Origin: an uncultured Flavobacteriales bacterium
GTDB lineage: Bacteria > Bacteroidota > Bacteroidia > Flavobacteriales_D > Parvicellaceae
Assembly (NCBI GenBank): GCA_943788755.1
Contig: CALSRM010000003.1
Span: 248,001 to 312,000 of the forward strand
DNA length: 64,000 bases
Direction of reading: 5' to 3'
Part shown: in pieces, positions 1-64,000 of the stretch
How positions within the stretch are numbered: the first letter of the stretch is position 1
Layout of the letters: the number at the start of each line of letters is the position of its first letter
The notes under the pieces: model-generated
Databases searched by the model: none
What the model was told of the DNA's origin: nothing
What the model saw: the letters and a program-made list of their open reading frames with translations, nothing else
Program-made: the position numbers and the translations under genes

Positions 1-832
1 TGATGACGTCAATATTTTCATTTTTCAACTCACGAACAATTCCATGAATACGAGATCCTTTCATCCCCACACAGGCTCCAACTGGGTCAATTCTATCATC
101 ATAAGATTCAACAGCTACTTTTGCTCTTTCTCCCGGTTCACGAACTATTCTTTTAATGGTAATTAGTCCATCAAACACTTCAGGAACTTCTAATTCAAAC
201 AACCTTTCTAAGAAAGCTGTATCGGTTCTGGATAAAATAATTATAGGCGAATTGTTCTTCAATTCTACCCTAGAAACAACGGCTCTAATTGAATCACCTT
301 TTTTGAAATAATCCGACGGAATTTGCTCTAATTTTGGTAAAATTAATTCGTTACCATCATCATCCAAAACAAGAATTTCTCTTTTCCATATTTGATAAAC
401 CTCTCCTGTAATAATGTCTCCTATTCTATCTTTGTAGATTTTGTAAACATTATCTTTTTCCATCTCCATTATTCGCGCGACAAGGTTTTGACGAAGCGCT
501 AAAATATTTCTTCTTCCAAAATCTACCATTTTAATCTCTTCGGAAACTTCTTCGCCAACTTCAAAATCTGGCTCAATCTTAACGGCGCTTGCATGCGAGA
601 TTTGTGTATTTGGATCTTCTACCTCGCCATCTAAAACGATTTCTCGGTTTAACCAAATTTCTAAATCTCCCTTATCAGGATTTATAATAACATCGACATG
701 GTCATCTGTCCCGTATTTCTTTTTCAGTGTTGCTCTAAAAACATCTTCCACAATACGCATCATTGTTACACGATCGATATTCTTCATGTCTTTAAACTCT
801 GAAAAAGACTCTATTAAATTTAATGCATCCAT
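1..832 (-). CDS. nusA: Transcription termination/antitermination factor NusA (3' end beyond window)
   Basis: NusA binds RNA polymerase and nascent RNA and modulates pausing, termination and antitermination. About 277 codons from the start are visible and the rest lies left of base 1. The N-terminal RNAP-binding domain begins MDALNLIESFSEFK, followed by an S1 domain near residues 135-200 and the first KH domain, with its GMKG loop at about residues 256-259. The start is the ATG complementary to 830-832. It lies 7 bp downstream of rimP on the same strand, the universal rimP-nusA(-infB) order, so infB is expected beyond the window. Identity is clear from domain order and neighbour. Confidence 0.95.
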   Translation of the reverse strand, partial: MDALNLIESFSEFKDMKNIDRVTMMRIVEDVFRATLKKKYGTDDHVDVIINPDKGDLEIWLNREIVLDGEVEDPNTQISHASAVKIEPDFEVGEEVSEEIKMVDFGRRNILALRQNLVARIMEMEKDNVYKIYKDRIGDIITGEVYQIWKREILVLDDDGNELILPKLEQIPSDYFKKGDSIRAVVSRVELKNNSPIIILSRTDTAFLERLFELEVPEVFDGLITIKRIVREPGERAKVAVESYDDRIDPVGACVGMKGSRIHGIVRELKNENIDVI

Positions 833-839
833 TTTGTTT

Positions 840-1313
840 TTATTTGAATGAAATTACTACTCTTGTTTCTTTTATATCACTAAAAGGTATTTCGTTTTGT
901 TTAACTACTACCACCTTTTTCTTTTTTCCTTCTAACCTTTCTTTCGAAGATGTTTCAACTACAATTTTGTTGTCATCAACTTCTTTTAACGTACCCGTTA
1001 TAGAACCATGCTCTTTAAAAATAACCGTTACGTCCTTTTCAATATTCTTAATATATTGTTGCTGAACTTTAAACGGTTTATCTAAGCCTGGAGACGAAAC
1101 CAAAAGCTCAAACTGTGCGTCTTCGTCTTGGTTATGCTCAATGTTTCGACTAACAGACATGCAATCAATAATTGCAACCCCACCTTCCATACAATCAATT
1201 TCTACATTTATTGCATTTGAAGATGACACGGTTGCTTCAACGATATACAGACCTTTGTCTAATTCGTCTATTCGTTCTTGTGCTAACTCTATTATTCTTT
1301 TTCGTTCAATCAT
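840..1313 (-). CDS. rimP: Ribosome maturation factor RimP
   Basis: RimP is a cytoplasmic factor for maturation of the 30S ribosomal subunit. The 157-residue product has the family layout: an N-terminal alpha/beta domain with the segment ELLVSSPGLDKPFK (about residues 68-81), then a C-terminal SH3-like barrel containing GTLKEVDDNKIVVE. It is the first gene of the rimP-nusA transcript. A promoter and a terminator-shaped hairpin lie just upstream, with the hairpin's U-tract ending only 3 bases before the ATG. That geometry suggests attenuation or read-through control (inference). No internal defects are seen. Confidence 0.93.
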   Translation of the reverse strand: MIERKRIIELAQERIDELDKGLYIVEATVSSSNAINVEIDCMEGGVAIIDCMSVSRNIEHNQDEDAQFELLVSSPGLDKPFKVQQQYIKNIEKDVTVIFKEHGSITGTLKEVDDNKIVVETSSKERLEGKKKKVVVVKQNEIPFSDIKETRVVISFK

Positions 1314-1316
1314 GGT

Positions 1317-1345
1317 ATAAAAAGAGGGGACTGTCGTCCCCTCTT
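1317..1345 (-). terminator. Terminator-shaped hairpin in the rimP leader (possible attenuator)
   Basis: A perfect 10-bp GC-rich stem (1322-1331 pairing with 1336-1345, 4-base loop) is followed on the minus strand by TTTTTAT and then, after three bases, the rimP ATG. No minus-strand gene lies upstream for it to terminate. On the plus strand the hairpin has no T-tract. It therefore sits in the 5' leader of rimP-nusA. Confidence 0.7.
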
Positions 1346-1368
1346 AATCTTTTAGTGTTATTGAGGTG

Positions 1369-1398
1369 CAAATATAGCGCTTTTTTACTAGTATCCAA
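1369..1398 (-). promoter_or_regulatory. Bacteroidota-type promoter for rimP-nusA
   Basis: On the minus strand, TTG (1396-1398) is followed after 19 bp by TATATTTG (1369-1376). This matches the TTG-N19-TAnnTTTG consensus of the Bacteroidota primary sigma factor. It gives a leader of about 50 nt that contains the hairpin next to rimP. Confidence 0.72.
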
Positions 1399-1470
1399 AA
1401 CCTATTAACTGTTTTCATTTTTTACAACGTGAATAAATTACGTTCTGCTATTATTCATTTGTGAAATCTT

Positions 1471-2574
1471 ATGGATTACGAAGAAATACAATATCAAATC
1501 GCCTTGTTAGAATTAGAAGGTATAGGAGTTACTATTGCCAGACAATTATTAGATCATTTTGGATCAGCTAAAGAAATCTTTAGCCAACCGAATAAGATAC
1601 TACATAGTTTAAAAACAGTTGGTCCGCAGCTGATTTCTGCAAAAAGCGATAAAGCGCTATTTATGGATGCCGAGAAAGAAATTGCATATTGTGAAAGAAA
1701 TAACATTCAAGTTCTGAGTGTATCTAATGACAACTACCCTAGACGATTAAAGCAATGTTCTGATGCTCCAATAATATTGTATTATAAAGGAAATGGAGTG
1801 TTAAACAACTCGAAAGTACTATCAATCGTTGGAACAAGAGCAGCGACTTCGTACGGAAAAGAAATTTGTAATTCTATAGTCAAAGAACTTTCTACTCACA
1901 ATGCGTTAACAATAAGTGGCCTTGCATACGGCATCGATGTTCAAGCACACAACGCCTCCCTTAACAATAGCCTTCCAACTATTGGAGTCTTGGCACATGG
2001 ACTTGACAGAATTTACCCAAGAGAACATGCTTCGATTGCAAATAAAATGATGGAGGAGGGCGGTATTCTTACGGAAAACAGAAAAGGAACTCCACCTGAC
2101 AGGGAAAATTTTCCGAAGAGAAATAGAATTGTTGCTGGATTGAGTGACGCTACGATTGTTATAGAATCTGCAATCCGAGGTGGCTCGATGATAACAGCTA
2201 ATATTGCCAACAATTATAACCGTGATGTATTTGCTATACCTGGAAGGATTGGAAACAAGCAGTCAGAAGGGTGTAATCATTTAATAAAAATTAATAAAGC
2301 TCACCTCTTACAGTCTGTTAACGACATTACTTATCTCCTTGGTTGGGATATAAAAGTTAAAACCCCAAAAGCTGTCCAAAAACAAATTTTTATCGACTTA
2401 GATCCACTGGGGGAAAAGATACTGGCAACGATTCTTAATGAGACAAATATCAGCATTGATGAAATAGCTGTTAAAGCAAATCTTCCTATGAGTATTGTAT
2501 CAACTCAATTGCTTCTTTTAGAGTTTAAAGGGGTTATAAAACAGTTCCCCGGCAAAAAGTATGAAGTTGTATAA
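1471..2574 (+). CDS. dprA: DNA-processing protein DprA
   Basis: DprA binds incoming single-stranded DNA during natural transformation and loads RecA. The 367-residue product has an N-terminal helical/HhH-like region (LELEGIGVTIARQLLDHFG) and a Rossmann-like core with GTRAATSYG from about residue 121 and GGSMITANIA near residue 236. A C-terminal winged-helix domain (about residues 305-367) completes the usual full-length DprA. It is a single gene diverging from rimP. Together with comM/yifB at 59.4-61 kb this hints at natural competence, although DprA is also widespread in non-competent bacteria. Confidence 0.94.
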   Translation: MDYEEIQYQIALLELEGIGVTIARQLLDHFGSAKEIFSQPNKILHSLKTVGPQLISAKSDKALFMDAEKEIAYCERNNIQVLSVSNDNYPRRLKQCSDAPIILYYKGNGVLNNSKVLSIVGTRAATSYGKEICNSIVKELSTHNALTISGLAYGIDVQAHNASLNNSLPTIGVLAHGLDRIYPREHASIANKMMEEGGILTENRKGTPPDRENFPKRNRIVAGLSDATIVIESAIRGGSMITANIANNYNRDVFAIPGRIGNKQSEGCNHLIKINKAHLLQSVNDITYLLGWDIKVKTPKAVQKQIFIDLDPLGEKILATILNETNISIDEIAVKANLPMSIVSTQLLLLEFKGVIKQFPGKKYEVV

Positions 2575-2622
2575 AAGTGCTTCGATTAATATCATATTTT
2601 TGCTGCAGCAATCTACTACTAT

Positions 2623-3846
2623 TTGAAAGTCCCTTTTTACATAGCCAAGCGGTATTTGTTTTCGAAAAAATCGAAAAACATTATCAATATAATATCTGGA
2701 ATATCTGTTTTTGGTATTTTCATTAGTACTTGCGCTATGGTAATAGTGTTAAGTGGTTTCAATGGTATCGAGGAACTAGTTGAAAAACTATACAGTTCAT
2801 TTGATGCAGATATTCGAATTACTAAAGCTGAAGGAAAAACGTTTGATTTTCATGAAATTTCGAAAGAAGACATTTTGAAAATAGACGGCGTAAATGCCAT
2901 AACCGAGGTAATTGAAGAAATTACCATGATAAAACATGAGGATAGGTGGATAACAGCGACAATGAAAGGAGTCGAGGACAGCTATTTATCTATTTGCCTT
3001 TTAGACAGTGTCCTAACAGAAGGTGAAGCTAAGTTACAAGATGATGGATTTAACAAAGCAATAATTGGCATCGGTCTCCAAAATAAAATACAGGTGACAA
3101 GTGACCCCCGTTATCATGATTACCTCACTGTATATGGGCTGTTGAGGGATGAAAAATTTTCGAAAAACAATACCGACGCATTTAAACCCGAAATGATTAG
3201 CGTTGGAGGAGTATTCGCCATTAACCCGGAATTTGACAACACCTATTTTTTAGTGCCAATACAATTTGCCAAAAACCTATTGGAGTACGAAAATGATATT
3301 ACAGCATATGAAATTAGTGTAAAAAGTGGATTTATGAATAAACACGTAAAAGAAGAAATACAAAAGCTTGTTGGAAATAAGTTTCAAGTAAAAACAAGGT
3401 ATGAGCAAAATGAACTCGTATTTAAGACGAATGAAACTGAAAAATGGATGGTCTTTTTAATCCTAGGCTTCATCCTTTTGCTCTCTACGTTTAACATTAT
3501 AGCTTCTTTAACAATGCTAATTTTAGACAAGAAAAAAGACATTGAGACACTAATTAGCATGGGAGCAACAAGGCAATTTATTCTTAAAGTGTTTTTCTTA
3601 GAAGGTGTATTTATTAACCTGCTAGGTGGGATAATTGGAATTGCTTTTGGTTTATTAATTGCATGGTTGCAATTAACATTTCACTTTGTTACTCTAGACA
3701 ACTCTGTAATCACATATTGGCCCGTTTCAATCCATTTTTTCGATGTTTTAATGATTTTTGGAACTGTTGCCTTAATTGGAATAGGTTCATCTTATATTCC
3801 GGTTAGATACCTGATAGAAAGACACTTTAAAAAACAATTTAACTAG
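2623..3846 (+). CDS. FtsX/LolE-family ABC transporter permease
   Basis: An inner-membrane permease of the MacB/FtsX/LolCE superfamily, 407 residues. It has the typical topology: an N-terminal membrane segment after the conserved opening PFYIAKRYLFSKKS, a large periplasmic domain (about 45-270), and three C-terminal membrane segments with the segment LILDKKKDIETLISMGATR before the second. The family exports lipoproteins or peptides with a separate ATPase, which is not in this window. Lipoprotein release (Lol) is the likeliest role by family but is unproven. The start is a TTG; the first downstream ATG would delete the N-terminal membrane segment. It converges with the next gene with a 1-bp gap. 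Confidence 0.88.
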   Translation: MKVPFYIAKRYLFSKKSKNIINIISGISVFGIFISTCAMVIVLSGFNGIEELVEKLYSSFDADIRITKAEGKTFDFHEISKEDILKIDGVNAITEVIEEITMIKHEDRWITATMKGVEDSYLSICLLDSVLTEGEAKLQDDGFNKAIIGIGLQNKIQVTSDPRYHDYLTVYGLLRDEKFSKNNTDAFKPEMISVGGVFAINPEFDNTYFLVPIQFAKNLLEYENDITAYEISVKSGFMNKHVKEEIQKLVGNKFQVKTRYEQNELVFKTNETEKWMVFLILGFILLLSTFNIIASLTMLILDKKKDIETLISMGATRQFILKVFFLEGVFINLLGGIIGIAFGLLIAWLQLTFHFVTLDNSVITYWPVSIHFFDVLMIFGTVALIGIGSSYIPVRYLIERHFKKQFN

Positions 3847-3847
3847 A

Positions 3848-5119
3848 CTAACTGCGCTCTTCTATCAACAAAACTCGAACCATTTCAATTTTAGTGTTCG
3901 ACACTTCTTTAATTGTTATTACAAAGTTACCTATTCGAATCACTTCTCCTTGTTTCGGGATATTTTGAGTTTCACTTATAATAAACCCTCCCAGTGTTTC
4001 ATATTCTTCACTTAGAGGTAAGTTTAGGCGAAATTCCTCATTCAAAAAATCAATTTCTGCACGACCATTTAATTCGAATTCTGTTTCGTTAATTTTCTTA
4101 TTAGAAACATCGCTTAAATCATGCTCGTCCTGAATCTCTCCAAATATTTCTTCAATCACATCCTCCATTGTTACCATTCCAGCTGTACCTCCATATTCAT
4201 CCACAACAAGGGCAATGCTTCTGTTCTTACTAATTAATTCTTCTAATATTTTGTTTGCATTTATTGTTTCAGGTATAATACTTACCGGAAGTAGCATAGA
4301 CTTAATGGTTTCTGGGTTTTTAAAAAGCTCATAGGAATGAATATATCCGATAATGTTATCCACGGTTTCGCGATAAATTAATATTTTGGACAACCCTGTT
4401 TGAATAAACTTTTCTCTTAATTCCATTAAGTTTTCCTCTATTTCAAAAGCAATAATTTCATTTCTTGGCACCATACAGTCTCGCGCAATTACATCCGCAA
4501 AATTTAACGCATTGTGAAATATTTTAACTTCATGATCTAACACCTCGCTATTTTCAACATCGGCCGTATACTCTTCTAGGTAATTATCCAAATCTACCTT
4601 TTCAAATACTATTGGTAAATTATCTCCTTTATCTCGAATAAATATTTTTAATATTAATTCGGCCAAACCAATAATCAAAAATGTTGGCAACCAAAGCATT
4701 CCATAAATAATTGCCAATGGAAAGGCAAGCATTGATAAGGCTCTATTCGGATTAATCCGAAAAATAGCTTTGGGTAAAAATTCGGCAAAAATTAAAACGA
4801 GTATCGTAGTGAAGATTGTTTGAACTAACAACACCAACCATAACTTCCCAATTATATCATTCAACGGTTGCTCTATTGCCATTGCCATAAATATACTATA
4901 GGATACTATAGCAACATTATTACCTAGCAACATGGCGCCAATAAAAGATGCAGGCTTTTTTGCAAAATAAGCTAAAATTTTTGCTTTAACTCCACCTTGC
5001 TTATCGTCTAAAGCTATTTTTAAACGGTTTGCTGAAATAAAAGCAATCTCCATTCCAGAAAAGAATGCAGAAAATACAAGAGTAATAATTATGGAAATTA
5101 AAATAATGACAGAATCCAT
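3848..5119 (-). CDS. CNNM/CorC (HlyC, GldE-like) domain membrane protein
   Basis: 423-residue inner-membrane protein with a DUF21/CNNM transmembrane domain (about residues 1-160, three to four membrane segments, FFSGMEIAFISANRLK near the N-terminus). It continues with a pair of CBS domains (about 200-320; VVDEYGGTAGMVTMEDVIEEIFGEIQDE) and a C-terminal CorC/HlyC domain. Family members are linked to divalent cation (Mg/Co) transport or homeostasis. The Bacteroidota paralogue GldE has the same layout but normally sits beside gldD, which is absent here, so I do not use that name. It is the last gene of the operon that starts with the YceI gene. Confidence 0.9.
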   Translation of the reverse strand: MDSVIILISIIITLVFSAFFSGMEIAFISANRLKIALDDKQGGVKAKILAYFAKKPASFIGAMLLGNNVAIVSYSIFMAMAIEQPLNDIIGKLWLVLLVQTIFTTILVLIFAEFLPKAIFRINPNRALSMLAFPLAIIYGMLWLPTFLIIGLAELILKIFIRDKGDNLPIVFEKVDLDNYLEEYTADVENSEVLDHEVKIFHNALNFADVIARDCMVPRNEIIAFEIEENLMELREKFIQTGLSKILIYRETVDNIIGYIHSYELFKNPETIKSMLLPVSIIPETINANKILEELISKNRSIALVVDEYGGTAGMVTMEDVIEEIFGEIQDEHDLSDVSNKKINETEFELNGRAEIDFLNEEFRLNLPLSEEYETLGGFIISETQNIPKQGEVIRIGNFVITIKEVSNTKIEMVRVLLIEERS

Positions 5120-5156
5120 GATTCATTAATTGTAGTATTGAATAATAAAATAATAA

Positions 5157-5372
5157 TTATTTCTTCTTTGTTGACGATGCGTTGTCCATTTTTTCTAAAC
5201 GCTTTCTTAATCCTCTTCTTATAAAATACAGCCCCCATGCCAGCCCGCAGACCATTAAAAAAACATTAATACCTTTGAAATTATCTATAATTCCAATAAC
5301 AATTGTAAATACAGTAGCAATTGTAGCAACTACCAGCCAAAACTTTTCCAGAATATTATTCATTTTGTTCAT
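5157..5372 (-). CDS. Small two-helix inner-membrane protein, unknown function
   Basis: 71 residues with two predicted membrane helices (about 10-28 and 33-50) and a basic tail (RRGLRKRLEKM). I do not recognise a family. Its start overlaps the 3' end of lptC by 17 bp and its end lies 37 bp from the CNNM gene, which implies translational coupling within the operon. An ATG three codons in (5363) is an alternative start. Context suggests an envelope role, but nothing in the sequence fixes the function. Confidence 0.72.
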   Translation of the reverse strand: MNKMNNILEKFWLVVATIATVFTIVIGIIDNFKGINVFLMVCGLAWGLYFIRRGLRKRLEKMDNASSTKKK

Positions 5373-5970
5373 CGTCCTTCTTTTCGTTTACATTATAATG
5401 ACTATCCCGTATGTTTAACAATTCATATTTGGTAAAGTTACTATTTGAAACTAAACCAGTTCCTGAAATCACTCCACTTTCTGTGGAAACCTTTACAAAT
5501 TTGTCTGTGTAAATACTGTCTTTTTCGAAATAGATATTTAACAATTCGGTATTCAAACGATCCTTTTTATTGTTTTGAAAAACAACGCTGTCTCTTACTT
5601 TTAGATATTGATCTTCAGACAAGAGCAAACCATAATTAGCGGTAAGAATAGACTCGATATTTTCTAGCGTATCATAAAATGTAACCTTCATCCCATTTGG
5701 GCATTCGATTTTCATTTTTTCCAATTCCAAAAAACGATATACAAGCGGGCTTTCCAGTTTTAATTTAGATTTCCCCATATCTGTAAACAACATAATAACC
5801 CCCTCCGTTATTTCATCAGGAGCATCAGTCTTGGAGGTTACCTCTTTAATTTCTTCTAAATTGTTGCTACATGAAAAAAGCATTCCGGTGAAAAGGGCCG
5901 GAACGATAATTTTAATAAATACTTTATATCCATTTCTAGTTCTGTACACGAACTTTTGTTTTCTCTCCAT
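5356..5970 (-). CDS. lptC: LPS export ABC transporter periplasmic protein LptC (lipoprotein form)
   Basis: LptC links the LptBFG transporter to the LptA bridge in LPS export. The chosen start at 5970 gives 204 residues with a lipoprotein signal ending near FTGMLFSCSN, so the protein is probably lipidated rather than anchored by a helix as in E. coli. The rest is the beta-jellyroll LptC/OstA-like domain (from about residue 45: GVIMLFTDMGKSKLKLESPLVYRF; later GLVSNSNFTKYELLNI). The open frame extends to 6099, but those extra codons lie inside the upstream TPR gene. Even with the 5970 start it overlaps that gene by 35 bp. The CoaX-OMP-TPR-LptC order supports the call. Confidence 0.85.
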   Translation of the reverse strand: MERKQKFVYRTRNGYKVFIKIIVPALFTGMLFSCSNNLEEIKEVTSKTDAPDEITEGVIMLFTDMGKSKLKLESPLVYRFLELEKMKIECPNGMKVTFYDTLENIESILTANYGLLLSEDQYLKVRDSVVFQNNKKDRLNTELLNIYFEKDSIYTDKFVKVSTESGVISGTGLVSNSNFTKYELLNIRDSHYNVNEKKDDEQNE

Positions 5971-7216
5971 TCCAGCATGGTACAGTAACTTCTTGCCCAA
6001 CTTCAAAACCATCAAAGAATAATTCCTGAGATGTTGGCAGACTTTTTTTCCATGCATTAACTTGAGCTGAAGATACTTTTCCCCCCGATTTTTCAGCATA
6101 ATCTAAAGCTAAGCAATATCCGAAACTCCTTAAAACTTTAGTATTTCCGCACGAAGAAGCTTTACTTGCAATACAGCTAGCAATTGCCGCATTTCTCTCA
6201 TTACTGCCAATCATTCCGGCGTATTTAATACGTTTCGTACAATTATTTGTACTTGCATAAATATTCACCAAAGGAGAATATAACTTTGACTTTTCAGTTT
6301 CATCCTCAGTAAGAGTTAAAGCTTCTTCAAAAAATTTAGCCGCCTTATTATATTCCTTTTTATTATAGTAATAAAGAGCCAGTCCTCTTGCAGATTTATA
6401 ACTTGGTGTAAGACCATACATTTTCTCTACAACCAAAATATAGAATTCACTTTCAGTACATTTTCTACCACCCATCATTCCGACAATTTTCTCCATTAAT
6501 TGAACATCATCAGGAGATGCTTCGAATTTAGGCTTAAACAATTCTTCCAATTTGTCACAACTAGCGCAAGGAGCTATATATTTATCCAACGTTTTTTGCG
6601 CTGTAGCAAAGTTTTTGTCCGTTGCAGATTTTTTATCGCAAATCCCTGTCAAAAAATCATATAACTCCAAAATATCATCACATTCCATTTTCTCATTTCT
6701 TACCATCATATAAGCTGTGGTAAAATATTTCTGTACCCAAGAAGAACGGATTTTATCTGTAGGATAAAACGCAAATGCTTTTTTATATTTTGCAAAAGAA
6801 AGTTCGAAGTCTTTTGGAAAATATTTTAATCTATCGTTAGCATATTTCATTTGGATTTTATAACAATCTCCATAAGTGTCTATCCATAAATCATACACTC
6901 TAAAAAGCGTATCTGCATAACCAATGGTTTGCGCAGTATCCTTAGCTTTTTTAGCAGCACCTGCTAATTTTTGATACATAGAAACACCATTACTATATAA
7001 ATTTGGTTTATATCTTGGAGCTGCCTCTTTAGCCTGCCACCAAAAGTTGGCTGCTTCCTGATAATCTTTTTGACCTAAGTAACTGGAGTACAAAGAAATA
7101 TACTTCCTGCTTGTTGCTACATCATCTCCAAAATCATCCTCTGCCTGTGTTGCACATTCTTGTGCATTAATTACACTAGCAATTAACACTGCTACTATTG
7201 TAAATATTTTTTTCAT
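5936..7216 (-). CDS. Secreted tetratricopeptide-repeat protein
   Basis: 426 residues with a clear signal peptide (cleavage near VINAQEC) and several TPR-like helical pairs. These include a stretch around residues 283-330 (ALYYYNKKEYNKAAKFFEEA) and more diverged repeats at 45-90 and 145-230. It contains many cysteines (for example CASCDKLEEL and CNNCTKRIKY-type pairs), consistent with a periplasmic location. The same gene type is found between an outer-membrane protein gene and lptC in other flavobacteria (from general knowledge), suggesting an envelope-assembly role. The exact function is not known to me. Confidence 0.82.
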   Translation of the reverse strand: MKKIFTIVAVLIASVINAQECATQAEDDFGDDVATSRKYISLYSSYLGQKDYQEAANFWWQAKEAAPRYKPNLYSNGVSMYQKLAGAAKKAKDTAQTIGYADTLFRVYDLWIDTYGDCYKIQMKYANDRLKYFPKDFELSFAKYKKAFAFYPTDKIRSSWVQKYFTTAYMMVRNEKMECDDILELYDFLTGICDKKSATDKNFATAQKTLDKYIAPCASCDKLEELFKPKFEASPDDVQLMEKIVGMMGGRKCTESEFYILVVEKMYGLTPSYKSARGLALYYYNKKEYNKAAKFFEEALTLTEDETEKSKLYSPLVNIYASTNNCTKRIKYAGMIGSNERNAAIASCIASKASSCGNTKVLRSFGYCLALDYAEKSGGKVSSAQVNAWKKSLPTSQELFFDGFEVGQEVTVPCWNGEKTKVRVQN

Positions 7217-7231
7217 TGTTTAGCGTTTGTT

Positions 7232-8554
7232 TTAATCGTATTTTCTTTTTCTAAACCACTTATCGTAATTCGAGGGTCCCATTGAGAAACCAAAGATTAT
7301 TTTAAAATAGTTTTCTTGAATAAGATCGTTTTCCGTTGTTCCCATTTTTCCAATTCCAATTCCAATGTTCATCATTGATAGAGAACGAGAGCTTATCAAC
7401 GGCACAGAGATACCAAGATTCATGCCGAAATTGGTTAGCTGAGTACTGTCAATTTCGATTGGAGTATTACCATAATGAAATCCAATTCTATAAATTGATT
7501 TCTTAAAAATACTTTTATTTTTATCTCCATAAGCTGCAGATGGTTTATACTCAAATCCCAACGTAAACTTATTGCTTTGTTTTAGTCGTTGTTCGGATAA
7601 TTCATTAGTGTTTACTACCTCTTTAAACTGTTGCCAGTTTTTATATTCATATTGACCTCCAAACATCCATTTTTTATAACTCACAGCAACACCTGCAGAA
7701 AAACCTGTTGGCAGCGTAGTTAGCCCTTCGATATTTTCATAATAATCGATGGTGTCTTTTTCATCTTCAATTACCCCTAGTTGATATTTATAAGTATAAG
7801 CATAAAAATCTTGAGATGTTTTTAAATCCGATCCAAATGAATAGGTTGCGCCAAATTGCCATGATAAATCTGTAGAAATTTTTTGATAAAAGTGCATTCC
7901 AGCATCAAATGACATGCCTCTAAGCACACTTTTTTCCTGTACTTTCGTATTATAAAAAGAGCTGTTAGAAAACATAACATTTCTTTCTCTTTCTAGTGTT
8001 CCAAATAAATAGGATGCATTTACTCCAAAAGAAAGCTTCAAGGTGTCGCCTTTGTTAATCATATTGCATCCCGTGCCAAAAAACACGCGGTTAATACTTC
8101 CATCTCCAATATAATTATTGGCAATTGAATCACTATCCAAAACTTGATAATCCGTAATATTATACCCCCTTGTAGAATAAGGCATTATACCAAATGCAGC
8201 TCCCCATTTTTTAGCAATAGGAAGGGCTAGCGTAAAATTACGCAAAACGAACGTTGAGTTTTCTACACTTTCATTTTCCGTATTTAAAGTCGATGATTTA
8301 CCATATACTGCTACGTCAAAAACTGGATTATAACGAGCTAAAGATGAATAGGTAGCAGGGTTAGATACATTAACAAATCTGAAATTCGCAATTGGAGTCG
8401 ATAATCCGCCAAAACCTGAAAATGGAGCAGTAGATGTGCCCATTATTTCACCTAAACCATAGCGTGTATAAGGAGAATTATTCAGCATTTGGCCAAATGA
8501 GGCTTGAGCAAAAGTAATTGCAAGTATAAATGCTAGTAATTTATTTCCGTACAT
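7232..8554 (-). CDS. Outer-membrane beta-barrel protein (FadL/OmpP1-like)
   Basis: 440 residues with a signal peptide (cleavage after ITFAQASFGQ) followed by an N-terminal plug-like segment rich in G/S/T/P (NNSPYTRYGLGEIMG, FSGFGGLSTPI). Alternating amphipathic beta-strands run to an aromatic-rich C-terminus (YFKIIFGFSMGPSNYDKWF). The organisation resembles OmpP1/FadL/TodX transporters of hydrophobic compounds, but substrate and exact family are not certain. It overlaps the 3' end of coaX by 14 bp and lies 15 bp upstream of the TPR gene. Confidence 0.8.
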   Translation of the reverse strand: MYGNKLLAFILAITFAQASFGQMLNNSPYTRYGLGEIMGTSTAPFSGFGGLSTPIANFRFVNVSNPATYSSLARYNPVFDVAVYGKSSTLNTENESVENSTFVLRNFTLALPIAKKWGAAFGIMPYSTRGYNITDYQVLDSDSIANNYIGDGSINRVFFGTGCNMINKGDTLKLSFGVNASYLFGTLERERNVMFSNSSFYNTKVQEKSVLRGMSFDAGMHFYQKISTDLSWQFGATYSFGSDLKTSQDFYAYTYKYQLGVIEDEKDTIDYYENIEGLTTLPTGFSAGVAVSYKKWMFGGQYEYKNWQQFKEVVNTNELSEQRLKQSNKFTLGFEYKPSAAYGDKNKSIFKKSIYRIGFHYGNTPIEIDSTQLTNFGMNLGISVPLISSRSLSMMNIGIGIGKMGTTENDLIQENYFKIIFGFSMGPSNYDKWFRKRKYD

Positions 8555-9266
8555 TATAATTTAAAATTGTATTCAACCCTTTTAAAGTGTGAAATTCGTC
8601 TGCAAATATGCTATTTTTTTGTGACAATTCAATATCCAAGAACGAACACAAATCTCCACCCGTTAAAATAAGGTTTAAATTGTCGTATTTTCTTTCGTAT
8701 TGACTAATCATATTGCTTATTTCTGCAATGATTCCTTGATATACACCAACCTGAATTGAACTTGTTGTATCAGTTCCGATAAGTTGATTTATTTCGACAT
8801 CATCAATCAACGGTAAATTATCTGTAAAAGTATGTAATGCCTTAAATCGCATCTTTAACCCTGGAGAAATACTTCCTCCTATGTAATTATTATACGCATC
8901 TATAAAATCAAACTTTAGGCAAGTACCCGCATCTATGATCAAGGTATTTTGATTTGGAAGCGCATTGAAAGCACCAACCGCATTAGCTATTCTATCATTT
9001 CCGAGCGTTTCAGGTGTTTTATAGGAATTTATTATTGGTAAATCGGTGTTTACTGTTAAAAGCAGAGGCTCCAGAAAAAGGTTTACCACCTCATCTGTAA
9101 AACTATCGCTCCTTACAGAACTAATAATAGCATTATTAGCAGAGATAGAGGATACATATTGCAAAAACAATCTTTGATCTTTGAATCTTTTAATGTCTCT
9201 ACAATTGCCTTTTTCAAATTGTGCAACTTTAATAGATGTGTTTCCTATGTCAACTATTAAGTTCAT
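8541..9266 (-). CDS. coaX: Type III pantothenate kinase CoaX
   Basis: Catalyses the ATP-dependent phosphorylation of pantothenate, the first step of CoA synthesis. The 241-residue protein has the ASKHA-fold signatures: phosphate loop DIGNTSIKVA at residues 6-15, the IDAGTCLKFDF motif around 116-126, GGSISPGLKMRFKALH near 133-148, and LTGGD near 203. The length is a little short but normal for Bacteroidota CoaX. It complements panC and panD elsewhere in the window. Its start overlaps the YceI gene by 4 bp (ATGA type). Confidence 0.93.
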   Translation of the reverse strand: MNLIVDIGNTSIKVAQFEKGNCRDIKRFKDQRLFLQYVSSISANNAIISSVRSDSFTDEVVNLFLEPLLLTVNTDLPIINSYKTPETLGNDRIANAVGAFNALPNQNTLIIDAGTCLKFDFIDAYNNYIGGSISPGLKMRFKALHTFTDNLPLIDDVEINQLIGTDTTSSIQVGVYQGIIAEISNMISQYERKYDNLNLILTGGDLCSFLDIELSQKNSIFADEFHTLKGLNTILNYNVRK

Positions 9267-9949
9267 TCCTTTTCGACCAACTCCGCGTAAAAAGAAACTT
9301 CAACATTATTGCCAATTCCGGTCGTTTCGACCATTCCATGCTCCGTTCTGTTCAAAGTAAACTCCCCTTGAAATATAATAATGTCCTTTCCTTCTTCATT
9401 TTCTCCTTTTCCTTCGTATGTGAAATTCACCTGAATTTCTTTTTCCACACCTAACATAATTAATTTTCCGGTTGCTGTATAAGATGTGTCTCCAATCGAA
9501 ATTTGGCTTGAATTGAATAGTATTTCAGGAAAATCTTTAGACTCAAAAAACCCTTCGCCTTTTATTGACTCATCCCTCATTCTGTTGGCAGTATGAACAG
9601 AAAGCGGATCAATTACAACTGAAATTGAGGCCTTTGTATAGTCTGAGTCTGAGTTAAAGTTAATTGTAAATTTTTTAAAAGAACCCGTTGCGTCTTGTGG
9701 ACCCGTAATGTGAAACATGATTTCTGAAGTAACTTTATCTAAATTCTCCTGAGAAACCCAGTTTCCTGTAATTTCTGACATATCGTTTAGAACAATGTCG
9801 TTAGCAGTTTCAACTGTTTCCGTAGGCTCTTCAACTTCTGATTTTTCTACTATACTTTCCGCGTTACCCCATGGGATGATGAACAAAACTCCAATCGCAA
9901 TTAACCCAACAGCGGCTAAAGCCAATCCTATTTTTAATAATTTACTCAT
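9263..9949 (-). CDS. YceI-family periplasmic lipid-binding-like protein
   Basis: 228 residues: one N-terminal hydrophobic segment (about 5-27, LALAAVGLIAIGVLFIIPWG), a short acidic linker, then a YceI lipocalin-like beta-barrel (about 55-228). Family features include SDYTKASISVVIDPLSVHTANRMRDES-type strands and SKDFPEILFNS. YceI proteins bind isoprenoids, quinones or amphipathic lipids, and the ligand cannot be told here. It is the first gene of the seven-gene operon that continues through coaX to the CNNM gene. A promoter-like element lies only 4 nt before the ATG. Confidence 0.87.
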   Translation of the reverse strand: MSKLLKIGLALAAVGLIAIGVLFIIPWGNAESIVEKSEVEEPTETVETANDIVLNDMSEITGNWVSQENLDKVTSEIMFHITGPQDATGSFKKFTINFNSDSDYTKASISVVIDPLSVHTANRMRDESIKGEGFFESKDFPEILFNSSQISIGDTSYTATGKLIMLGVEKEIQVNFTYEGKGENEEGKDIIIFQGEFTLNRTEHGMVETTGIGNNVEVSFYAELVEKE

Positions 9950-9953
9950 TCAA

Positions 9954-9986
9954 CAAAGTTAATTAACTTGTCTTATCTAAAAACAA
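9954..9986 (-). promoter_or_regulatory. Putative promoter of the YceI-coaX-lptC operon
   Basis: Minus strand TTG (9984-9986), 22-bp spacer, TAACTTTG (9954-9961). The -7 box is only 4 nt from the ATG at 9949, so the transcript would be leaderless or nearly so. The spacer is slightly long. Confidence 0.42.
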
Positions 9987-10013
9987 AAAATTCCGAACAA
10001 GTCGGAATTTTTT
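9985..10013 (-). terminator. Intrinsic terminator of hppA
   Basis: Perfect 12-bp A/T-flanked stem (9985-9996 with 10002-10013; core TTCCGA/TCGGAA) with a 5-base loop, and T-rich ends on both strands. It lies 21 bp after the hppA stop codon, and its distal part abuts the promoter of the next operon. Confidence 0.8.
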
Positions 10014-10033
10014 ATTCTTATATTAAGAGAGGT

Positions 10034-12325
10034 TTACTCTACTTCTATAGCATTTTCAATTGGAGCTTCTTCATTCGCTTCAACCTCCATTGTGTTTTCT
10101 TCCACTGGTGCAATCTCTGCTGCCCCATGATCTCCTAATATTGGAGCGATAACTAGACCGATTAAACACGTTAACTTAATTAAAATATTCATTGATGGCC
10201 CGGAAGTATCTTTAAATGGATCTCCAACTGTATCTCCAGTAACCGCAGCTTTATGCGCATCAGAACCTTTATACGTCATTTTTCCATCAATTTTTACACC
10301 TGCTTCGAATGATTTCTTTGCATTATCCCAAGCACCACCGGCGTTGTTCTGGAAAATTGCCCACATAACACCGGAAACTGTTACACCTGCCATATAAGCT
10401 CCCAACATCTCCGCTGCATCCAATTTATCATACCCGAATAACAAAGGAATACCTACTACTATTAGAGGTGTAATGATTGTTAATATTCCCGGCAACATCA
10501 TTTCTTTCAATGCTGCATTCGTAGATATCTCAACGCATTTATCGTATTCTGGTTCGTTCTCTCCTTTCATTATTCCAGGAATCGTTTTGAACTGACGACG
10601 AACTTCTAATACCATTGCCATTGCTGCCTTGCCAACAGAACTCATCGCCATTGCAGAGAATACAACTGGAATCATTGCGCCAACAAATAACATTGCTAAT
10701 ACGGGTGCTTTAAAGATATTAATACCATCAATTCCCGTAAATGTAACATAGGCAGCAAATAATGCTAGAGATGTAAGTGCAGCAGATGCTATTGCAAATC
10801 CTTTACCTACAGCAGCAGTTGTATTCCCTACTGAATCTAAAATATCTGTTCTCTCACGAACCTCTTTCGGTAATTCCGCCATTTCAGCAATACCACCTGC
10901 GTTATCAGCGATAGGTCCGAAAGCATCAATTGCTAACTGCATAGCAGTTGTTGCCATCATTGCTGAAGAGGCAATTGCTATTCCGTAAAATCCAGCAGCA
11001 GCATAAGCTCCCCAAATTGCTCCTGCAAACAAAATAATTGGAGCGAATGTAGACATCATACCTAATGATAAACCTGCAATAATGTTTGTTGCAGCACCCG
11101 TAGATGAATTTTGAATAATGCTATTCACTGGTTTTTTCCCTGTACCTGTATAGTATTCTGTTAAAAATGAAATAATACCTCCAACAGCTAACCCAATAAT
11201 TACGGCAACAAACACATTCATCGAAGTAAAATATCTATCATCACCTGTTAAGTGACCCAAACCTTCTTCAATTTGCGTAAAACGCATTTTTGAAGGCAGC
11301 ATCCAATCAATTACAAAGAAAGAAGCTATCCCTGTTAAAATAATAGACCCCCAGTTTCCAATGTTAAAAGCACGTTGAACATGTTTTTCTTTTAGACTGT
11401 TGTCATCTTTAATTTTAATAAAGAATGTTCCAACTATTGAAAAAACAACTCCTAGTCCAGCTATTAAAATAGGAAGTAATATTGGGCCCATTCCCATAAA
11501 CGCATCATCTAAAGCTGCTTCACCAGCCATTGCTCCAATAGCATAGTTTCCCAAAACCATAGCTGCAAGCATAGTAGCAACATAAGAACCAAATAAATCT
11601 GCTCCCATTCCTGCAACATCTCCAACATTATCTCCAACATTATCAGCAATTGTAGCTGGGTTACGTGGATCATCTTCTGGAATACCCGCTTCAACTTTAC
11701 CTACTAAATCTGCTCCAACATCGGCAGCTTTCGTATAGATACCTCCTCCAACTCTAGCAAATAATGCAATACACTCAGCTCCTAAAGAGAACCCTGCGAG
11801 GGTTTCAAGCACCATTGTCATATTATAATGAAATGTATGGTCATCGTTCCCAAGAAACATTGAGCATAAAACTATAAACAATACACTTAAACCAAAAACA
11901 GCTAAACCAGCAACACCAAGCCCCATTACCGTACCACCTTTAAAAGCAACTTGTAATGCTTTAGACAAACTAGTTCTTGCAGCTTGTGTAGTTCTAACGT
12001 TGGCATCCGTTGCTACTCTCATTCCAATATTACCAGCTACTGCAGAAAACACTGCGCCAATAACAAATGCTACTACTATAAAAATATGTGTTGATTCAAC
12101 CAGCGTTGAAACATAAGCCAATGCACCCCCTGCAATAACGACAAACCACAACAACATTCTATACTCAGCTTTTAAAAACGCTAAGGCTCCCGTGCTAATG
12201 TAATTTGCAAGTTGTTTCATTCTATCATTTCCTGCGTCTTGTTTCTTTACCCAACCATATAGGTAGCCCATGTAAGCTAAACCGATTAAGCCAAATACTG
12301 GTAAGATGTATATTAAATTTTCCAT
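10034..12325 (-). CDS. hppA: Membrane-bound ion-translocating pyrophosphatase
   Basis: Hydrolyses pyrophosphate and pumps H+ and/or Na+ across the inner membrane. 763 residues, about 16 membrane helices. The catalytic double motif DNVGDNVGD is near residues 226-234, and GNTTAA near residues 499-504 carries alanine at the position that is lysine in K+-independent enzymes, so it belongs to the K+-dependent class. Whether it pumps Na+ or H+ cannot be decided by eye. The C-terminus has an unusual extra acidic tail ([19 protein letters not shown]). Monocistronic, with a clear promoter and terminator. Confidence 0.96.
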
Positions 12326-12357
12326 AATGTTCTTCTTTGTTTCTAATTTTAGGTCGG

Positions 12358-12388
12358 CAAATGTATCTTTTTCAAACTAATTGTGCAA
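12358..12388 (-). promoter_or_regulatory. Promoter of hppA
   Basis: Minus strand TTG (12386-12388), 20-bp spacer, TACATTTG (12358-12365), 32 nt before the hppA ATG. A good match to the Bacteroidota consensus. Confidence 0.65.
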
Positions 12389-12435
12389 ATTTGAATCAAC
12401 TGATTTAAATCCAATCGCTTTTACTCTTGTTTAAA

Positions 12436-13131
12436 TTAAACTTCTTTTAAATATTTCACACTCCCTTTCGCGATTAAATACTGTGCTAAAACATACGTAA
12501 TCATAATAAATACTTGAGCATTTAATAGATTGCCTTTATATAGGAATTGATTCACTGCTATTATAGTATCAGAAAGAACGAACAACATTGCTCCAACAAA
12601 AACGAGTGTAAATGATTGCTTTGAAACCTTATTTAATCTCCATCCCGCTGAAACACCCATGGCACAGACAGCAACACCATAAACTAAAACCGGTACTAAA
12701 AAGTCTTCCAAATAAGGAAATAATGAATACATTAATAGTGCGTAGTAACTTAAAAATATAATTAACAACATCGCTCCCATTGGCTTATTAAATAATCTTT
12801 TTGAGGTCATTATAGAGTTTACAAATGCAAAAACATAAAACAATTGCCCTATCAAAAATGACCCTAACCCAAGTAAAAAGAAAATTTCATTAAAGGGTAA
12901 AAACATTAAAAAGGTATCTCCGCCAAAAGCAAAAACAATGGATAACAGCAAATACTTTCTAAACTTATTATTAGCGCTTTCCTTTGTTTGTAAGTAAAAC
13001 CAAACAAACAATGTAACCATCAACAGCGGTTTAGAGGCAAATATTAATGGTAGGTATTCGATATGAGTCCCAATAATTTCAGCGATTGCTAGTAAAAAGT
13101 AAACTATAATTAGGGCCGTAAGTCTTAACAT
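12436..13131 (-). CDS. YhhN/TMEM86-family lysoplasmalogenase-like membrane protein
   Basis: 231 residues with about eight membrane helices. Family signatures are the N-terminal ASKPLLMVTLFVW (near residues 32-44), AFGGDTFLMFLP (near 72-83) and LSDTIIAVNQF (about 190). Characterised TMEM86 homologues hydrolyse the vinyl-ether bond of lysoplasmalogens; in bacteria the substrate is usually unknown. Single gene upstream of hppA on the same strand but more than 100 bp away. Confidence 0.88.
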   Translation of the reverse strand: MLRLTALIIVYFLLAIAEIIGTHIEYLPLIFASKPLLMVTLFVWFYLQTKESANNKFRKYLLLSIVFAFGGDTFLMFLPFNEIFFLLGLGSFLIGQLFYVFAFVNSIMTSKRLFNKPMGAMLLIIFLSYYALLMYSLFPYLEDFLVPVLVYGVAVCAMGVSAGWRLNKVSKQSFTLVFVGAMLFVLSDTIIAVNQFLYKGNLLNAQVFIMITYVLAQYLIAKGSVKYLKEV

Positions 13132-13311
13132 TTTGCTTATTAAAGCACAAATTTGAATTATTTCTTGAGATAATAACTACTAACTCACTTTAATTCTTTT
13201 TCGAACAATTTACCTTGATAAGATTAAAGCCCCTATAACTTGAATTGAAAATACTAACAATTAAACTTACATTTATAGCTTGGAAGACTGCGTTTGTTTC
13301 AATACCGATAA

Positions 13312-13725
13312 ATGATTGACGAAAAAATACAATTGGAATTGACATTTAAGACCTCCCGAAGCGGTGGAGCGGGTGGTCAGCACGTCAATAAAACAGAAAC
13401 AAGAGTTGAGTTATTTTTCAATGTCCGATATTCGACAGCTCTTTCCATGCAACAAAAAATATTGTTACAAAAAAACTTGCGTTCCAAGCTAACAGAAGAT
13501 GGAGAATTAAGAATTGTAGTATCTGATACAAGAAGCCAAATAAAAAATAAAGAAATTGCCATTCAACGATTTTTAGCATTAATTAAAAAGGAGCTAATTA
13601 TCCCAAAAAAAAGAAAACCGACAAAACCGACGAGAGCTTCTGTTCAAAGAAGATTAGAAGGTAAATCAAAAAAAGCCGACATTAAAAAAAATCGAAAGAG
13701 GGTTAAAAAAAATGATTTGGACTAG
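13312..13725 (+). CDS. arfB: Alternative ribosome-rescue factor / peptidyl-tRNA hydrolase ArfB
   Basis: ArfB (YaeJ) hydrolyses peptidyl-tRNA on stalled ribosomes. The 137-residue protein has the GGQ catalytic motif at residues 21-23 (SGGAGGQHVNK), a small RF1-like domain, and a long lysine/arginine-rich C-terminal tail (KKRKPTKPTRASVQRRLEGKS region) that enters the mRNA channel. Size and layout are typical. The last 14 bp overlap the following gene, so the two are probably co-translated. Confidence 0.92.
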   Translation: MIDEKIQLELTFKTSRSGGAGGQHVNKTETRVELFFNVRYSTALSMQQKILLQKNLRSKLTEDGELRIVVSDTRSQIKNKEIAIQRFLALIKKELIIPKKRKPTKPTRASVQRRLEGKSKKADIKKNRKRVKKNDLD

Positions 13726-14364
13726 AACATACATACTGCCCTATCTTCTAATGCTTGCCTGTAATAATTTTGCTCAACAGCAAGCCCCAAGACTTTTTAG
13801 TAAATTAATTATGTCTAATCAAATTGACACGTTGAGGTCTCAATTCAGTAATAATAAGTTTTTTTATGAAAAATATGAACTCCAAACCCTTGTTGCACTA
13901 TCTTTTTATCCTGAATTAAAAGACACCGAAATCAGTTTTAGAAGAAGAAAACTAAAAACCACTATGGTTGCAAGACCAAAAGGAATGAATGTTTTTAGAG
14001 GTAAAGGGAAAAGACATTACATTATATACATAAATGATTTTCCTTCGGCCAAAATATCCCCAGACAGTGTTTCTTTCAATGCGCAAATAGGAGTTATTGG
14101 TCACGAATTAGCTCATTTAGTTGAGTATGCACAATACCTCATCGTTGAAAATGTTGTATTGTTGGGCTTTCCTATTTGAACAAAAAGTTCAGGGCTAAAT
14201 TTGAACGAGCTACAGATTTAAGAACAATTAATCATGGTTTACTCTGGCAATGTTATGATTTTGCCTTGCATGTTCACAATAGCAGTATCGCTCCCACCGA
14301 ATACATTAACTACAAGAAAAATTTCTATATGAGTCCAAAAGAAATAAAAGAGCAAGGTAATTAG
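13712..14364 (+). pseudogene. Putative secreted HExxH metallopeptidase-like gene, frameshifted
   Basis: The first frame (13712-14179, 155 aa) has a signal-peptide-like start ending CNNFAQ and a zinc-binding motif HELAH at residues 131-135 (GVIGHELAHLVEYA). It stops early at TGA 14177-14179. The next frame (open from 14176 to 14364) continues at once with YLNKKFRAKFERATDLRTINHGL, where ERATD would supply the third ligand region. One base appears to be missing near 14168-14173 (TTTCC run). The joined product would be about 217 residues, presumably a periplasmic zinc peptidase or peptidase-like protein. A real mutation and a sequence error both fit. Its start overlaps arfB by 14 bp. Confidence 0.7.
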
Positions 14365-14487
14365 TCGATTAACCTTATTCTGATCTTCTCTATTTTGCAA
14401 TACAGGGCATATAGACAAAATAATTACGCACAATGACATAGACTAAATGAAAGGAAATGATTGTTTATCGATACCAACCCGATTAAT

Positions 14488-15126
14488 TTACTTTCCGGTA
14501 AAATTTAGGATAAAAGCAGTGTAGGAACCTCTAAGTTTCTCCCAAGAATTTTCAGTCTTTATATTTTTTAAACCATGGCTATACCTAATCTCGGGAGACA
14601 AGTAAAACCACTTTAAGTCTATATCTAGCCCCAATGAAATATCTCCAGACAATGCGCGTCTGGTGTCAAAATTATCTTCAGAATTACCACTGAAAGGTAC
14701 CCTTAGTCCTGGTCCTAAATAACAGTATGGGTTTACTTTTGAATCTCTTTTACTGAAATTCCATTTAGCATGAAGCATGAAATCAAGGTTGAAGGGGTCA
14801 AGCTTTAAGATCTTTCCATTTTGCTCAACGGTTGTATAGTTAATTGATAGTTCAGCCCTCGAAATAAGTGTAAATTTTTCTTGGATTTTAAGCTCTCCAA
14901 AAACCCCTATTCTAAAACCAGGAGCATTATATACCGTTGTTGGATATTTTGCAAAGGAATCAATACAGGAGTAATTCTTTACGAGTGAATAATCACCTCC
15001 CATATTAAAACCTAAATTAGGTGTAATCGTTATGATTAATGATTCCTTTTCATTAGAATCGTTTGTCTGTGAATAGCAATATACTGAGACTATAGAAGCG
15101 ACAATAAACGAGCATAACTTTATCAT
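14488..15126 (-). CDS. Small outer-membrane beta-barrel protein, unknown
   Basis: 212 residues with a signal peptide (about 1-19, cleavage near VYCYSQ) and alternating beta-strand pattern throughout. Examples are ITITPNLGFNMGGDYS, HAKWNFSKRDSKVNPYCYLGPG and a terminal strand ending TAFILNFTG. It resembles the generic outer-membrane beta-barrel (OMP_b-brl) type common in Bacteroidota. No specific function can be assigned. Monocistronic. Confidence 0.72.
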   Translation of the reverse strand: MIKLCSFIVASIVSVYCYSQTNDSNEKESLIITITPNLGFNMGGDYSLVKNYSCIDSFAKYPTTVYNAPGFRIGVFGELKIQEKFTLISRAELSINYTTVEQNGKILKLDPFNLDFMLHAKWNFSKRDSKVNPYCYLGPGLRVPFSGNSEDNFDTRRALSGDISLGLDIDLKWFYLSPEIRYSHGLKNIKTENSWEKLRGSYTAFILNFTGK

Positions 15127-15357
15127 TTTTACAGTTTTTGATGAATAGTAGATATTCCTATACGCTATTTGAATTTAGTTTTCTTTTCAACGGTTTAGGA
15201 AAGGAATTATTGTTATCCAATATAAAAAAAACCCTTACAAAGCTCTGTAACAGAACTTTTGTAGTTGGAATGAATCCATTAAAAAACCTAGCTTCATTAA
15301 TAGTAAAAGCAATATTTTTTATCTTTTATCGTTACTGTATTAATGAAAAATAACCCT

Positions 15358-15643
15358 ATGAAATTATTTACGCTTTGCTTATTATTGCTAGGTTTTTCAT
15401 GTTTGGGCCATACTCAGCACGGAAATTCCGAAAGCTATGCCACCATTAAAGATGCTTCCTAAAAAAGGCGAAGCTCCAAAAAAGATATTCGAACTACCAT
15501 CTTCAACTAACTATTCTGTTTATGATTCAACAGGAAAATTTATTTCGAAAGGAAATGGACAGTTCATTGACTGCTCTAAACTTAATAAAGGAACCTATTT
15601 TATTCAATTCAATGGCACGTCTAAGAAATTTGTAATAGAGTAG
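15358..15643 (+). pseudogene. Mini secreted protein with T9SS-tail-like domain, frameshifted
   Basis: An ATG at 15358 opens a clean signal peptide (MKLFTLCLLLLGFSCLGHTQ) whose frame stops after 34 codons. The +1 frame (open through 15643) continues with HEIPKAMPPLKMLPKKGEAP and then STNYSVYDSTGKFISKG ... LNKGTYFIQFNG ... KKFVIE. This resembles a type A T9SS sorting domain (YxVYDxxGK, LxxGxYF, terminal beta strand). One extra base in the GGG or GG runs at 15405-15422 would explain the break. The restored product, about 90 aa, would be little more than a signal peptide, a short basic linker and the tail. Confidence 0.55.
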
Positions 15644-15693
15644 ACTGTAAAAAATAAAACACCTCTGAAAAAAACTACTTTCAAGAACCTTTG

Positions 15694-15766
15694 TACTTCC
15701 ACCGGGACTCGAACCCAGATCTGTTGCTTAGGAGGCGACTATTCTATCCTGTTGAACTATGGAAGC
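15694..15766 (-). tRNA. tRNA-Arg (anticodon CCU)
   Basis: A 73-nt cloverleaf on the minus strand: acceptor GCTTCCA/TGGAAGT (G-U at the first pair), D arm GTTC/GAAT, anticodon loop CTCCTAA giving CCU for AGG codons, T arm CTGGG-TTCGAGT-CCCGG, discriminator A. The anticodon stem GTCGC/GCAAC has one C-A mismatch at the middle pair. CCA is not encoded. A -7-like TAACTTTG lies just upstream (15773-15780). Confidence 0.9.
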
Positions 15767-15820
15767 AAAATACAAAGTTAAGTTTCTTATCAACCCAAAT
15801 AAAATAAAAGAACTGATAAA

Positions 15821-16555
15821 TTAATCTACTATTTCTTTTTCCATTCCTCTTTTCCTTCGAATATTAATATTGACTACCTCAACAATTAATGCGAACACTA
15901 CGGCAAAATATATATATCCTTTATCTATTCCTTTATCTAAGCCTTCCAGCATAAGCATAAAACCAATTAAGATTAAAAAAGCCAAAGCTAAAACTTGCAT
16001 TGTAGGGTATTTATGAATAAACCGACTAATTGACCCTGCAAAAATCATCATCACAACAATCGAAATAATAACCGCGATTATCATCAAAATAACCTCTTGC
16101 TCGTAAGCAATTCCAACTGCGGTTAATATTGAATCAAAAGAAAATATTAAATCAAGCAATATTATTTGCACTAGAATAGAACCAACCGAAGCCTTTTTCT
16201 TTTTATTTTTCGAACCTTTGTGTCCTCTTATTTTTTCATGAATTTCGAGAACACTTTTCCCCATTAAAAACAACCCTCCACCCAGAAGGATTAAGTCTTT
16301 ACCACTAATTTCAAGTTCCATTATGGTAAATAAAGTAGCGGTTAATCCTAGTATTACATTAATAATTAATAATAACCCTACACGAAAACCCATGGCCAAC
16401 AACAACCCAATATTCCTTACTCTGGGTTGTTGTTTTTCGGGTAACTCATCCGTTACAATTGAAATAAAAATAATATTATCAATACCTAATACTATTTCTA
16501 ATAAGGTAAGAGTCAGAATAGATAGCCAGGCTTGTGGGTCGAGAAATATGTCCAT
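15821..16555 (-). CDS. TerC-family integral membrane protein
   Basis: 244 residues, about seven membrane helices. TerC signatures are LEIVLGIDNIIFISIVTD (about 19-36, acidic residues in the membrane) and LLDLIFSFDSILTAVGIA (about 133-150). A charged loop (RGHKGSKNKKKKAS) separates the halves. TerC/Alx-family proteins are implicated in manganese export, metal delivery to secreted enzymes and tellurite resistance. A metal-homeostasis role is the best inference. It lies 55 bp upstream of the tRNA on the same strand. Confidence 0.92.
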   Translation of the reverse strand: MDIFLDPQAWLSILTLTLLEIVLGIDNIIFISIVTDELPEKQQPRVRNIGLLLAMGFRVGLLLIINVILGLTATLFTIMELEISGKDLILLGGGLFLMGKSVLEIHEKIRGHKGSKNKKKKASVGSILVQIILLDLIFSFDSILTAVGIAYEQEVILMIIAVIISIVVMMIFAGSISRFIHKYPTMQVLALAFLILIGFMLMLEGLDKGIDKGYIYFAVVFALIVEVVNINIRRKRGMEKEIVD

Positions 16556-16738
16556 TTAATGTAACTTTGGATGGCTAAATTAATACTTTGCTTGTAATTT
16601 AAATCTATTTGTGCCTTATTGCTTTTTTCTTACCTCACCTTTTCTTTGTAATTAATCTCCGTTAAACGAATGGAATCATCCATTGGTCGGTTTCTTCATA
16701 ATATAAACAACCATGGTAAAATATAAAACGTCTTTATA

Positions 16739-16837
16739 ATGTTAATACAATATTACAAGCGTGATATTTGGCATGTGAGTCTGACTGCAGGATGTACAGG
16801 AGCATTGCCTGCGTATTACAAATCAAACAAAAGTTAA
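16739..16837 (+). CDS. Possible 32-residue small protein, unknown
   Basis: ATG 16739-16741 opens a 32-codon frame (MLIQYYKRDIWHVSLTAGCT, then GALPAYYKSNKS) ending TAA 16835-16837. The stop codon touches the first base of a perfect 32-bp palindrome that looks like a terminator, which is the main support for a real gene. The Leu-Thr-Ala-Gly-Cys stretch is lipobox-like but there is no good hydrophobic core before it. I see no clear promoter. Alternatives: a remnant of a longer gene, or a small RNA ending at the same terminator. Confidence 0.35.
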   Translation: MLIQYYKRDIWHVSLTAGCTGALPAYYKSNKS

Positions 16838-16868
16838 AACCCTCAAATAGAATTCTATTTGAGGGTTT
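16837..16868. terminator. Perfect palindrome, probable bidirectional terminator
   Basis: A 16-bp perfect inverted repeat with no spacer (16837-16852 / 16853-16868; core CCCTCAAATAGAATT) flanked by A and T runs. It follows the 32-codon ORF on the plus strand and lies downstream of the 51-residue minus-strand gene, so it could serve both. Confidence 0.65.
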
Positions 16869-16968
16869 ATTTATTAGCACTTTTAAAAAATCTACTCTTT
16901 AACTTTTCAAGCGATTTTTTTAACCCAATTAAATTATTAGGCATGGAATAACTTCTTTTTTTTGAAAC

Positions 16969-16994
16969 AAAAAAGGCTTACCAATTGGTAAGCC
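16969..16994 (-). terminator. Intrinsic terminator of the 51-residue membrane protein gene
   Basis: Stem GGCTTACC (16975-16982) / GGTAAGCC (16987-16994) with loop AATT, followed on the minus strand by six T (16969-16974). It lies 25 bp after the stop codon. Confidence 0.75.
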
Positions 16995-17019
16995 CTCATA
17001 ATATATTAAAGCGGATGTT

Positions 17020-17175
17020 TTAAACTTCCTCGTCAAATCCTCTTTTCGCGAATTTTGCTTTTGCCATTTCCATTGCACCCCAATGCGCCCAAACTCCGAC
17101 AAAACCCATTACAAAAAGTAATGGCCAAAATGCCAAACCGAAAAAACAGATAAATATTGCACTACCTATGAACAT
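17020..17175 (-). CDS. Small membrane protein, 51 residues, unknown
   Basis: ATG complementary to 17173-17175, stop 17020-17022. One long or two short hydrophobic helices (residues 2-29, IFICFFGLAFWPLLFVMGFV within) are followed by HWGAMEMAKAKFAKRGFDEEV, an amphipathic charged tail. A dedicated terminator follows it and it diverges from fumC with a 50-bp gap. I do not recognise the family, but composition, start and terminator all support a real single-gene unit. Confidence 0.68.
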   Translation of the reverse strand: MFIGSAIFICFFGLAFWPLLFVMGFVGVWAHWGAMEMAKAKFAKRGFDEEV

Positions 17176-17189
17176 AACTTGTAATTTTG
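17157..17189 (+). promoter_or_regulatory. Putative fumC promoter
   Basis: TTG (17157-17159), 22-bp spacer, TAATTTTG (17182-17189), 36 nt upstream of the fumC ATG. It overlaps the 5' end of the divergent 51-residue gene. Confidence 0.5.
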
Positions 17190-17225
17190 AAATCTTTAGG
17201 CGAAGTTAAAATAAATTTTACAAAT

Positions 17226-18620
17226 ATGGATTATAGAATCGAAAAAGATACGATTGGAGAGGTAAAAGTTCCAAGCGATAAATATTGGGGAGCACAGACC
17301 GAGAGGTCTCGAAATAACTTTAAAATAGGTCCATCTGCTTCAATGCCAATTGAAATAGTGCATGCTTTTGCCTATTTAAAGAAAGCAGCAGCCCATGCAA
17401 ATTGTGACTTAGGTGTTTTACCAGAAGAGAAAAGAGATTTAATTTCTGCGGCTTGCGAGGAAATAATTGCGGGTAAATTAAATGATCAATTTCCCCTGGT
17501 AATATGGCAAACAGGTTCAGGAACTCAAAGTAACATGAATGTTAATGAGGTTGTTGCGCACAGAGGTCATGAGTTGGCAGGAAAAAAAATTGGAGAGGGG
17601 GAAAAAACACTTTCTCCTAATGATGATGTAAACAAATCACAATCCAGTAATGATACATTCCCTACAGGAATGCATATAGCTTGTTATAAAATGATTTCTG
17701 AAAAAACAATTCCAGGAATTGAACAATTAAGGGATACCTTAAAGGCTAAATCAGAAGCATTTGAGGATGTTGTGAAAATTGGAAGAACGCATTTAATGGA
17801 TGCAACGCCTTTAACATTAGGTCAAGAATTCTCTGGATATGTATCCCAATTAAACCATGGTTTAAAAGCTTTGAAAAATACATTAGCTCACTTATCAGAA
17901 TTAGCGCTAGGAGGTACGGCAGTTGGTACCGGACTTAATACTCCTGTGGGATATGATGTTTTAGTCGCGAAGAAAATAGCAGAATTTACAGGCTTACCAT
18001 TTATCACCGCAGAAAACAAATTTGAAGCATTAGCAGCGCATGATGCAATTGTGGAAACACATGGGGCATTGAAACAAATAGCAGTTTCGTTAAATAAAAT
18101 TGCCAATGATATTCGAATGATGGCTTCTGGTCCTCGATCAGGAATTGGAGAAATTACAATCCCAGCAAACGAGCCTGGATCTTCAATTATGCCTGGTAAA
18201 GTAAACCCAACGCAAGCGGAAGCAATAACAATGGTTTGTGCTCAAGTAATGGGGAATGATGTTGCTGTTACAGTAGGAGGGACACAAGGACATTATGAGT
18301 TGAATGTATTTAAACCTATGTTGGCATACAACCTATTGCAAAGTGCGGAATTAATTGGTGATGCATGTATTTCTTTTGACGTTAATTGTGCTACTGGAAT
18401 TGAACCAAACCAAACTAGAATAGATGAATTATTGAACAACTCACTAATGTTGGTAACTGCTTTAAACACTAAAATTGGCTATTACAAAGCTGCGGAAATT
18501 GCTAACACTGCTCATGCAAATGGGACTACCTTAAGAGAAGAAGCGATTCGTTTAGGGTATGTACCAGAAGAAGAATATGACAACTGGGTTGACCCAAAGA
18601 AAATGATTGGATCGTTGTAA
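17226..18620 (+). CDS. fumC: Class II fumarate hydratase
   Basis: Converts fumarate to malate in the TCA cycle; cytoplasmic homotetramer, iron-independent. 464 residues beginning [23 protein letters not shown], with the fumarase/aspartase signature [11 protein letters not shown] at about residues 318-328. The substrate-binding segments [13 protein letters not shown] (about 99-111) and [15 protein letters not shown] are also present. A TTG 39 bp upstream is open, but the ATG at 17226 matches the family start. The stop is one base before the next gene's ATG. Confidence 0.96.
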
Positions 18621-18621
18621 A

Positions 18622-19698
18622 ATGAAAAAAAGTAACTATTTATTCTACTTACTTTCGGTTTTGTTTATTTCTTGTGCGGAAAACGAAAGCTCTATTTCCA
18701 ATGAGGATCACAAAATCCCAAAATCGGATTTTGAAGTAAAACATGATAGCCTTTCATTGTTCGTTAAATCATTAAACACAAACGACACACTAAACCACTA
18801 CAGAGGGTTGTTTCAACTTGGGGATGCTTTTTTTATTAGTGGAACTGAGGGTAAAATCCTAATCAAAACATTCCAACTGGAGCAAATTGAATTGTTTCAA
18901 GCAAAATATACAGACCTTAGAGATATTCATGTTTTGAGTGACAGTTCTATTTTAGTAATGGGCATAGCCTCTCCTGGTCATATCTGGAAAATAAAAAAGG
19001 GAGAAACAGAATGGAGTAAAGTCTATTCCAATATGGATTCTTTGGTTTTTATGGATGGCATGGATTTTTGGAACGACTCGGTTGGTCTCGTTTATGGTGA
19101 CCCATTAAGTGGCTATCATTTTATTCTAAAAACAACAAACGGAGGGGAAACGTGGAGGCGTATTCCGCAACAAAAAATTCCAGGAAATTTAGAAATAGAG
19201 GCTGGTTTTGCCGCTAGCGGAACAGGCATCGTTTGTAAGGAAAATGGCACAGCGTATATCGGGCTTGGTGGAGATAAAGCTAGGGTTCTTATCAGCAAAG
19301 ACTATGGTGACAATTGGAGCATTGTTGAAACCCCGTTACTGCATGGTGCTGGTGCAAAAGGAATTTACTCTATAGCGTTTAAAGACGAGTTAAATGGTGT
19401 TGCAGTTGGTGGAAACTGGGAAAACCCGGATTGTGATAGCTCTAAAATCTATACGAATAACGGAGGTCAAACATGGTATCTATCAGAAGGAATTCAAGAT
19501 TTTAGAAGCTGCGTCACCTATGTCAAAGAGGACACCTATATATCGACCGGAACCTCTGGAACAGACATCTCATATGATGGGGGAAAATCATGGAAATTAC
19601 TAGACTCTATTGGTTTTAACGCCATAAAGATTAATCCTGATTTGAATGGAGTTGCTGTTGGTAGTTATGGAACAATTACCGAGGTTGAATTAAAGTAA
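18622..19698 (+). CDS. BNR/YCF48-like beta-propeller lipoprotein
   Basis: 358 residues with a lipoprotein signal (LLSVLFISCAENES) and repeated Asp-box/BNR motifs: NGGETWRRIP, YGDNWSIVET, NNGGQTWYLSEG, DGGKSWKLLD. These mark a beta-propeller resembling photosystem II assembly factor YCF48 or sialidase-like proteins. In non-photosynthetic Bacteroidota such proteins are annotated as oxidoreductase or photosystem-factor-like; the role is unknown. It is probably translated with fumC (1-bp gap). The ATG at 18622 is preferred over an upstream ATG inside fumC. Confidence 0.82.
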   Translation: MKKSNYLFYLLSVLFISCAENESSISNEDHKIPKSDFEVKHDSLSLFVKSLNTNDTLNHYRGLFQLGDAFFISGTEGKILIKTFQLEQIELFQAKYTDLRDIHVLSDSSILVMGIASPGHIWKIKKGETEWSKVYSNMDSLVFMDGMDFWNDSVGLVYGDPLSGYHFILKTTNGGETWRRIPQQKIPGNLEIEAGFAASGTGIVCKENGTAYIGLGGDKARVLISKDYGDNWSIVETPLLHGAGAKGIYSIAFKDELNGVAVGGNWENPDCDSSKIYTNNGGQTWYLSEGIQDFRSCVTYVKEDTYISTGTSGTDISYDGGKSWKLLDSIGFNAIKINPDLNGVAVGSYGTITEVELK

Positions 19699-19706
19699 CT
19701 TCAAAT

Positions 19707-19758
19707 CGTCATAGTAAGAATGAGATTGCCACGAAAATTTCATTTTCTTGTAATGACG
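19707..19758. repeat. REP-like imperfect inverted repeat
   Basis: CGTCAT (19707-19712) pairs with ATGACG (19753-19758), and the arms continue with imperfect pairing. The internal segment GAATGAGATTGCCACG resembles the GTCATTGC...GCAATCTC short palindromic repeats dispersed in many bacterial genomes. Only one copy is in this window, so the multi-copy nature is inferred. Confidence 0.4.
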
Positions 19759-19905
19759 GTTTATTAATGTTATATTCCTTCAGCGGACAAGGAGTCTTAG
19801 CCCTTTTCAAACTAAGGTTTCATTTCGCATGGAATGTAACAAAAGATTGTCTTTCAACACCTAGTATTGGAATGAATAAAGTAAAAACACTACCTTCGGT
19901 AGCGA

Positions 19906-21057
19906 ATGGGAAAAAGAAAAATACTCGTTTTTATGGATTGGTTTCTACCTGGCTACAAAGCAGGAGGACCAATTCGTTCAGTAGCTAACATGGTTCGTGC
20001 ACTTTCGGAAGATTTTGACTTTTATGTTGTTACAAGAAATACGGATTTATCAGATGATAAGCCATATAGGGAAATTGAACCTAACAAGTGGCATGCAAAA
20101 TACAGTGCTCATGTATATTATTTGAGCACTGATAATTATTCGAAAGATAAAATCAAAAAATTAATTGGAGAGCGGAATTATGATGTGATGTACCTCAACA
20201 GTTTATATTCTTCTCAATACACGCTAACACCTTTGCGCATTCGCAACAAACATTTTCCTGATTTAAAAACGGTACTTGCACCAAGAGGAATGTTAGGTGA
20301 AGGAGCTCTGCAAACTAAATCGTTGAAGAAATCAGTCTTTATTAAAACAACGAAACTCTTTCGATTTTTCAAAAGTATCACTTGGCACGCAACAACGGAA
20401 GATGAAAAAATTACAATTTCCAAAATATTTGGCCCTAATGCCAAAATAATTGTTGGCGCCCCTATTTCAAAACCCTCAAAATTCGACGCAACAAATAAAA
20501 TAAATAAATACGCAGGAGCAGCTCGGTTCTTTTTTATTGGCAGAGTCTCTGAACATAAGAACATTTCATACGCATTGGATTGTTTTATTAAACATAAACC
20601 AAAAGGAGAAATACTCTTTGACATTTTCGGAGCAGCTGAGGACCCTAAATATTTACAGAAAATTGAATCCCAGATAAAGCAATTACCTTGCAATATTAAA
20701 GTTAGTTATAAAGGCCCTATGCCTAATGAAGAGCTAAAAACAAAACTACAAGCTGAATACCATTTTATGTTGTTTCCAACAAAAGGAGAAAGCTTTTCGC
20801 ATTCGATAGTTGATTCTTGGAACAGCGGTTGCCCCGTTTTAATAAGCGATCAAACTCCTTGGTTAGATTTAAAATATAAAAGTATTGGATGGAATTTTGA
20901 TTTGCGGGACCCGATTTCACTTATAGGCTCCATCAACCAGGCAGTTAATTTGAATCAAGAGACTTACAATAATTGGTCAAATAGCTGTGTCCGTTTTTAC
21001 AATAAAAATGTATGTAATGAAGAAATCATAAATAATAATAAGCTTATATTTGAATAA
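19906..21057 (+). CDS. GT4-family glycosyltransferase
   Basis: 383-residue GT-B glycosyltransferase. The N-terminal acceptor domain begins ILVFMDWFLPGYKAGGPIRS, a glycine-rich loop typical of GT4. The C-terminal donor domain has FFIGRVSEHKNISYALDCF (about 206-224) and the nucleotide-sugar region FPTKGESFSHSIVDSW (about 289-304) with the E-x7-E-like pattern partly conserved. It probably adds a sugar to a surface polysaccharide or lipid, but there is no polysaccharide cluster here to define the substrate. Isolated between the BNR lipoprotein and the deaminase gene. A cytoplasmic, membrane-associated location is expected. Confidence 0.85.
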   Translation: MGKRKILVFMDWFLPGYKAGGPIRSVANMVRALSEDFDFYVVTRNTDLSDDKPYREIEPNKWHAKYSAHVYYLSTDNYSKDKIKKLIGERNYDVMYLNSLYSSQYTLTPLRIRNKHFPDLKTVLAPRGMLGEGALQTKSLKKSVFIKTTKLFRFFKSITWHATTEDEKITISKIFGPNAKIIVGAPISKPSKFDATNKINKYAGAARFFFIGRVSEHKNISYALDCFIKHKPKGEILFDIFGAAEDPKYLQKIESQIKQLPCNIKVSYKGPMPNEELKTKLQAEYHFMLFPTKGESFSHSIVDSWNSGCPVLISDQTPWLDLKYKSIGWNFDLRDPISLIGSINQAVNLNQETYNNWSNSCVRFYNKNVCNEEIINNNKLIFE

Positions 21058-21138
21058 GCTACCTGAACTTCACTTTGTTTCTTTAGGAATTATACAGGAA
21101 ACTCAAATTTTACCGGTTATTTAATTATTTTCGCAGAA

Positions 21139-21588
21139 GTGAAGCTACAAGAAACATTATCAGACAATACAAAAAAGCAAGAACGCTTTGATAAAGCGTA
21201 TTTGCGTATGGCATCAGAATGGGCAAAATTATCGCATTGTGAACGTAAGCAGGTAGGAGCTATAATAGTTAAGGGGCGAATGATTATCTCGGATGGTTTT
21301 AACGGTACACCAACCGGTTTTGAAAATTGTTGTGAAGATGAAGCAGGAGAAACACAATGGTACGTTTTACACGCAGAAGCTAATGCCATTTTAAAAGTTG
21401 CGAATAGTACAAATAGCTGTGAGGGAGCTACACTATATTTAACCTTGTCTCCTTGCAAAGAATGTTCAAAACTAGTTCACCAAGCGGGAATAAAACGCTT
21501 AGTATACAATCAGGGCTACAAAGATAACTCAGGGCTACAATTTTTAGAAAAAGCAGGCGTTGAAGTTGTTCAAATTGAAACACTTTAA
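21139..21588 (+). CDS. dCMP deaminase-family protein
   Basis: 149 residues with the zinc-dependent deaminase motifs HAE (residues 78-80) and PCKEC (105-109, cysteines 106 and 109). The extended insert FNGTPTGFENCCEDEAGETQ between the first strand and HAE is typical of dCMP deaminase/ComEB. It probably makes dUMP for thymidylate synthesis. It starts with GTG at 21139; upstream is a TATTTTCG box only 5 nt away. The stop overlaps the next ATG by one base (TAATG), so it is translationally coupled to the S41 protease gene. Confidence 0.88.
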   Translation: MKLQETLSDNTKKQERFDKAYLRMASEWAKLSHCERKQVGAIIVKGRMIISDGFNGTPTGFENCCEDEAGETQWYVLHAEANAILKVANSTNSCEGATLYLTLSPCKECSKLVHQAGIKRLVYNQGYKDNSGLQFLEKAGVEVVQIETL

Positions 21589-23265
21589 TGGAAGAGGAAT
21601 ACAAAGAAATAAAAGTAAGTAGCTATATCTCGTCTACAAAAGGTCCGCTTGACAAGAATAATAAATCTAATAATTGGCTTCTTATTTTAACTCCTTTATT
21701 AATCGGAATTTGCTCTGCAGCAACCTACTTTATTGGAACTGGACAATTTCGTTCTCAAGAAAAAATAATACAAGAAGAGCAGGTTTTAAAATTAAATCAT
21801 GTACTAGATGTAATCGAGTCTCATTATGTAGACTCCGTAGATAGAAAAGAGTTAATTGAAACGTCTATTTCCGGCATGCTAGCAAAACTAGACCCACATT
21901 CCGCATATATATCATCAAAAGATGTAGAAAGGCAGAATGAAGAATTGCAAGGGCATTTTGGAGGCGTTGGAATTCGGTTTATTATTTTACGTGACACATT
22001 GATGATAACCAACATCATTCCCAATGGCCCTTCGGAGATAGCAGGTTTAAAAGCGGGTGATAGGATACTTGAAGTTGATGGAGTCAAAATAGCTGGAATC
22101 GGATTGAAAATTGAAGATGTTCAGGGTCTTTTGAAAGGAGAATTTGGAACAAAAGTTGAGTTAAAAATCTTAAACAAATCTACCTTGAACCCAAAGGATA
22201 TAGAAGTTACTAGAGGGTCAATTCCTTTGCCATCTATTGATGCTTCTTTTATGATAAACAGCACGATAGGATACATTAGACTTAAAAATTTCTCCAATAA
22301 CACTGACAGAGAGTTTGCTTATGCGGTTGCTGATTTAAAAGCAGAAGGCATGACTAAATTGGTTTTTGACTTAAGAAACAACGGAGGTGGTTACTTGCAC
22401 GGAGCGACAAGCGTTGCTGATGAATTTTTAGCTGCAGGAAAATCCATCGTTTATACAAAAGGTGCACATCAGCAGAAGAAAGAATATTTCTCTTCTAGGT
22501 ACGGAAACTTTGAAAGCAATGAACTGGTTATCCTTGTAAATAGCGGAACAGCTTCTGCAAGTGAAATTGTTAGTGGTGCTGTTCAAGACAATGATAGGGG
22601 TTTGATAATGGGGCGTAGGACTTTCGGAAAAGGATTGGTGCAACAACCAATAAATTTAGAAGATGGATCGGAAATGAGACTTACTGTTTCTCGTTATTAT
22701 ACTCCCACCGGAAGGTGTATTCAAAAACCTTACGGCAGCGGGATAGACTATTACAATGACATTATGAATCGCTATGAAAACGGCGAACTGCAAGAATTGG
22801 ATAGTGTGATATTTGAAAATGCAGAAAAATTTATCACTCCAGAAGGCAGAACCGTATATGGCGGCGGTGGAATTATGCCTGATTTATTTATCCCAATTGA
22901 CACTTCTGGATCTTCACTCTATCTTATCCTCATTAGCATACTCTGCAGCTTACCGAGATTATTGCTTTGATTATATTGACAAGAATAGAGAAAAATTAAA
23001 CTATAAAGATGTAAAATCATTTAATGCTCAGTATTCTATTACTGAACAAATGTTTAATGAATTTTGTTGAGAATGCATCCAAAAACCACGGGGTTAGCAA
23101 AGGATTTATTCGGAATAAATGCATCCAAAGAACCGAATTAAAAACCAACTCAAATCAGAATTAGCAACCTATTTATGGGATGAGGAAGCACGTTTTTTCA
23201 TTTCGATTCCATTTGATAATGACATTCAGATTGCTATTAAGGCGTTAAATAATAAAATAAATTAA
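21588..23265 (+). pseudogene. C-terminal processing (S41) peptidase, 3' part disrupted by frameshifts
   Basis: A CtpA/Prc-type periplasmic serine protease. The intact part has an N-terminal membrane anchor (about residues 28-50), a PDZ domain (about 115-190, GPSEIAGLKAGDRILEVDG) and the S41 catalytic domain with VNSGTASASEIVSGAVQD, where the nucleophile is the serine of SASE. The lysine of RRTFGKGLVQQP is also present. The frame ends at 22970, but family-like sequence (LSSLAYSAAYRDYCFDYIDK; later NEFVENASKNHGV; then RIKNQLKSELATYLWDEEAR) continues in shifted frames to TAA 23263-23265. Four single extra bases (near 22923, 23062-23065, 23099-23103, 23130) restore one frame of about 557 codons. 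The catalytic domain is intact, so function may survive if the shifts are real. Confidence 0.78.
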
Positions 23266-23299
23266 GGGTTATTTTATTTTATTATTCCCTCAACAACTA

Positions 23300-23307
23300 T
23301 ATATTCG
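23300..23307 (+). promoter_or_regulatory. -7-like box TATATTCG upstream of the small lipoprotein
   Basis: TATATTCG lies 31 nt before the ATG of the 99-residue lipoprotein. It is a one-base variant of TAnnTTTG that recurs before other genes in the window. No clear -33 TTG. Confidence 0.35.
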
Positions 23308-23338
23308 CCTCTGGTTAACTAATTTAATTTAAAAAAAT

Positions 23339-23638
23339 ATGAAAAATTTATTTGTATCTGCAGGAGTAGTTTCTGCAATGTTCCTTTCATCTTGTGGTGG
23401 TGGTTCTAGTGCTATATGTGATTGTGCTGATATGTCTGTTGCAATGATGAATGAAATGACAGCTTTAGACGGGGACATGGAAAGAATGACGGAAATTACT
23501 GAAAAGTATGCTGACGACATGAAGAAATGTGAAGCAATGGAAGAGGGAAAATCTGAGGCAGAACTAGAAGCCATGATGGAAGAAATGAAAGGATGTGCTT
23601 CTTACCAGGAATTAGAGCAAATGATGGATGCGCACTAA
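23339..23638 (+). CDS. Small methionine/glutamate-rich lipoprotein, unknown
   Basis: 99 residues with a lipoprotein signal (AGVVSAMFLSSCGGGSS, cysteine at 19). The helical mature part is rich in Met and Glu (MERMTEITEKYADDMKKCEAMEEG) with four further cysteines. I recognise no family. It has its own upstream -7-like box and a strong terminator, so it is a single-gene unit and is intact although flanked by two frameshifted genes. A periplasmic or outer-membrane location is inferred from the lipobox. Confidence 0.8.
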   Translation: MKNLFVSAGVVSAMFLSSCGGGSSAICDCADMSVAMMNEMTALDGDMERMTEITEKYADDMKKCEAMEEGKSEAELEAMMEEMKGCASYQELEQMMDAH

Positions 23639-23665
23639 AAGCACATTCCCACACTTAATGTATAC

Positions 23666-23694
23666 AAAAGGCGTCTTTATAAGGCGCCTTTTTT
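23666..23694 (+). terminator. Intrinsic terminator of the small lipoprotein gene
   Basis: 12-bp stem (23666-23677 with 23681-23692; GGCGTCTT/AAGGCGCC with one G-U) and a 3-base loop, ending in a T6 run. It begins 28 bp after the stop codon. Confidence 0.85.
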
Positions 23695-23793
23695 GTTTTA
23701 AAGCACAATTCATAAAAAAGCCCCCCTCTTTCTCATTGTTATAAGTATATATATTATATTTAACTCTTGCATCCATTTGAAAAACAAATCTAA

Positions 23794-24740
23794 ATGAAAA
23801 AAGATAGACGTCAATTTCTAAAAAACACCTCCTTAGCAGCAATTGCTGCAGTAACTTTGCCGAGCGCAGTGAAAGCTGCATTCAATGATGAAAATTCCAG
23901 TCAACCCGCAGCAGATTGCAATCCAACGACACAAGACTATTATGGTCAAGGTCCTTTTTATTCGGCTAATGCACCCTCAATTGTAAATAATCAACTTGCT
24001 GCAGCAAGTGAGCCTGGAACACGGTTTATAATAAGTGGTAGGGTACATAACCTGGATTGCACAGAATATATCGCTGGAGCTATTATTGATATTTGGCAGG
24101 CAAACGATGCAGGCGCATACGATAACACAGGATTCAATCTGAGAGGCATAGCAACCAGTAATAGTCAAGGTTTTTATCTTTTTGAAACAATATATCCTGG
24201 AAAATATTTAAACGGAAGTGCGTATCGTCCGTCCCATATTCATCTTAAAATCACTCCTCCTGGTTTCCCGATTTTAACTACACAACTTTATTTCCAAGGT
24301 GATTCAGATATCCCGGCTGACGCCGCAGCCTCTATTTCAAGTGGCACATATGATGCAACCCACCGAATTTTACCGGTAACGACCAATAGCTTAGGACAAA
24401 AAGAAGCAACTTGGGACATCGTTATAGATGGTTCAGGTGATCCAGTTGGAATTGAAGAGATGCGTGCATCTATGGGGATGATTTACAAAATATATCCAAA
24501 CCCATTTTCAGATTTTATTCAAATAAATTATGGTGTTTTTCAGGACGCCAAAGTAAGCCTCCAAGTATTTGACATTCAGGGGTAGCTTAGTTGCGAATTT
24601 GCAAGAAATAACTCTTAAACCCGAGAAATACACAGCCGAATGGAGACCTGGATTCCAATATTCGTCCTGGCCATTATTTTATAGCCCTAAAAATAAATGA
24701 TGTCCAAGTTCATTACCTGAAAGTTATAAAAGAGCCATGA
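23794..24740 (+). pseudogene. Intradiol ring-cleavage dioxygenase-like protein with Tat signal and T9SS tail, frameshifted
   Basis: The first frame (23794-24585, 263 aa) starts MKKDRRQFLKNTSLAAIAAV, a twin-arginine signal. It continues with a protocatechuate 3,4-dioxygenase beta-like fold: GQGPFYSANAP, AGAIIDIWQANDAGAYDN and the iron-ligand motif YRPSHIHLKI (two histidines). It ends inside a type A T9SS sorting domain (YKIYPNPFSDFIQINY). The domain resumes after an extra G in 24579-24582 (GSLVANLQEITLKPEKYTAE). It shifts again after an extra C at 24647-24648 (LDSNIRPGHYFIALKINDVQ), ending TGA 24738-24740. The restored length is about 315 aa. Substrate unknown. Confidence 0.75.
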
Positions 24741-24859
24741 TTGGATAAAACAAAATTGGGTTATTAATGTCCTAATTAATCAAAAAAGGCGCTAATAATT
24801 TAATTTATCGGGTTTTTGTATTTAAAATCTTGTTATATGCTGTCAACTGTAATAGAGTC

Positions 24860-25075
24860 TTACTGCATCAATGCAGAATCTTGTTCGGTTTCAATGTTGT
24901 CGAATTCCTCTTTTTCAAATACTTCAAAGATACTGTCTGTCGATTTTTCAGCACTTTCTTCGTGCTTTTCTTCTATCACATCAGTATCTATCTTATCCTC
25001 AAAGTAATAGAACAAAAACACAATCAGTCCTCCAATAAAAATAAGCGCATTAATCCATTTCTTTTTCTTTGTCAT
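24860..25075 (-). CDS. Small single-span membrane protein with acidic tail (copy 1)
   Basis: 71 residues: basic N-terminus (MTKKKKW), one membrane helix (about 8-24) and a Glu/Asp-rich tail (DTDVIEEKHEESAEKSTDSI...) predicted to be disordered or coiled. No recognised family. It lies 9 bp downstream of a gene of the same design, so the two probably form a bicistronic unit. Topology (tail outside or inside) is undetermined. Confidence 0.6.
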   Translation of the reverse strand: MTKKKKWINALIFIGGLIVFLFYYFEDKIDTDVIEEKHEESAEKSTDSIFEVFEKEEFDNIETEQDSALMQ

Positions 25076-25084
25076 AACTAAAAT

Positions 25085-25333
25085 TTAAAGCATTGATTCT
25101 GGATCAAAATCTTCGTCATCAAGACCTAGGTCTAGTTCTGTCGTATCTTCTTCAGAGCTAGGCATTTTTATGTTTTCGGCATCTTCCAAAACTTTTTCTA
25201 TCTCTATATTGGCTTTTTCTCCTTCTGCTTTATCATCATCTGTTGCCTCACCGGAGCTAAAAACTCCCATAAAATACATAATCCCAAACATGGCAATAAG
25301 AAATACCAATACACCTATTAACTTCTTTTTCAT
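25085..25333 (-). CDS. Small single-span membrane protein with acidic tail (copy 2)
   Basis: 82 residues from the ATG at 25333: MKKKLIGVLVFLIAMFGIMY forms the membrane helix, then an acidic tail (EATDDDKAEGEKANIEIEKV...) ending LDLGLDDEDFDPESML. The frame is open to 25534, but that would run antisense into aspS, so 25333 is the sensible start. It diverges from aspS. Design resembles the neighbouring 71-residue protein though sequence identity by eye is low. Confidence 0.65.
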   Translation of the reverse strand: MKKKLIGVLVFLIAMFGIMYFMGVFSSGEATDDDKAEGEKANIEIEKVLEDAENIKMPSSEEDTTELDLGLDDEDFDPESML

Positions 25334-25429
25334 CGTTTTCTTTTTAAGTATCACTACAATAATAAGCAATTTATTGTACACACTTCCATTTCTAGAATGA
25401 ATAGAAGATGCATAATGCATTGAAATTTG

Positions 25430-25437
25430 TACATTTG
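25430..25437 (+). promoter_or_regulatory. -7 box of aspS
   Basis: TACATTTG, 19 nt before the aspS ATG, matches TAnnTTTG. No TTG is seen at the expected upstream distance. Confidence 0.4.
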
Positions 25438-25456
25438 CTGTCCTTAAAAAAATAGA

Positions 25457-27217
25457 ATGTACAGAACACATACGAACGGAGCGTTGAGAATTGAAAATGT
25501 AAACCAAGAAGTTACCCTTTGCGGTTGGGTGCAACGATCAAAAGACTTAGGAGGAATGGCATTTGTCGATTTGAGAGATCGATATGGAATAACGCAATTA
25601 GCATTCAACAACGATGTTAGCGCTGAGCTTTGTGAACAAGCAAAAAAGCTTGGACGTGAATTTGTGATTCAAGCAAAGGGAATAGTTACTGAAAGAAGTA
25701 GCAAGAATAAAAACATGCCAACTGGAGAAATCGAAATTAACGTTACTGAACTAACTGTTTTAAAGGAAGCTAAACTGCCTCCTTTTACTATTGAGGATGA
25801 AACCGACGGAGGAGAAGAATTGAGAATGCAATATCGTTTTTTAGATTTAAGAAGAAACCCATTGAAAAACAATATGATTTTGCGTCATAAAATGGGGTTA
25901 GCTGCCAGAACCTATTTAGACTCATTGGATTTCATTGAAGTTGAAACCCCATACTTGATTAAATCTACACCAGAAGGAGCAAGAGATTTTGTTGTTCCGA
26001 GTAGAATGAATCCAGGTGAATTTTATGCTTTACCGCAATCTCCACAAACCTTTAAGCAACTTTTAATGGTTAGCGGATATGACAGATATTATCAGATTGT
26101 AAAATGCTTTAGAGACGAGGATTTAAGAGCGGATAGGCAACCTGAGTTTACGCAAATAGATTGTGAAATGGCTTTTGTTGACCAAGAAGATATTCTGAAT
26201 ACTTTCGAAGGGTTAATCAAAAACTTATTTAAGGAATTAAAAGGAGTTTCTTTTTCTGAAGATTTCCCAAGAATGACATATGCCGATGCTATGGAACGTT
26301 ATGGCTCTGACAAACCGGATATTCGCTTTGGAATGGAGTTAAATAACTTAAACGCTTTAACGCAGAATAAGGGATTTGCAATATTCGATTCAGCAGAATT
26401 GGTTGTTGGAATTTGTGCAGAAGGATGTGCTGCATATTCTAGAAAGCAATTGGACAAATTAACGGATTGGGTCCGGCGGCCACAAATTGGGGCAAAAGGA
26501 TTGGTTTATGTTAAATTTAATGAAGACGGTTCATTCAAATCATCTGTAGATAAATTCTACTCACAAGAAGATTTAAAAGCTTGGGCTGATCAATGCGGTG
26601 CAATAGCTGGAGATTTACTACTTATATTAAGTGGTGATAAAAGTAAGGTTCAAACTCAAATGAGTGAACTTCGTTTGCATATGGGTACTGAACTTGATTT
26701 AAGAGATCCTAATGTAATTAAGCCTCTTTGGGTAATGGATTTTCCATTGCTAGAATGGGATGAGAATTCAGAAAGGTTTCACGCAATGCACCACCCATTT
26801 ACATCTCCAAAGAAAGAAGATTTCGATAAATTAGATTCTGCACCTGGAGAGGTTAGAGCAAATGCATATGATTTAGCTATCAATGGGGTTGAAGTAGGTG
26901 GAGGTTCTATCCGTATCCATGATAAAGACATTCAATCAAGAATGTTTGACCTTCTTGGGTTTACAAAAGAAGAAGCAGAGGCTCAATTCGGCTTTTTAAT
27001 GAATGCCTTTGAATACGGAGCTCCCCCCCATGGTGGTTTAGCATTTGGTTTCGATAGATTATGCTCATTATTTGGCGGTCAGGAGAGTATCCGTGATTTT
27101 ATTGCCTTCCCTAAAAACAATAGCGGAAGAGATATGATGATAGATGCTCCTTCTCCAATAGATTCTGTTCAATTGAAAGAATTGAGTTTAGATGTAAATA
27201 TTATGGAGAAAATTTAA
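25457..27217 (+). CDS. aspS: Aspartyl-tRNA synthetase
   Basis: Charges tRNA-Asp. 586 residues, bacterial type: N-terminal OB-fold anticodon domain (1-105), class II catalytic core with motif 2 region [21 protein letters not shown] (about 195-215) and the bacterial GAD insert (about 290-420). Motif 3 is [15 protein letters not shown] (about 530-544). The start [11 protein letters not shown] matches family starts. Single-gene unit. No evidence was sought for discriminating versus non-discriminating specificity. Confidence 0.96.
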
Positions 27218-27342
27218 CCTCCGTAACCTGCTGTTAATCAAGACCTAAATTCATATATCGTATTCTTAAGAAAAAAATATTTCATTTTATTTTTTTAGTC
27301 GAAAAGAAAGTTAGAATTTCGCGCCCCGAAAATGAATAGTAC

Positions 27343-27441
27343 ATGAAGAAATTACATCTTAAAAGAAAGGTTTTGAGACACTTACTTAAAACAAGTGACA
27401 AAATTACCAAGCAAACTAAAGTGGCGAAAAAAGTAGCTTAA
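27343..27441 (+). CDS. Possible 32-residue highly basic peptide
   Basis: ATG 27343-27345 to TAA 27439-27441 encodes MKKLHLKRKVLRHLLKTSDK then ITKQTKVAKKVA: 12 Lys/Arg and 2 His in 32 residues and no acidic residue except one Asp. Such composition suggests a nucleic-acid- or ribosome-binding peptide, or chance coding in A-rich DNA. A TAGAATTTCGCGCC segment 20-30 nt upstream is promoter-like. Its stop overlaps the stop of the converging flippase-like gene by 3 bp. Confidence 0.38.
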   Translation: MKKLHLKRKVLRHLLKTSDKITKQTKVAKKVA

Positions 27442-28472
27442 GCTATGTTCGCTTTTTTCTTCTTACTTACTTGCACCATCCCTAATGACAGCAAACCCAA
27501 GAACACTATTAGCAGTGTTTGCGTAGCCCATACCAAGGCTCCAAAACCAATATGACTAGACACTCTTTCCGGCGTTGCCTCGAAACCTTGTTGAGCTAAA
27601 AAGAATGTTAGCACTGCTCCAACCATTATAGGATAAGTACCTATTCCGCCTTGAACAATAATAAACCCAATTGTTCCTGCTATAAAAGCAGACAATATCC
27701 CATCCGCTGACATAAGACTAGTTTCGTCCCAAGCATAAAATGTAATCCAAAACATTGAGATATAACATGTCCAAATTATTATGGTATGTAATAAATAACC
27801 CCACCTATCTTTCATCGTGAATATGGTTTTTACCCCATCAACAAATCCGTTCAAAAATCCCAAAAACTTCTTTTTAAACTTAGGTTTCTTAATGTACAAA
27901 TACAAGAATCCTAAAAACCCCGCGCCAATCAAACCAAATATTATGTATTTAATCCATGGTGTTGATGGTGTTGCAGTTTCTGATGTAGAATCAATTCCTT
28001 CTGCCAACTTCAATAAATCATCCATGTTGTCGAAATTGATTAATACTGCAATACCTGCCACAATCCCTAAACATAAGACATCAATAACTCTTTCCGCTAC
28101 TATTGTACCAAACCCTTTATCAAATGGGACCCCGTCCGTACCTTTTAAAACTGCTGCTCTCGAAGCTTCGCCCATTCTGGGAACTACCATATTAGCAATA
28201 TAGCCTATCATAATTGCGTTATAAGAGTTTTTAAGAGACGGCTCGAAACCCAATGGCCTGAGCATGTACTTCCAACGGTATGCTCTACTTACATGACTAA
28301 TTAATCCAATTAATAAAGAAATAAAAAGAATGAAATAATTAGCTTCCTTAAAAACATCAATAAAAGCAACTTTTGCTTTCTCATCGAAACTTGTCCAAAA
28401 GTACCAGCAGATATACAACCCAATTAACACGGGTAATAAAATTTTAAGAATATTAAAGATCTTCTTTTTCAA
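27438..28472 (-). CDS. Flippase-like / lysylphosphatidylglycerol synthase TM-domain protein
   Basis: 344 residues, about eight membrane helices, matching the UPF0104/LPG_synthase_TM family. Features are an N-terminal GLISHVSRAYRWKYMLRPLG, MIGYIANMVVPRMGEASRAAV (about 88-108) and the conserved VIVAERVID-type segment (IVAERVIDVLCLG). C-terminal GGIGTYPIMVGAV is typical. No MprF synthase domain is present, so it is probably a lipid or lipid-linked-sugar flippase-like protein of unknown substrate. It is the last gene after panC and panD on the same strand, 27 bp from panD. Confidence 0.88.
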   Translation of the reverse strand: MKKKIFNILKILLPVLIGLYICWYFWTSFDEKAKVAFIDVFKEANYFILFISLLIGLISHVSRAYRWKYMLRPLGFEPSLKNSYNAIMIGYIANMVVPRMGEASRAAVLKGTDGVPFDKGFGTIVAERVIDVLCLGIVAGIAVLINFDNMDDLLKLAEGIDSTSETATPSTPWIKYIIFGLIGAGFLGFLYLYIKKPKFKKKFLGFLNGFVDGVKTIFTMKDRWGYLLHTIIIWTCYISMFWITFYAWDETSLMSADGILSAFIAGTIGFIIVQGGIGTYPIMVGAVLTFFLAQQGFEATPERVSSHIGFGALVWATQTLLIVFLGLLSLGMVQVSKKKKANIA

Positions 28473-28499
28473 GCTTATACGTTTGAATTTATAAAACTC

Positions 28500-28853
28500 T
28501 TACCTTTCAATTTTATTGTTTTCAGGGTTTGGAAAAACAATAGTAGGCTTAAAAGATTTCGCTTCTTCAAAATCCATTGTTGCATATGAGATTATAATAA
28601 CGACATCTCCTACAGCCACCCTTCTAGCAGCTGGGCCATTCAAACAAACATTTCCTGAACCACGAATTCCTTTAATTATGTAGGTTTCAATTCGCTCCCC
28701 ATTATTAATATTAACAATCTGAACTTTCTCTCCTTCAATCATGTTTGCAGCATCCAACAAATCCTCATCAATTGTAATACTCCCAATATAATTAAGGTCT
28801 GCTTCGGTTACCGTTACACGGTGAATTTTAGATTTGAATACTTCTATATGCAT
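28500..28853 (-). CDS. panD: Aspartate 1-decarboxylase (pyruvoyl-dependent)
   Basis: Makes beta-alanine for pantothenate synthesis. The 117-residue proenzyme has the self-cleavage site Gly24-Ser25 in NYIGSIT, where the serine becomes the pyruvoyl group. [12 protein letters not shown] and [19 protein letters not shown] (about 66-84) are the other conserved blocks. It sits 57 bp downstream of panC on the same strand, which delivers its product to the PanC reaction. Confidence 0.96.
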
Positions 28854-28910
28854 TTCGAGTGCGAAATTAGTTATTTATTTCAATAACTCTGTAATCCTTG
28901 TGTTCCATTA

Positions 28911-29747
28911 TTATACTATTTCCATATTATCAATTAACCGAATTTCTCCGATAGAAGTGGCTGTAAAAGCTCTAATTTTTTGGGGCTCGGATACTTCTGT
29001 AATAGGAGATAAAGATTCCGCATCACAAATTTCAAAATATTCTGGTTCACTTTCCTTTTGTAAAATCCCAAAACACTCAGCTTGCAAATCTTGCAAACCC
29101 ATTTTTCCAAAGTTATTCTTGCAGTGGTTCAGGGCTTTTTGCAAAACCAAAGCATTTTTTAATTCAGTATTGGAAAGTCTCTTGTTTCTTGAACTCATAG
29201 CCAACCCATTCTCTTCTCTCACAATATCACATCCAAGAACTTCAATTTCCATATTCAATACCTTCGCCATTTTCTGGATAACCAAAAATTGCTGAAAATC
29301 CTTTAATCCAAAAAAAGCTTTATCAGGCTGAACAATATCAAACAAAAGTTTTACCACACGCATTACTCCGTCAAAGTGACCTGGTCTATGCTCTCCTTCC
29401 AAAACATTGATAATGTTCCCCAGATCTAAGGAAACTTTTTTTTCATTTTTATAAACCTCATCCACATCATTTGGTAGAAATAAAACATCACAACCAGCCG
29501 ATTTTAATAATTCAATATCTTCAAAATAATCTTTAGGGTAGTTTTCAAAATCTGAAACCACGTTAAATTGTGTGGGATTCACAAAAATACTACACACAAC
29601 GATGTCACAGCGTTTTTTTGACTCTCTAATTAAGGATAAGTGTCCTTCATGCAAGGAGCCCATTGTTGGAGCGAAACCAACTACAAGTTCTTCCTCAATT
29701 GAACTAAGGTGTTCTTTTAGTGCTCTTTGCGTCTTAAATATCTTCAT
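28911..29747 (-). CDS. panC: Pantothenate synthetase
   Basis: Condenses pantoate and beta-alanine using ATP. From the chosen start the product is 279 residues. FAPTMGSLHEGHLSLI (about 24-39) holds the HxGH-type nucleotide motif (HEGH), VSIFVNPTQF-like FVNPTQFN follows, then EGEHRPGHFDGV and the KMSKS-like SSRNK. The open frame extends to 29825, but the upstream codons cover the divergent promoter region. Two adjacent ATGs (29750 and 29747) are both possible. Confidence 0.95.
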   Translation of the reverse strand: MKIFKTQRALKEHLSSIEEELVVGFAPTMGSLHEGHLSLIRESKKRCDIVVCSIFVNPTQFNVVSDFENYPKDYFEDIELLKSAGCDVLFLPNDVDEVYKNEKKVSLDLGNIINVLEGEHRPGHFDGVMRVVKLLFDIVQPDKAFFGLKDFQQFLVIQKMAKVLNMEIEVLGCDIVREENGLAMSSRNKRLSNTELKNALVLQKALNHCKNNFGKMGLQDLQAECFGILQKESEPEYFEICDAESLSPITEVSEPQKIRAFTATSIGEIRLIDNMEIV

Positions 29748-29784
29748 CATAGGACAAAAATGGTAAACAAAACTAGTGTAAATG

Positions 29785-29816
29785 TTGGAAATAATGGATT
29801 TTTTTATATATTTTTG
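29785..29816 (+). promoter_or_regulatory. Promoter of the glgA-like operon
   Basis: TTG (29785-29787), 21-bp spacer, TATTTTTG (29809-29816), about 29 nt before the ATG at 29846. Confidence 0.55.
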
Positions 29817-29845
29817 TACCCGCAAGAAAATTTAGACCAAAGTTT

Positions 29846-30673
29846 ATGCAAAAGACCAGAGTACTTTATATAACCCAAGAAATCACTCCTTTTCTTCCTG
29901 AAAGCGAAGTTTCTTCAACAGTAAGAACTTTAGCACAGGGTGTACACGAACGAGACAAAGAAATCAGAATATTCATGCCTCGTTTTGGTGTAATTAATGA
30001 AAGAAGACATCAGTTGCATGAAGTTATTAGATTATCAGGAATGAATCTTATCGTTAATGATGTAGATCACCCTCTTATTATAAAGGTTGCTTCTGTTCCG
30101 CAGGCAAGAATGCAAGTCTATTTTATAGACAATGAAGAGTTCTTTAAGCGAAAAAGAACTTATACGGATGAAGATGAAAAATTCTTTAAAGACAACGATG
30201 AAAGAGCAATCTTCTTTTGCAGAGGTGTTGTTGAAACAGTAAAGAAATTAGGGTGGACTCCTGACATTGTTCATTGCCACGGTTGGATGACAGGGTTTTT
30301 ACCATTATATCTTAAAAAAATGTATGCAGATGACCCACATTTTTCAAATGCAAAAATTATTTACACGCCTTACGCAAATGAGTTTAGTGGAAATTTAGAT
30401 TCAAAGTTAATTGATAAACTAAACTTTGATAAAATCGCGTACGAAGACGTAGATTTTTTGAAAACTCCAAATGCATTAAACCTAAATAAAACCGGAGCAC
30501 AATGGGCGGACGCAATTAGTATTGGAAGTGAAGCAATAAATTCGGAGCTAAGTAGTTATATAAATGATTCAGGAAAGCCTGTTTTGGATTATCAAACCGA
30601 AGAAACTTTGGTTGATGCACATCAAGATTTTTATGAAAAAGTACTTAGTGAGAATGAAGTGTTGGCAGATTAA
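29846..30673 (+). CDS. Short GT5 (glycogen/starch synthase N-terminal) family protein
   Basis: 275 residues aligning only to the N-terminal Rossmann half of glycogen synthase. Features are TRVLYITQEITPFLPESEV, TLAQGVHERDKEIRIFMPRFGVI, WTPDIVHCHGWMTGFLPLYL (about 140-160) and WADAISIGSEA. The KTGG substrate motif expected near residue 20 is replaced by ESEVSS, and the C-terminal donor domain is absent. The short form beside panC and a DUF4270 gene is usual in Bacteroidota, so this is a family trait rather than a break here. It probably lacks glycogen synthase activity. Its end overlaps the next gene by 20 bp. Confidence 0.78.
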   Translation: MQKTRVLYITQEITPFLPESEVSSTVRTLAQGVHERDKEIRIFMPRFGVINERRHQLHEVIRLSGMNLIVNDVDHPLIIKVASVPQARMQVYFIDNEEFFKRKRTYTDEDEKFFKDNDERAIFFCRGVVETVKKLGWTPDIVHCHGWMTGFLPLYLKKMYADDPHFSNAKIIYTPYANEFSGNLDSKLIDKLNFDKIAYEDVDFLKTPNALNLNKTGAQWADAISIGSEAINSELSSYINDSGKPVLDYQTEETLVDAHQDFYEKVLSENEVLAD

Positions 30674-32048
30674 TAAATTCAGTAAAATAATTAGCTTAAT
30701 AAGTAAGCGGAAAGCAATTAATCTTTCCGCTATCTTTTTTTTAGGACTAATCGTATTGACGGGATGTAAAAAGAAGGAAGATGGAATAGGGCTAAATGTC
30801 CAACCTCAAGGCGATCAATTAAATGTTAAATTAATTGATACTACATCTATCATTACTTATTCTATAAAAGAAGATTCTTTAAAATCAGATGAATTAGATG
30901 GGCCTAGCATGTTAGGGACATATATTGATCCCTATTTTGGAAAGATGGACGCGTCCATTGTTTCTCAAATTAGGCTAGAAGCTTCAGTCGATTTTGCTTT
31001 GTCAAGTGGTTCATTAGACAGTTTAGTTATAGACTCTGTGGTTATGTATTTAGCCCTGCAAGGGTCATTTGGGAACCTTGATGCGCAGACTTTTGAAGTG
31101 TATCAGATTGATGAAGATATCGACATTGACTCTACCTACTATACAAATAAATCAATGACTACAACGGGGGGAAACTTAGCTGTTAGTGGGGCTATTACTC
31201 CTAATCCTGTGTCTGTAGGTTATGTTGGAGGATCATTGACTGAATACGCCATTCTAAATATACCATTAAGCATTAATGAGTTTGGATGGAAAATGTTTAA
31301 TGAATCAGGAAATACATCTCTTTCTGGAAATGATGGGACAGGAGAGTTTTTAGATTGGTACAAGGGATTGGTGATTAAAGCAAATAATCCTATGCAAGGA
31401 GTTAACGATGGGGGAATAATTTATGCTGACATGGTAAATGACTTTTCAAAAGTAACCATATATTATAGGGATACTTCTGGAACATCTTCGGAACATGATA
31501 CATTGAGCTTTGATTTTAATTTCAATGCTAATTGTGCTCATTACAATTCGGTAGACATCGATTATTCTAATACGTTTGTTGACGCACAAATTAATGACTC
31601 AACTTTCGGAATGGATGTATTTTATCTCCAGGCATTAGGAGGGGCAAAAGCAAAAATTCATTTTCCACATCTTACCGATTTTATTGACAGTGGAAAAGTG
31701 GTTGTGAATAAAGCTGAACTAGTACTCCCGGTTCAATACAATTCGTTAGACAATTTTACCCCATCGGAATATTTGTTCTTAACCCGTGCAGATGAAAATG
31801 GAAATATCTCCTTTTTACCTGATGCAAATGAATCAAGTCACGGTGGACAGTTAGATCTAACTACAAATAATTATACATTTAACATTACCAGATACATAAA
31901 TAACATTTTTGCTGGAGAGTTTCAGAATGACGGTCTAACCTTAGTTATTGGTGGCTCTGGAATAACTGCAAATAGAGTTATTCTAAATGGGGCAAATTCT
32001 CTTAATAAGGACAAACTTAGGTTAGTTTTAACCTACACAAAATATTAA
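30654..32048 (+). CDS. DUF4270 lipoprotein
   Basis: 464 residues from the ATG at 30654. The lipoprotein signal ends FLGLIVLTGCKKKEDG, followed by a DUF4270-type domain: GLNVQPQGDQLNVKLIDTTS, DPYFGKMDASIVSQIRLEAS, and later FLDWYKGLVIKANNP and LVLTYTKY at the end. It is predicted to be surface or outer-membrane anchored. The function is unknown; its fixed place between the GT5 gene and glmS in Bacteroidota suggests an envelope or carbohydrate link (inference). The upstream ATG at 30564 is rejected because it lies deep in the GT5 gene. Confidence 0.85.
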   Translation: MKCWQINKFSKIISLISKRKAINLSAIFFLGLIVLTGCKKKEDGIGLNVQPQGDQLNVKLIDTTSIITYSIKEDSLKSDELDGPSMLGTYIDPYFGKMDASIVSQIRLEASVDFALSSGSLDSLVIDSVVMYLALQGSFGNLDAQTFEVYQIDEDIDIDSTYYTNKSMTTTGGNLAVSGAITPNPVSVGYVGGSLTEYAILNIPLSINEFGWKMFNESGNTSLSGNDGTGEFLDWYKGLVIKANNPMQGVNDGGIIYADMVNDFSKVTIYYRDTSGTSSEHDTLSFDFNFNANCAHYNSVDIDYSNTFVDAQINDSTFGMDVFYLQALGGAKAKIHFPHLTDFIDSGKVVVNKAELVLPVQYNSLDNFTPSEYLFLTRADENGNISFLPDANESSHGGQLDLTTNNYTFNITRYINNIFAGEFQNDGLTLVIGGSGITANRVILNGANSLNKDKLRLVLTYTKY

Positions 32049-32051
32049 AAC

Positions 32052-33893
32052 ATGTGTGGAATAGTAGCATATATTGGTGAAAAAGAAGCTTTCCCAATAG
32101 TCTTAAAAGGACTTAAAAGACTAGAGTATAGAGGATATGATAGTTCAGGGATAGCTATCAATAATAACCACAACTTAAACCTTTTAAAAAAACAAGGTAA
32201 AGTTGCAGAATTAGAAAAGCACGCTGAGGGATTCGACACAAGTGGGAATATTGGAATTGGCCATACGCGATGGGCAACTCACGGAGAGCCCAATGATGTA
32301 AATGCACACCCACACCTTTCTGGTAACGGAAAATTTGCTTTGGTTCACAATGGAATTATTGAAAACTACGCTATCCTTAAAAAAGAATTAATTTCTCGAG
32401 GACATGAATTTAAAAGTGCAACAGATACTGAAGTGCTTATGCACTTGATTGAAGAGATTATAGAAAAGGAGAAAGTTGATTTATTTGAAGGGGTTCGGCA
32501 AGCTCTAAACGAAGTTTATGGAGCATATGCAATTGTTATTATTTCTAAAGAAAATAAGCGAGAGTTAATTGCCGCTAGAAAGAGTAGCCCATTAGTTGTT
32601 GGTATTGGGAACAGTGAATTTTACGTGGCATCTGATGCAACACCTATTGTGGAGTACACAAAAAACGTAGTGTACTTAGAAGATGGAGAAATTGCCCGTT
32701 TGAGTCTAGATTCAGGGCTTAAAATAAAAACAATAGCTAATGTTGAGAAAACTCCCTATATCCAAGAACTAGAGCTGCAATTAGAAGCTCTTGAAAAAGG
32801 CGGTTACGAACATTTTATGCTCAAAGAAATATTTGAACAACCCCGTTCAATTATGGATTGTATGAGAGGTCGACTTAATATTAAAAATGGCACTGTTACT
32901 CTTGGAGGTATAAAAGACTATGAAAATAAAATAGTTAACGCCAAGCGTTTAATCATTGTAGCTTGTGGAACTTCCTGGCATGCAGGGATTGTAGGAGAAT
33001 ACTTAATAGAAGAATTAGCGAGAATACCTGTTGAAGTAGAGTATGCATCTGAATTTAGATATAGAAATCCAATTATTAACGAGGATGATATAGTAATATG
33101 TATATCACAATCGGGTGAAACTGCAGATACTTTAGCTGCAATAAACCTAGCCAAAGAAAGAGGAGCTACAATACTAGGTATTTGTAATGTTGTTGGAAGT
33201 TCTATCTCTCGATTAACAGACTGTGGTTCTTATACACATGCGGGACCAGAAATCGGAGTGGCGTCAACCAAAGCGTTTACAGCTCAAGTAACCGTTCTTA
33301 CCTTATTAGCACTAATGATAGGGAAGAAAAAAGGAACTATTCCTTCTAATAGATTTAACAGAATATTGTTTGAATTGAACTCTATTCCGGAAAAAGTAGA
33401 GGAAGCTTTAAAATCAGATGAGCAAATCAAATTTATCGCTGAGATGTACAAAGATGCTTCAAACGCATTATATTTAGGTAGAGGAATAAACTTCCCCGTG
33501 GCCCTGGAAGGAGCCCTTAAACTAAAAGAAATATCTTATATCCACGCCGAGGGTTATCCAGCTGCAGAAATGAAGCATGGGCCTATCGCTTTGATTGATG
33601 AAGAGATGCCGATTTTTGTAATTGCTACCAAAGATGCGAGTTACGAAAAAGTTGTCAGTAATATTCAAGAAGTTAAAGCCAGAAAAGGGAAAGTTATTGC
33701 AGTTGTTACTAAAGGAGATACAGAGGTAAAAGCTATAGCAGACCACGTTATTGAAATTCCTGAAACCGATGATGTTTTGGTTCCGTTAATTGCTACAATT
33801 CCCATGCAATTATTAAGTTATCATATTGCAGTAGTGAGAGGATGTAATGTGGATCAGCCTAGAAATTTAGCTAAATCTGTTACTGTAGAGTAA
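32052..33893 (+). CDS. glmS: Glutamine-fructose-6-phosphate aminotransferase (isomerizing)
   Basis: Makes glucosamine-6-phosphate, the first step to UDP-GlcNAc for peptidoglycan and LPS. 613 residues. The N-terminal glutaminase domain has Cys2 as nucleophile (MCGIVAYIGE), with GIGHTRWATHGEPNDVNAHPH around 74-94. Two SIS domains follow, with ISQSGETADTLAA (about 354-366) and the conserved C-terminus DQPRNLAKSVTVE. The start is 4 bp after the DUF4270 stop, so probably the same transcript. No glmS ribozyme is expected or seen. Confidence 0.97.
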   Translation: MCGIVAYIGEKEAFPIVLKGLKRLEYRGYDSSGIAINNNHNLNLLKKQGKVAELEKHAEGFDTSGNIGIGHTRWATHGEPNDVNAHPHLSGNGKFALVHNGIIENYAILKKELISRGHEFKSATDTEVLMHLIEEIIEKEKVDLFEGVRQALNEVYGAYAIVIISKENKRELIAARKSSPLVVGIGNSEFYVASDATPIVEYTKNVVYLEDGEIARLSLDSGLKIKTIANVEKTPYIQELELQLEALEKGGYEHFMLKEIFEQPRSIMDCMRGRLNIKNGTVTLGGIKDYENKIVNAKRLIIVACGTSWHAGIVGEYLIEELARIPVEVEYASEFRYRNPIINEDDIVICISQSGETADTLAAINLAKERGATILGICNVVGSSISRLTDCGSYTHAGPEIGVASTKAFTAQVTVLTLLALMIGKKKGTIPSNRFNRILFELNSIPEKVEEALKSDEQIKFIAEMYKDASNALYLGRGINFPVALEGALKLKEISYIHAEGYPAAEMKHGPIALIDEEMPIFVIATKDASYEKVVSNIQEVKARKGKVIAVVTKGDTEVKAIADHVIEIPETDDVLVPLIATIPMQLLSYHIAVVRGCNVDQPRNLAKSVTVE

Positions 33894-34046
33894 CCTTCTG
33901 ACGTTCCTTTCAGAAACTATAAAGCTATTGTAACAAAGTATCATTTAATCCTATAACCGTACTTTCGTTTGATTTGGGATTCAGTAATTTTTTTGCTAAT
34001 TACACAAAAGCATGGTAATCAATATTTTTAAAGTCATTTTAGTCGC

Positions 34047-34928
34047 ATGCTAAGCAAGTACAAATATCATCTATGGCTACATTTTATTATCTTAATTTGG
34101 GGTTTCACTGGCGTGATTGGAAAGGAACTTGGGTTGCTAGACACAACAGCAGTTACAATCGTTTTTTACAGGATGCTAATTGGTTTGATTAGTTTATTTA
34201 TAGTTCTTCGTTTCCTAAAACATAAAATACGCATCACAAAAAAAGGTCTATTTGCGACACTTGGAACCGGACTTATAATTGCTGCACACTGGATCACTTT
34301 TTTCAAAGCAATTCAGCTATCTAACATTTCGCTGGCTTTAGTCTTTTTATCTACCACAGCATTATTTACTTCTTTTATCGAACCACTAATACTTAAACGT
34401 AAATATGACTTTAAAGAATCATTAATGGGCATAACAATTATCGTCGGGATAGCAGTTATAGCGAATACATCTTCCGATTATTATATAGCGATGATTTTAG
34501 CATTAATCTCAGCAATGTGTGCTGCCTTTTTTTCTGTTATTAATGGTAAACTAGTAAAAGAACATGATCCTAAGTCAATCACAATTTTCGAAATGCTTGG
34601 GGGGTTTATTGGGGTGGCTATCTTTTTCGCCTTGTCAGGAGAATTAAATACCGCTGCCCTTGCCATTGACTTGGAACAATTTGGACATCTATTTATTTTG
34701 GGTTCGGTTTGTACAGCTTTTGCTTTTTTAGTCGGTGTTGAATTGTCAAAACATTTACCCATATTCACAATGAATATAACTATAAATCTAGAACCAATCT
34801 ACGCTGTAATATTGGGCCTACTATTTTATCCCAACACAGAGGTTATGCCACCCGGTTTTTATTTAGGTGCAACTATAATTTTGGGGACTATTTTCGTTAA
34901 TGCTCTTTTAAAAAGAAGAAAAACCTAA
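34047..34928 (+). CDS. EamA/DMT-superfamily transporter
   Basis: 293 residues, ten predicted membrane helices in two EamA repeats (about 1-140 and 150-290). Features are an N-terminal ILIWGFTGVIGKELG and VFLSTTALFTSFIEPLILKRK in repeat one, and LEPIYAVILGLLFYPNTEVM in repeat two. The family exports metabolites, amino acids or nucleotide-sugars; the substrate cannot be predicted. It converges with the TM2 gene with a 4-bp overlap of their ends. Confidence 0.9.
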   Translation: MLSKYKYHLWLHFIILIWGFTGVIGKELGLLDTTAVTIVFYRMLIGLISLFIVLRFLKHKIRITKKGLFATLGTGLIIAAHWITFFKAIQLSNISLALVFLSTTALFTSFIEPLILKRKYDFKESLMGITIIVGIAVIANTSSDYYIAMILALISAMCAAFFSVINGKLVKEHDPKSITIFEMLGGFIGVAIFFALSGELNTAALAIDLEQFGHLFILGSVCTAFAFLVGVELSKHLPIFTMNITINLEPIYAVILGLLFYPNTEVMPPGFYLGATIILGTIFVNALLKRRKT

Positions 34929-35290
34929 CCTTCTTTTCTCCACATAAAGATATGTGAACTGTTTGAGTAGGTTTCAATATCCTTTGACAATAATATTAAT
35001 CCCAAATCAGCTAGAATTAGAATTCCGCCACCCCCCAGTGTAAGTGTGTACATAACAGGAACGTGAGCCTCTGTGCCTAAATATAGCCGGTGCACTCCAA
35101 ATATACCCAACGATAAATCTAAGCTAGCAGCGATCCATTTATTGTGTTTGACCTCCAACCTTCTTTTTTTAAAAAATGGAAGTCGTCTTTGCTTATGTGA
35201 TTTAACTTTTGGAATATCCAACCCTGCCTTTGTTATGGTGGGGGATAAAAAAAATCCAATCAATAATAATATGCTAAGTTTTGTTCTCAT
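34925..35290 (-). CDS. TM2-domain membrane protein
   Basis: 121 residues from the ATG at 35290: a signal-like helix (MRTKLSILLLIGFFLSPTIT), a basic stretch (KQRRLPFFKKRRLE), then a TM2 domain with SLGIFGVHRLYLGT (about 75-88) and LGGGGILILADLGLILLS. TM2 proteins are small membrane proteins of unknown function. A start at 35302 is open but would lie inside the sodA terminator. The U-tract of that terminator touches the ATG, so expression relative to sodA is an open question. Confidence 0.78.
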   Translation of the reverse strand: MRTKLSILLLIGFFLSPTITKAGLDIPKVKSHKQRRLPFFKKRRLEVKHNKWIAASLDLSLGIFGVHRLYLGTEAHVPVMYTLTLGGGGILILADLGLILLSKDIETYSNSSHIFMWRKEG

Positions 35291-35318
35291 AAAAAAAGCC
35301 ACCCTAATAGGATGGCTT
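35291..35318 (-). terminator. Intrinsic terminator of the superoxide dismutase gene
   Basis: 10-bp stem (35296-35305 with 35309-35318, one G-U in RNA) and a 3-base loop, followed on the minus strand by T7 (35291-35297). Directly after the T run comes the ATG of the TM2 gene. Confidence 0.78.
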
Positions 35319-35343
35319 AAATTTACAAAGTATTTCTTTGGTA

Positions 35344-35952
35344 CTATTTTACTGCTGCAAAGTTTTCAGAAACTTTATCCCAATTAATTACACTAAAAAA
35401 TGCATTAATATAATCTGGGCGTCTGTTTTGGTAGTTTAAATAGTAAGCATGCTCCCAAACATCTAAACCTAAAATTGGCGCACCTCCACAACCAATACCT
35501 GGCATTAATGGATTATCTTGATTTGCAGAAGAACAAACTTCTACTTTCCCACCTTCGTGTGCACAAAGCCAAGCCCAACCTGAACCAAAGCGAGTAGCAG
35601 CAGCCTTAGAAAAAGCATCTTTAAAAGCTTCAAAAGAACCGTAAGCAGCGTTAATTGCCTCTGCTAATTCACCTGTCGGCTCTCCACCACCATTTGGCGA
35701 CATAACTTCCCAGAATAAACTGTGATTAAAATATCCCCCACCATTATTTCGTAGAGCTCCATTATTCATATCCATATCAGCTAATAAATTTAAAATTGGC
35801 TGACCCTCTAATTCAGTTCCTGCTATCGCATTGTTTAAATTAGTTGTGTATCCATTGTGGTGTTTACTGTGATGGATTTCCATTGTTCTTGCATCAATAT
35901 GTGGTTCTAATGCTTCGTATGCGTATGGTAACGCTGGTAATTCAAATGCCAT
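35344..35952 (-). CDS. Superoxide dismutase, Fe/Mn type
   Basis: Dismutates superoxide in the cytoplasm. 202 residues with all four metal ligands: His27 (MEIHHSKHH), His77 ([10 protein letters not shown]), Asp164 and His168 (LDVWEHAYY). Conserved GSGWAWL is at about 124-130. Fe, Mn or cambialistic use cannot be settled by eye; the GGG and NH pattern near His77 is seen in Mn and cambialistic enzymes. It has its own -7 box and terminator. Confidence 0.96.
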
Positions 35953-36000
35953 GTTGGTCTGTTTTAGTTTGTTAAAGTTTTCTTAATTAAAATATTCTAA

Positions 36001-36008
36001 CAAATATA
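36001..36008 (-). promoter_or_regulatory. -7 box of the superoxide dismutase gene
   Basis: Minus strand TATATTTG, 48 nt before the ATG at 35952. It is a perfect TAnnTTTG match without an obvious TTG at -33. Confidence 0.45.
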
Positions 36009-36068
36009 AAGAAAATGTAGTCGAGTTCTTGAAATAAATGAATCTTTGCAAAAACTAGATTTTAAGAT

Positions 36069-36515
36069 ATGTTACAGCCAACATCACATGAATACTATAT
36101 GAAACAAGCTCTTGTCGAAGCGCAAAAAGCCTTTGAAGCTGATGAAGTTCCCGTTGGTGCAGTTATCGTTTGTAACAATAAGGTTATAGCTAGAACACAT
36201 AATTTTACGGAAAGATTAACTGATTTTACTGCTCATGCAGAAATGCAGGCGTTTACATCTGCAAGTGAATATTTAGGGAATAAATACCTCCACAAATGCA
36301 CCTTATATGTAACACTTGAGCCTTGTATTATGTGCGCAGGTGCATCGTTTTGGACAAGAATAGGTAAAGTTGTTTATGGTGCCTCTGATGACAGAAGGGG
36401 TTACAAAAGAATTACAGAAAGTGTTTTGCATCCTTCTACTGAAGTTATGGGAGGTGTTCTTGAAGATGAAGCAAGTGATTTGATTAAAACATTTTTTCAA
36501 AATAAGAGACAGTAA
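36069..36515 (+). CDS. tadA: tRNA-specific adenosine deaminase
   Basis: Deaminates A34 to inosine in tRNA-Arg(ACG). 148 residues with zinc/catalytic motifs HAE (56-58, HAEMQAF) and PCIMC (85-89), plus the TadA segment DEVPVGAVIV near residues 25-34 and VVYGASDDRRGYKR near 110-123. Typical length. A guanine-deaminase-like paralogue is the only real alternative. It converges with the mlaF-like gene with a 5-bp gap. Confidence 0.88.
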   Translation: MLQPTSHEYYMKQALVEAQKAFEADEVPVGAVIVCNNKVIARTHNFTERLTDFTAHAEMQAFTSASEYLGNKYLHKCTLYVTLEPCIMCAGASFWTRIGKVVYGASDDRRGYKRITESVLHPSTEVMGGVLEDEASDLIKTFFQNKRQ

Positions 36516-36520
36516 TAGCT

Positions 36521-37276
36521 CTAATTCATCTTCTCTTTGAAGAGTTTCAAAAACTTAGAAGAATAAACAAAATCGTTTACTTCTTTGTTAGATGTAGTAA
36601 TTATTGAATCCTTGTCTCCTACCCAATGATTATTTCCATTGTAAATAAACATAATATTCTCTCCTATTTCTAGTACGGAGTTCATATCATGTGTAATTAC
36701 TACGGTAGTCATATTGTATTCTTCCGTCAATTCTTTGATTAAATTATCAATCAAAATGGCCGTTAATGGGTCCAATCCAGAATTGGGCTCATCACAAAAC
36801 AAATACTTTGGTTTCATAACAATAGCCCTCGCTATTGCAACCCTTTTTTGCATTCCTCCACTAATCTCAGATGGAAAGAGATTATTTTTGTTGATGATGT
36901 CAACTCTTTCTAAGCAGAAATTAGCTCTATCCAGCATTTCTTTTCTGCTCATTTTGGTAAACATTTTTAAAGGAAAAATGACATTTTCTATAACGCTTAA
37001 GGAATCGAATAGCGCTCCCGCCTGAAAAAGCATTCCTATCTGCGTCCTGATTTTCTTTTTCTCCTTTTTTTTCATAGCTGAAAAATCCACGCCATCATAA
37101 AGTATTTGACCATTTTCCGGCGCATGCAATCCAATAATACATTTGGTTAATACAGACTTCCCAGAACCACTTTGTCCAATAACTAAATTCGTTTTACCGC
37201 GTTCGAACTTAAAAGAAACATCATGCAATACTTGAGTGTCACCAAATGACATGTCTATGTGTTTAACTTCTATCAA
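36521..37276 (-). CDS. mlaF: MlaF-type ABC transporter ATP-binding protein
   Basis: 251-residue ABC ATPase of the Mla/Mce lipid transport family. Walker A GQSGSGKS is at 34-41, the signature SGGMQKRVAIARAIV near 139-153, and Walker B LFCDEPNSGLDP near 159-170 with the family's typical Asn after Pro. It pairs with the MlaE permease whose gene overlaps its start by 4 bp. Together they move phospholipids between inner and outer membrane. The MCE protein is not adjacent here. Confidence 0.92.
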   Translation of the reverse strand: MIEVKHIDMSFGDTQVLHDVSFKFERGKTNLVIGQSGSGKSVLTKCIIGLHAPENGQILYDGVDFSAMKKKEKKKIRTQIGMLFQAGALFDSLSVIENVIFPLKMFTKMSRKEMLDRANFCLERVDIINKNNLFPSEISGGMQKRVAIARAIVMKPKYLFCDEPNSGLDPLTAILIDNLIKELTEEYNMTTVVITHDMNSVLEIGENIMFIYNGNNHWVGDKDSIITTSNKEVNDFVYSSKFLKLFKEKMN

Positions 37277-38019
37277 ATCAATAACAATTGCGTTAGTAAA
37301 AGGTTTGCTAAAAGAATTAATACACTACTATAAACAACGGCATTGGTGCTCGACTTACCAACTTCTAATGCTCCTCCACTTGTATAATAACCGTGGTAAC
37401 TTGAAACAGAAGTTATAATGAAGGCAAATACCGTAGTCTTTATTAAAGCATAAGTGATCATCCATAAATTATCATCATAAAACGACTGTATCCCAACTAT
37501 ATACTGCTCTTCCGGAATTAATCCCGTTCCAAAAGCCGCCATCCAACCTCCACCAAACCCAAAAGCCATACTAAAGATTATTACTACAGGAAAAATTAAT
37601 ACCGCAGCTATAATTTTTGGGCGAATTAGATAAGCTTTCGTATTAATTCCCATTATCTCCAAAGCATCAATTTGTTCGGTAACGCGCATTGACCCTAATT
37701 CAGACGCAATGTTTGAACCGACTTTTCCTGCTAAGATTAAGCTCATTATGGTAGGGGAAAACTCTAGAATAATTGATTGTTTTGCAGTGAATCCCACCGT
37801 ATAATCGGGAATCCAGGCAGCATCAATTGCCGTAGCTGATTGAATTACAATAACAGCACCCATAAAAGCAGACATCAAGATTACAATGCCCAGGGACTTA
37901 ACTCCAAGCTGCAACATTTCCTCCATTAGGCGTGTCCAATACACCGAAAGTTTTTCGGGCTTGGTAAACATTGACAGCAACATCATTGTATATCGTCCTA
38001 TGTGGTAAAAAATGCCCAA
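37273..38019 (-). CDS. mlaE: MlaE-type ABC transporter permease
   Basis: 248 residues, about five to six membrane helices. MlaE family features are FMGAVIVIQSATAID (about 64-78), SIILEFSPTIMSLILAGKVGSNIASELG (about 95-122) and RVTEQIDALEIMGIN (about 124-138). It is the inner-membrane permease partner of the ATPase encoded immediately downstream. The gene is first in the pair and diverges from the small lipoprotein gene. Confidence 0.92.
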   Translation of the reverse strand: MGIFYHIGRYTMMLLSMFTKPEKLSVYWTRLMEEMLQLGVKSLGIVILMSAFMGAVIVIQSATAIDAAWIPDYTVGFTAKQSIILEFSPTIMSLILAGKVGSNIASELGSMRVTEQIDALEIMGINTKAYLIRPKIIAAVLIFPVVIIFSMAFGFGGGWMAAFGTGLIPEEQYIVGIQSFYDDNLWMITYALIKTTVFAFIITSVSSYHGYYTSGGALEVGKSSTNAVVYSSVLILLANLLLTQLLLI

Positions 38020-38126
38020 TGTAACTTTGTTAAAAAAGAAGCGTTTCTAGTAATGCAATAATACTTAATTATTACATGTACAAATGTATAAGAATTTGTA
38101 CTTTTAAACATTCAATTATTCATGAC

Positions 38127-38288
38127 ATGCTACAAATAAAGAAATATGCTGTTGCATTTCTATTACTTTTATTAATTATGGGAGCCATTTCTTGTGGCTT
38201 GTTTAAAAGTAAAAACAAATGTGATGAGTGTCCAACATGGGGACAAAAGGAACTTCCATCAGATGATAAAAAGGTAGTAAATGTCTAA
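38127..38288 (+). CDS. Small lipoprotein, unknown
   Basis: 53 residues from ATG 38127: membrane/signal segment LQIKKYAVAFLLLLLIMGAI, lipobox AISCG, then a short polar tail KSKNKCDECPTWGQKELPSD. An upstream ATG (38076) is less likely because it places a charged stretch before the signal. The last 8 bp overlap the SprT-like gene, so it is probably translationally coupled. Function unknown. Confidence 0.65.
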   Translation: MLQIKKYAVAFLLLLLIMGAISCGLFKSKNKCDECPTWGQKELPSDDKKVVNV

Positions 38289-38883
38289 CAAAGGTAAACT
38301 TCAAGCACTTCTTTCTACATTTTTCCATGACAGTGTAATAGTTTACATTGAAGACCTTATTAAACTGCATAAAATTCAATTTATTCTTTCTAAACCTCGT
38401 AAAACTAAATTAGGAGACTACCGTGCGATTCCGAATAAAAACCTTTTTATTATTACTGTAAATAACGACTTAAACCCTATACAGTTTCTCGTTACTGTGC
38501 TTCATGAGATAGCACATCACATTACTTGGATAAAGTATAAACGCTTTGTAAAACCGCATGGAAAGGAATGGAAACAAGAGTATCAAAGAGTCTTTATACC
38601 GATATTAACAAGTGAACATATTGACGAACCGCTGAAAATAATGCTAGCAAGCCATTTAAAGAATCCTAAAGCTAGTAGCTTTAGCGATGTTCATTTAAAT
38701 AAGTTTTTAAACTCAAATTTTAACGAATCTATAACGCGCGTTGCAGACACTCCAATGGATACACCTTTTGTTCTAGGAAAAAGAACTTTTGTAAAGGATA
38801 AAAAATTAAGAACGCGGTTTTTATGTACCGATTTGGGTAATAATAAAAAATACTTGATTCATGGCCATACTGAACTACCCTAG
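38281..38883 (+). CDS. SprT-like zinc metallopeptidase-domain protein
   Basis: 200 residues with HEIAH at 75-79 (VTVLHEIAHHITW) and the downstream HGKEWKQEY segment that provides the third ligand region, as in SprT/Spartan domains. No signal peptide, so cytoplasmic. Bacterial SprT function is not settled; eukaryotic Spartan cleaves DNA-protein crosslinks. The zinc ribbon often found after the SprT domain is not obvious (only one Cys near the C-terminus). Confidence 0.84.
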   Translation: MSNKGKLQALLSTFFHDSVIVYIEDLIKLHKIQFILSKPRKTKLGDYRAIPNKNLFIITVNNDLNPIQFLVTVLHEIAHHITWIKYKRFVKPHGKEWKQEYQRVFIPILTSEHIDEPLKIMLASHLKNPKASSFSDVHLNKFLNSNFNESITRVADTPMDTPFVLGKRTFVKDKKLRTRFLCTDLGNNKKYLIHGHTELP

Positions 38884-38914
38884 CCTAAATCAAGTTCTTT
38901 TTAAAGAATATGCG

Positions 38915-38922
38915 TACTTTCG
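38915..38922 (+). promoter_or_regulatory. -7-like box TACTTTCG upstream of manC
   Basis: TACTTTCG lies 26 nt before the ATG at 38949 and is another TAnnTTCG variant. A partial -33 (TTC) lies 17 bp upstream. Confidence 0.38.
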
Positions 38923-38948
38923 CGCAACTAACTGACCCAAGAAAAGTG

Positions 38949-40031
38949 ATGAAGAATAATTACGTAGTTATAATGGCAGGGGGTATTGGAAGTCGTTTTT
39001 GGCCAATGAGTAGAACTTCATTACCCAAACAATTTCATGATATTTTAGGAATTGGAAGTACTTTGCTACAACTAACAGTAGCAAGATATTTACCTATTTG
39101 CCCAAAAGAAAACATTATTATTGTTACAAATGCAAAATATAAAGATTTGGTAAAAGAACAATTACCTGATTTAAGGGATGAGCAGATATTATTAGAGCCT
39201 AGCCGTAACAATACAGCTCCTTGTATTGCCTATGCAGTATATAAAATTAATGAAGAGAACAAAGAAGCAAACATTATAGTTGCACCTTCAGATCATTTGA
39301 TTATTAAAGAAGTTGATTTTCAAAACACAATCAAGACAGCAATAAATAAAGCTGAATCAGAAAATTGTTTATTGACCATCGGCATCAAGCCAAGTCGTCC
39401 TGATACAGGGTATGGCTATATTCAATTTGAAGACGACAATAACCCAGATCAAACCATAAAAAAGGTCCACACATTTACCGAAAAACCACTTTTGGATGTT
39501 GCAAAAAGTTTTATTGAAAGTGGTGAATTTTATTGGAATTCAGGAATGTTTATTTGGAATGTGAAAAGCATTATAGCGGCCCTTAAAACTCATTTGCCAG
39601 ATCTAAATAAATTATTTGCAGAAGGTGTCGGTAAATACGGAACTGCGGAGGAAGAAAAATTTATCAATCTAATTTATCCACTTTGTGAAAACATCTCTAT
39701 TGACCACGGTTTAATGGAGAAAGCAAAAAACGCATATGTAATATTAGCTGACCTGGGCTGGAGTGACCTTGGAACGTGGGGATCACTCTACACGCATGTA
39801 GAAAAAGATGAGACAAACAATGCTATTATCGGCGACAATGTTTTGACTTATGATAGTAGCGACAATATCGTTATGATGCCAAAAAACAAACTTGCAGTAA
39901 TTCAGGGTTTAGAAGACTATATAATCGTTGACAGTAATGACACTTTATTAATTTGCAAAAAGCAGGATGAACAAAAAATCAAGCAATTTGTACATGATAT
40001 AACGGTGAAAAAAGGAGAAGATTTTGTTTAA
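38949..40031 (+). CDS. Mannose-1-phosphate guanylyltransferase
   Basis: Makes GDP-mannose for surface polysaccharide. 360 residues: nucleotidyltransferase signature AGGIGSRFWPMSRTSLPKQF (about 9-28), EPSRNNTAPCIA, VAPSDHLI (about 110-117), FTEKP and the WNSGMFIWN segment. No phosphomannose isomerase domain, so the single-function type. The start MKNNYVVIM at 38949 is preferred over an ATG at 38910 that precedes the promoter-like box. It converges with rodA with a 7-bp gap. Confidence 0.93.
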   Translation: MKNNYVVIMAGGIGSRFWPMSRTSLPKQFHDILGIGSTLLQLTVARYLPICPKENIIIVTNAKYKDLVKEQLPDLRDEQILLEPSRNNTAPCIAYAVYKINEENKEANIIVAPSDHLIIKEVDFQNTIKTAINKAESENCLLTIGIKPSRPDTGYGYIQFEDDNNPDQTIKKVHTFTEKPLLDVAKSFIESGEFYWNSGMFIWNVKSIIAALKTHLPDLNKLFAEGVGKYGTAEEEKFINLIYPLCENISIDHGLMEKAKNAYVILADLGWSDLGTWGSLYTHVEKDETNNAIIGDNVLTYDSSDNIVMMPKNKLAVIQGLEDYIIVDSNDTLLICKKQDEQKIKQFVHDITVKKGEDFV

Positions 40032-40038
40032 TCCAACC

Positions 40039-41370
40039 CTATCGTAAAACATCTTTCCGTTCCGAATCCATCCTTAAAAGGATAAAAATCATTATTGAAA
40101 ACCCAAGTATTGCCGACCCTCCTTTACTAAAGAACGGTAAAGGAATTCCAATTACAGGAGCTAAACCAATTACCATTGCAATGTTTATCATATAATGGAA
40201 AAATAGTATACTAGCAGTACAATAGCCAAATATTCTGGTAAATTTACTTTTCTGCCGTTCGGCGATCATAATTATCCTAATCAGAAAGGCTGTATATAAT
40301 ATAATTAGCAAAAAACTTCCTAAAAACCCCCACTCTTCTGCCCATGAACAAAATATAAAGTCAGTACTTTGCTCTGGCACATGCTTATATTTATCATTAC
40401 TTAAGGTTCCCTTAAAATAACCTTTACCTGCTGGCCCACCTGAACCAATTGCCGAAAGGGCCTGATAGCTATTATACCCAACTCCTTTTCTGTCTAGCTT
40501 CAAACCAAACATAACTTCAAAACGATCTCGATGGCGATCCTTAAACACAGTGTCATAAGCATAATTACATGAGAAAACCAGCAATAATGCCATAGTTCCA
40601 CCTGCGATATTTATAATGTATTTCTTTCCGCGGTAACGCGGCATAACCAAGTAGGTAATGCCAAAATGAATAAGAACTGTAGCAATCAGTATGATAAATA
40701 AATACAGATAATTTGCCGCGAAGACCCAGCCAAAAACATTTACGTTCGCCTCAGAAGCTTTAAAAAAAATTGCCATTACCCCTATAATAATTGCAAAAAG
40801 CATTCCCAGTAGGATGTTTCCTGATAGTCCCTCTCTGTACATCACAAAAATAAAAGAGAAAAACACGAGTAAAGTTCCTGGATCTGGTTGCTGCAAAATG
40901 AGAAAACCTGGAATGGCAATAAGAAAAAAGACAATCATTTTGGTTTTAGTTTCTTGTATCTTAACCCCAGTAGTGCTTAGAAAATGAGCAATCGCTAATG
41001 AGGTCGCAAATTTCGCAAACTCTGATGGCTGAATAGTAAAACCTCCTATTTTAAACCAAGAATGAGCTCCTTTAATAGCCGGCATAAACAAAACTATCAA
41101 AAGCATTAGCGTTACTAATCCATATACTATGTAGGCCGAATTCCTAATGAAACTACCTTCTAATGTGAGAATCAAAACTCCAATTATTAAAGATATTGTT
41201 ATCCATACTAATTGCTTACCATAAGCTTTGTCTAATGAATAGATCTGCGGAGACTCTTCACTAAAAGATCCAGAATATACAGTAAGTAATCCAGCAAGAA
41301 CGAGCACTAAAAACAACCCCAATAACGGAACGTCAACTTTACCTATGATATTTTTCGCTCTGTTTTCCAC
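40039..41370 (-). CDS. rodA: Peptidoglycan glycosyltransferase RodA
   Basis: SEDS-family polymerase for cell elongation, working with PBP2. 443 residues, about ten to eleven membrane helices. Signatures are IKGAHSWFKIGGFTIQPSEFAK (about 98-120), GSGGPAGKGYFKGTLSN, the catalytic-loop region EQSTDFIFCSWAEEWGFLGS and HYMINIAMVIGLAPVIGIPLPFFSKGGS near the C-terminus. It is longer than the E. coli form because of an extra membrane stretch around 215-260. Its ATG overlaps the mrdA stop by one base. Confidence 0.96.
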   Translation of the reverse strand: MENRAKNIIGKVDVPLLGLFLVLVLAGLLTVYSGSFSEESPQIYSLDKAYGKQLVWITISLIIGVLILTLEGSFIRNSAYIVYGLVTLMLLIVLFMPAIKGAHSWFKIGGFTIQPSEFAKFATSLAIAHFLSTTGVKIQETKTKMIVFFLIAIPGFLILQQPDPGTLLVFFSFIFVMYREGLSGNILLGMLFAIIIGVMAIFFKASEANVNVFGWVFAANYLYLFIILIATVLIHFGITYLVMPRYRGKKYIINIAGGTMALLLVFSCNYAYDTVFKDRHRDRFEVMFGLKLDRKGVGYNSYQALSAIGSGGPAGKGYFKGTLSNDKYKHVPEQSTDFIFCSWAEEWGFLGSFLLIILYTAFLIRIIMIAERQKSKFTRIFGYCTASILFFHYMINIAMVIGLAPVIGIPLPFFSKGGSAILGFSIMIFILLRMDSERKDVLR

Positions 41371-43232
41371 TATTTAAAATCCGAATGTTTATCCAATATG
41401 AGGGCATCTAAAACCTCTTGTTCTTTCTTTTTCCCCTTCTCCGAAAGTTCTTTTAACAAATACTTCTCAATCATAAGGCTTGCTATTTTTGCTGCCCATA
41501 CCCCCCCCCAAGTTCCATATTCAACATATACCGCAATCGCAATTTGAGGATTTTCCTTAGGAGCAAAAGCAATAAAGACTGAATGGTCATTAAATGTCTC
41601 GTTTTGAACAGTTCCAGTTTTTCCACACACTATAATACTATCAATTTTAGCAGCTCTGGCAGTTCCATTTTCAACAACCATCTCCATTGCGTTTGCAACC
41701 GGATCAAAATATTTAGCTGCTGCCATGGTATAGTTTTTTTGCAAATATTCTGGCCTTTTGCTGCCGTCTTTGCCTATTTTCTTCACTAAATGAGGTGTAT
41801 AATAATATCCTTTATTGGCAATTATAGCAGCCAAGTTTGCCATTTGTAACGGAGAAACGCCAATCTCACCTTCTCCGATACTATTTGAATAAATTGTACT
41901 AAACGCCCACCTATGTTTTCCATAAGGATTCGATTTAGAAGGAAACTCATTGTCATAATAATTTGCATCTGGGATTCTTCCTGGTTTTACCCCTGGTATG
42001 TCAGTATTTAATTTGGTTCCTAAACCAAAGCTTTTCACCGAAGCGTTCCATTTTTCAATTCCTAAACGACTATCTTTAAAAATACTACTTTCCTCGCCTC
42101 TTTGTATTAATCGCTTATAGACTTGATAAAAATAAGGATTACAGGAGTGTTTAATCGCAATTTGTACATTACTTGGATGTTCATGATTATGGCAATTTAC
42201 GAGTGTTTTATTACAAGCAAACCCCGTATTTTCAGTTATTACACCCTCTTGCATTGCAATTAAAGCTTGAACCAGTTTAAATATAGATCCAGGGCGATAA
42301 TTGTCATTGTAAATAGGTCTGTTTATTATTGGTTTTAGCGTATCGTTATTTAAAAGTTCTTTATAATTCTTACTAAACTCTCTTCCTGAGAGTTTATTTG
42401 GGTCAAAAGAAGGTGCAGAAATCAACGTCAATATCTCGCCTGTAGCAGGCTCTATTGCCACAATACTCCCTAATTTATTTGTCATTAACAATTCTCCATA
42501 AGCCTGCAGTTTTACATCGAGAGAAGTATACAGGTTATTTCCTGCTATTGCATAATTCTCTTCCAAATTGGTTCTGTCATTTCCCGCATAGTCTCTTAAG
42601 AAAAATGCACTTCCCCGTTCTCCTCTAAGTTCTTTTTCATACACTTTTTCAAGTCCAGTAACTCCAACATAATCGTTTTGATTATAATATTTTTCTCCTA
42701 CATTTTGATCTTCACTGTACTGCTCTGCACTTATTTTTCGAACGTACCCTAGCACATGAGCTGCGACACCATAAGGATACCCTCGATTTGTCCTTCGTCT
42801 GGAATCAAAGCCATTAAAATTTTTCAGATTCGGGGCAATCCTACTATACTCCTCTTTTGACATGGATTCGATGAAAGTGGAAGCTTTGTAACTTACATTA
42901 TATCCGGTACACGCATATTCTATTTTTTGTAAAAACTCTTTTCTAGAAATATCAAACAATGAACAAAATTGAGCTGTATCAATATCTTTTACATCTTTAG
43001 GAGTAACAAGAATATCATACACTTGATTAACAGCAACTAGCAGCTCCCCGTTTCTGTCATATAGGAACCCCCTTGCTGGATGAATTGTTACTTTGTGCTG
43101 CGTAATTTGTTCAGCCCTAATTTTCCAATCATCATTTAAAACTTGGATATACAAGAGCCTTACCCCAAACACAAGTGTTACAACAAGCATAGTTAGAATA
43201 ATTATCCATCTTCTATGTTGAAAAGAATCCAG
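41370..43232 (-). CDS. mrdA: Penicillin-binding protein 2 (elongation transpeptidase), probable non-ATG start
   Basis: Crosslinks peptidoglycan during elongation. Transpeptidase motifs: SxxK as SIFK in RPGSIFKLVQ, SxN as SNS, and KTG in VCGKTGTVQN; a pedestal domain precedes them. The first ATG (43190, 606 aa) falls inside the N-terminal membrane helix. The in-frame codons upstream read DSFQHRRWIIIL, an ordinary PBP2 N-terminus, with no ATG, GTG or TTG after the in-frame TAA. The best full-length start is therefore CTG at 43232 (620 aa), 1 bp from the mreD stop. I give that coordinate; 43190 remains possible. Confidence 0.9.
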   Translation of the reverse strand: MDSFQHRRWIIILTMLVVTLVFGVRLLYIQVLNDDWKIRAEQITQHKVTIHPARGFLYDRNGELLVAVNQVYDILVTPKDVKDIDTAQFCSLFDISRKEFLQKIEYACTGYNVSYKASTFIESMSKEEYSRIAPNLKNFNGFDSRRRTNRGYPYGVAAHVLGYVRKISAEQYSEDQNVGEKYYNQNDYVGVTGLEKVYEKELRGERGSAFFLRDYAGNDRTNLEENYAIAGNNLYTSLDVKLQAYGELLMTNKLGSIVAIEPATGEILTLISAPSFDPNKLSGREFSKNYKELLNNDTLKPIINRPIYNDNYRPGSIFKLVQALIAMQEGVITENTGFACNKTLVNCHNHEHPSNVQIAIKHSCNPYFYQVYKRLIQRGEESSIFKDSRLGIEKWNASVKSFGLGTKLNTDIPGVKPGRIPDANYYDNEFPSKSNPYGKHRWAFSTIYSNSIGEGEIGVSPLQMANLAAIIANKGYYYTPHLVKKIGKDGSKRPEYLQKNYTMAAAKYFDPVANAMEMVVENGTARAAKIDSIIVCGKTGTVQNETFNDHSVFIAFAPKENPQIAIAVYVEYGTWGGVWAAKIASLMIEKYLLKELSEKGKKKEQEVLDALILDKHSDFK

Positions 43233-43233
43233 A

Positions 43234-43749
43234 CTATTTTCTTTTTACAGTTAAATACTGCATTAAAATGATCAGTAAAACAGAAATAATACTTGAACAA
43301 AGAGTCTTTAGCAATATCACATGAAAATCAGAAAATCGCATGACTTCCACCGTAAAGTACCAAAGATGAAACATCACAGATGCTAGACCTACATAGGCGA
43401 AGTAAATATCTTTCCTCATAGAATATATAGAGGGAGATTTTAAAATATCAAACCCTTCGCGAGGTTCTATCAATTTCAATAAATAGGGGCGAGAATATCC
43501 TAAAACGACCATCGCGGAAGCGTGCATCCCAGGAGTGCTTTTAAAGACATCAACCATCATTCCTATAAAAAATGCCAAAAACATTAGCACCCCATTTGAT
43601 ACAGTAAGCGGCAACATTAAAACAAAAAGAAAATAAACAGCTGGTATAATAAAATGACTAGCATATCCCAAGCTAATTTGGTCTACGACCAAGACTTGAA
43701 GTAAAATAAGTACAATAAATTGCAGCACATATTTAATAATCGGGTTCAT
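43234..43749 (-). CDS. mreD: Rod shape-determining protein MreD
   Basis: 171-residue inner-membrane protein with five to six helices and the MreD pattern (ILLQVLVVDQISLGYASHFIIPAVYFLFVLMLPL region, FIGMMVDVFKSTPGMHASAMV). It acts in the elongasome with MreC, PBP2 and RodA. It lies 1 bp downstream of mreC. Sequence is weakly conserved in this family, so the call rests partly on gene order. Confidence 0.9.
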   Translation of the reverse strand: MNPIIKYVLQFIVLILLQVLVVDQISLGYASHFIIPAVYFLFVLMLPLTVSNGVLMFLAFFIGMMVDVFKSTPGMHASAMVVLGYSRPYLLKLIEPREGFDILKSPSIYSMRKDIYFAYVGLASVMFHLWYFTVEVMRFSDFHVILLKTLCSSIISVLLIILMQYLTVKRK

Positions 43750-43750
43750 A

Positions 43751-44581
43751 TTAATTTTGATTACTTTTTAATTCCTCCAGTTCCTTTTTCAAAATATTGT
43801 CAATTACTTGCACATTATAAATGCTAGAGAAATCTTCAGCTAAATTTATTTTAACTTTTAAATACACTTCTCCAGGAATGTCTTCCACAGACAAAACAAA
43901 TCCAACCATTTCTCCCATAGGAAAGAGGCCGTTTGAACCACGGGTAAGAATTTTATCCCCTAATTTTACATCCACATAGTTAGGAATATCAACCACTGTT
44001 GCCGTTCTCCAATCATCCGACAGCATCCATTTTACAAACCCAAAACTTTTTGAGTTTTCATGGATTACTTCCAAAATAAAATCTTCATGTATGAGAGGTT
44101 TTACATAGGTATAGTGTCGCGAACTACTGGTTGTTATGCCAATAATCCCTTTTGTTCCAACTACACCCATCTCCGGTTTAACATTGTTCTTGGTTCCTTT
44201 ATTTATAGTAATACTATTTTTTCTTCCGGCTTTATAACTACTTATGATTTTCGCATTTAAAAAATCAAACTGTTGTAAATAATTTGTATCGTTAATGGAG
44301 GCAAAATCATCTCCTATAAAAACCTTATGATCTGCTAGCTTTTTCTTCAAATCAGCATTCTGAATACGAAGTTGTTCTACTTCGGAGGTCAGATTGAAAT
44401 ATCCCGATACATTGGAACTTGCTTCATAAATTCCCCCTGTAATAATATTAGATGAGTTGGCAAATGAAACATGGTGATATGAATTTACACTTGAAAACAA
44501 AAAGACAAAACATATGAGTTGAAATCCAAGAAAAAGGAAGAATGAACTATACTTTTGTATAAACTTCAATAAGTTATTCAT
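43751..44581 (-). CDS. mreC: Rod shape-determining protein MreC
   Basis: 276 residues: N-terminal membrane helix (about 13-31), a coiled coil (about 66-92, LTSEVEQLRIQNADLKKKLADH) and the periplasmic double beta-barrel domain (100-265). The barrel domain contains INKGTKNNVKPEMGVVGTKGIIGIT and GDKILTRGSNGLFPMGEMVG. It scaffolds PBP2 and MreB at the membrane. 24 bp downstream of mreB. Confidence 0.95.
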   Translation of the reverse strand: MNNLLKFIQKYSSFFLFLGFQLICFVFLFSSVNSYHHVSFANSSNIITGGIYEASSNVSGYFNLTSEVEQLRIQNADLKKKLADHKVFIGDDFASINDTNYLQQFDFLNAKIISSYKAGRKNSITINKGTKNNVKPEMGVVGTKGIIGITTSSSRHYTYVKPLIHEDFILEVIHENSKSFGFVKWMLSDDWRTATVVDIPNYVDVKLGDKILTRGSNGLFPMGEMVGFVLSVEDIPGEVYLKVKINLAEDFSSIYNVQVIDNILKKELEELKSNQN

Positions 44582-44605
44582 TCCCTATTACGATTAAATT
44601 ATTCC

Positions 44606-45628
44606 TTAAGCTTTGATTAAGAATTGAAATTTATCCAAGTTTTTTAATGCAATTCCCGTTCCACGGGCAACCGCTCTTAAAGGATCCTCAGCAATATGGA
44701 CAGGAAGTTTTGTTTTTAGAGAAATACGTTTATCCAATCCTCTCAACATTGAACCGCCTCCAGCTAAATAAATACCGGTTTTGTATATGTCGGCAGATAA
44801 TTCAGGAGGTGTCATTTCAAGAGCGCTTAAAATTGCATCTTCAATTTTGGTAATTGACTTGTCCAAAGCGTGAGAAATTTCTTGATAAGAAACATAAATT
44901 TCTTTCGGTATCCCAGTCATCAAATCTCTCCCTCTAACCGCATAATCATCTGGAGGAGTCTCTAAATCTGGAATTGCTGACCCAACTTCAATTTTGATTT
45001 GCTCTGCTGTTCTCTCTCCAATTAATATATTATGCTGCCTTCTCATGTATTCTTCAATATCGGAAGTAAAATCATCTCCGGCAACACGAATCGACTTATC
45101 ACAAACAATTCCCCCTAAAGCAATCACGGCTATTTCAGAAGTACCACCTCCTATATCAATAACCATATTTCCCATTGGCTCTTCTACATCAACACCTATT
45201 CCAATGGCTGCCGCCATTGGTTCGTGAATTAAATAAACTTCCTTACCTCCTGCGTGTTCTGCAGAATCAATCACAGCTCTCTTTTCTACCTCAGTTATTC
45301 CAGAAGGTATACAGATAACCATTCGCAAAGAAGGTTGAAAAAACCTTCCGGTTTTTATCATTTTAATCATCCCTCTAATCATATGTTCTGCAGCTTGAAA
45401 ATCTGCAATCACTCCATCTTTAAGAGGTCTTATTGTTTTAATATTATCATGCACCTTTCCGTGCATTAACTGCGCTTTTTTTCCGATTGCAATAATCTTT
45501 CCTGTTGTTCTATCCATTGCAACGATAGAAGGCTCATCTACAATGACCTTATCATTATGAATAATCAGTGTATTGGCCGTTCCTAAATCAATTGCAACTT
45601 CCTGCGTGAAAACACTAAATAACCCCAT
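44606..45628 (-). CDS. mreB: Rod shape-determining actin homologue MreB
   Basis: 340-residue cytoplasmic actin-like filament protein organising wall elongation. ATP-binding signatures: phosphate 1 VAIDLGTANTLI (about 12-23), phosphate 2 NMVIDIGGGTSEIAVIALGG (about 158-177) and the adenosine motif IYLAGGGSMLRGLDKR (about 288-303). It heads the mreB-mreC-mreD-mrdA-rodA run and lies 86 bp downstream of purH on the same strand. Confidence 0.97.
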   Translation of the reverse strand: MGLFSVFTQEVAIDLGTANTLIIHNDKVIVDEPSIVAMDRTTGKIIAIGKKAQLMHGKVHDNIKTIRPLKDGVIADFQAAEHMIRGMIKMIKTGRFFQPSLRMVICIPSGITEVEKRAVIDSAEHAGGKEVYLIHEPMAAAIGIGVDVEEPMGNMVIDIGGGTSEIAVIALGGIVCDKSIRVAGDDFTSDIEEYMRRQHNILIGERTAEQIKIEVGSAIPDLETPPDDYAVRGRDLMTGIPKEIYVSYQEISHALDKSITKIEDAILSALEMTPPELSADIYKTGIYLAGGGSMLRGLDKRISLKTKLPVHIAEDPLRAVARGTGIALKNLDKFQFLIKA

Positions 45629-45714
45629 TCTTCTTTTTATATTTTAGCATAAACAAACAACCTTTTATTTGAAGGTGTTAATATACTTAATTAATCGCTA
45701 ACTGCAATCTATTA

Positions 45715-47244
45715 TTAGTGTTTAAAATGTCTATTTCCGGTAAACACCATTGAAATATTATTGTCATTACAATAGTTTATTGACAATTCATCCTTAATTG
45801 ATCCCCCGGGCTGAACCACAGACGTTATGCCAGCATTTCCCGCTATCTCAACACAATCAGGAAAAGGAAAAAATGCATCCGACGCCATAACAGCTCCGCT
45901 TAAATCAAAATTAAACGACGCTGCCTTATGAATTGCTTGACGCAAAGCATCAACTCGTGATGTTTGCCCTGTTCCACTCGCCAGTAATTGACCATTTTTA
46001 GCCAACACGATTGTATTTGACTTTGTATGTTTCACCAATTTATTGGCAAACTCTAAATCCAATAACTCCTGCTCTGTTGGACGCATTTTTGTTCTTGATT
46101 CAAAATTTTCTTTCTTATCTGTAATTAAATCTTTTTCTTGATACAAAACTCCATTTAGCAGTGTTCTCACTTGCGATGTAGGCAACTTTACTTGTTTTTG
46201 AATCAATATAATTCGATTCTTTTTCTGCTTCAGCACCTCTAAAGCCTCATCCGAATATGAAGGCGCAATTACTACTTCACAAAACAGTTGGTTCACCTCA
46301 TTCGCTGTAGCAATGTCAATCTCTCTATTTGCTATTAATATACCCCCAAAAGAAGAAACAGGATCACCTGCCAATGCGCCTTTATAAGCTTCAACCAAAG
46401 ATGCTCTTGTTGCCAAGCCACAAGCGTTATTGTGTTTTAAAATTGCAAATGTAGGGCCTTCGTTTTGAAAATCGTTCATTAACTGAACAGCTGCGTCAAC
46501 ATCTAACAAGTTGTTGTATGAAAGTTCCTTTCCATGAAGTTTCGTAAACAACTCATCCAAATCTCCATAAAAAACTCCCTTTTGATGGGGGTTTTCGCCA
46601 TATCTCAAAACTGAAGACTTCTGGATACTTTGCTTCAATACAGAATCGTCTTCTCCTCTGAAATAGTTAAATATATGGGTGTCGTAATGAGAAGAAACAT
46701 TGAAAGCATCTTTTGCGAAAGCTTTTCTATCGTTTATGCTTGTAACGCCCTCATTTTTATTCAAAACGTTTAATAATGGCAAATACTGATCTCTTGATGG
46801 AACAATAACAACATCTTTATAGTTTTTTGCTGCCGCTCGAATAAGCGAAATGCCTCCTATATCTATTTTCTCAATTATATCAGCGTGTTCTGCTCCGGAT
46901 GCAACGGTATCTTCAAAAGGGTATAAATCAACAATTACTAAGTCTATTTCAGGAATGTCGTATTCTTCTAATTGCGCAACATCGCTATCCAACTCTCTTC
47001 TGCTCAATATCCCCCCAAATACTTTTGGGTGAAGTGTTTTTACTCTTCCTCCTAAAATCGATGGATAACTCGTTAAGCTCTCCACTGGTATGACATCAAC
47101 CCCTAAACCCTCAATAAAGCTCTGCGTACCTCCCGTTGAATAAATTGTGACATTTAACGTATCCAATTTATTAATAATCGGCTCCAAATTTGATTTATCA
47201 AAAACGGAGATTAATGCACTTTTTATTTTCTTCTCTGCACCCAT
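45715..47244 (-). CDS. purH: Bifunctional AICAR transformylase / IMP cyclohydrolase
   Basis: Catalyses the last two steps of purine synthesis to IMP. 509 residues: N-terminal MGS-like IMP cyclohydrolase domain (about 1-145; SALISVFDKSNLEPI, STGGTQSFIEG, GGRVKTLHPKVFGGIL). The C-terminal AICARFT domain has LRYGENPHQKGVFY, LKHNNACGLATR, SFGGILIANREID and the end segment AFFPFPDCVEIAG ... GGSIKDELSI. Same strand as, and immediately upstream of, the mre cluster. Confidence 0.97.
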   Translation of the reverse strand: MGAEKKIKSALISVFDKSNLEPIINKLDTLNVTIYSTGGTQSFIEGLGVDVIPVESLTSYPSILGGRVKTLHPKVFGGILSRRELDSDVAQLEEYDIPEIDLVIVDLYPFEDTVASGAEHADIIEKIDIGGISLIRAAAKNYKDVVIVPSRDQYLPLLNVLNKNEGVTSINDRKAFAKDAFNVSSHYDTHIFNYFRGEDDSVLKQSIQKSSVLRYGENPHQKGVFYGDLDELFTKLHGKELSYNNLLDVDAAVQLMNDFQNEGPTFAILKHNNACGLATRASLVEAYKGALAGDPVSSFGGILIANREIDIATANEVNQLFCEVVIAPSYSDEALEVLKQKKNRIILIQKQVKLPTSQVRTLLNGVLYQEKDLITDKKENFESRTKMRPTEQELLDLEFANKLVKHTKSNTIVLAKNGQLLASGTGQTSRVDALRQAIHKAASFNFDLSGAVMASDAFFPFPDCVEIAGNAGITSVVQPGGSIKDELSINYCNDNNISMVFTGNRHFKH

Positions 47245-47281
47245 TGTAAATAGCTATTTTAACCTAATTATTTAATAGGTG

Positions 47282-47311
47282 CAATTTTACTAAGAATCTA
47301 CCGATATTCAA
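47282..47311 (-). promoter_or_regulatory. Putative promoter of purH
   Basis: Minus strand TTG (47309-47311), 19-bp spacer, TAAAATTG (47282-47289). The -7 element has one mismatch to TAnnTTTG. It lies 37 nt before the purH ATG. Confidence 0.45.
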
Positions 47312-47382
47312 GAGGGTAAAAGCCCTTTGTTCATAACTAAAAACGAATGTTTAAAACACCTCAGCTGTAAGTTGACCTTCTT

Positions 47383-47922
47383 TTATTTTGACCGATACTT
47401 TTTGTACATTTTTATCCCCAACATTAAGAGAATTGCAACACTAAAAAACCCAACAACTCCATATATCCAATTGATAGTGTCTTTTAGTTCGATGATAAAA
47501 ACAATAGCCACTAAAAACAGTGTAGCAACTTCGTTCCAAATTCGTAATTTACCTGAAGTATAATTCCCTATTCCTTTTTGCAAATTAGAAAATACTTTAT
47601 GACAAATAAGATGGTAAATTAACAATAACCCAGCAAATGAAAGTTTAATATGCATATAACCAAAGGCTAACAATTCAGGCTTCAAAACCAGCATCCATGT
47701 TCCAAAAACAACCGTAAGGACCATAGCGGGACAAGCAATAATATACCATAGCCGTTTTTGCATTATTTTATACTGATTTTGCAAAATAAGCTGTTCTTCA
47801 CTTTCCTTTTTATCTGCTTCAACATAATAAATAAACAGCCGTACTATATAGAACAACCCGGCAAACCAACTGACCATAAAAATTATGTGCAGAGACTTTA
47901 TAATGTTATAGCTATCACTCAT
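47383..47922 (-). CDS. hemJ: Protoporphyrinogen IX oxidase HemJ-like membrane protein
   Basis: HemJ oxidises protoporphyrinogen IX to protoporphyrin IX in haem synthesis. From ATG 47922 the product is 179 residues with four to five helices. Features are SLHIIFMVSWFAGLFYIVRLFIYYVEA (His near residue 11, about 10-36), QKRLWYIIACPAMVLTVVFG, and HIKLSFAGLLLIYHLICH (paired His/Lys). These match UPF0093/HemJ. A longer frame to 47946 begins in the -7 box and is unlikely. It fits with hemL later in the window, though not adjacent. Confidence 0.88.
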   Translation of the reverse strand: MSDSYNIIKSLHIIFMVSWFAGLFYIVRLFIYYVEADKKESEEQLILQNQYKIMQKRLWYIIACPAMVLTVVFGTWMLVLKPELLAFGYMHIKLSFAGLLLIYHLICHKVFSNLQKGIGNYTSGKLRIWNEVATLFLVAIVFIIELKDTINWIYGVVGFFSVAILLMLGIKMYKKYRSK

Positions 47923-47928
47923 TAAAGA

Positions 47929-47936
47929 CAAATGTA
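47929..47936 (-). promoter_or_regulatory. -7 box of hemJ
   Basis: Minus strand TACATTTG, 6 nt before the chosen ATG at 47922, which implies an almost leaderless transcript. No TTG at the expected -33 distance. Confidence 0.4.
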
Positions 47937-48059
47937 ATATTCCCAAGCCAATTAGCTTTCAGTAAGTCTTCATTTTTATGTAAAAAAATTTGCAAGCTCT
48001 GTATTTTAAGCATCTTAACATTACTAATCATCTTATTTTTATATGTCAACTAACAATTG

Positions 48060-48067
48060 TATATTCG
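48060..48067 (+). promoter_or_regulatory. -7-like box TATATTCG upstream of ppiD
   Basis: TATATTCG followed by GCGC, 21 nt before the ppiD ATG. Variant of TAnnTTTG; only a T-run lies at the -33 position. Confidence 0.35.
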
Positions 48068-48088
48068 CGCACTTAAATTTTTAAAGAA

Positions 48089-50287
48089 ATGGCGTTAATT
48101 GGAAAAATTAGATCAAATCAAAAAATACTAATCGTATTCATCGGACTAGCAATGGTACTTTTTGTTGTTGACCCACAAACTCTTTTTGGAGGTGGTTCTC
48201 GAGAAGAACAACCAATCGGTGAGATTTTTGGTGAGCAAATCATGGATAGTGATTGGAAATATGACAACCGAGTTGAAGTTGCCTCTTACAATTATAGAGG
48301 ACAGAAACAACAATACGGACAAGACCCTATTTTGACAGAGCAGGAATCCGAGCAAATAAAAAATCAAGTATGGAGTCAAATGATTTTGGACACTTTGTAT
48401 GGTGTTGAATTAGAAAAACTAGGTCTCGCTGTTTCTCCGGGAGAGCTAAATGAAAGCTTATTGTACGGAATGAAACCGGCTACTTTTCTTCAAAGTCAGT
48501 TTTCTTATGGAACAATGAACCCACAAACAGGACAGGAAGAAAACAAAGTGTTTGTTCGTGATTCTTTGATTAAAAGATTAAACCTGCTTATTAATGGCAG
48601 TAACCTGGAGAACAAACAACAATTAAAAAGTTTAGAAGATCAACTGACCAAAGAAAGAATTCGTGAAAAATACATCGGAATGGTTAAGTATGGTATCACA
48701 GGAACAACTGAAGATGCAAATAGAAACTATGCTGAAACAGGAACTTCTGCTTCAGTAAGCTACATCCATAAAGGTTTTGCAAGCATTCCCGATTCTATTA
48801 TTATCATAACAGAAGAAGATTTAAAAGTCTATTACGACGAGCACCGATTTGAGAAAAAATGGAAACAAGAAGTTGAAATGAGATCTTTTAACTACGTAAC
48901 ATTCGACGTGCTACCCTCTAACAAGGACATGAACACTGCTATCACAAGACTAAGCAAAGACAAGGGCAGCTTTAAAGCTTCTCAAAATGATTCTATGTTT
49001 GTTACAAACAATTCTTATTCTTATAACAATGGAACATCTAACATATCGCAAATTTTACCGAACGAACCTTACGAAGGAGGAGACTTCCCTATTGAAATGG
49101 ACAATCAAATTCTCTCTGCATCTCAAGGAGATGTAGTGGGGCCTTTTACTAGCGGCCAAGAAGTATTGATGGTGAAAATTAGAGAAACGGGAACGAGAGA
49201 AGAAGCTAATGCCAGAAACATTTTCTTTTCAACAAACGGCATGGAGAATGATGTGAAGTTAAAAAAGAGAAAAACCCTTGATAGTTTATTTAGAATAATC
49301 AAAGTAGATACAAGCAAATTTTCAGAATTGGCAAGTATTTATTCTGATGATGTTGTTTCCAAATACAATAACGCAAAACATGACTGGTTTCCAATTGGAA
49401 AAATACATGCCAACACGAAATTTGAATCTTTTTGTTTTGAAAAACCAATTGGCTCTTTCGAAATCGTTGAAACTGAAAATGGACTGCACATCGTTCAATT
49501 ATTAGGGAGAGAAATTAGAGAGTTTCAATTAATCGCTATTTGCGATACGAAAGTAACAGCAAGTAAAGCTACAAGTGATTCTATTTATGATGCGATAGGA
49601 TCTCCTTTATACTATAGTATAAAAGAAAACGGTTATGAATCCGCAATAGAAGAAGCAGGACTACTATCAATGGAAGCTAAAAACGTAAGAATTGACTATC
49701 CTCAAATGGGAAACCTTCCTAAATCAATGTCTATTTTAAAGTGGGCATTTAATAGTGAAATCGGCTCTACAATGGAAGCAGAATTAATTGAAGGTAACAC
49801 AAAATATGTGGTAGCTTATTTAACTGAAGCTATACATGAAGGAGACCCTGAATTTGAATCTGTTAAATCAATGATGCAACCAGAGGTTATTAAAGAGAAA
49901 AAAGCAGAATACATCTCTAATCAACTAGCTGGATCTCTCTCATTAGAAGATGCGGCTACTAAAATAGGCGAAACTCCAGCAAAAGCAGAATTGACATTGA
50001 CTATGAATGCATTTCCTGCTGTTCCTGGTAACAACCCAGGTGTTATTGGTGAAGTCTTTGCTCTAAATAAAGGTGAATTATCGGGCGTAATAGTCGGAGA
50101 AAATGGCGTTTATCTTGCAGTAGTAGAAAGTAAAGTTGTAGCGGTAAAATCTGAAGACATTAGCATAAACAAAGGAATTGTAACCGAAGATTTAAGAAGT
50201 AAAATTGACAATCGATTAATTCAAGCATTGTACAATGTTGCTGAAGCGAAAGACTGGAGAATGAAACGAACTATTATGAATCCATAA
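48089..50287 (+). CDS. ppiD: PpiD/SurA-type membrane-anchored peptidyl-prolyl isomerase
   Basis: 732 residues: N-terminal anchor helix after LIGKIRSNQKILIVFIGLAM (about 12-30), a SurA_N-like chaperone region (60-240) and a parvulin-type domain (about 330-470; GTREEANARNIFFSTN, WFPIGKIHANTKFESFCFEKPIGSFEIVETENGLHIVQL). A long C-terminal region carries a second parvulin-like segment. It assists folding of secreted and outer-membrane proteins at the periplasmic face. Single gene. Confidence 0.92.
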   Translation: MALIGKIRSNQKILIVFIGLAMVLFVVDPQTLFGGGSREEQPIGEIFGEQIMDSDWKYDNRVEVASYNYRGQKQQYGQDPILTEQESEQIKNQVWSQMILDTLYGVELEKLGLAVSPGELNESLLYGMKPATFLQSQFSYGTMNPQTGQEENKVFVRDSLIKRLNLLINGSNLENKQQLKSLEDQLTKERIREKYIGMVKYGITGTTEDANRNYAETGTSASVSYIHKGFASIPDSIIIITEEDLKVYYDEHRFEKKWKQEVEMRSFNYVTFDVLPSNKDMNTAITRLSKDKGSFKASQNDSMFVTNNSYSYNNGTSNISQILPNEPYEGGDFPIEMDNQILSASQGDVVGPFTSGQEVLMVKIRETGTREEANARNIFFSTNGMENDVKLKKRKTLDSLFRIIKVDTSKFSELASIYSDDVVSKYNNAKHDWFPIGKIHANTKFESFCFEKPIGSFEIVETENGLHIVQLLGREIREFQLIAICDTKVTASKATSDSIYDAIGSPLYYSIKENGYESAIEEAGLLSMEAKNVRIDYPQMGNLPKSMSILKWAFNSEIGSTMEAELIEGNTKYVVAYLTEAIHEGDPEFESVKSMMQPEVIKEKKAEYISNQLAGSLSLEDAATKIGETPAKAELTLTMNAFPAVPGNNPGVIGEVFALNKGELSGVIVGENGVYLAVVESKVVAVKSEDISINKGIVTEDLRSKIDNRLIQALYNVAEAKDWRMKRTIMNP

Positions 50288-50407
50288 TCACAATATTACG
50301 CTTGAATTAGCTTTAAATACATTAATTCAAGCTATTTTGTCAAATGCATACTATTTTTTAGTAGGTTTGATTTATTATTAACAGCATTTATTGCACTACA
50401 TATACCC

Positions 50408-50617
50408 ATGGGAAAAGGAAGGCCATCTACAGCACCAAAAAAATTAAAAGACGGTTTCTACGTTGATATTGCCAACAAAGGAGCTAATTCAGGAATCAAA
50501 ATCCGTAGAGACACCTACGAAGAGATGATGGCCGCTGCAAAAGAATACGAAAAAACCAAACGCGTTATTATTTTAGGCGAATCTAAAAATGGTAAATGGG
50601 TTAACAAAAAAAAATAA
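50408..50617 (+). CDS. Small conserved basic protein, unknown
   Basis: 69 residues, 18 Lys/Arg, no signal: MGKGRPSTAPKKLKDGFYVD, then NKGANSGIKIRRDTYEEMMAAAKEY and a KNGKWVNKKK end. The N-terminal basic segment followed by a short beta-hairpin and helix suggests a cytoplasmic nucleic-acid- or ribosome-associated protein. I believe similar unnamed proteins occur in other Bacteroidota, but I cannot name a family. It is followed by a strong terminator. Confidence 0.75.
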   Translation: MGKGRPSTAPKKLKDGFYVDIANKGANSGIKIRRDTYEEMMAAAKEYEKTKRVIILGESKNGKWVNKKK

Positions 50618-50963
50618 GCATTTATCAACTGTAAATAACGTATTTGATAAGAAAAAATGGGAGTTCCCATTTTTTTTTGCTCCTACTTTTTTTATCCGCG
50701 TAAATCTTTAGGCTTTTAGTAAGCATGCTGATTAGTTTCAACAAATAGTGTGTGAAATATTATACTCCTTTATTTTACTGAGGTTTCAGACAATCACCAA
50801 GAGCTCCAACAACCCTCCAATAGTGAAGATAATTTCACTTTCCCAAATCTACTTTACATCTTCGTTTGTTATTTGTAACTACTTGACTAAATATTTAGTC
50901 CCTTATTTGAAACATTTACTGTCTATATTATGTTATATTGCATGTTAAGTAAAAATATTTTCT
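50618..50963. other. AT-rich intergenic region before the T9SS module
   Basis: A 346-bp gap. It holds the terminator at 50652-50678 and otherwise AT-rich sequence. A 66-codon frame at 50748-50948 has no coding features. The promoter of the large secreted gene must lie here, but only a weak -7-like TTATATTG (about 50932-50939) is visible. Confidence 0.6.
50652..50678 (+). terminator. Intrinsic terminator after the 69-residue protein gene
   Basis: 10-bp stem (50652-50661 with 50666-50675; AAAAAATGGG/CCCATTTTTT), 4-base loop, T9 run. Begins 35 bp after the stop codon. Confidence 0.8.
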
Positions 50964-53900
50964 ATGAAAAAAGTGCTCTTAATCTCTCCGTTTTTAATTT
51001 TTGTTTCTCTTTTTAGTAACGCTCAAATTGATTATCAAGTTCGAATAGATGAACTATATTCTGCTGCAGATGATAATGATGGAGGTGGGTTTGCCGGAAG
51101 CGAAGATCCAACCTGGAAGATTGAGCTAACCGACGATGATGCAAATAATTTCTCTGCTGGTTGCATTAATGTTACTAAATTATTTGACAGCTGGTGGACT
51201 GGAACCCCTACAACAGGAATTTCCATACCTTTTACTTTCCCTCAGGTTATAAACTCTAGTGCAACAATGTTAACATCAACAATGGAGTGTTGGGAAAGTG
51301 ATTGTTGTGAGATCGGATCATGCAGTACCGACCCATGCACCTTCGTCAACACTGGATTCTGTGTTAATGGAGATAATTATCATGCTCCTGCGGGCGGAGT
51401 TAACGGTACTACAGGAAATGCCGGAGATGTTAATTTCATAAATGATGCTCCATGTACATGGAATCAATACACATTGGAAATAAGTGGGGACAATATGGCT
51501 GTCTTCCGTGCTCGTATTTCCATTAAGTGGGAACCAACTGGAGGAACAATAGATCCCGGTTCAATTGACGGCGATCAAACTGTATGTGAAGGAGATAATC
51601 CAACTGAACTAGGCAGTATTACTGATGGAACACCAGCTGATTATCCTTCATGGTATACTTACCAATGGCAGCAACAAGTGGGATGTGGCGTTGGAATTTG
51701 GAATGAGATTCCTGGAGCCACTGCCTCTACTTATACTGCTGACCCTGGTATTTTACAAACTACTTGTTTTCGAAGACAAGTTAAATCTGCTTTTTGTGCA
51801 ACTGTAGAATCTAATGTAGTAACCGTTACTGTTAATACTGTTTCAGATAATCCAAGTTCATTAGATGCAGAACCTGCGATATTATGTGGTACAGGCACTG
51901 TTGATTTAACAATCAATGGTGGTGTTTTGGGAACAAATGCAACTTGGGAGTGGTATGATGGAGATCCAAATGGTGGAGGGATGGTTCTATTTACTACAGG
52001 GACTGATCCTTTCGTAATCGGCTTAGCTATATCTTCAACCACCAACTACTTTGTTAGAGCGGAAGGCACGTGTGGCAATTCAGATCCGGTAAACGTGAAT
52101 GTTGTTGTAAACACTCCTAATACAGCGCCAACTGGTGTTACTGTCACAAGCTCAGCTGTCTGTGATGGGGGTGCAACTGACTTAACAGTTAATGGAGGAA
52201 GTTTAGGTACCGGAGCAACATGGGTTTGGTATGATACTGATCCAGCAACAGGAACGCCAGCCTCAATCTATTCAAACACTAGTGCAACATATCCAAATGT
52301 AATTCCTGCCGCTACTACGACCTATTACGTAAGAGCAGAAGGATGTGATACTACGGCTACTGTTCAAACAACAATTACTTTTAACACTCCATCAACAGAT
52401 CCCAGCACAATAACGGCGGATCCCATACTATTATGTGGTACAGGTACTGTTGATTTAACAATTAATGGTGGCTCATTAGGAAGTGGGGCAACATGGGAAT
52501 GGTATGATGGAGATCCAAATGGTGGAGGTAACTTTCTATTTTCTACGGGTTCTTCTCCTTCAATAAACGGACAAGCTATATCTTCAACCACCAACTACTT
52601 TGTTAGAGCAGAGGGAGTAGCGTGTGGGAACTCAAACACCGCAAATGTGAACGTTGTTGTAAGCACTCCTAATACCCAGCCAACCAGTATCATAGTTGGA
52701 AATGCATCTATCTGTTTAGGTGCTGTGCCAGACTTAACAGTTGATGGAGGAAGTTTAGGTACCGGAGCAACATGGGCTTGGTATGATACTGATCCAACAA
52801 CAGGAACACCAGCATGGATTTCTTCTTCTGCTAGTAATTCCTATTCAGGAGCCGCACCATTAACTACTACAACCTATTATGTAAGAGCAGAAGGATGCGA
52901 TACTACGGCTTATGTACAAACAACAATTGCCGTTAATACTCCATCAACGGATCCAACAGCAATAACTGCTACTCCTACAATATTATGTGGTGCAGGTGAT
53001 GTTGACTTAAACGTTATTGGAGGCAGTTTGGGTACAGATGCTAATTGGGAATGGTATGATGATCCTAGTCTTGCTGTAATAGTTGGAACTGGAAATTCAA
53101 TTACTGTGCCATCCGTCAGCGCAAATACAACCTTTTATGTTAGAGCTGAGGGAGGAGTATGCGGAAACTCAAACACCGCAGAGGAGGAGGTTATTATTAG
53201 CTCACCAAATACAGCGCCAACTGGTGTTTCTTTCACAAGTCCAGATGTCTGTGCTGGAGATGCAACTGACTTAACAGTTGAGGGAGGTAGTTTGGGAGCT
53301 GGAGCGAATTGGACATGGTATGATACGGATCCAACAATAAGTTCTCCACCTGCGGTTTTCAATAGTACTACTACTGTTTTATATTCAGGAGTGTCACCGG
53401 CAACAACTACAACCTACTATGTAAGAGCCGAAGGATGCGACACAACAACTGCGGTGCAAACTACAATCACAGTTATAGCTCCTTCAGTTGCGGCATCAGG
53501 GATTAGCGCTACACAGACTTCTTTATGTACAGGTGATGGATCTACTCTGGAAATACAAGGCGGAACACTCGGAGCAGGAGCTGCTTGGGTGTGGTACGAA
53601 GGTGGATGTGGTGCCGGAAGCTCAATATCCTCCGGCACAGCATTAACACTAGATGTTAATCCAACTGCAACAACTTCATATTACGTAAGAGCAGAGGGAG
53701 GTTGTAATGGAAATACTGAGTGCGTAAATATTACTATATCTATCGATATTCCTTCAACAGATCCTGTTGCTATTGCTTCTGCTAACACTGTCTTATGTCC
53801 TGGAGAATCCACTGTGCTAAATGTTTCTGGAGGAACTTTGGGAACAGGTGCCGTTTGGGAATGGTATCAAGGTTCTTGCGGAGGAATATATGTAGGGCAA

Positions 53901-55241
53901 GGTAGTTCAGTAAGTATTACGCCTTCTAGTAGCGCAACATATTTTGTTAGGGCCGAAGGAGCATGTGGCCCAACAAATTGTGTGAGTATTGAAGTATCTG
54001 TTGGTGTTGGAGCTTCTGACCCAGACTCTGCATCCGTATCTATTAATAATATTTGCCCTGGCGACACCACCCAGCTTTCTGTTGCAGGTGCTGTTTTGAA
54101 TCCTGAGTACGTTTGGGTTTGGTATACTGGAGCATGTGGTGCTGTTACGGCTGGAATTGGGTCAACTCTAGATGTAATGCCTACGTTAACAACAACCTAC
54201 TATGTTAGAGCAGTGGGTACATGTGGCCAAACAAATTGTGTTTCGGTTACGGTAGATGTTTTAACCGCCGCTGTAATGGCAGATGGAATAACATCTGATA
54301 ACAATTACTTTTGCGCAGGCGATAGTGCTCTTTTAGAAGTGTATGGAGGAACAATAGTAGCTGGTTCAGATTGGGTGTGGTATAAAAATTCCTGTGGAGG
54401 ATCTCCTATTGGTACAGGAACGACACTTACGGTTTATCCATCAACAAACACAGCATACTTTGTTAGGGCAGAAGGAGGAACTTGTGGAAATACAAGTTGT
54501 GTCAGTATTTCAATCAACGTTTTAGATGCATATGCATATATGACTCCGTTTGATACTTTATGCGGAATGGGGTATCCCTTTGACTTAGTCAATGGAGTTC
54601 CTGAGGGTGGAGTTTATTCTGGAACCGGTATTACTGATGGACAATTTGACCCTACTCTGGCGGGCGAAGGGACACATTCAGTTACATATACCTATACCGA
54701 AGCCAATGGATGTGTTGCAATTGCAACTGAAGAAATTGTCATTGATTCTAATGATATTGTTGCCTCTGTATCGATTGTTCCAGAAACATGTGCTGAAGGT
54801 GGAATCACACTAGTGGGGTCAACATATGGAGGAAGTGGATATTATATCTATGAGTGGTCTAACGGATATATTGGAAATCCTCTTAAATATGTTGATGCTG
54901 GAACTTACTCCCTAATTGTTGTCGATGGAAGTAATTGCGTTTCTATAATACCAGACATTGTAGTTTCTGAAGATGTTTCTTGTATTGAAATGCCAAATAG
55001 CTTCACTCCAAACAATGATGGAACGAACGATATGTGGAACTTGGACTTTTCAAGTTACTCGAATGGTTCTATCCAGGTATATTCAAAATGGGGAACTCTA
55101 GTATGGGAATCATCAGGAACCTCTTTGTCTTGGGATGGAACATCTAACGGACAGGTTTTACCCGCTGGAACATACTATTATATATTAGATATTGATAACG
55201 GAACTTTAACACAGAATGGACCTGTTACCATTGTAAAATAA
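50964..55241 (+). CDS. Giant Ig-like repeat surface protein with T9SS type B sorting domain
   Basis: 1425 residues. Signal peptide (cleavage near SLFSNAQ), a Cys-rich unique domain (about 22-200), one Ig-like unit, then ten Ig-like repeats of 85-95 residues (about 295-1190), each ending near a YYVRAEG-type strand. A region with GGVYSGTGITDG (about 1215-1225) and an SprB-like repeat (about 1270-1335) follow. The C-terminal type B (gliding-associated) domain is MPNSFTPNNDGTNDMWNLDF ... GTYYYILDIDNG. It is predicted to be exported by Sec, then secreted and attached by T9SS with the PorP/SprF protein encoded 11 bp downstream. Likely role: adhesion or matrix binding (inference). Confidence 0.93.
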   Translation: MKKVLLISPFLIFVSLFSNAQIDYQVRIDELYSAADDNDGGGFAGSEDPTWKIELTDDDANNFSAGCINVTKLFDSWWTGTPTTGISIPFTFPQVINSSATMLTSTMECWESDCCEIGSCSTDPCTFVNTGFCVNGDNYHAPAGGVNGTTGNAGDVNFINDAPCTWNQYTLEISGDNMAVFRARISIKWEPTGGTIDPGSIDGDQTVCEGDNPTELGSITDGTPADYPSWYTYQWQQQVGCGVGIWNEIPGATASTYTADPGILQTTCFRRQVKSAFCATVESNVVTVTVNTVSDNPSSLDAEPAILCGTGTVDLTINGGVLGTNATWEWYDGDPNGGGMVLFTTGTDPFVIGLAISSTTNYFVRAEGTCGNSDPVNVNVVVNTPNTAPTGVTVTSSAVCDGGATDLTVNGGSLGTGATWVWYDTDPATGTPASIYSNTSATYPNVIPAATTTYYVRAEGCDTTATVQTTITFNTPSTDPSTITADPILLCGTGTVDLTINGGSLGSGATWEWYDGDPNGGGNFLFSTGSSPSINGQAISSTTNYFVRAEGVACGNSNTANVNVVVSTPNTQPTSIIVGNASICLGAVPDLTVDGGSLGTGATWAWYDTDPTTGTPAWISSSASNSYSGAAPLTTTTYYVRAEGCDTTAYVQTTIAVNTPSTDPTAITATPTILCGAGDVDLNVIGGSLGTDANWEWYDDPSLAVIVGTGNSITVPSVSANTTFYVRAEGGVCGNSNTAEEEVIISSPNTAPTGVSFTSPDVCAGDATDLTVEGGSLGAGANWTWYDTDPTISSPPAVFNSTTTVLYSGVSPATTTTYYVRAEGCDTTTAVQTTITVIAPSVAASGISATQTSLCTGDGSTLEIQGGTLGAGAAWVWYEGGCGAGSSISSGTALTLDVNPTATTSYYVRAEGGCNGNTECVNITISIDIPSTDPVAIASANTVLCPGESTVLNVSGGTLGTGAVWEWYQGSCGGIYVGQGSSVSITPSSSATYFVRAEGACGPTNCVSIEVSVGVGASDPDSASVSINNICPGDTTQLSVAGAVLNPEYVWVWYTGACGAVTAGIGSTLDVMPTLTTTYYVRAVGTCGQTNCVSVTVDVLTAAVMADGITSDNNYFCAGDSALLEVYGGTIVAGSDWVWYKNSCGGSPIGTGTTLTVYPSTNTAYFVRAEGGTCGNTSCVSISINVLDAYAYMTPFDTLCGMGYPFDLVNGVPEGGVYSGTGITDGQFDPTLAGEGTHSVTYTYTEANGCVAIATEEIVIDSNDIVASVSIVPETCAEGGITLVGSTYGGSGYYIYEWSNGYIGNPLKYVDAGTYSLIVVDGSNCVSIIPDIVVSEDVSCIEMPNSFTPNNDGTNDMWNLDFSSYSNGSIQVYSKWGTLVWESSGTSLSWDGTSNGQVLPAGTYYYILDIDNGTLTQNGPVTIVK
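51847..53475 (+). repeat. Three copies of a ~550-bp two-domain repeat inside the giant protein
   Basis: Units alternate in type: A (LCGTGTVDLTINGG ... WEWYDGDPNGGG) and B (DLTVNGGSLGTGATWVWYDTDP ... CDTTA). A begins near 51847, 52384 and 52936; B near 52120, 52670 and 53207. Nucleotide stretches such as TGGTATGATGGAGATCCAAA recur 549 bp apart (51951 and 52500), so the A-B pair was duplicated as a block. Confidence 0.8.
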
Positions 55242-55252
55242 ACTGATTAGAT

Positions 55253-56191
55253 ATGAAAAAGATACTACTACTAATAGCAATTTTTACATTAGGGGAATCT
55301 CAAGCGCAACAAGTTAGTTTGAATAGCCAATACATGTTTAACTATTTTGCAATTAACCCTGCTGTTGCTGGAACAAAAAACTATACGCCCATAACCTTTT
55401 CTTTTAGAAGACAATGGATGGGAATGGATGACGCTCCGGTGACTCAGAACGTAATGGCACACACATTTTTTGGTGAGAAATCCGGAGTAGGAGCACATAT
55501 ATTTAATGATGTTGCTGGACCATCTCGAAGAACTGGATTCAGCGCTACTTTTGCCCACCAGATACAAATAAGCAGCGCATCCAGGTTATCTTTTGGAGTC
55601 TCAGCTGCTTTAACTCAATTTATTTTAGATAAGAATAAATTAGTAACAGAAATTCCAAATGATATTGCCATTCAAAACAGTGCTAACAATCAAATGATTC
55701 CAGATTTTAACTTTGGATTATATTGGTACGGCGAAAGATTTTATGCAGGATTATCGACTTTTAACATATTGGAAAGTAAAAATGATTTATTCGATATAAA
55801 CGCCACTGTTTCAAGCACATTGGATAGAACATTTTATCTTCATGGGGGCTATACATTTCCAATAAGCGATAATTTTGCAATTGATCCCTCTGTTATGTTT
55901 CGTTACATGACAAATGCTCCATTCCAAATGGACGGAAATGCAAGGTTTATTTACAAAGAGGCATACTGGTTAGGAGTGTCTTACAGGCTGCAAGATGCAA
56001 TAGCAATTATGGCTGGAACGGAGTTAGGAAAAATTTCATTTGGTTATTCTTTTGACGTAACTATGTCTGATTTAGCAACATATAATACAGGTTCACATGA
56101 GGTTTTCTTAAGAGTGAAACTTTCGGACAATTCAAAAGAGAAAACACCTTGGCATAAAAGAAATCGAATTTATTCATCTTTTCCAGAGTAA
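55253..56191 (+). CDS. PorP/SprF-family type IX secretion outer-membrane protein
   Basis: 312 residues with a signal peptide ([13 protein letters not shown]) and an outer-membrane barrel of the PorP/SprF family: [19 protein letters not shown] (about 25-43), [19 protein letters not shown] and [19 protein letters not shown] (about 76-94). A predicted barrel ends near [11 protein letters not shown]. Family members are needed for secretion and anchoring of T9SS substrates with type B domains, usually the one encoded next door, here the giant Ig-repeat protein. Middle gene of a three-gene unit (gaps 11 and 7 bp). Confidence 0.94.
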
Positions 56192-56198
56192 AGATTTT

Positions 56199-59100
56199 AT
56201 GATAGTGAGGGCAAAAAAATTATTTCTACTATTTGGCATATTTTTTATATGGGCACACTCAAACGCTCAAGTTGAAATAGCAGATGCCCTTTTTGATAAT
56301 TTTGAATTCCATCAAGCAATTAAATTTTATGAAAAAGAAGCTGATTTGGATGATGAACGTTTGACGAAATATGCTTTTTGTGAACTTCAAACTCACAACT
56401 ATCTAAAAGCAGAAGCACTATATCAAAAAATAGTTAAAATAGAAAATACAGATGCAATTAACTTCTATTACTACGGAGTCTGTTTAAAAAACAATAAAAA
56501 ATATGACCAAGCAGACGATTATTTCACTATCTCAAAAGCGCATGACTCATTAAATCCATATAACAACCTAATGCTGGAGCACCTTGCTGAAATCCCATCA
56601 ATTCATGAAAAAACATCAGGGTTAGAGGTAATAAATGAAAGTTATATTAATTCCCCAATTGCAGAATTTTCTCCAAAATGGTACAAAAATGGAATCCTAT
56701 ATATTAAAGAGATTAAACAAGATGATAAAAAAAGACTAAATTTAGATTATTCGTCGGAATACATCCAAATGGATAGTTTGGCATACGGTTCCGCAGAAAG
56801 GCCATTAAGCGTTATGTATTACGCAACCTTTAAGAACGGGGTGTTTGGGGAGCCAACATTAATTGCGAAAAGTGAAAAATTTCACATAGGTGCATTCGAT
56901 ATAAACCAAGAAACAGGAGAAATCTACTTCACCAAAGTTGATATCATTACTGATTGGTCTGTGGGGGGAGCAAAAAGCCACCCTAGAATATATAAAGCTA
57001 CGCTGGATACGGCATCTACAAGGTTTATTGATGTAAAAAAGGTTGACATTAAAAGATTATCTAATGCGATCGGAGCAGGACATCCAGCACTTTCAAAAGA
57101 TGGAAAAACACTTTATTTCTCCTCAAATCTAAAAGATGGATTTGGTGGAAGTGATCTGTATTCCAGTATCTTAGGAGAAGATGGAAGTTGGCAAGAACCC
57201 ATTAATTTAGGAGAGAAGATAAATACAGCAGGAGATGAAGTCTTTCCTGTGGTAAATGAAAATTTTTTATACTACTCTACAAATGGTAAAGCAGGTTTTG
57301 GGGGCTTAGACATTTTTAGAGCGAATGTAACACCTAACGGAGTAGAAGATCCTATAATTTTAGCAGCGCCCCAAAATTCTCCTGCTGATGATTTTGGCAT
57401 TTTATTAAATCCAAATGATGAAAAATATGGTTTTGTTACCTCAAATAGGTATCCAGGACATGGTGATGATGATTTGCTTCAGTTCCGACCAAAACCAAGC
57501 AAAACATATGTTAAAGGATTGGTAGCTGATAATAATGGAAATCCTGCTGGAAATGTTTTGGTTAAATTATATGAAAATGGGATTGAGGTAAGTCAAATAT
57601 ATACTGATGAAAATGGCCAGTATCGGCTAGACCTTGAAGAAGATAAAAAATATGAACTGATTGCAAGCACAAAAGGCTTTTCTGCGCAAGAAGAGATTTA
57701 CACTGATGAAAACTGGACAAGTGAACAAGATGTTGATTTGATATTAGAACCGCATGAAACAGTTCAAGGAATAGTTTTAACAGAAGAAGGACTATTTGCA
57801 AGTAACACTAAAGTTGAGCTGTTTGACAAAAAAGGTAACGTAATTTTTTCTGCATTAACAGATGAAAATGGTCATTACCAATTTTTATTAGACAAAAACA
57901 AAGAATATGAGATAGTCGCTTCCAATGATGGATTTAGGGGTTCTGAAAAGATCATCACAAATCAAGATTGGGACAATAACAAGAACACAGATATAACATT
58001 AAAGGCAACTGAAGTGGTTCAAGGTACTGTTCGATTAGAAGATGGAAGTTCTGCATCAGAAATATTTGTAAAACTATTGGATAACACTGGAATGGAACTG
58101 GAAAGAATCTATTCCGATGAAAATGGAAAATACAAATTCCTTTTAAAATCAAATGAAGCATATACCCTAATCGCTAGTGCTGTTGGATTAGGAGCAGTTG
58201 ATACAATCTTAACAGATTCAACGTGGAATGGGCAAAAAGATTTTGACCTTATTCTAAAACCTACAAACACAGCGCAAGGAAAAGTAACCAATTCGGATGG
58301 TTCCATTGCTTCAAACATCAGAATGGAGCTGCTCGATGAGAAAGGCAATGTCCTTATTGTCTCTAAAACAGACGAAAACGGCTTTTACCAATTTGTATTA
58401 GATAAAGGTAAAAAATATGAAATTACTGGAATCGATGGAAAGCAAAGAGGTTCTGAAAATATTGAAACAAATGACAGTTACGACACCGCTGGTTCAACAG
58501 ATATTGAGCTTAAAGCTCCAGTAACATTTGTAGAAGGAACCATTAGAAACGAAGATGGAACATCTGCTTCTGGTGTAATTGTCAAAATATTTGATGAAAA
58601 TGGAAGCTTGGTGGCAGAGCTAACCTCGGATGAAAATGGAAACTACAAGTTTGAAATAGAAAAAAATGCAAATTATCAAATCATCGCTGAAAAAGATGGC
58701 TTTTCTGGATTAGAAAATATTTTCACAGGGGACAATTGGGATAGCTCCACCCGCTTGGATATTAACCTAAAACCAAAAGGTGGTTCAAATTATGCCTATG
58801 TTACTGAAAGTAAAAACAGCAAACCGTTAGATGGGGTTAAAATAACATTAATTGACTTAAAAACTGAAAAGAAAATTGTTGTATACTCTGATGTAAACGG
58901 AAGATTTGACTTTAATTTAAAACCCAACTCAGACTACACATTAAAGTTTGAAAAAGATAATTATTTTCCAAAATCCATGGATATCCCAACAGGTAAAACC
59001 ATCCCTAGCAACACTAATTTAGACCTCAAAATAGACCTAATAATGGATTATGCGGGGTTCAAGGTAAAGGCTATTTACTTCGAATATGCAAAATCTAAAA

Positions 59101-59414
59101 TTACAGATAGCTCAAAAACACATTTGGAGAACGTTTTGACAACCTTAAAAGACAATCCCAAGGCAACAATTTTAATCAAATCATATGCGGATTGTAGAGG
59201 AGGAAGTAGTTATAACATAGCCCTCTCTGAGGAAAGGTCTAGTTCTGTTCAACAATACCTTATTTTGAAAGGAATTGAAAGAGCTAGGATAACTACGAAA
59301 TCATTAGGTGCTACTAGTTTTGTAAACAATTGTTACAAACCAGAATTATGTTCTGAAAAAGAACATGCGGTAAATAGACGGTCTGAATTTGAGGTGGACT
59401 TTCATAGGAAATAA
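56199..59414 (+). CDS. OmpA-family protein with TPR, WD40-like and carboxypeptidase-regulatory-like repeats
   Basis: 1071 residues. Signal peptide (WAHSNAQ), a short TPR region (about 25-130), a PD40-like beta-propeller region (about 150-425; [32 protein letters not shown]) and five CarboxypepD_reg-like repeats of about 85 residues from residue 435. A sixth diverged unit and a C-terminal OmpA peptidoglycan-binding domain (about 955-1071; [35 protein letters not shown]) complete it. This architecture is that of PorE-like proteins associated with PorP/SprF. It probably tethers the T9SS module to the cell wall. Confidence 0.92.
57501..58785 (+). repeat. Five tandem ~257-bp repeats (CarboxypepD_reg-like) in the OmpA-family gene
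   Basis: Each unit starts near a VxGxV strand ([65 protein letters not shown]). Each contains DENGxYxF and ends with DLILEP/DITLKA-type strands. Units begin about 257 bp apart. Divergence is moderate, so the duplications are older than those in the neighbouring giant gene. Confidence 0.8.
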
Positions 59415-59419
59415 TCACA

Positions 59420-60961
59420 TTACCCCAACCACCCATCTCGGTCCAAACTTCGGTATTGTATCGCTTCAGCAATATGGCTAACACAAATATTCTGGGAATT
59501 GTCCAAATCTGCAATCGTTCGCGCTACCTTAAATATTCTTCCATAAGAACGAGCTGAAAGCCCTAGTACTTCCATGGCATTTTTCATTAGCTTATCCCCT
59601 TCTTTATCTATTTTACAGTGCTCTTTTTGCAATTTAGGCGTGAGTTGGGCATTACTATATATACCGTTTACTTCTCCGAATCGTTTATCTTGAATAGCTC
59701 TTGCTATAGTAACTCTTTCTCTGATTTCATTGCTCGTTTCTCCTTCCCTTTTATCAGACAACTTTTCGTAGGGTACTGGCTGAACTTCTATATGTAAATC
59801 TATTCTATCCATAAGAGGCCCCGAAATCTTTGCCAAGTACCTCTTAACTATATGTTCCGGATCTCCCTCGTTCCCTTTCGCGTCATAAAAATCGCCGCTT
59901 GGAGATGGGTTCATAGCTGCAATCAACATAAATCCTGCTAGATAATTCACGCTCATCCTCGCTCTTGAAATAGTTACTTCCCTATCTTCTAGAGGTTGTC
60001 GAAGAACCTCCAAAGCCGATCGTTTAAATTCAGGCAATTCATCCAAAAATAAAATCCCATTATGTGCTAAAGAAATTTCACCGGGCTTGGGATTTGTACC
60101 TCCACCGACCAAAGCAACATCTGAAACGGTATGATGTGGGCTTCGAAAAGGTCGATTGGTTAATAACCCTTCCTTACTATTTAATGTTCCTGCAACCGAA
60201 TGAATTTTTGTAGTTTCCAAAGCCTCCTCTAACGATAACGGTGGCAATATGGTGGAGATTCTTTTAGCCAACATAGATTTTCCGGAACCAGGAGGGCCAA
60301 TCATAATGACGTTATGTCCTCCTGCTGCTGCAATTTCTAATGCTCTCTTGACGTTCTCTTGTCCTTTAACATCAACAAAATCGATATCTCCGGTAATTGG
60401 TCGCTTCGAAAACTCTTTTTTGGCATCTACCTTTACTCTTTGTAAATTATTTGCACCGTTAAAAAACTCAATGACCTGGATAATATTCTCTGCCCCATAA
60501 ACATGAAGCCCATCTACAAAAGCTGCCTCTCTAGCATTTTGCTGCGGAAGAATGATTCCTACAAAGCCTTCTTTCTTGGCTTTTACGGCAATTGGTAAAG
60601 CTCCTTTTATTGGACGTAGCGCTCCATCAAGCGCCAATTCGCCCATAATTACATACTTACTTACTTCAGTATGATTTTTTATTTGCCCCGAAGCTGCGAG
60701 AATACCAATTGCAATTGTGATATCATATGCAGAGCCCTCTTTTTTGATATCGGCAGGGGCCATGTTTATAGTTATTTCCTTTCCTGGAATTCTATATCCA
60801 TTATTTTTTAATGCTGCAGATATCCGTTGATGACTTTCTTTGACTGCGTTATCAGGAAGTCCTACTAAAAAAAACTTTATTCCATTTCCTATGTTGACTT
60901 CTACTGTAATCGTGATAGCTTCGACGCCATAAACAGCACTGCCAAATGTTTTAATTAACAT
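59420..60961 (-). CDS. comM: ComM/YifB-family AAA+ ATPase (Mg-chelatase-like)
   Basis: 513 residues from ATG 60961 (MLIKTFGSAVYGVEAITITV). N-terminal Lon-like domain (to about 165), AAA+ core with Walker A GPPGSGKSMLAKR (about 220-232) and Walker B GILFLDELPEF (about 295-305), and a C-terminal Mg_chelatase_C region (RIFKVARTIADLD). In transformable bacteria ComM is a branch-migration helicase that extends donor DNA integration, so it pairs functionally with dprA here. The open frame to 60994 has no family support. It converges with the OmpA gene with a 5-bp gap. Confidence 0.94.
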   Translation of the reverse strand: MLIKTFGSAVYGVEAITITVEVNIGNGIKFFLVGLPDNAVKESHQRISAALKNNGYRIPGKEITINMAPADIKKEGSAYDITIAIGILAASGQIKNHTEVSKYVIMGELALDGALRPIKGALPIAVKAKKEGFVGIILPQQNAREAAFVDGLHVYGAENIIQVIEFFNGANNLQRVKVDAKKEFSKRPITGDIDFVDVKGQENVKRALEIAAAGGHNVIMIGPPGSGKSMLAKRISTILPPLSLEEALETTKIHSVAGTLNSKEGLLTNRPFRSPHHTVSDVALVGGGTNPKPGEISLAHNGILFLDELPEFKRSALEVLRQPLEDREVTISRARMSVNYLAGFMLIAAMNPSPSGDFYDAKGNEGDPEHIVKRYLAKISGPLMDRIDLHIEVQPVPYEKLSDKREGETSNEIRERVTIARAIQDKRFGEVNGIYSNAQLTPKLQKEHCKIDKEGDKLMKNAMEVLGLSARSYGRIFKVARTIADLDNSQNICVSHIAEAIQYRSLDRDGWLG

Positions 60962-61140
60962 ATTATTGATTTTGGGGTTGGTGGCAAAAGTCAAATGTTA
61001 GAACGTAATTTTAATACGTTGCTAACTTCCCTTTTAGGATTGCTTCACCGCTATCAACATTATATACTTAACAATCCCATTATATTAGCAGGAGGTCGTG
61101 TCAAATTTTATATACATTTGATTAATCGAAAAACAATCAC

Positions 61141-61569
61141 ATGAAAAAACTATACATTTTATCTGCTTTGCTGTTTATTAGCTCATCCTTCAGCGCTCAA
61201 GAACTTTTTAGCTGTTACGATGAATGGAAAAAAGTGTTTGAAAACAGGGGAGCTGATCCCATTAATGATGGTGATCATGACAAAGTGGTAGTAATTATTA
61301 GAACCGAAACGACCACGGACTGCTATACTGCAAAAGTTAACGTAAAAGGAGGAGTTATTATCGGTACAGCTTTATATTTTGATGATGAATCTTATGAAGC
61401 TGTTGAATATCAATTTAAAAAAGCCATGCCTTGGAGCATTAATAATGGTATGAGCAGAACACGAATTACTGTTGATGACGAAATGATTACGATAATGTTT
61501 ACAGATAAAATTAAACCGAAAAAGAAAAAATTAAAATCGGCACCTAAACCGAATTTTGACTTGAATTAA
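61141..61569 (+). CDS. Small secreted protein, unknown
   Basis: 142 residues with a signal peptide (cleavage near LFISSSFSAQE), an alpha/beta-looking core with conserved-looking VVIIRTETTTDCYTAKVNVKGG, and a basic tail (KIKPKKKKLKSAPKPNFDLN). A TACATTTG -7 match lies just upstream (about 61111-61118). No recognised domain. Monocistronic and intact. Confidence 0.75.
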   Translation: MKKLYILSALLFISSSFSAQELFSCYDEWKKVFENRGADPINDGDHDKVVVIIRTETTTDCYTAKVNVKGGVIIGTALYFDDESYEAVEYQFKKAMPWSINNGMSRTRITVDDEMITIMFTDKIKPKKKKLKSAPKPNFDLN

Positions 61570-61678
61570 TTATTGCTCCTATTTTCCTGAAAGTTTTTAT
61601 TACATCGGGGAAATGTTTTACATCTAGGAACAGTCATTTTTTGTATTAAGTATTAGAAAATGTTAAACTCTTTATAAA

Positions 61679-62971
61679 TTACTCAAAAGCTATATCTAAA
61701 CTTTCTTTAAAGGCTTGAATCGCTATATCCAAATACTCTTTGGTGTGTGCTTCAGATATAAATCCTACTTCAAAACCTGAAGGACCAAGATAAACACTCC
61801 TTTCCAACAATGCCTTATGCAGTCTTTTAAAATACTGCATACTATCAGCATCAATTTCCGAAGCCTTTCTTATGTCAATATTTTCACTAAATGCCAACCA
61901 AAAAATTGAGCCTACGGTATAAATACTGAAATTATAACCTTTTGATTTCGCATAATCTACTACCGCATTTACAAAGTATTCTGTTCTTTCTTTTTGACTT
62001 TCAAAGAATCCTTCTTTTAATGTTTCTTTTAATGCAGCATAGCCTGCCATCATGGCGACTGGATTTCCCGACAATGTACCTGCTTGGTAAACGGGTCCAT
62101 CAGGTGATATTTGACTCATTATTTCTTTACTTCCTGCATAAGCTCCCACCGGTAAACCTCCTCCTATTATTTTTCCGAAGGTGATAATATCTGGTTGAAT
62201 ATCATACAACCCGGCAGCTCCTTCAAAGCCAACTCTGAATCCAGAAATAACCTCATCAAAAAACAACAGCACATTCTGTTCCGTACAAACTTTTCGTAAG
62301 AAATATAAAAATTGAGGATCTTGGATTAGCAGGCCGTTATTGGCAGGAATTGGCTCAATAATAATACAGGCTATTTCATCTTTGTAATTCTGCAAACATG
62401 TTTTAACAGCATCCTCGTCGTTCAATGGAAGCACAATAGTTTCTTGGGCAAATGCTTCAGGAACTCCAGCTGAAGTTGTAACGCCCAATGTTGCTAAACC
62501 AGAACCTGCTTTTACCAAAAGTGAATCTGCATGTCCGTGGTAACACCCGTCAAATTTGATTATTTTACTTCTTCCGGTAAACCCCCTAGCCATTCTTATT
62601 GCAGACATAGTTGCTTCCGTTCCTGAACTAACAAAACGAATTTTTTCAATGTATTTATGATTGGAAAGAATCAATCCTCCCAGCAAGTTCTCTGCTAAAG
62701 TAGGAGTCCCAAAAGATGTTCCGTTATCAACTGCTTCCATAATAGCATTTCTAACAGAAACATTATTATGTCCTAGAATTAAAGGACCCCATGAACAACA
62801 AAAGTCAATGTACTTATTTCCATCTTGATCCCATATTTGGCAGCCAGCTCCTTTTTTCATAAATAAAGGTACTCCTTCCACAGCCTTAAATGCTCTTACC
62901 GGAGAGTTAACTCCTCCTGGAAATAATTCTTTGGCTTCTTTAAATAATTGTTCTGAAATAACTGTGCTCAT
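61679..62971 (-). CDS. hemL: Glutamate-1-semialdehyde 2,1-aminomutase
   Basis: Makes 5-aminolevulinate in the C5 haem pathway using PLP. 430 residues. Family segments are FPGGVNSPVRAFKAV (about 14-28), GCYHGHADSLLVKAGSG (about 142-158), FDEVISGFRVG and the PLP lysine K267 in FGKIIGGGLPVGAYAG. Typical length. It diverges from kynU (76-bp gap). Confidence 0.97.
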   Translation of the reverse strand: MSTVISEQLFKEAKELFPGGVNSPVRAFKAVEGVPLFMKKGAGCQIWDQDGNKYIDFCCSWGPLILGHNNVSVRNAIMEAVDNGTSFGTPTLAENLLGGLILSNHKYIEKIRFVSSGTEATMSAIRMARGFTGRSKIIKFDGCYHGHADSLLVKAGSGLATLGVTTSAGVPEAFAQETIVLPLNDEDAVKTCLQNYKDEIACIIIEPIPANNGLLIQDPQFLYFLRKVCTEQNVLLFFDEVISGFRVGFEGAAGLYDIQPDIITFGKIIGGGLPVGAYAGSKEIMSQISPDGPVYQAGTLSGNPVAMMAGYAALKETLKEGFFESQKERTEYFVNAVVDYAKSKGYNFSIYTVGSIFWLAFSENIDIRKASEIDADSMQYFKRLHKALLERSVYLGPSGFEVGFISEAHTKEYLDIAIQAFKESLDIAFE

Positions 62972-63008
62972 CTACTAGAATTTAAATTCCTCTTATTCAA
63001 TTTTACTT

Positions 63009-63016
63009 TATATTTG
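63009..63016 (+). promoter_or_regulatory. -7 box of kynU
   Basis: TATATTTG, 31 nt before the kynU ATG, with a TTC at the -33 position (62987-62989, 19-bp spacer). Confidence 0.42.
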
Positions 63017-63047
63017 TACAAAATTAAATCATTTTAAAGGGAATTAT

Positions 63048-64000
63048 ATGAATTATACGAATTCTTTAGAATTTGCACAGAAAATGGATCAAGAAGATCC
63101 TTTGAAGTCCTTTAGAGAAAAGTTTTACTTCCCTACTTTTACAAAAAAGCCTGTAGTTTATTTTACAGGAAATTCCCTTGGACTGCAACCTAAGTCTGTA
63201 AAAGATTACATTAATGTGGAGCTGGAAGATTGGTCAAAATGGGGAGTTGAAGGTCATTTTTACGCAAATAACCCTTGGAAAGATTATCATGAAATTTTTA
63301 CAAATAAGGTAGCACGTTTAGTTGGTGCATTACCAAAGGAAGTAGCGGTTACACATAGTTTGACAACGAACTTGCACCTATTAATGGCTTCGTTTTATCA
63401 ACCCAATGAAAAACGTTACAAAATTATCTGCGAAGCTAAAGCTTTTCCGAGTGATCAATATGCTTTAGAATCTCAAGCAAAACTGCACGGCTTAAACCCT
63501 GATGACGTAATTATCGAGATTGAAGCTAGAAAAGGAGAACATACCCTTCGTTTGGAAGATGTATTAAATGTAATTGACGAACACAAAGACAGCCTAGCAC
63601 TCATTATGATTGGTGGGGTAAATTACTATACAGGCCAGGTTTTCGATATGAAAACAATCACTGAAGCAGGACATAAAGCTGGTGCAATTGTAGGTTGGGA
63701 TTTAGCACATGCTGCTGGAAATTTAAAACTGGAATTGCACGATTGGGATGTAGATTTTGCCACATGGTGTAGTTATAAATACTTAAACTCAAGTCCTGGC
63801 GGAGTAAGTGGTTTATTCGTTAATGAACGTCACGTTGAGAATACAGATTTAATTAGGCTTGCTGGCTGGTGGGGTCACGATAAAGAAAATCGCTTTTTAA
63901 TGGAGAAAGGATTTCGTCCAATGAAAACAGCGGAGTCTTGGCAACTTAGCAACGCGCCTATTATAGGAATGGCTGCTCATAATGCTTCTTTGGATTTATT
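63048..64000 (+). CDS. kynU: Kynureninase (3' end beyond window)
   Basis: PLP enzyme of tryptophan degradation that converts kynurenine to anthranilate and alanine (or 3-hydroxykynurenine on the route to quinolinate/NAD). About 317 codons are visible, from MNYTNSLEFAQKMDQEDPLK. Motifs: PVVYFTGNSLGLQPKS (about 35-50), GWDLAHAAGNLKLELHDWDVDF and the PLP lysine K244 in WCSYKYLNSSPGG. The frame is open to the window edge. Confidence 0.95.
   Translation, partial: MNYTNSLEFAQKMDQEDPLKSFREKFYFPTFTKKPVVYFTGNSLGLQPKSVKDYINVELEDWSKWGVEGHFYANNPWKDYHEIFTNKVARLVGALPKEVAVTHSLTTNLHLLMASFYQPNEKRYKIICEAKAFPSDQYALESQAKLHGLNPDDVIIEIEARKGEHTLRLEDVLNVIDEHKDSLALIMIGGVNYYTGQVFDMKTITEAGHKAGAIVGWDLAHAAGNLKLELHDWDVDFATWCSYKYLNSSPGGVSGLFVNERHVENTDLIRLAGWWGHDKENRFLMEKGFRPMKTAESWQLSNAPIIGMAAHNASLDL

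Follow-up and report, generated by a model that had tools for sequence, protein, structure and literature searches.

Cargo of the T9SS is described as entering the periplasm by way of Sec. In the available portions of a recent review, all T9SS effectors carry a Sec signal and enter the periplasm unfolded, folding being proposed to take place in that compartment (PMC10202324), and the accessible parts of two further sources likewise name Sec for T9SS substrates (PMC9127263, PMC9251779). Export in two steps that begins with Tat is on record for a different machine: the accessible text of PMC4899797 describes Tat-T2SS secretion of PlcH and PlcN of Pseudomonas aeruginosa. Secreted intradiol dioxygenases are also on record: those of spider mites act on catechols such as caffeic acid, but they are animal proteins of fungal origin with neither Tat nor T9SS, according to the available part of PMC9167512.

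The gene described here lies in a 64,000-nucleotide stretch of DNA (the window) from a marine-type Bacteroidota host. Its product carries, in this order, a Tat-type signal, an intradiol dioxygenase domain and a type A T9SS tail; the arrangement is conserved in relatives, and the genome encodes both export machineries. We read the protein, with a probability of roughly 0.7, as a putative mononuclear Fe(III) intradiol dioxygenase that would be exported folded by Tat and then by the T9SS, its tail having been added to a Tat substrate and kept in one clade. Like the type A T9SS cargo of Bacteroidota (TIGR04183/PF18962), it has a C-terminal sorting domain above the cut-offs; the cargo described in the available parts of PMC9127263 and PMC10202324 enters by Sec, whereas the window protein has a Tat-type signal. 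The proposed route resembles that of PlcH/PlcN in using Tat first and a second, outer-membrane machine afterwards, and differs in that the second step would be the T9SS instead of the T2SS (PMC4899797, as far as its text was accessible). A Tat signal on T9SS cargo is not described in the accessible portions of the literature searched, which lay mostly outside subscription journals and included PMC9251779, PMC4804311, PMC5445135, PMC9127263, PMC13404670, PMC5561996, PMC10202324, PMC4899797 and PMC9167512. The enzyme family is thus a known exported one and the tail is a known one, and it is their combination that is undescribed in that literature.

The gene occupies 23794-24740 of the plus strand, where the initial annotation had placed it, with its ATG at 23794 and its TGA at 24738-24740 (Table 1). 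A 263-codon open reading frame opens this interval and ends at the frame 1 stop at 24583-24585. It stops within the tail because two extra bases spread the tail across three frames.

Table 1. Features of the dioxygenase gene in the window.
Feature	Position	Strand	Basis
Tat-type signal peptide MKKDRRQFLKNTSLAAIAAVTLPSAVKA, residues 1-28	23794..23877	+	TIGR01409 match, RR conservation
Twin arginines R5-R6	23806-23811	+	part of MKKDRRQFLKNTSLAAIAAVTLPSAVKA
Intradiol dioxygenase domain PF00775, residues 52-212	23947..24429	+	87.0 bits
Type A T9SS tail, first part (residues 233-263), frame 1	24490..24582	+	partial TIGR04183/PF18962 matches
Frame break 1: extra base at 24583 in a G run relative to L036/L041, giving a TAG stop	24580..24585	+	
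Tail, middle part, second frame	24581..24643	+	resembles tails of relatives
Frame break 2: extra base at 24651 relative to L036/L041	24649..24651	+	
Tail, last part, third frame, stop TGA	24642..24740	+	near-identical to L036

Further one-base gains relative to the relatives L036 and L041 were found near the dioxygenase gene, at 22923, 23060, about 23095 and 23130. These gains split an S41 (CtpA-like) peptidase gene that starts at 21588, within 22923-23247, and its product measures 460 aa in the window versus 552-555 aa in L036 and L041. The two extra bases in the tail, together with those in the peptidase gene, would also be expected if the window copy were a (young) pseudogene whose tail has been destroyed, leaving an enzyme that is periplasmic or degraded. 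We consider this unlikely, as the breaks are confined to about 1.7 kb and each is a one-base gain of the kind produced by base-calling or polishing errors, the seven other genes compared (19.9-29.8 kb of the window) are unbroken, and the protein past the breaks remains near-identical to its relatives. A local cluster of sequencing errors would account for the breaks most simply. The pseudogene explanation in any case concerns the window copy alone and is compatible with our reading of the family.

On its own, frame 1 of the window falls below the cut-offs of both sorting-domain models (TIGR04183, 16.4 bits against 23; PF18962, 20.5 against 27), and the three tail pieces joined as protein exceed both (36.6 and 36.8 bits, respectively). 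The initial annotation had called the C-terminus a type A T9SS domain and proposed scoring it after repair; the joined frames and the intact relatives, which also exceed the cut-offs, bear this assignment out. The strongest proof that the tail is genuine comes from uninterrupted orthologues of 313-314 aa. Among these sequences, L036 is an unaltered protein 95% identical to the window ORF that scores 19.3 bits with the Tat model (cut-off 16.7) and 35.7 bits with the T9SS model (cut-off 23). PF18962 matched all 18 intact orthologues at E<=0.001, and at E<=0.05 TIGR04183 matched 17 and TIGR01409 matched 11. An AlphaFold model of L036, built from an 11-row alignment, reveals no more than a series of strands in the tail region, and its mean pLDDT of 50 makes it unfit for a fold search.

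Export by Tat could be real and the tail vestigial, or a mere extension of the fold, so that the enzyme stays in the periplasm. Sister groups without a tail do exist, and the tail is less conserved than the enzyme (56% versus 68% mean pairwise identity). Against this stand the retention of the tail by every member of the clade, its match to two curated models, invariant positions that extend to the C-terminal end in the 18 orthologues, and a genome that encodes SprA (2515 bits) and is rich in T9SS-tail proteins (136 matches). A vestigial tail therefore strikes us as very doubtful.

The claim of a Tat-type N-terminus stood with one signal model and with the relatives, and failed with a second model. 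TIGR01409 (TAT_signal_seq) gave 19.1 bits, above its cut-off of 16.7, the motif RRxFLK is present, and relatives share the RR pair; the shorter Pfam model PF10518 (TAT_signal) gave 10.1 bits, below its cut-off of 22.7. Across the 18 intact orthologues, seven of which missed E 0.05 with TIGR01409, the sole invariant signal residues are R5, R6, F8 and L9 (R-R-x-F-L). Mean identity reaches 86% in the seven-residue motif and drops to 41% in the remaining signal (h/c region) and 15% in the linker behind it. The residue preceding RR varies (Asp, Gly, Asn, Ser, Lys or Pro), with no constant Ser or Thr, and in the window a basic residue (K27) stands immediately before the likely cleavage site.

T9SS-tail proteins of the same genome served as a comparison. 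Their N-termini are mostly short MKK/MKR signals, and RR occurred within the first 14 residues in none of the 27 that were read, at least four of which have doubtful starts (L007, L011, L215 and L232); the comparison left out five T9SS ORFs without a clear signal and other loci (of 50) without a readable N-terminus. The best 12-residue Kyte-Doolittle mean had a median of 2.31 in this cargo (n=27) and 1.77 in the dioxygenase family (n=20; Mann-Whitney p = 1.6e-4), and the window value was 1.88. These results support a predicted Tat-type signal that is distinct from the Sec-like signals of the genome's own T9SS cargo.

Sec requires positive charge rather than two arginines. If it is Sec that actually recognises this N-terminus, the RR pair would be an inheritance without present relevance and the protein ordinary Sec-T9SS cargo. 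Such an explanation agrees with the Sec signal that the available text of PMC10202324 gives every T9SS effector, with the missed PF10518 cut-off, and with the window h-region, which falls inside the range of the own cargo (4/27 as mild or milder). It seems improbable nonetheless: RR is invariant in 18/18 diverged orthologues, in which lysine would suit Sec equally, RR is missing from the 27 mainly MKK/MKR cargo signals read, the TIGR01409 cut-off is reached, and the c-region has its basic residue.

The presence of tatC, on which the Tat proposal had been made to depend, was confirmed in the genome (203.8 bits), along with two TatA/B/E genes. The Tat signal model found four matches in this genome at E<=10, three of them above the cut-off. 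This list and that of the 136 T9SS-tail proteins intersect only at the window dioxygenase gene, and from their coincidence at one gene only we take the pairing to lie above chance.

That the protein is intradiol-dioxygenase-like, as the initial annotation held, is borne out by the PF00775 (Dioxygenase_C) score in Table 1, against a gathering threshold of 27.3, and by retained active-site residues. All 18 orthologues match the model, and Tyr109, Tyr138, His148, His150, Arg145 and Gln164 are present in 23/23 tailed rows. By homology, Tyr109, Tyr138, His148 and His150 would be the iron ligands; the roles of these residues are presumed to be those of catechol 1,2-dioxygenase. Two cysteines are near-invariant (22/23 tailed rows), and the same pair occurs in tail-less relatives with Tat signals. 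They probably form a disulfide, which, if the enzyme folds in the cytoplasm, would need to form after export.

The closest solved chains are those of an intradiol ring-cleavage dioxygenase, 4ilt_A (77.8 bits) and 4ilv_A (76.7 bits), which we take to be the secreted Streptomyces enzyme SACTE_2871. This enzyme resembles that of the window in being single-chain, in its ligand pattern and in its export, which for the window protein is predicted. It differs in being actinobacterial and in having a lignin-binding module in place of the T9SS tail, a module that is reportedly C-terminal, judging by the title of a study of a secreted Streptomyces intradiol dioxygenase. NCBIfam equivalog models for catechol 1,2-, chlorocatechol 1,2- and protocatechuate 3,4-dioxygenase were far from their cut-offs (best 68.7 against 359.25), so that no substrate can be assigned.

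An operon for aromatic catabolism was considered and rejected, since the neighbours are common only to L036 and L041 and no neighbour family recurs across the other nine loci. A search for PcaC gave no match at E<=0.001, and a short muconolactone-isomerase-like ORF of the same genome (L318) scored 23.2, below the family cut-off of 26.7. On these three grounds we favour a stand-alone surface enzyme that would open catechols, for detoxification or to yield small acids, over the first step of a pathway. Phage origin was likewise rejected; no PHROG match was found at E<=0.01.

When one genome per species was scanned, 14 loci were returned, of which 11 are close relatives. Signal, enzyme and tail lie in a single frame in ten of the 11, and the seven nearest, counted from their start methionine, are 313-314 aa long; in L041 a separate frame break falls right behind the twin arginines. 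Orthologues 79-83% identical to the window protein occur in three MAGs named Aureispira or Saprospiraceae (L038, L040 and L042), through either gene transfer or misbinning or misnaming of the MAGs. Two of these orthologues are adjoined by T9SS-tail proteins (L042:2704-3615, minus strand, 38.7 bits; L040:7120-7992, minus strand, 48.2 bits; both PF18962).

With the enzyme-domain model at E<=1e-10, matches were found in 37/399 genomes of the order and 22/395 of the phylum. The close clade (E<=1e-80) comprises 16 of the 399, and RR and tail occur together in all 16, four of them with caveats: the window's own genome and G427 are frame-broken, G401 is split over contigs and G445 has an inner stop. 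The survey of relatives proposed at the outset therefore did recover the same pairing. A home-made model found no tail at the remaining 22 places, which lie in 21 genomes of the order and two of which are cut on the tail side by a contig end; this model, built from 30 tails of the window's genome and used in the order sample, the tree and both Tat surveys described below, may miss weak or other-type tails. The motif at these places is RK in 18, RR in one and unclear in three. Several of the tail-less RK relatives (L093-L106, L207-L209, L213) have a lipobox-like cysteine, and such proteins may be lipoproteins on another export route.

A tree was built from 51 rows, omitting L092, six loci identical to others or repeating a region, and every row below 80 bits apart from L068. 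In it the tailed rows belonging to the order cluster together, and the tail label requires two changes overall. A single gain for all tailed rows is not required by the tree: L068, which combines RK with a tail, is set off by a very long branch, and the branch by which L051 enters the clade is also long. Since the tail of L051 also passes FlgD_ig rather than PF18962, it may be of separate origin. L068 itself, a 338-aa ORF on the minus strand, encodes a flavobacterial intradiol dioxygenase from another subfamily; it has a T9SS tail of its own (52.5 bits, home-made model) and is adjoined by a tail-less paralogue.

Outside the phylum, all four Pseudomonadota relatives read have an RR signal and no tail, and an Actinomycetota relative (L319) has RK. 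The Pseudomonadota proteins with Tat signals (for example WP_213234087.1 and WP_026173879.1) share the RR signal, the enzyme domain and the paired cysteines with the window protein, but they stop after the enzyme domain, without a T9SS tail, and are 32-40% identical among the matches listed. Because these distant tail-less relatives carry RR signals, the tail was probably joined onto an enzyme already exported by Tat. An alternative to an old Tat-exported enzyme is that RR was regained from RK inside the order; with RK rather than RR in 18/22 tail-less places, it is uncertain which motif is ancestral there.

The Tat model was also run on 60 genomes of the order, giving 132 matches in 59 of them. 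We read 96 of these, which together with L035 make 97 ORFs, 12 of them cut before the stop; the 34 matches left out have frames of 1038-1150 aa, and two more matches are dioxygenases from other loci (G432, G401). Within the 96 matches read, tails were found in the window gene and in L152, L157 and L172. L152 and L157 are DUF1501 proteins, with PF18962 scores of 30.5 (passing 27) and 19.0 (below it), and L172 is similar to both by eye. Across 41 genomes of the phylum there were 86 matches in 36, and the 79 screened, which excluded five longer than 1000 aa and two from the window's genome, added three pairings. These include L289, a DUF1501 protein (tail 42.7), and L300, a DUF362 protein (tail 29.0; Pfam cut-off 27 for both). 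Proteins of DUF1501 or DUF362 type that pair a Tat-type signal with a T9SS-like tail are, in all, L152, L157, L172, L289, L251 and L300. By these signal and tail assignments the pairing is rare, yet recurrent in at least three unrelated families. The two-step route had been called unusual, which is right as to rarity but not as to uniqueness, as DUF1501 and DUF362 proteins share the pairing. We lean, with rather less assurance than for the dioxygenase itself, towards Tat followed by T9SS being a standing route in Bacteroidota, in which cofactor enzymes would be loaded with metal in the cytoplasm and pass folded through Tat and SprA, tails having been gained separately by the dioxygenase clade and the DUF1501 and DUF362 proteins.

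Taken together, the domain order, its conservation and the two machineries lead us to infer the following route. The single-chain enzyme would fold in the cytoplasm and probably take up iron there, and the folded dioxygenase would cross the inner membrane via Tat, with removal of the signal peptide. Its type A C-terminal domain would then be recognised, and the T9SS would take the dioxygenase through its SprA pore, either to remain on the surface or to be set free. At either site it would open catechol-type rings; the extracellular aromatic chemistry foreseen in the initial annotation would follow from this last step. In evolutionary terms, the T9SS tail would have joined a pre-existing Tat substrate, and the combination would have been retained in one clade across families of the order.

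The pairing is kept by many related bacteria and is absent from the available parts of T9SS reviews. As one of these, a recent review, assigns all T9SS effectors to Sec in its accessible text (PMC10202324), the pairing constitutes a testable exception. If the proposed route is true, Tat-exported cargo would reach the T9SS already folded, and would thereby provide direct evidence that a folded C-terminal domain suffices for cargo to be recognised and to pass through SprA, with no step linked to Sec. Separate gains of tails on Tat enzymes would, in the same way, mean that the T9SS needs neither entry by Sec nor folding of its cargo in the periplasm. Bacteroidota would then have a natural means of placing metal enzymes on their surface, and the cleavage of catechol rings would be located outside the cell.
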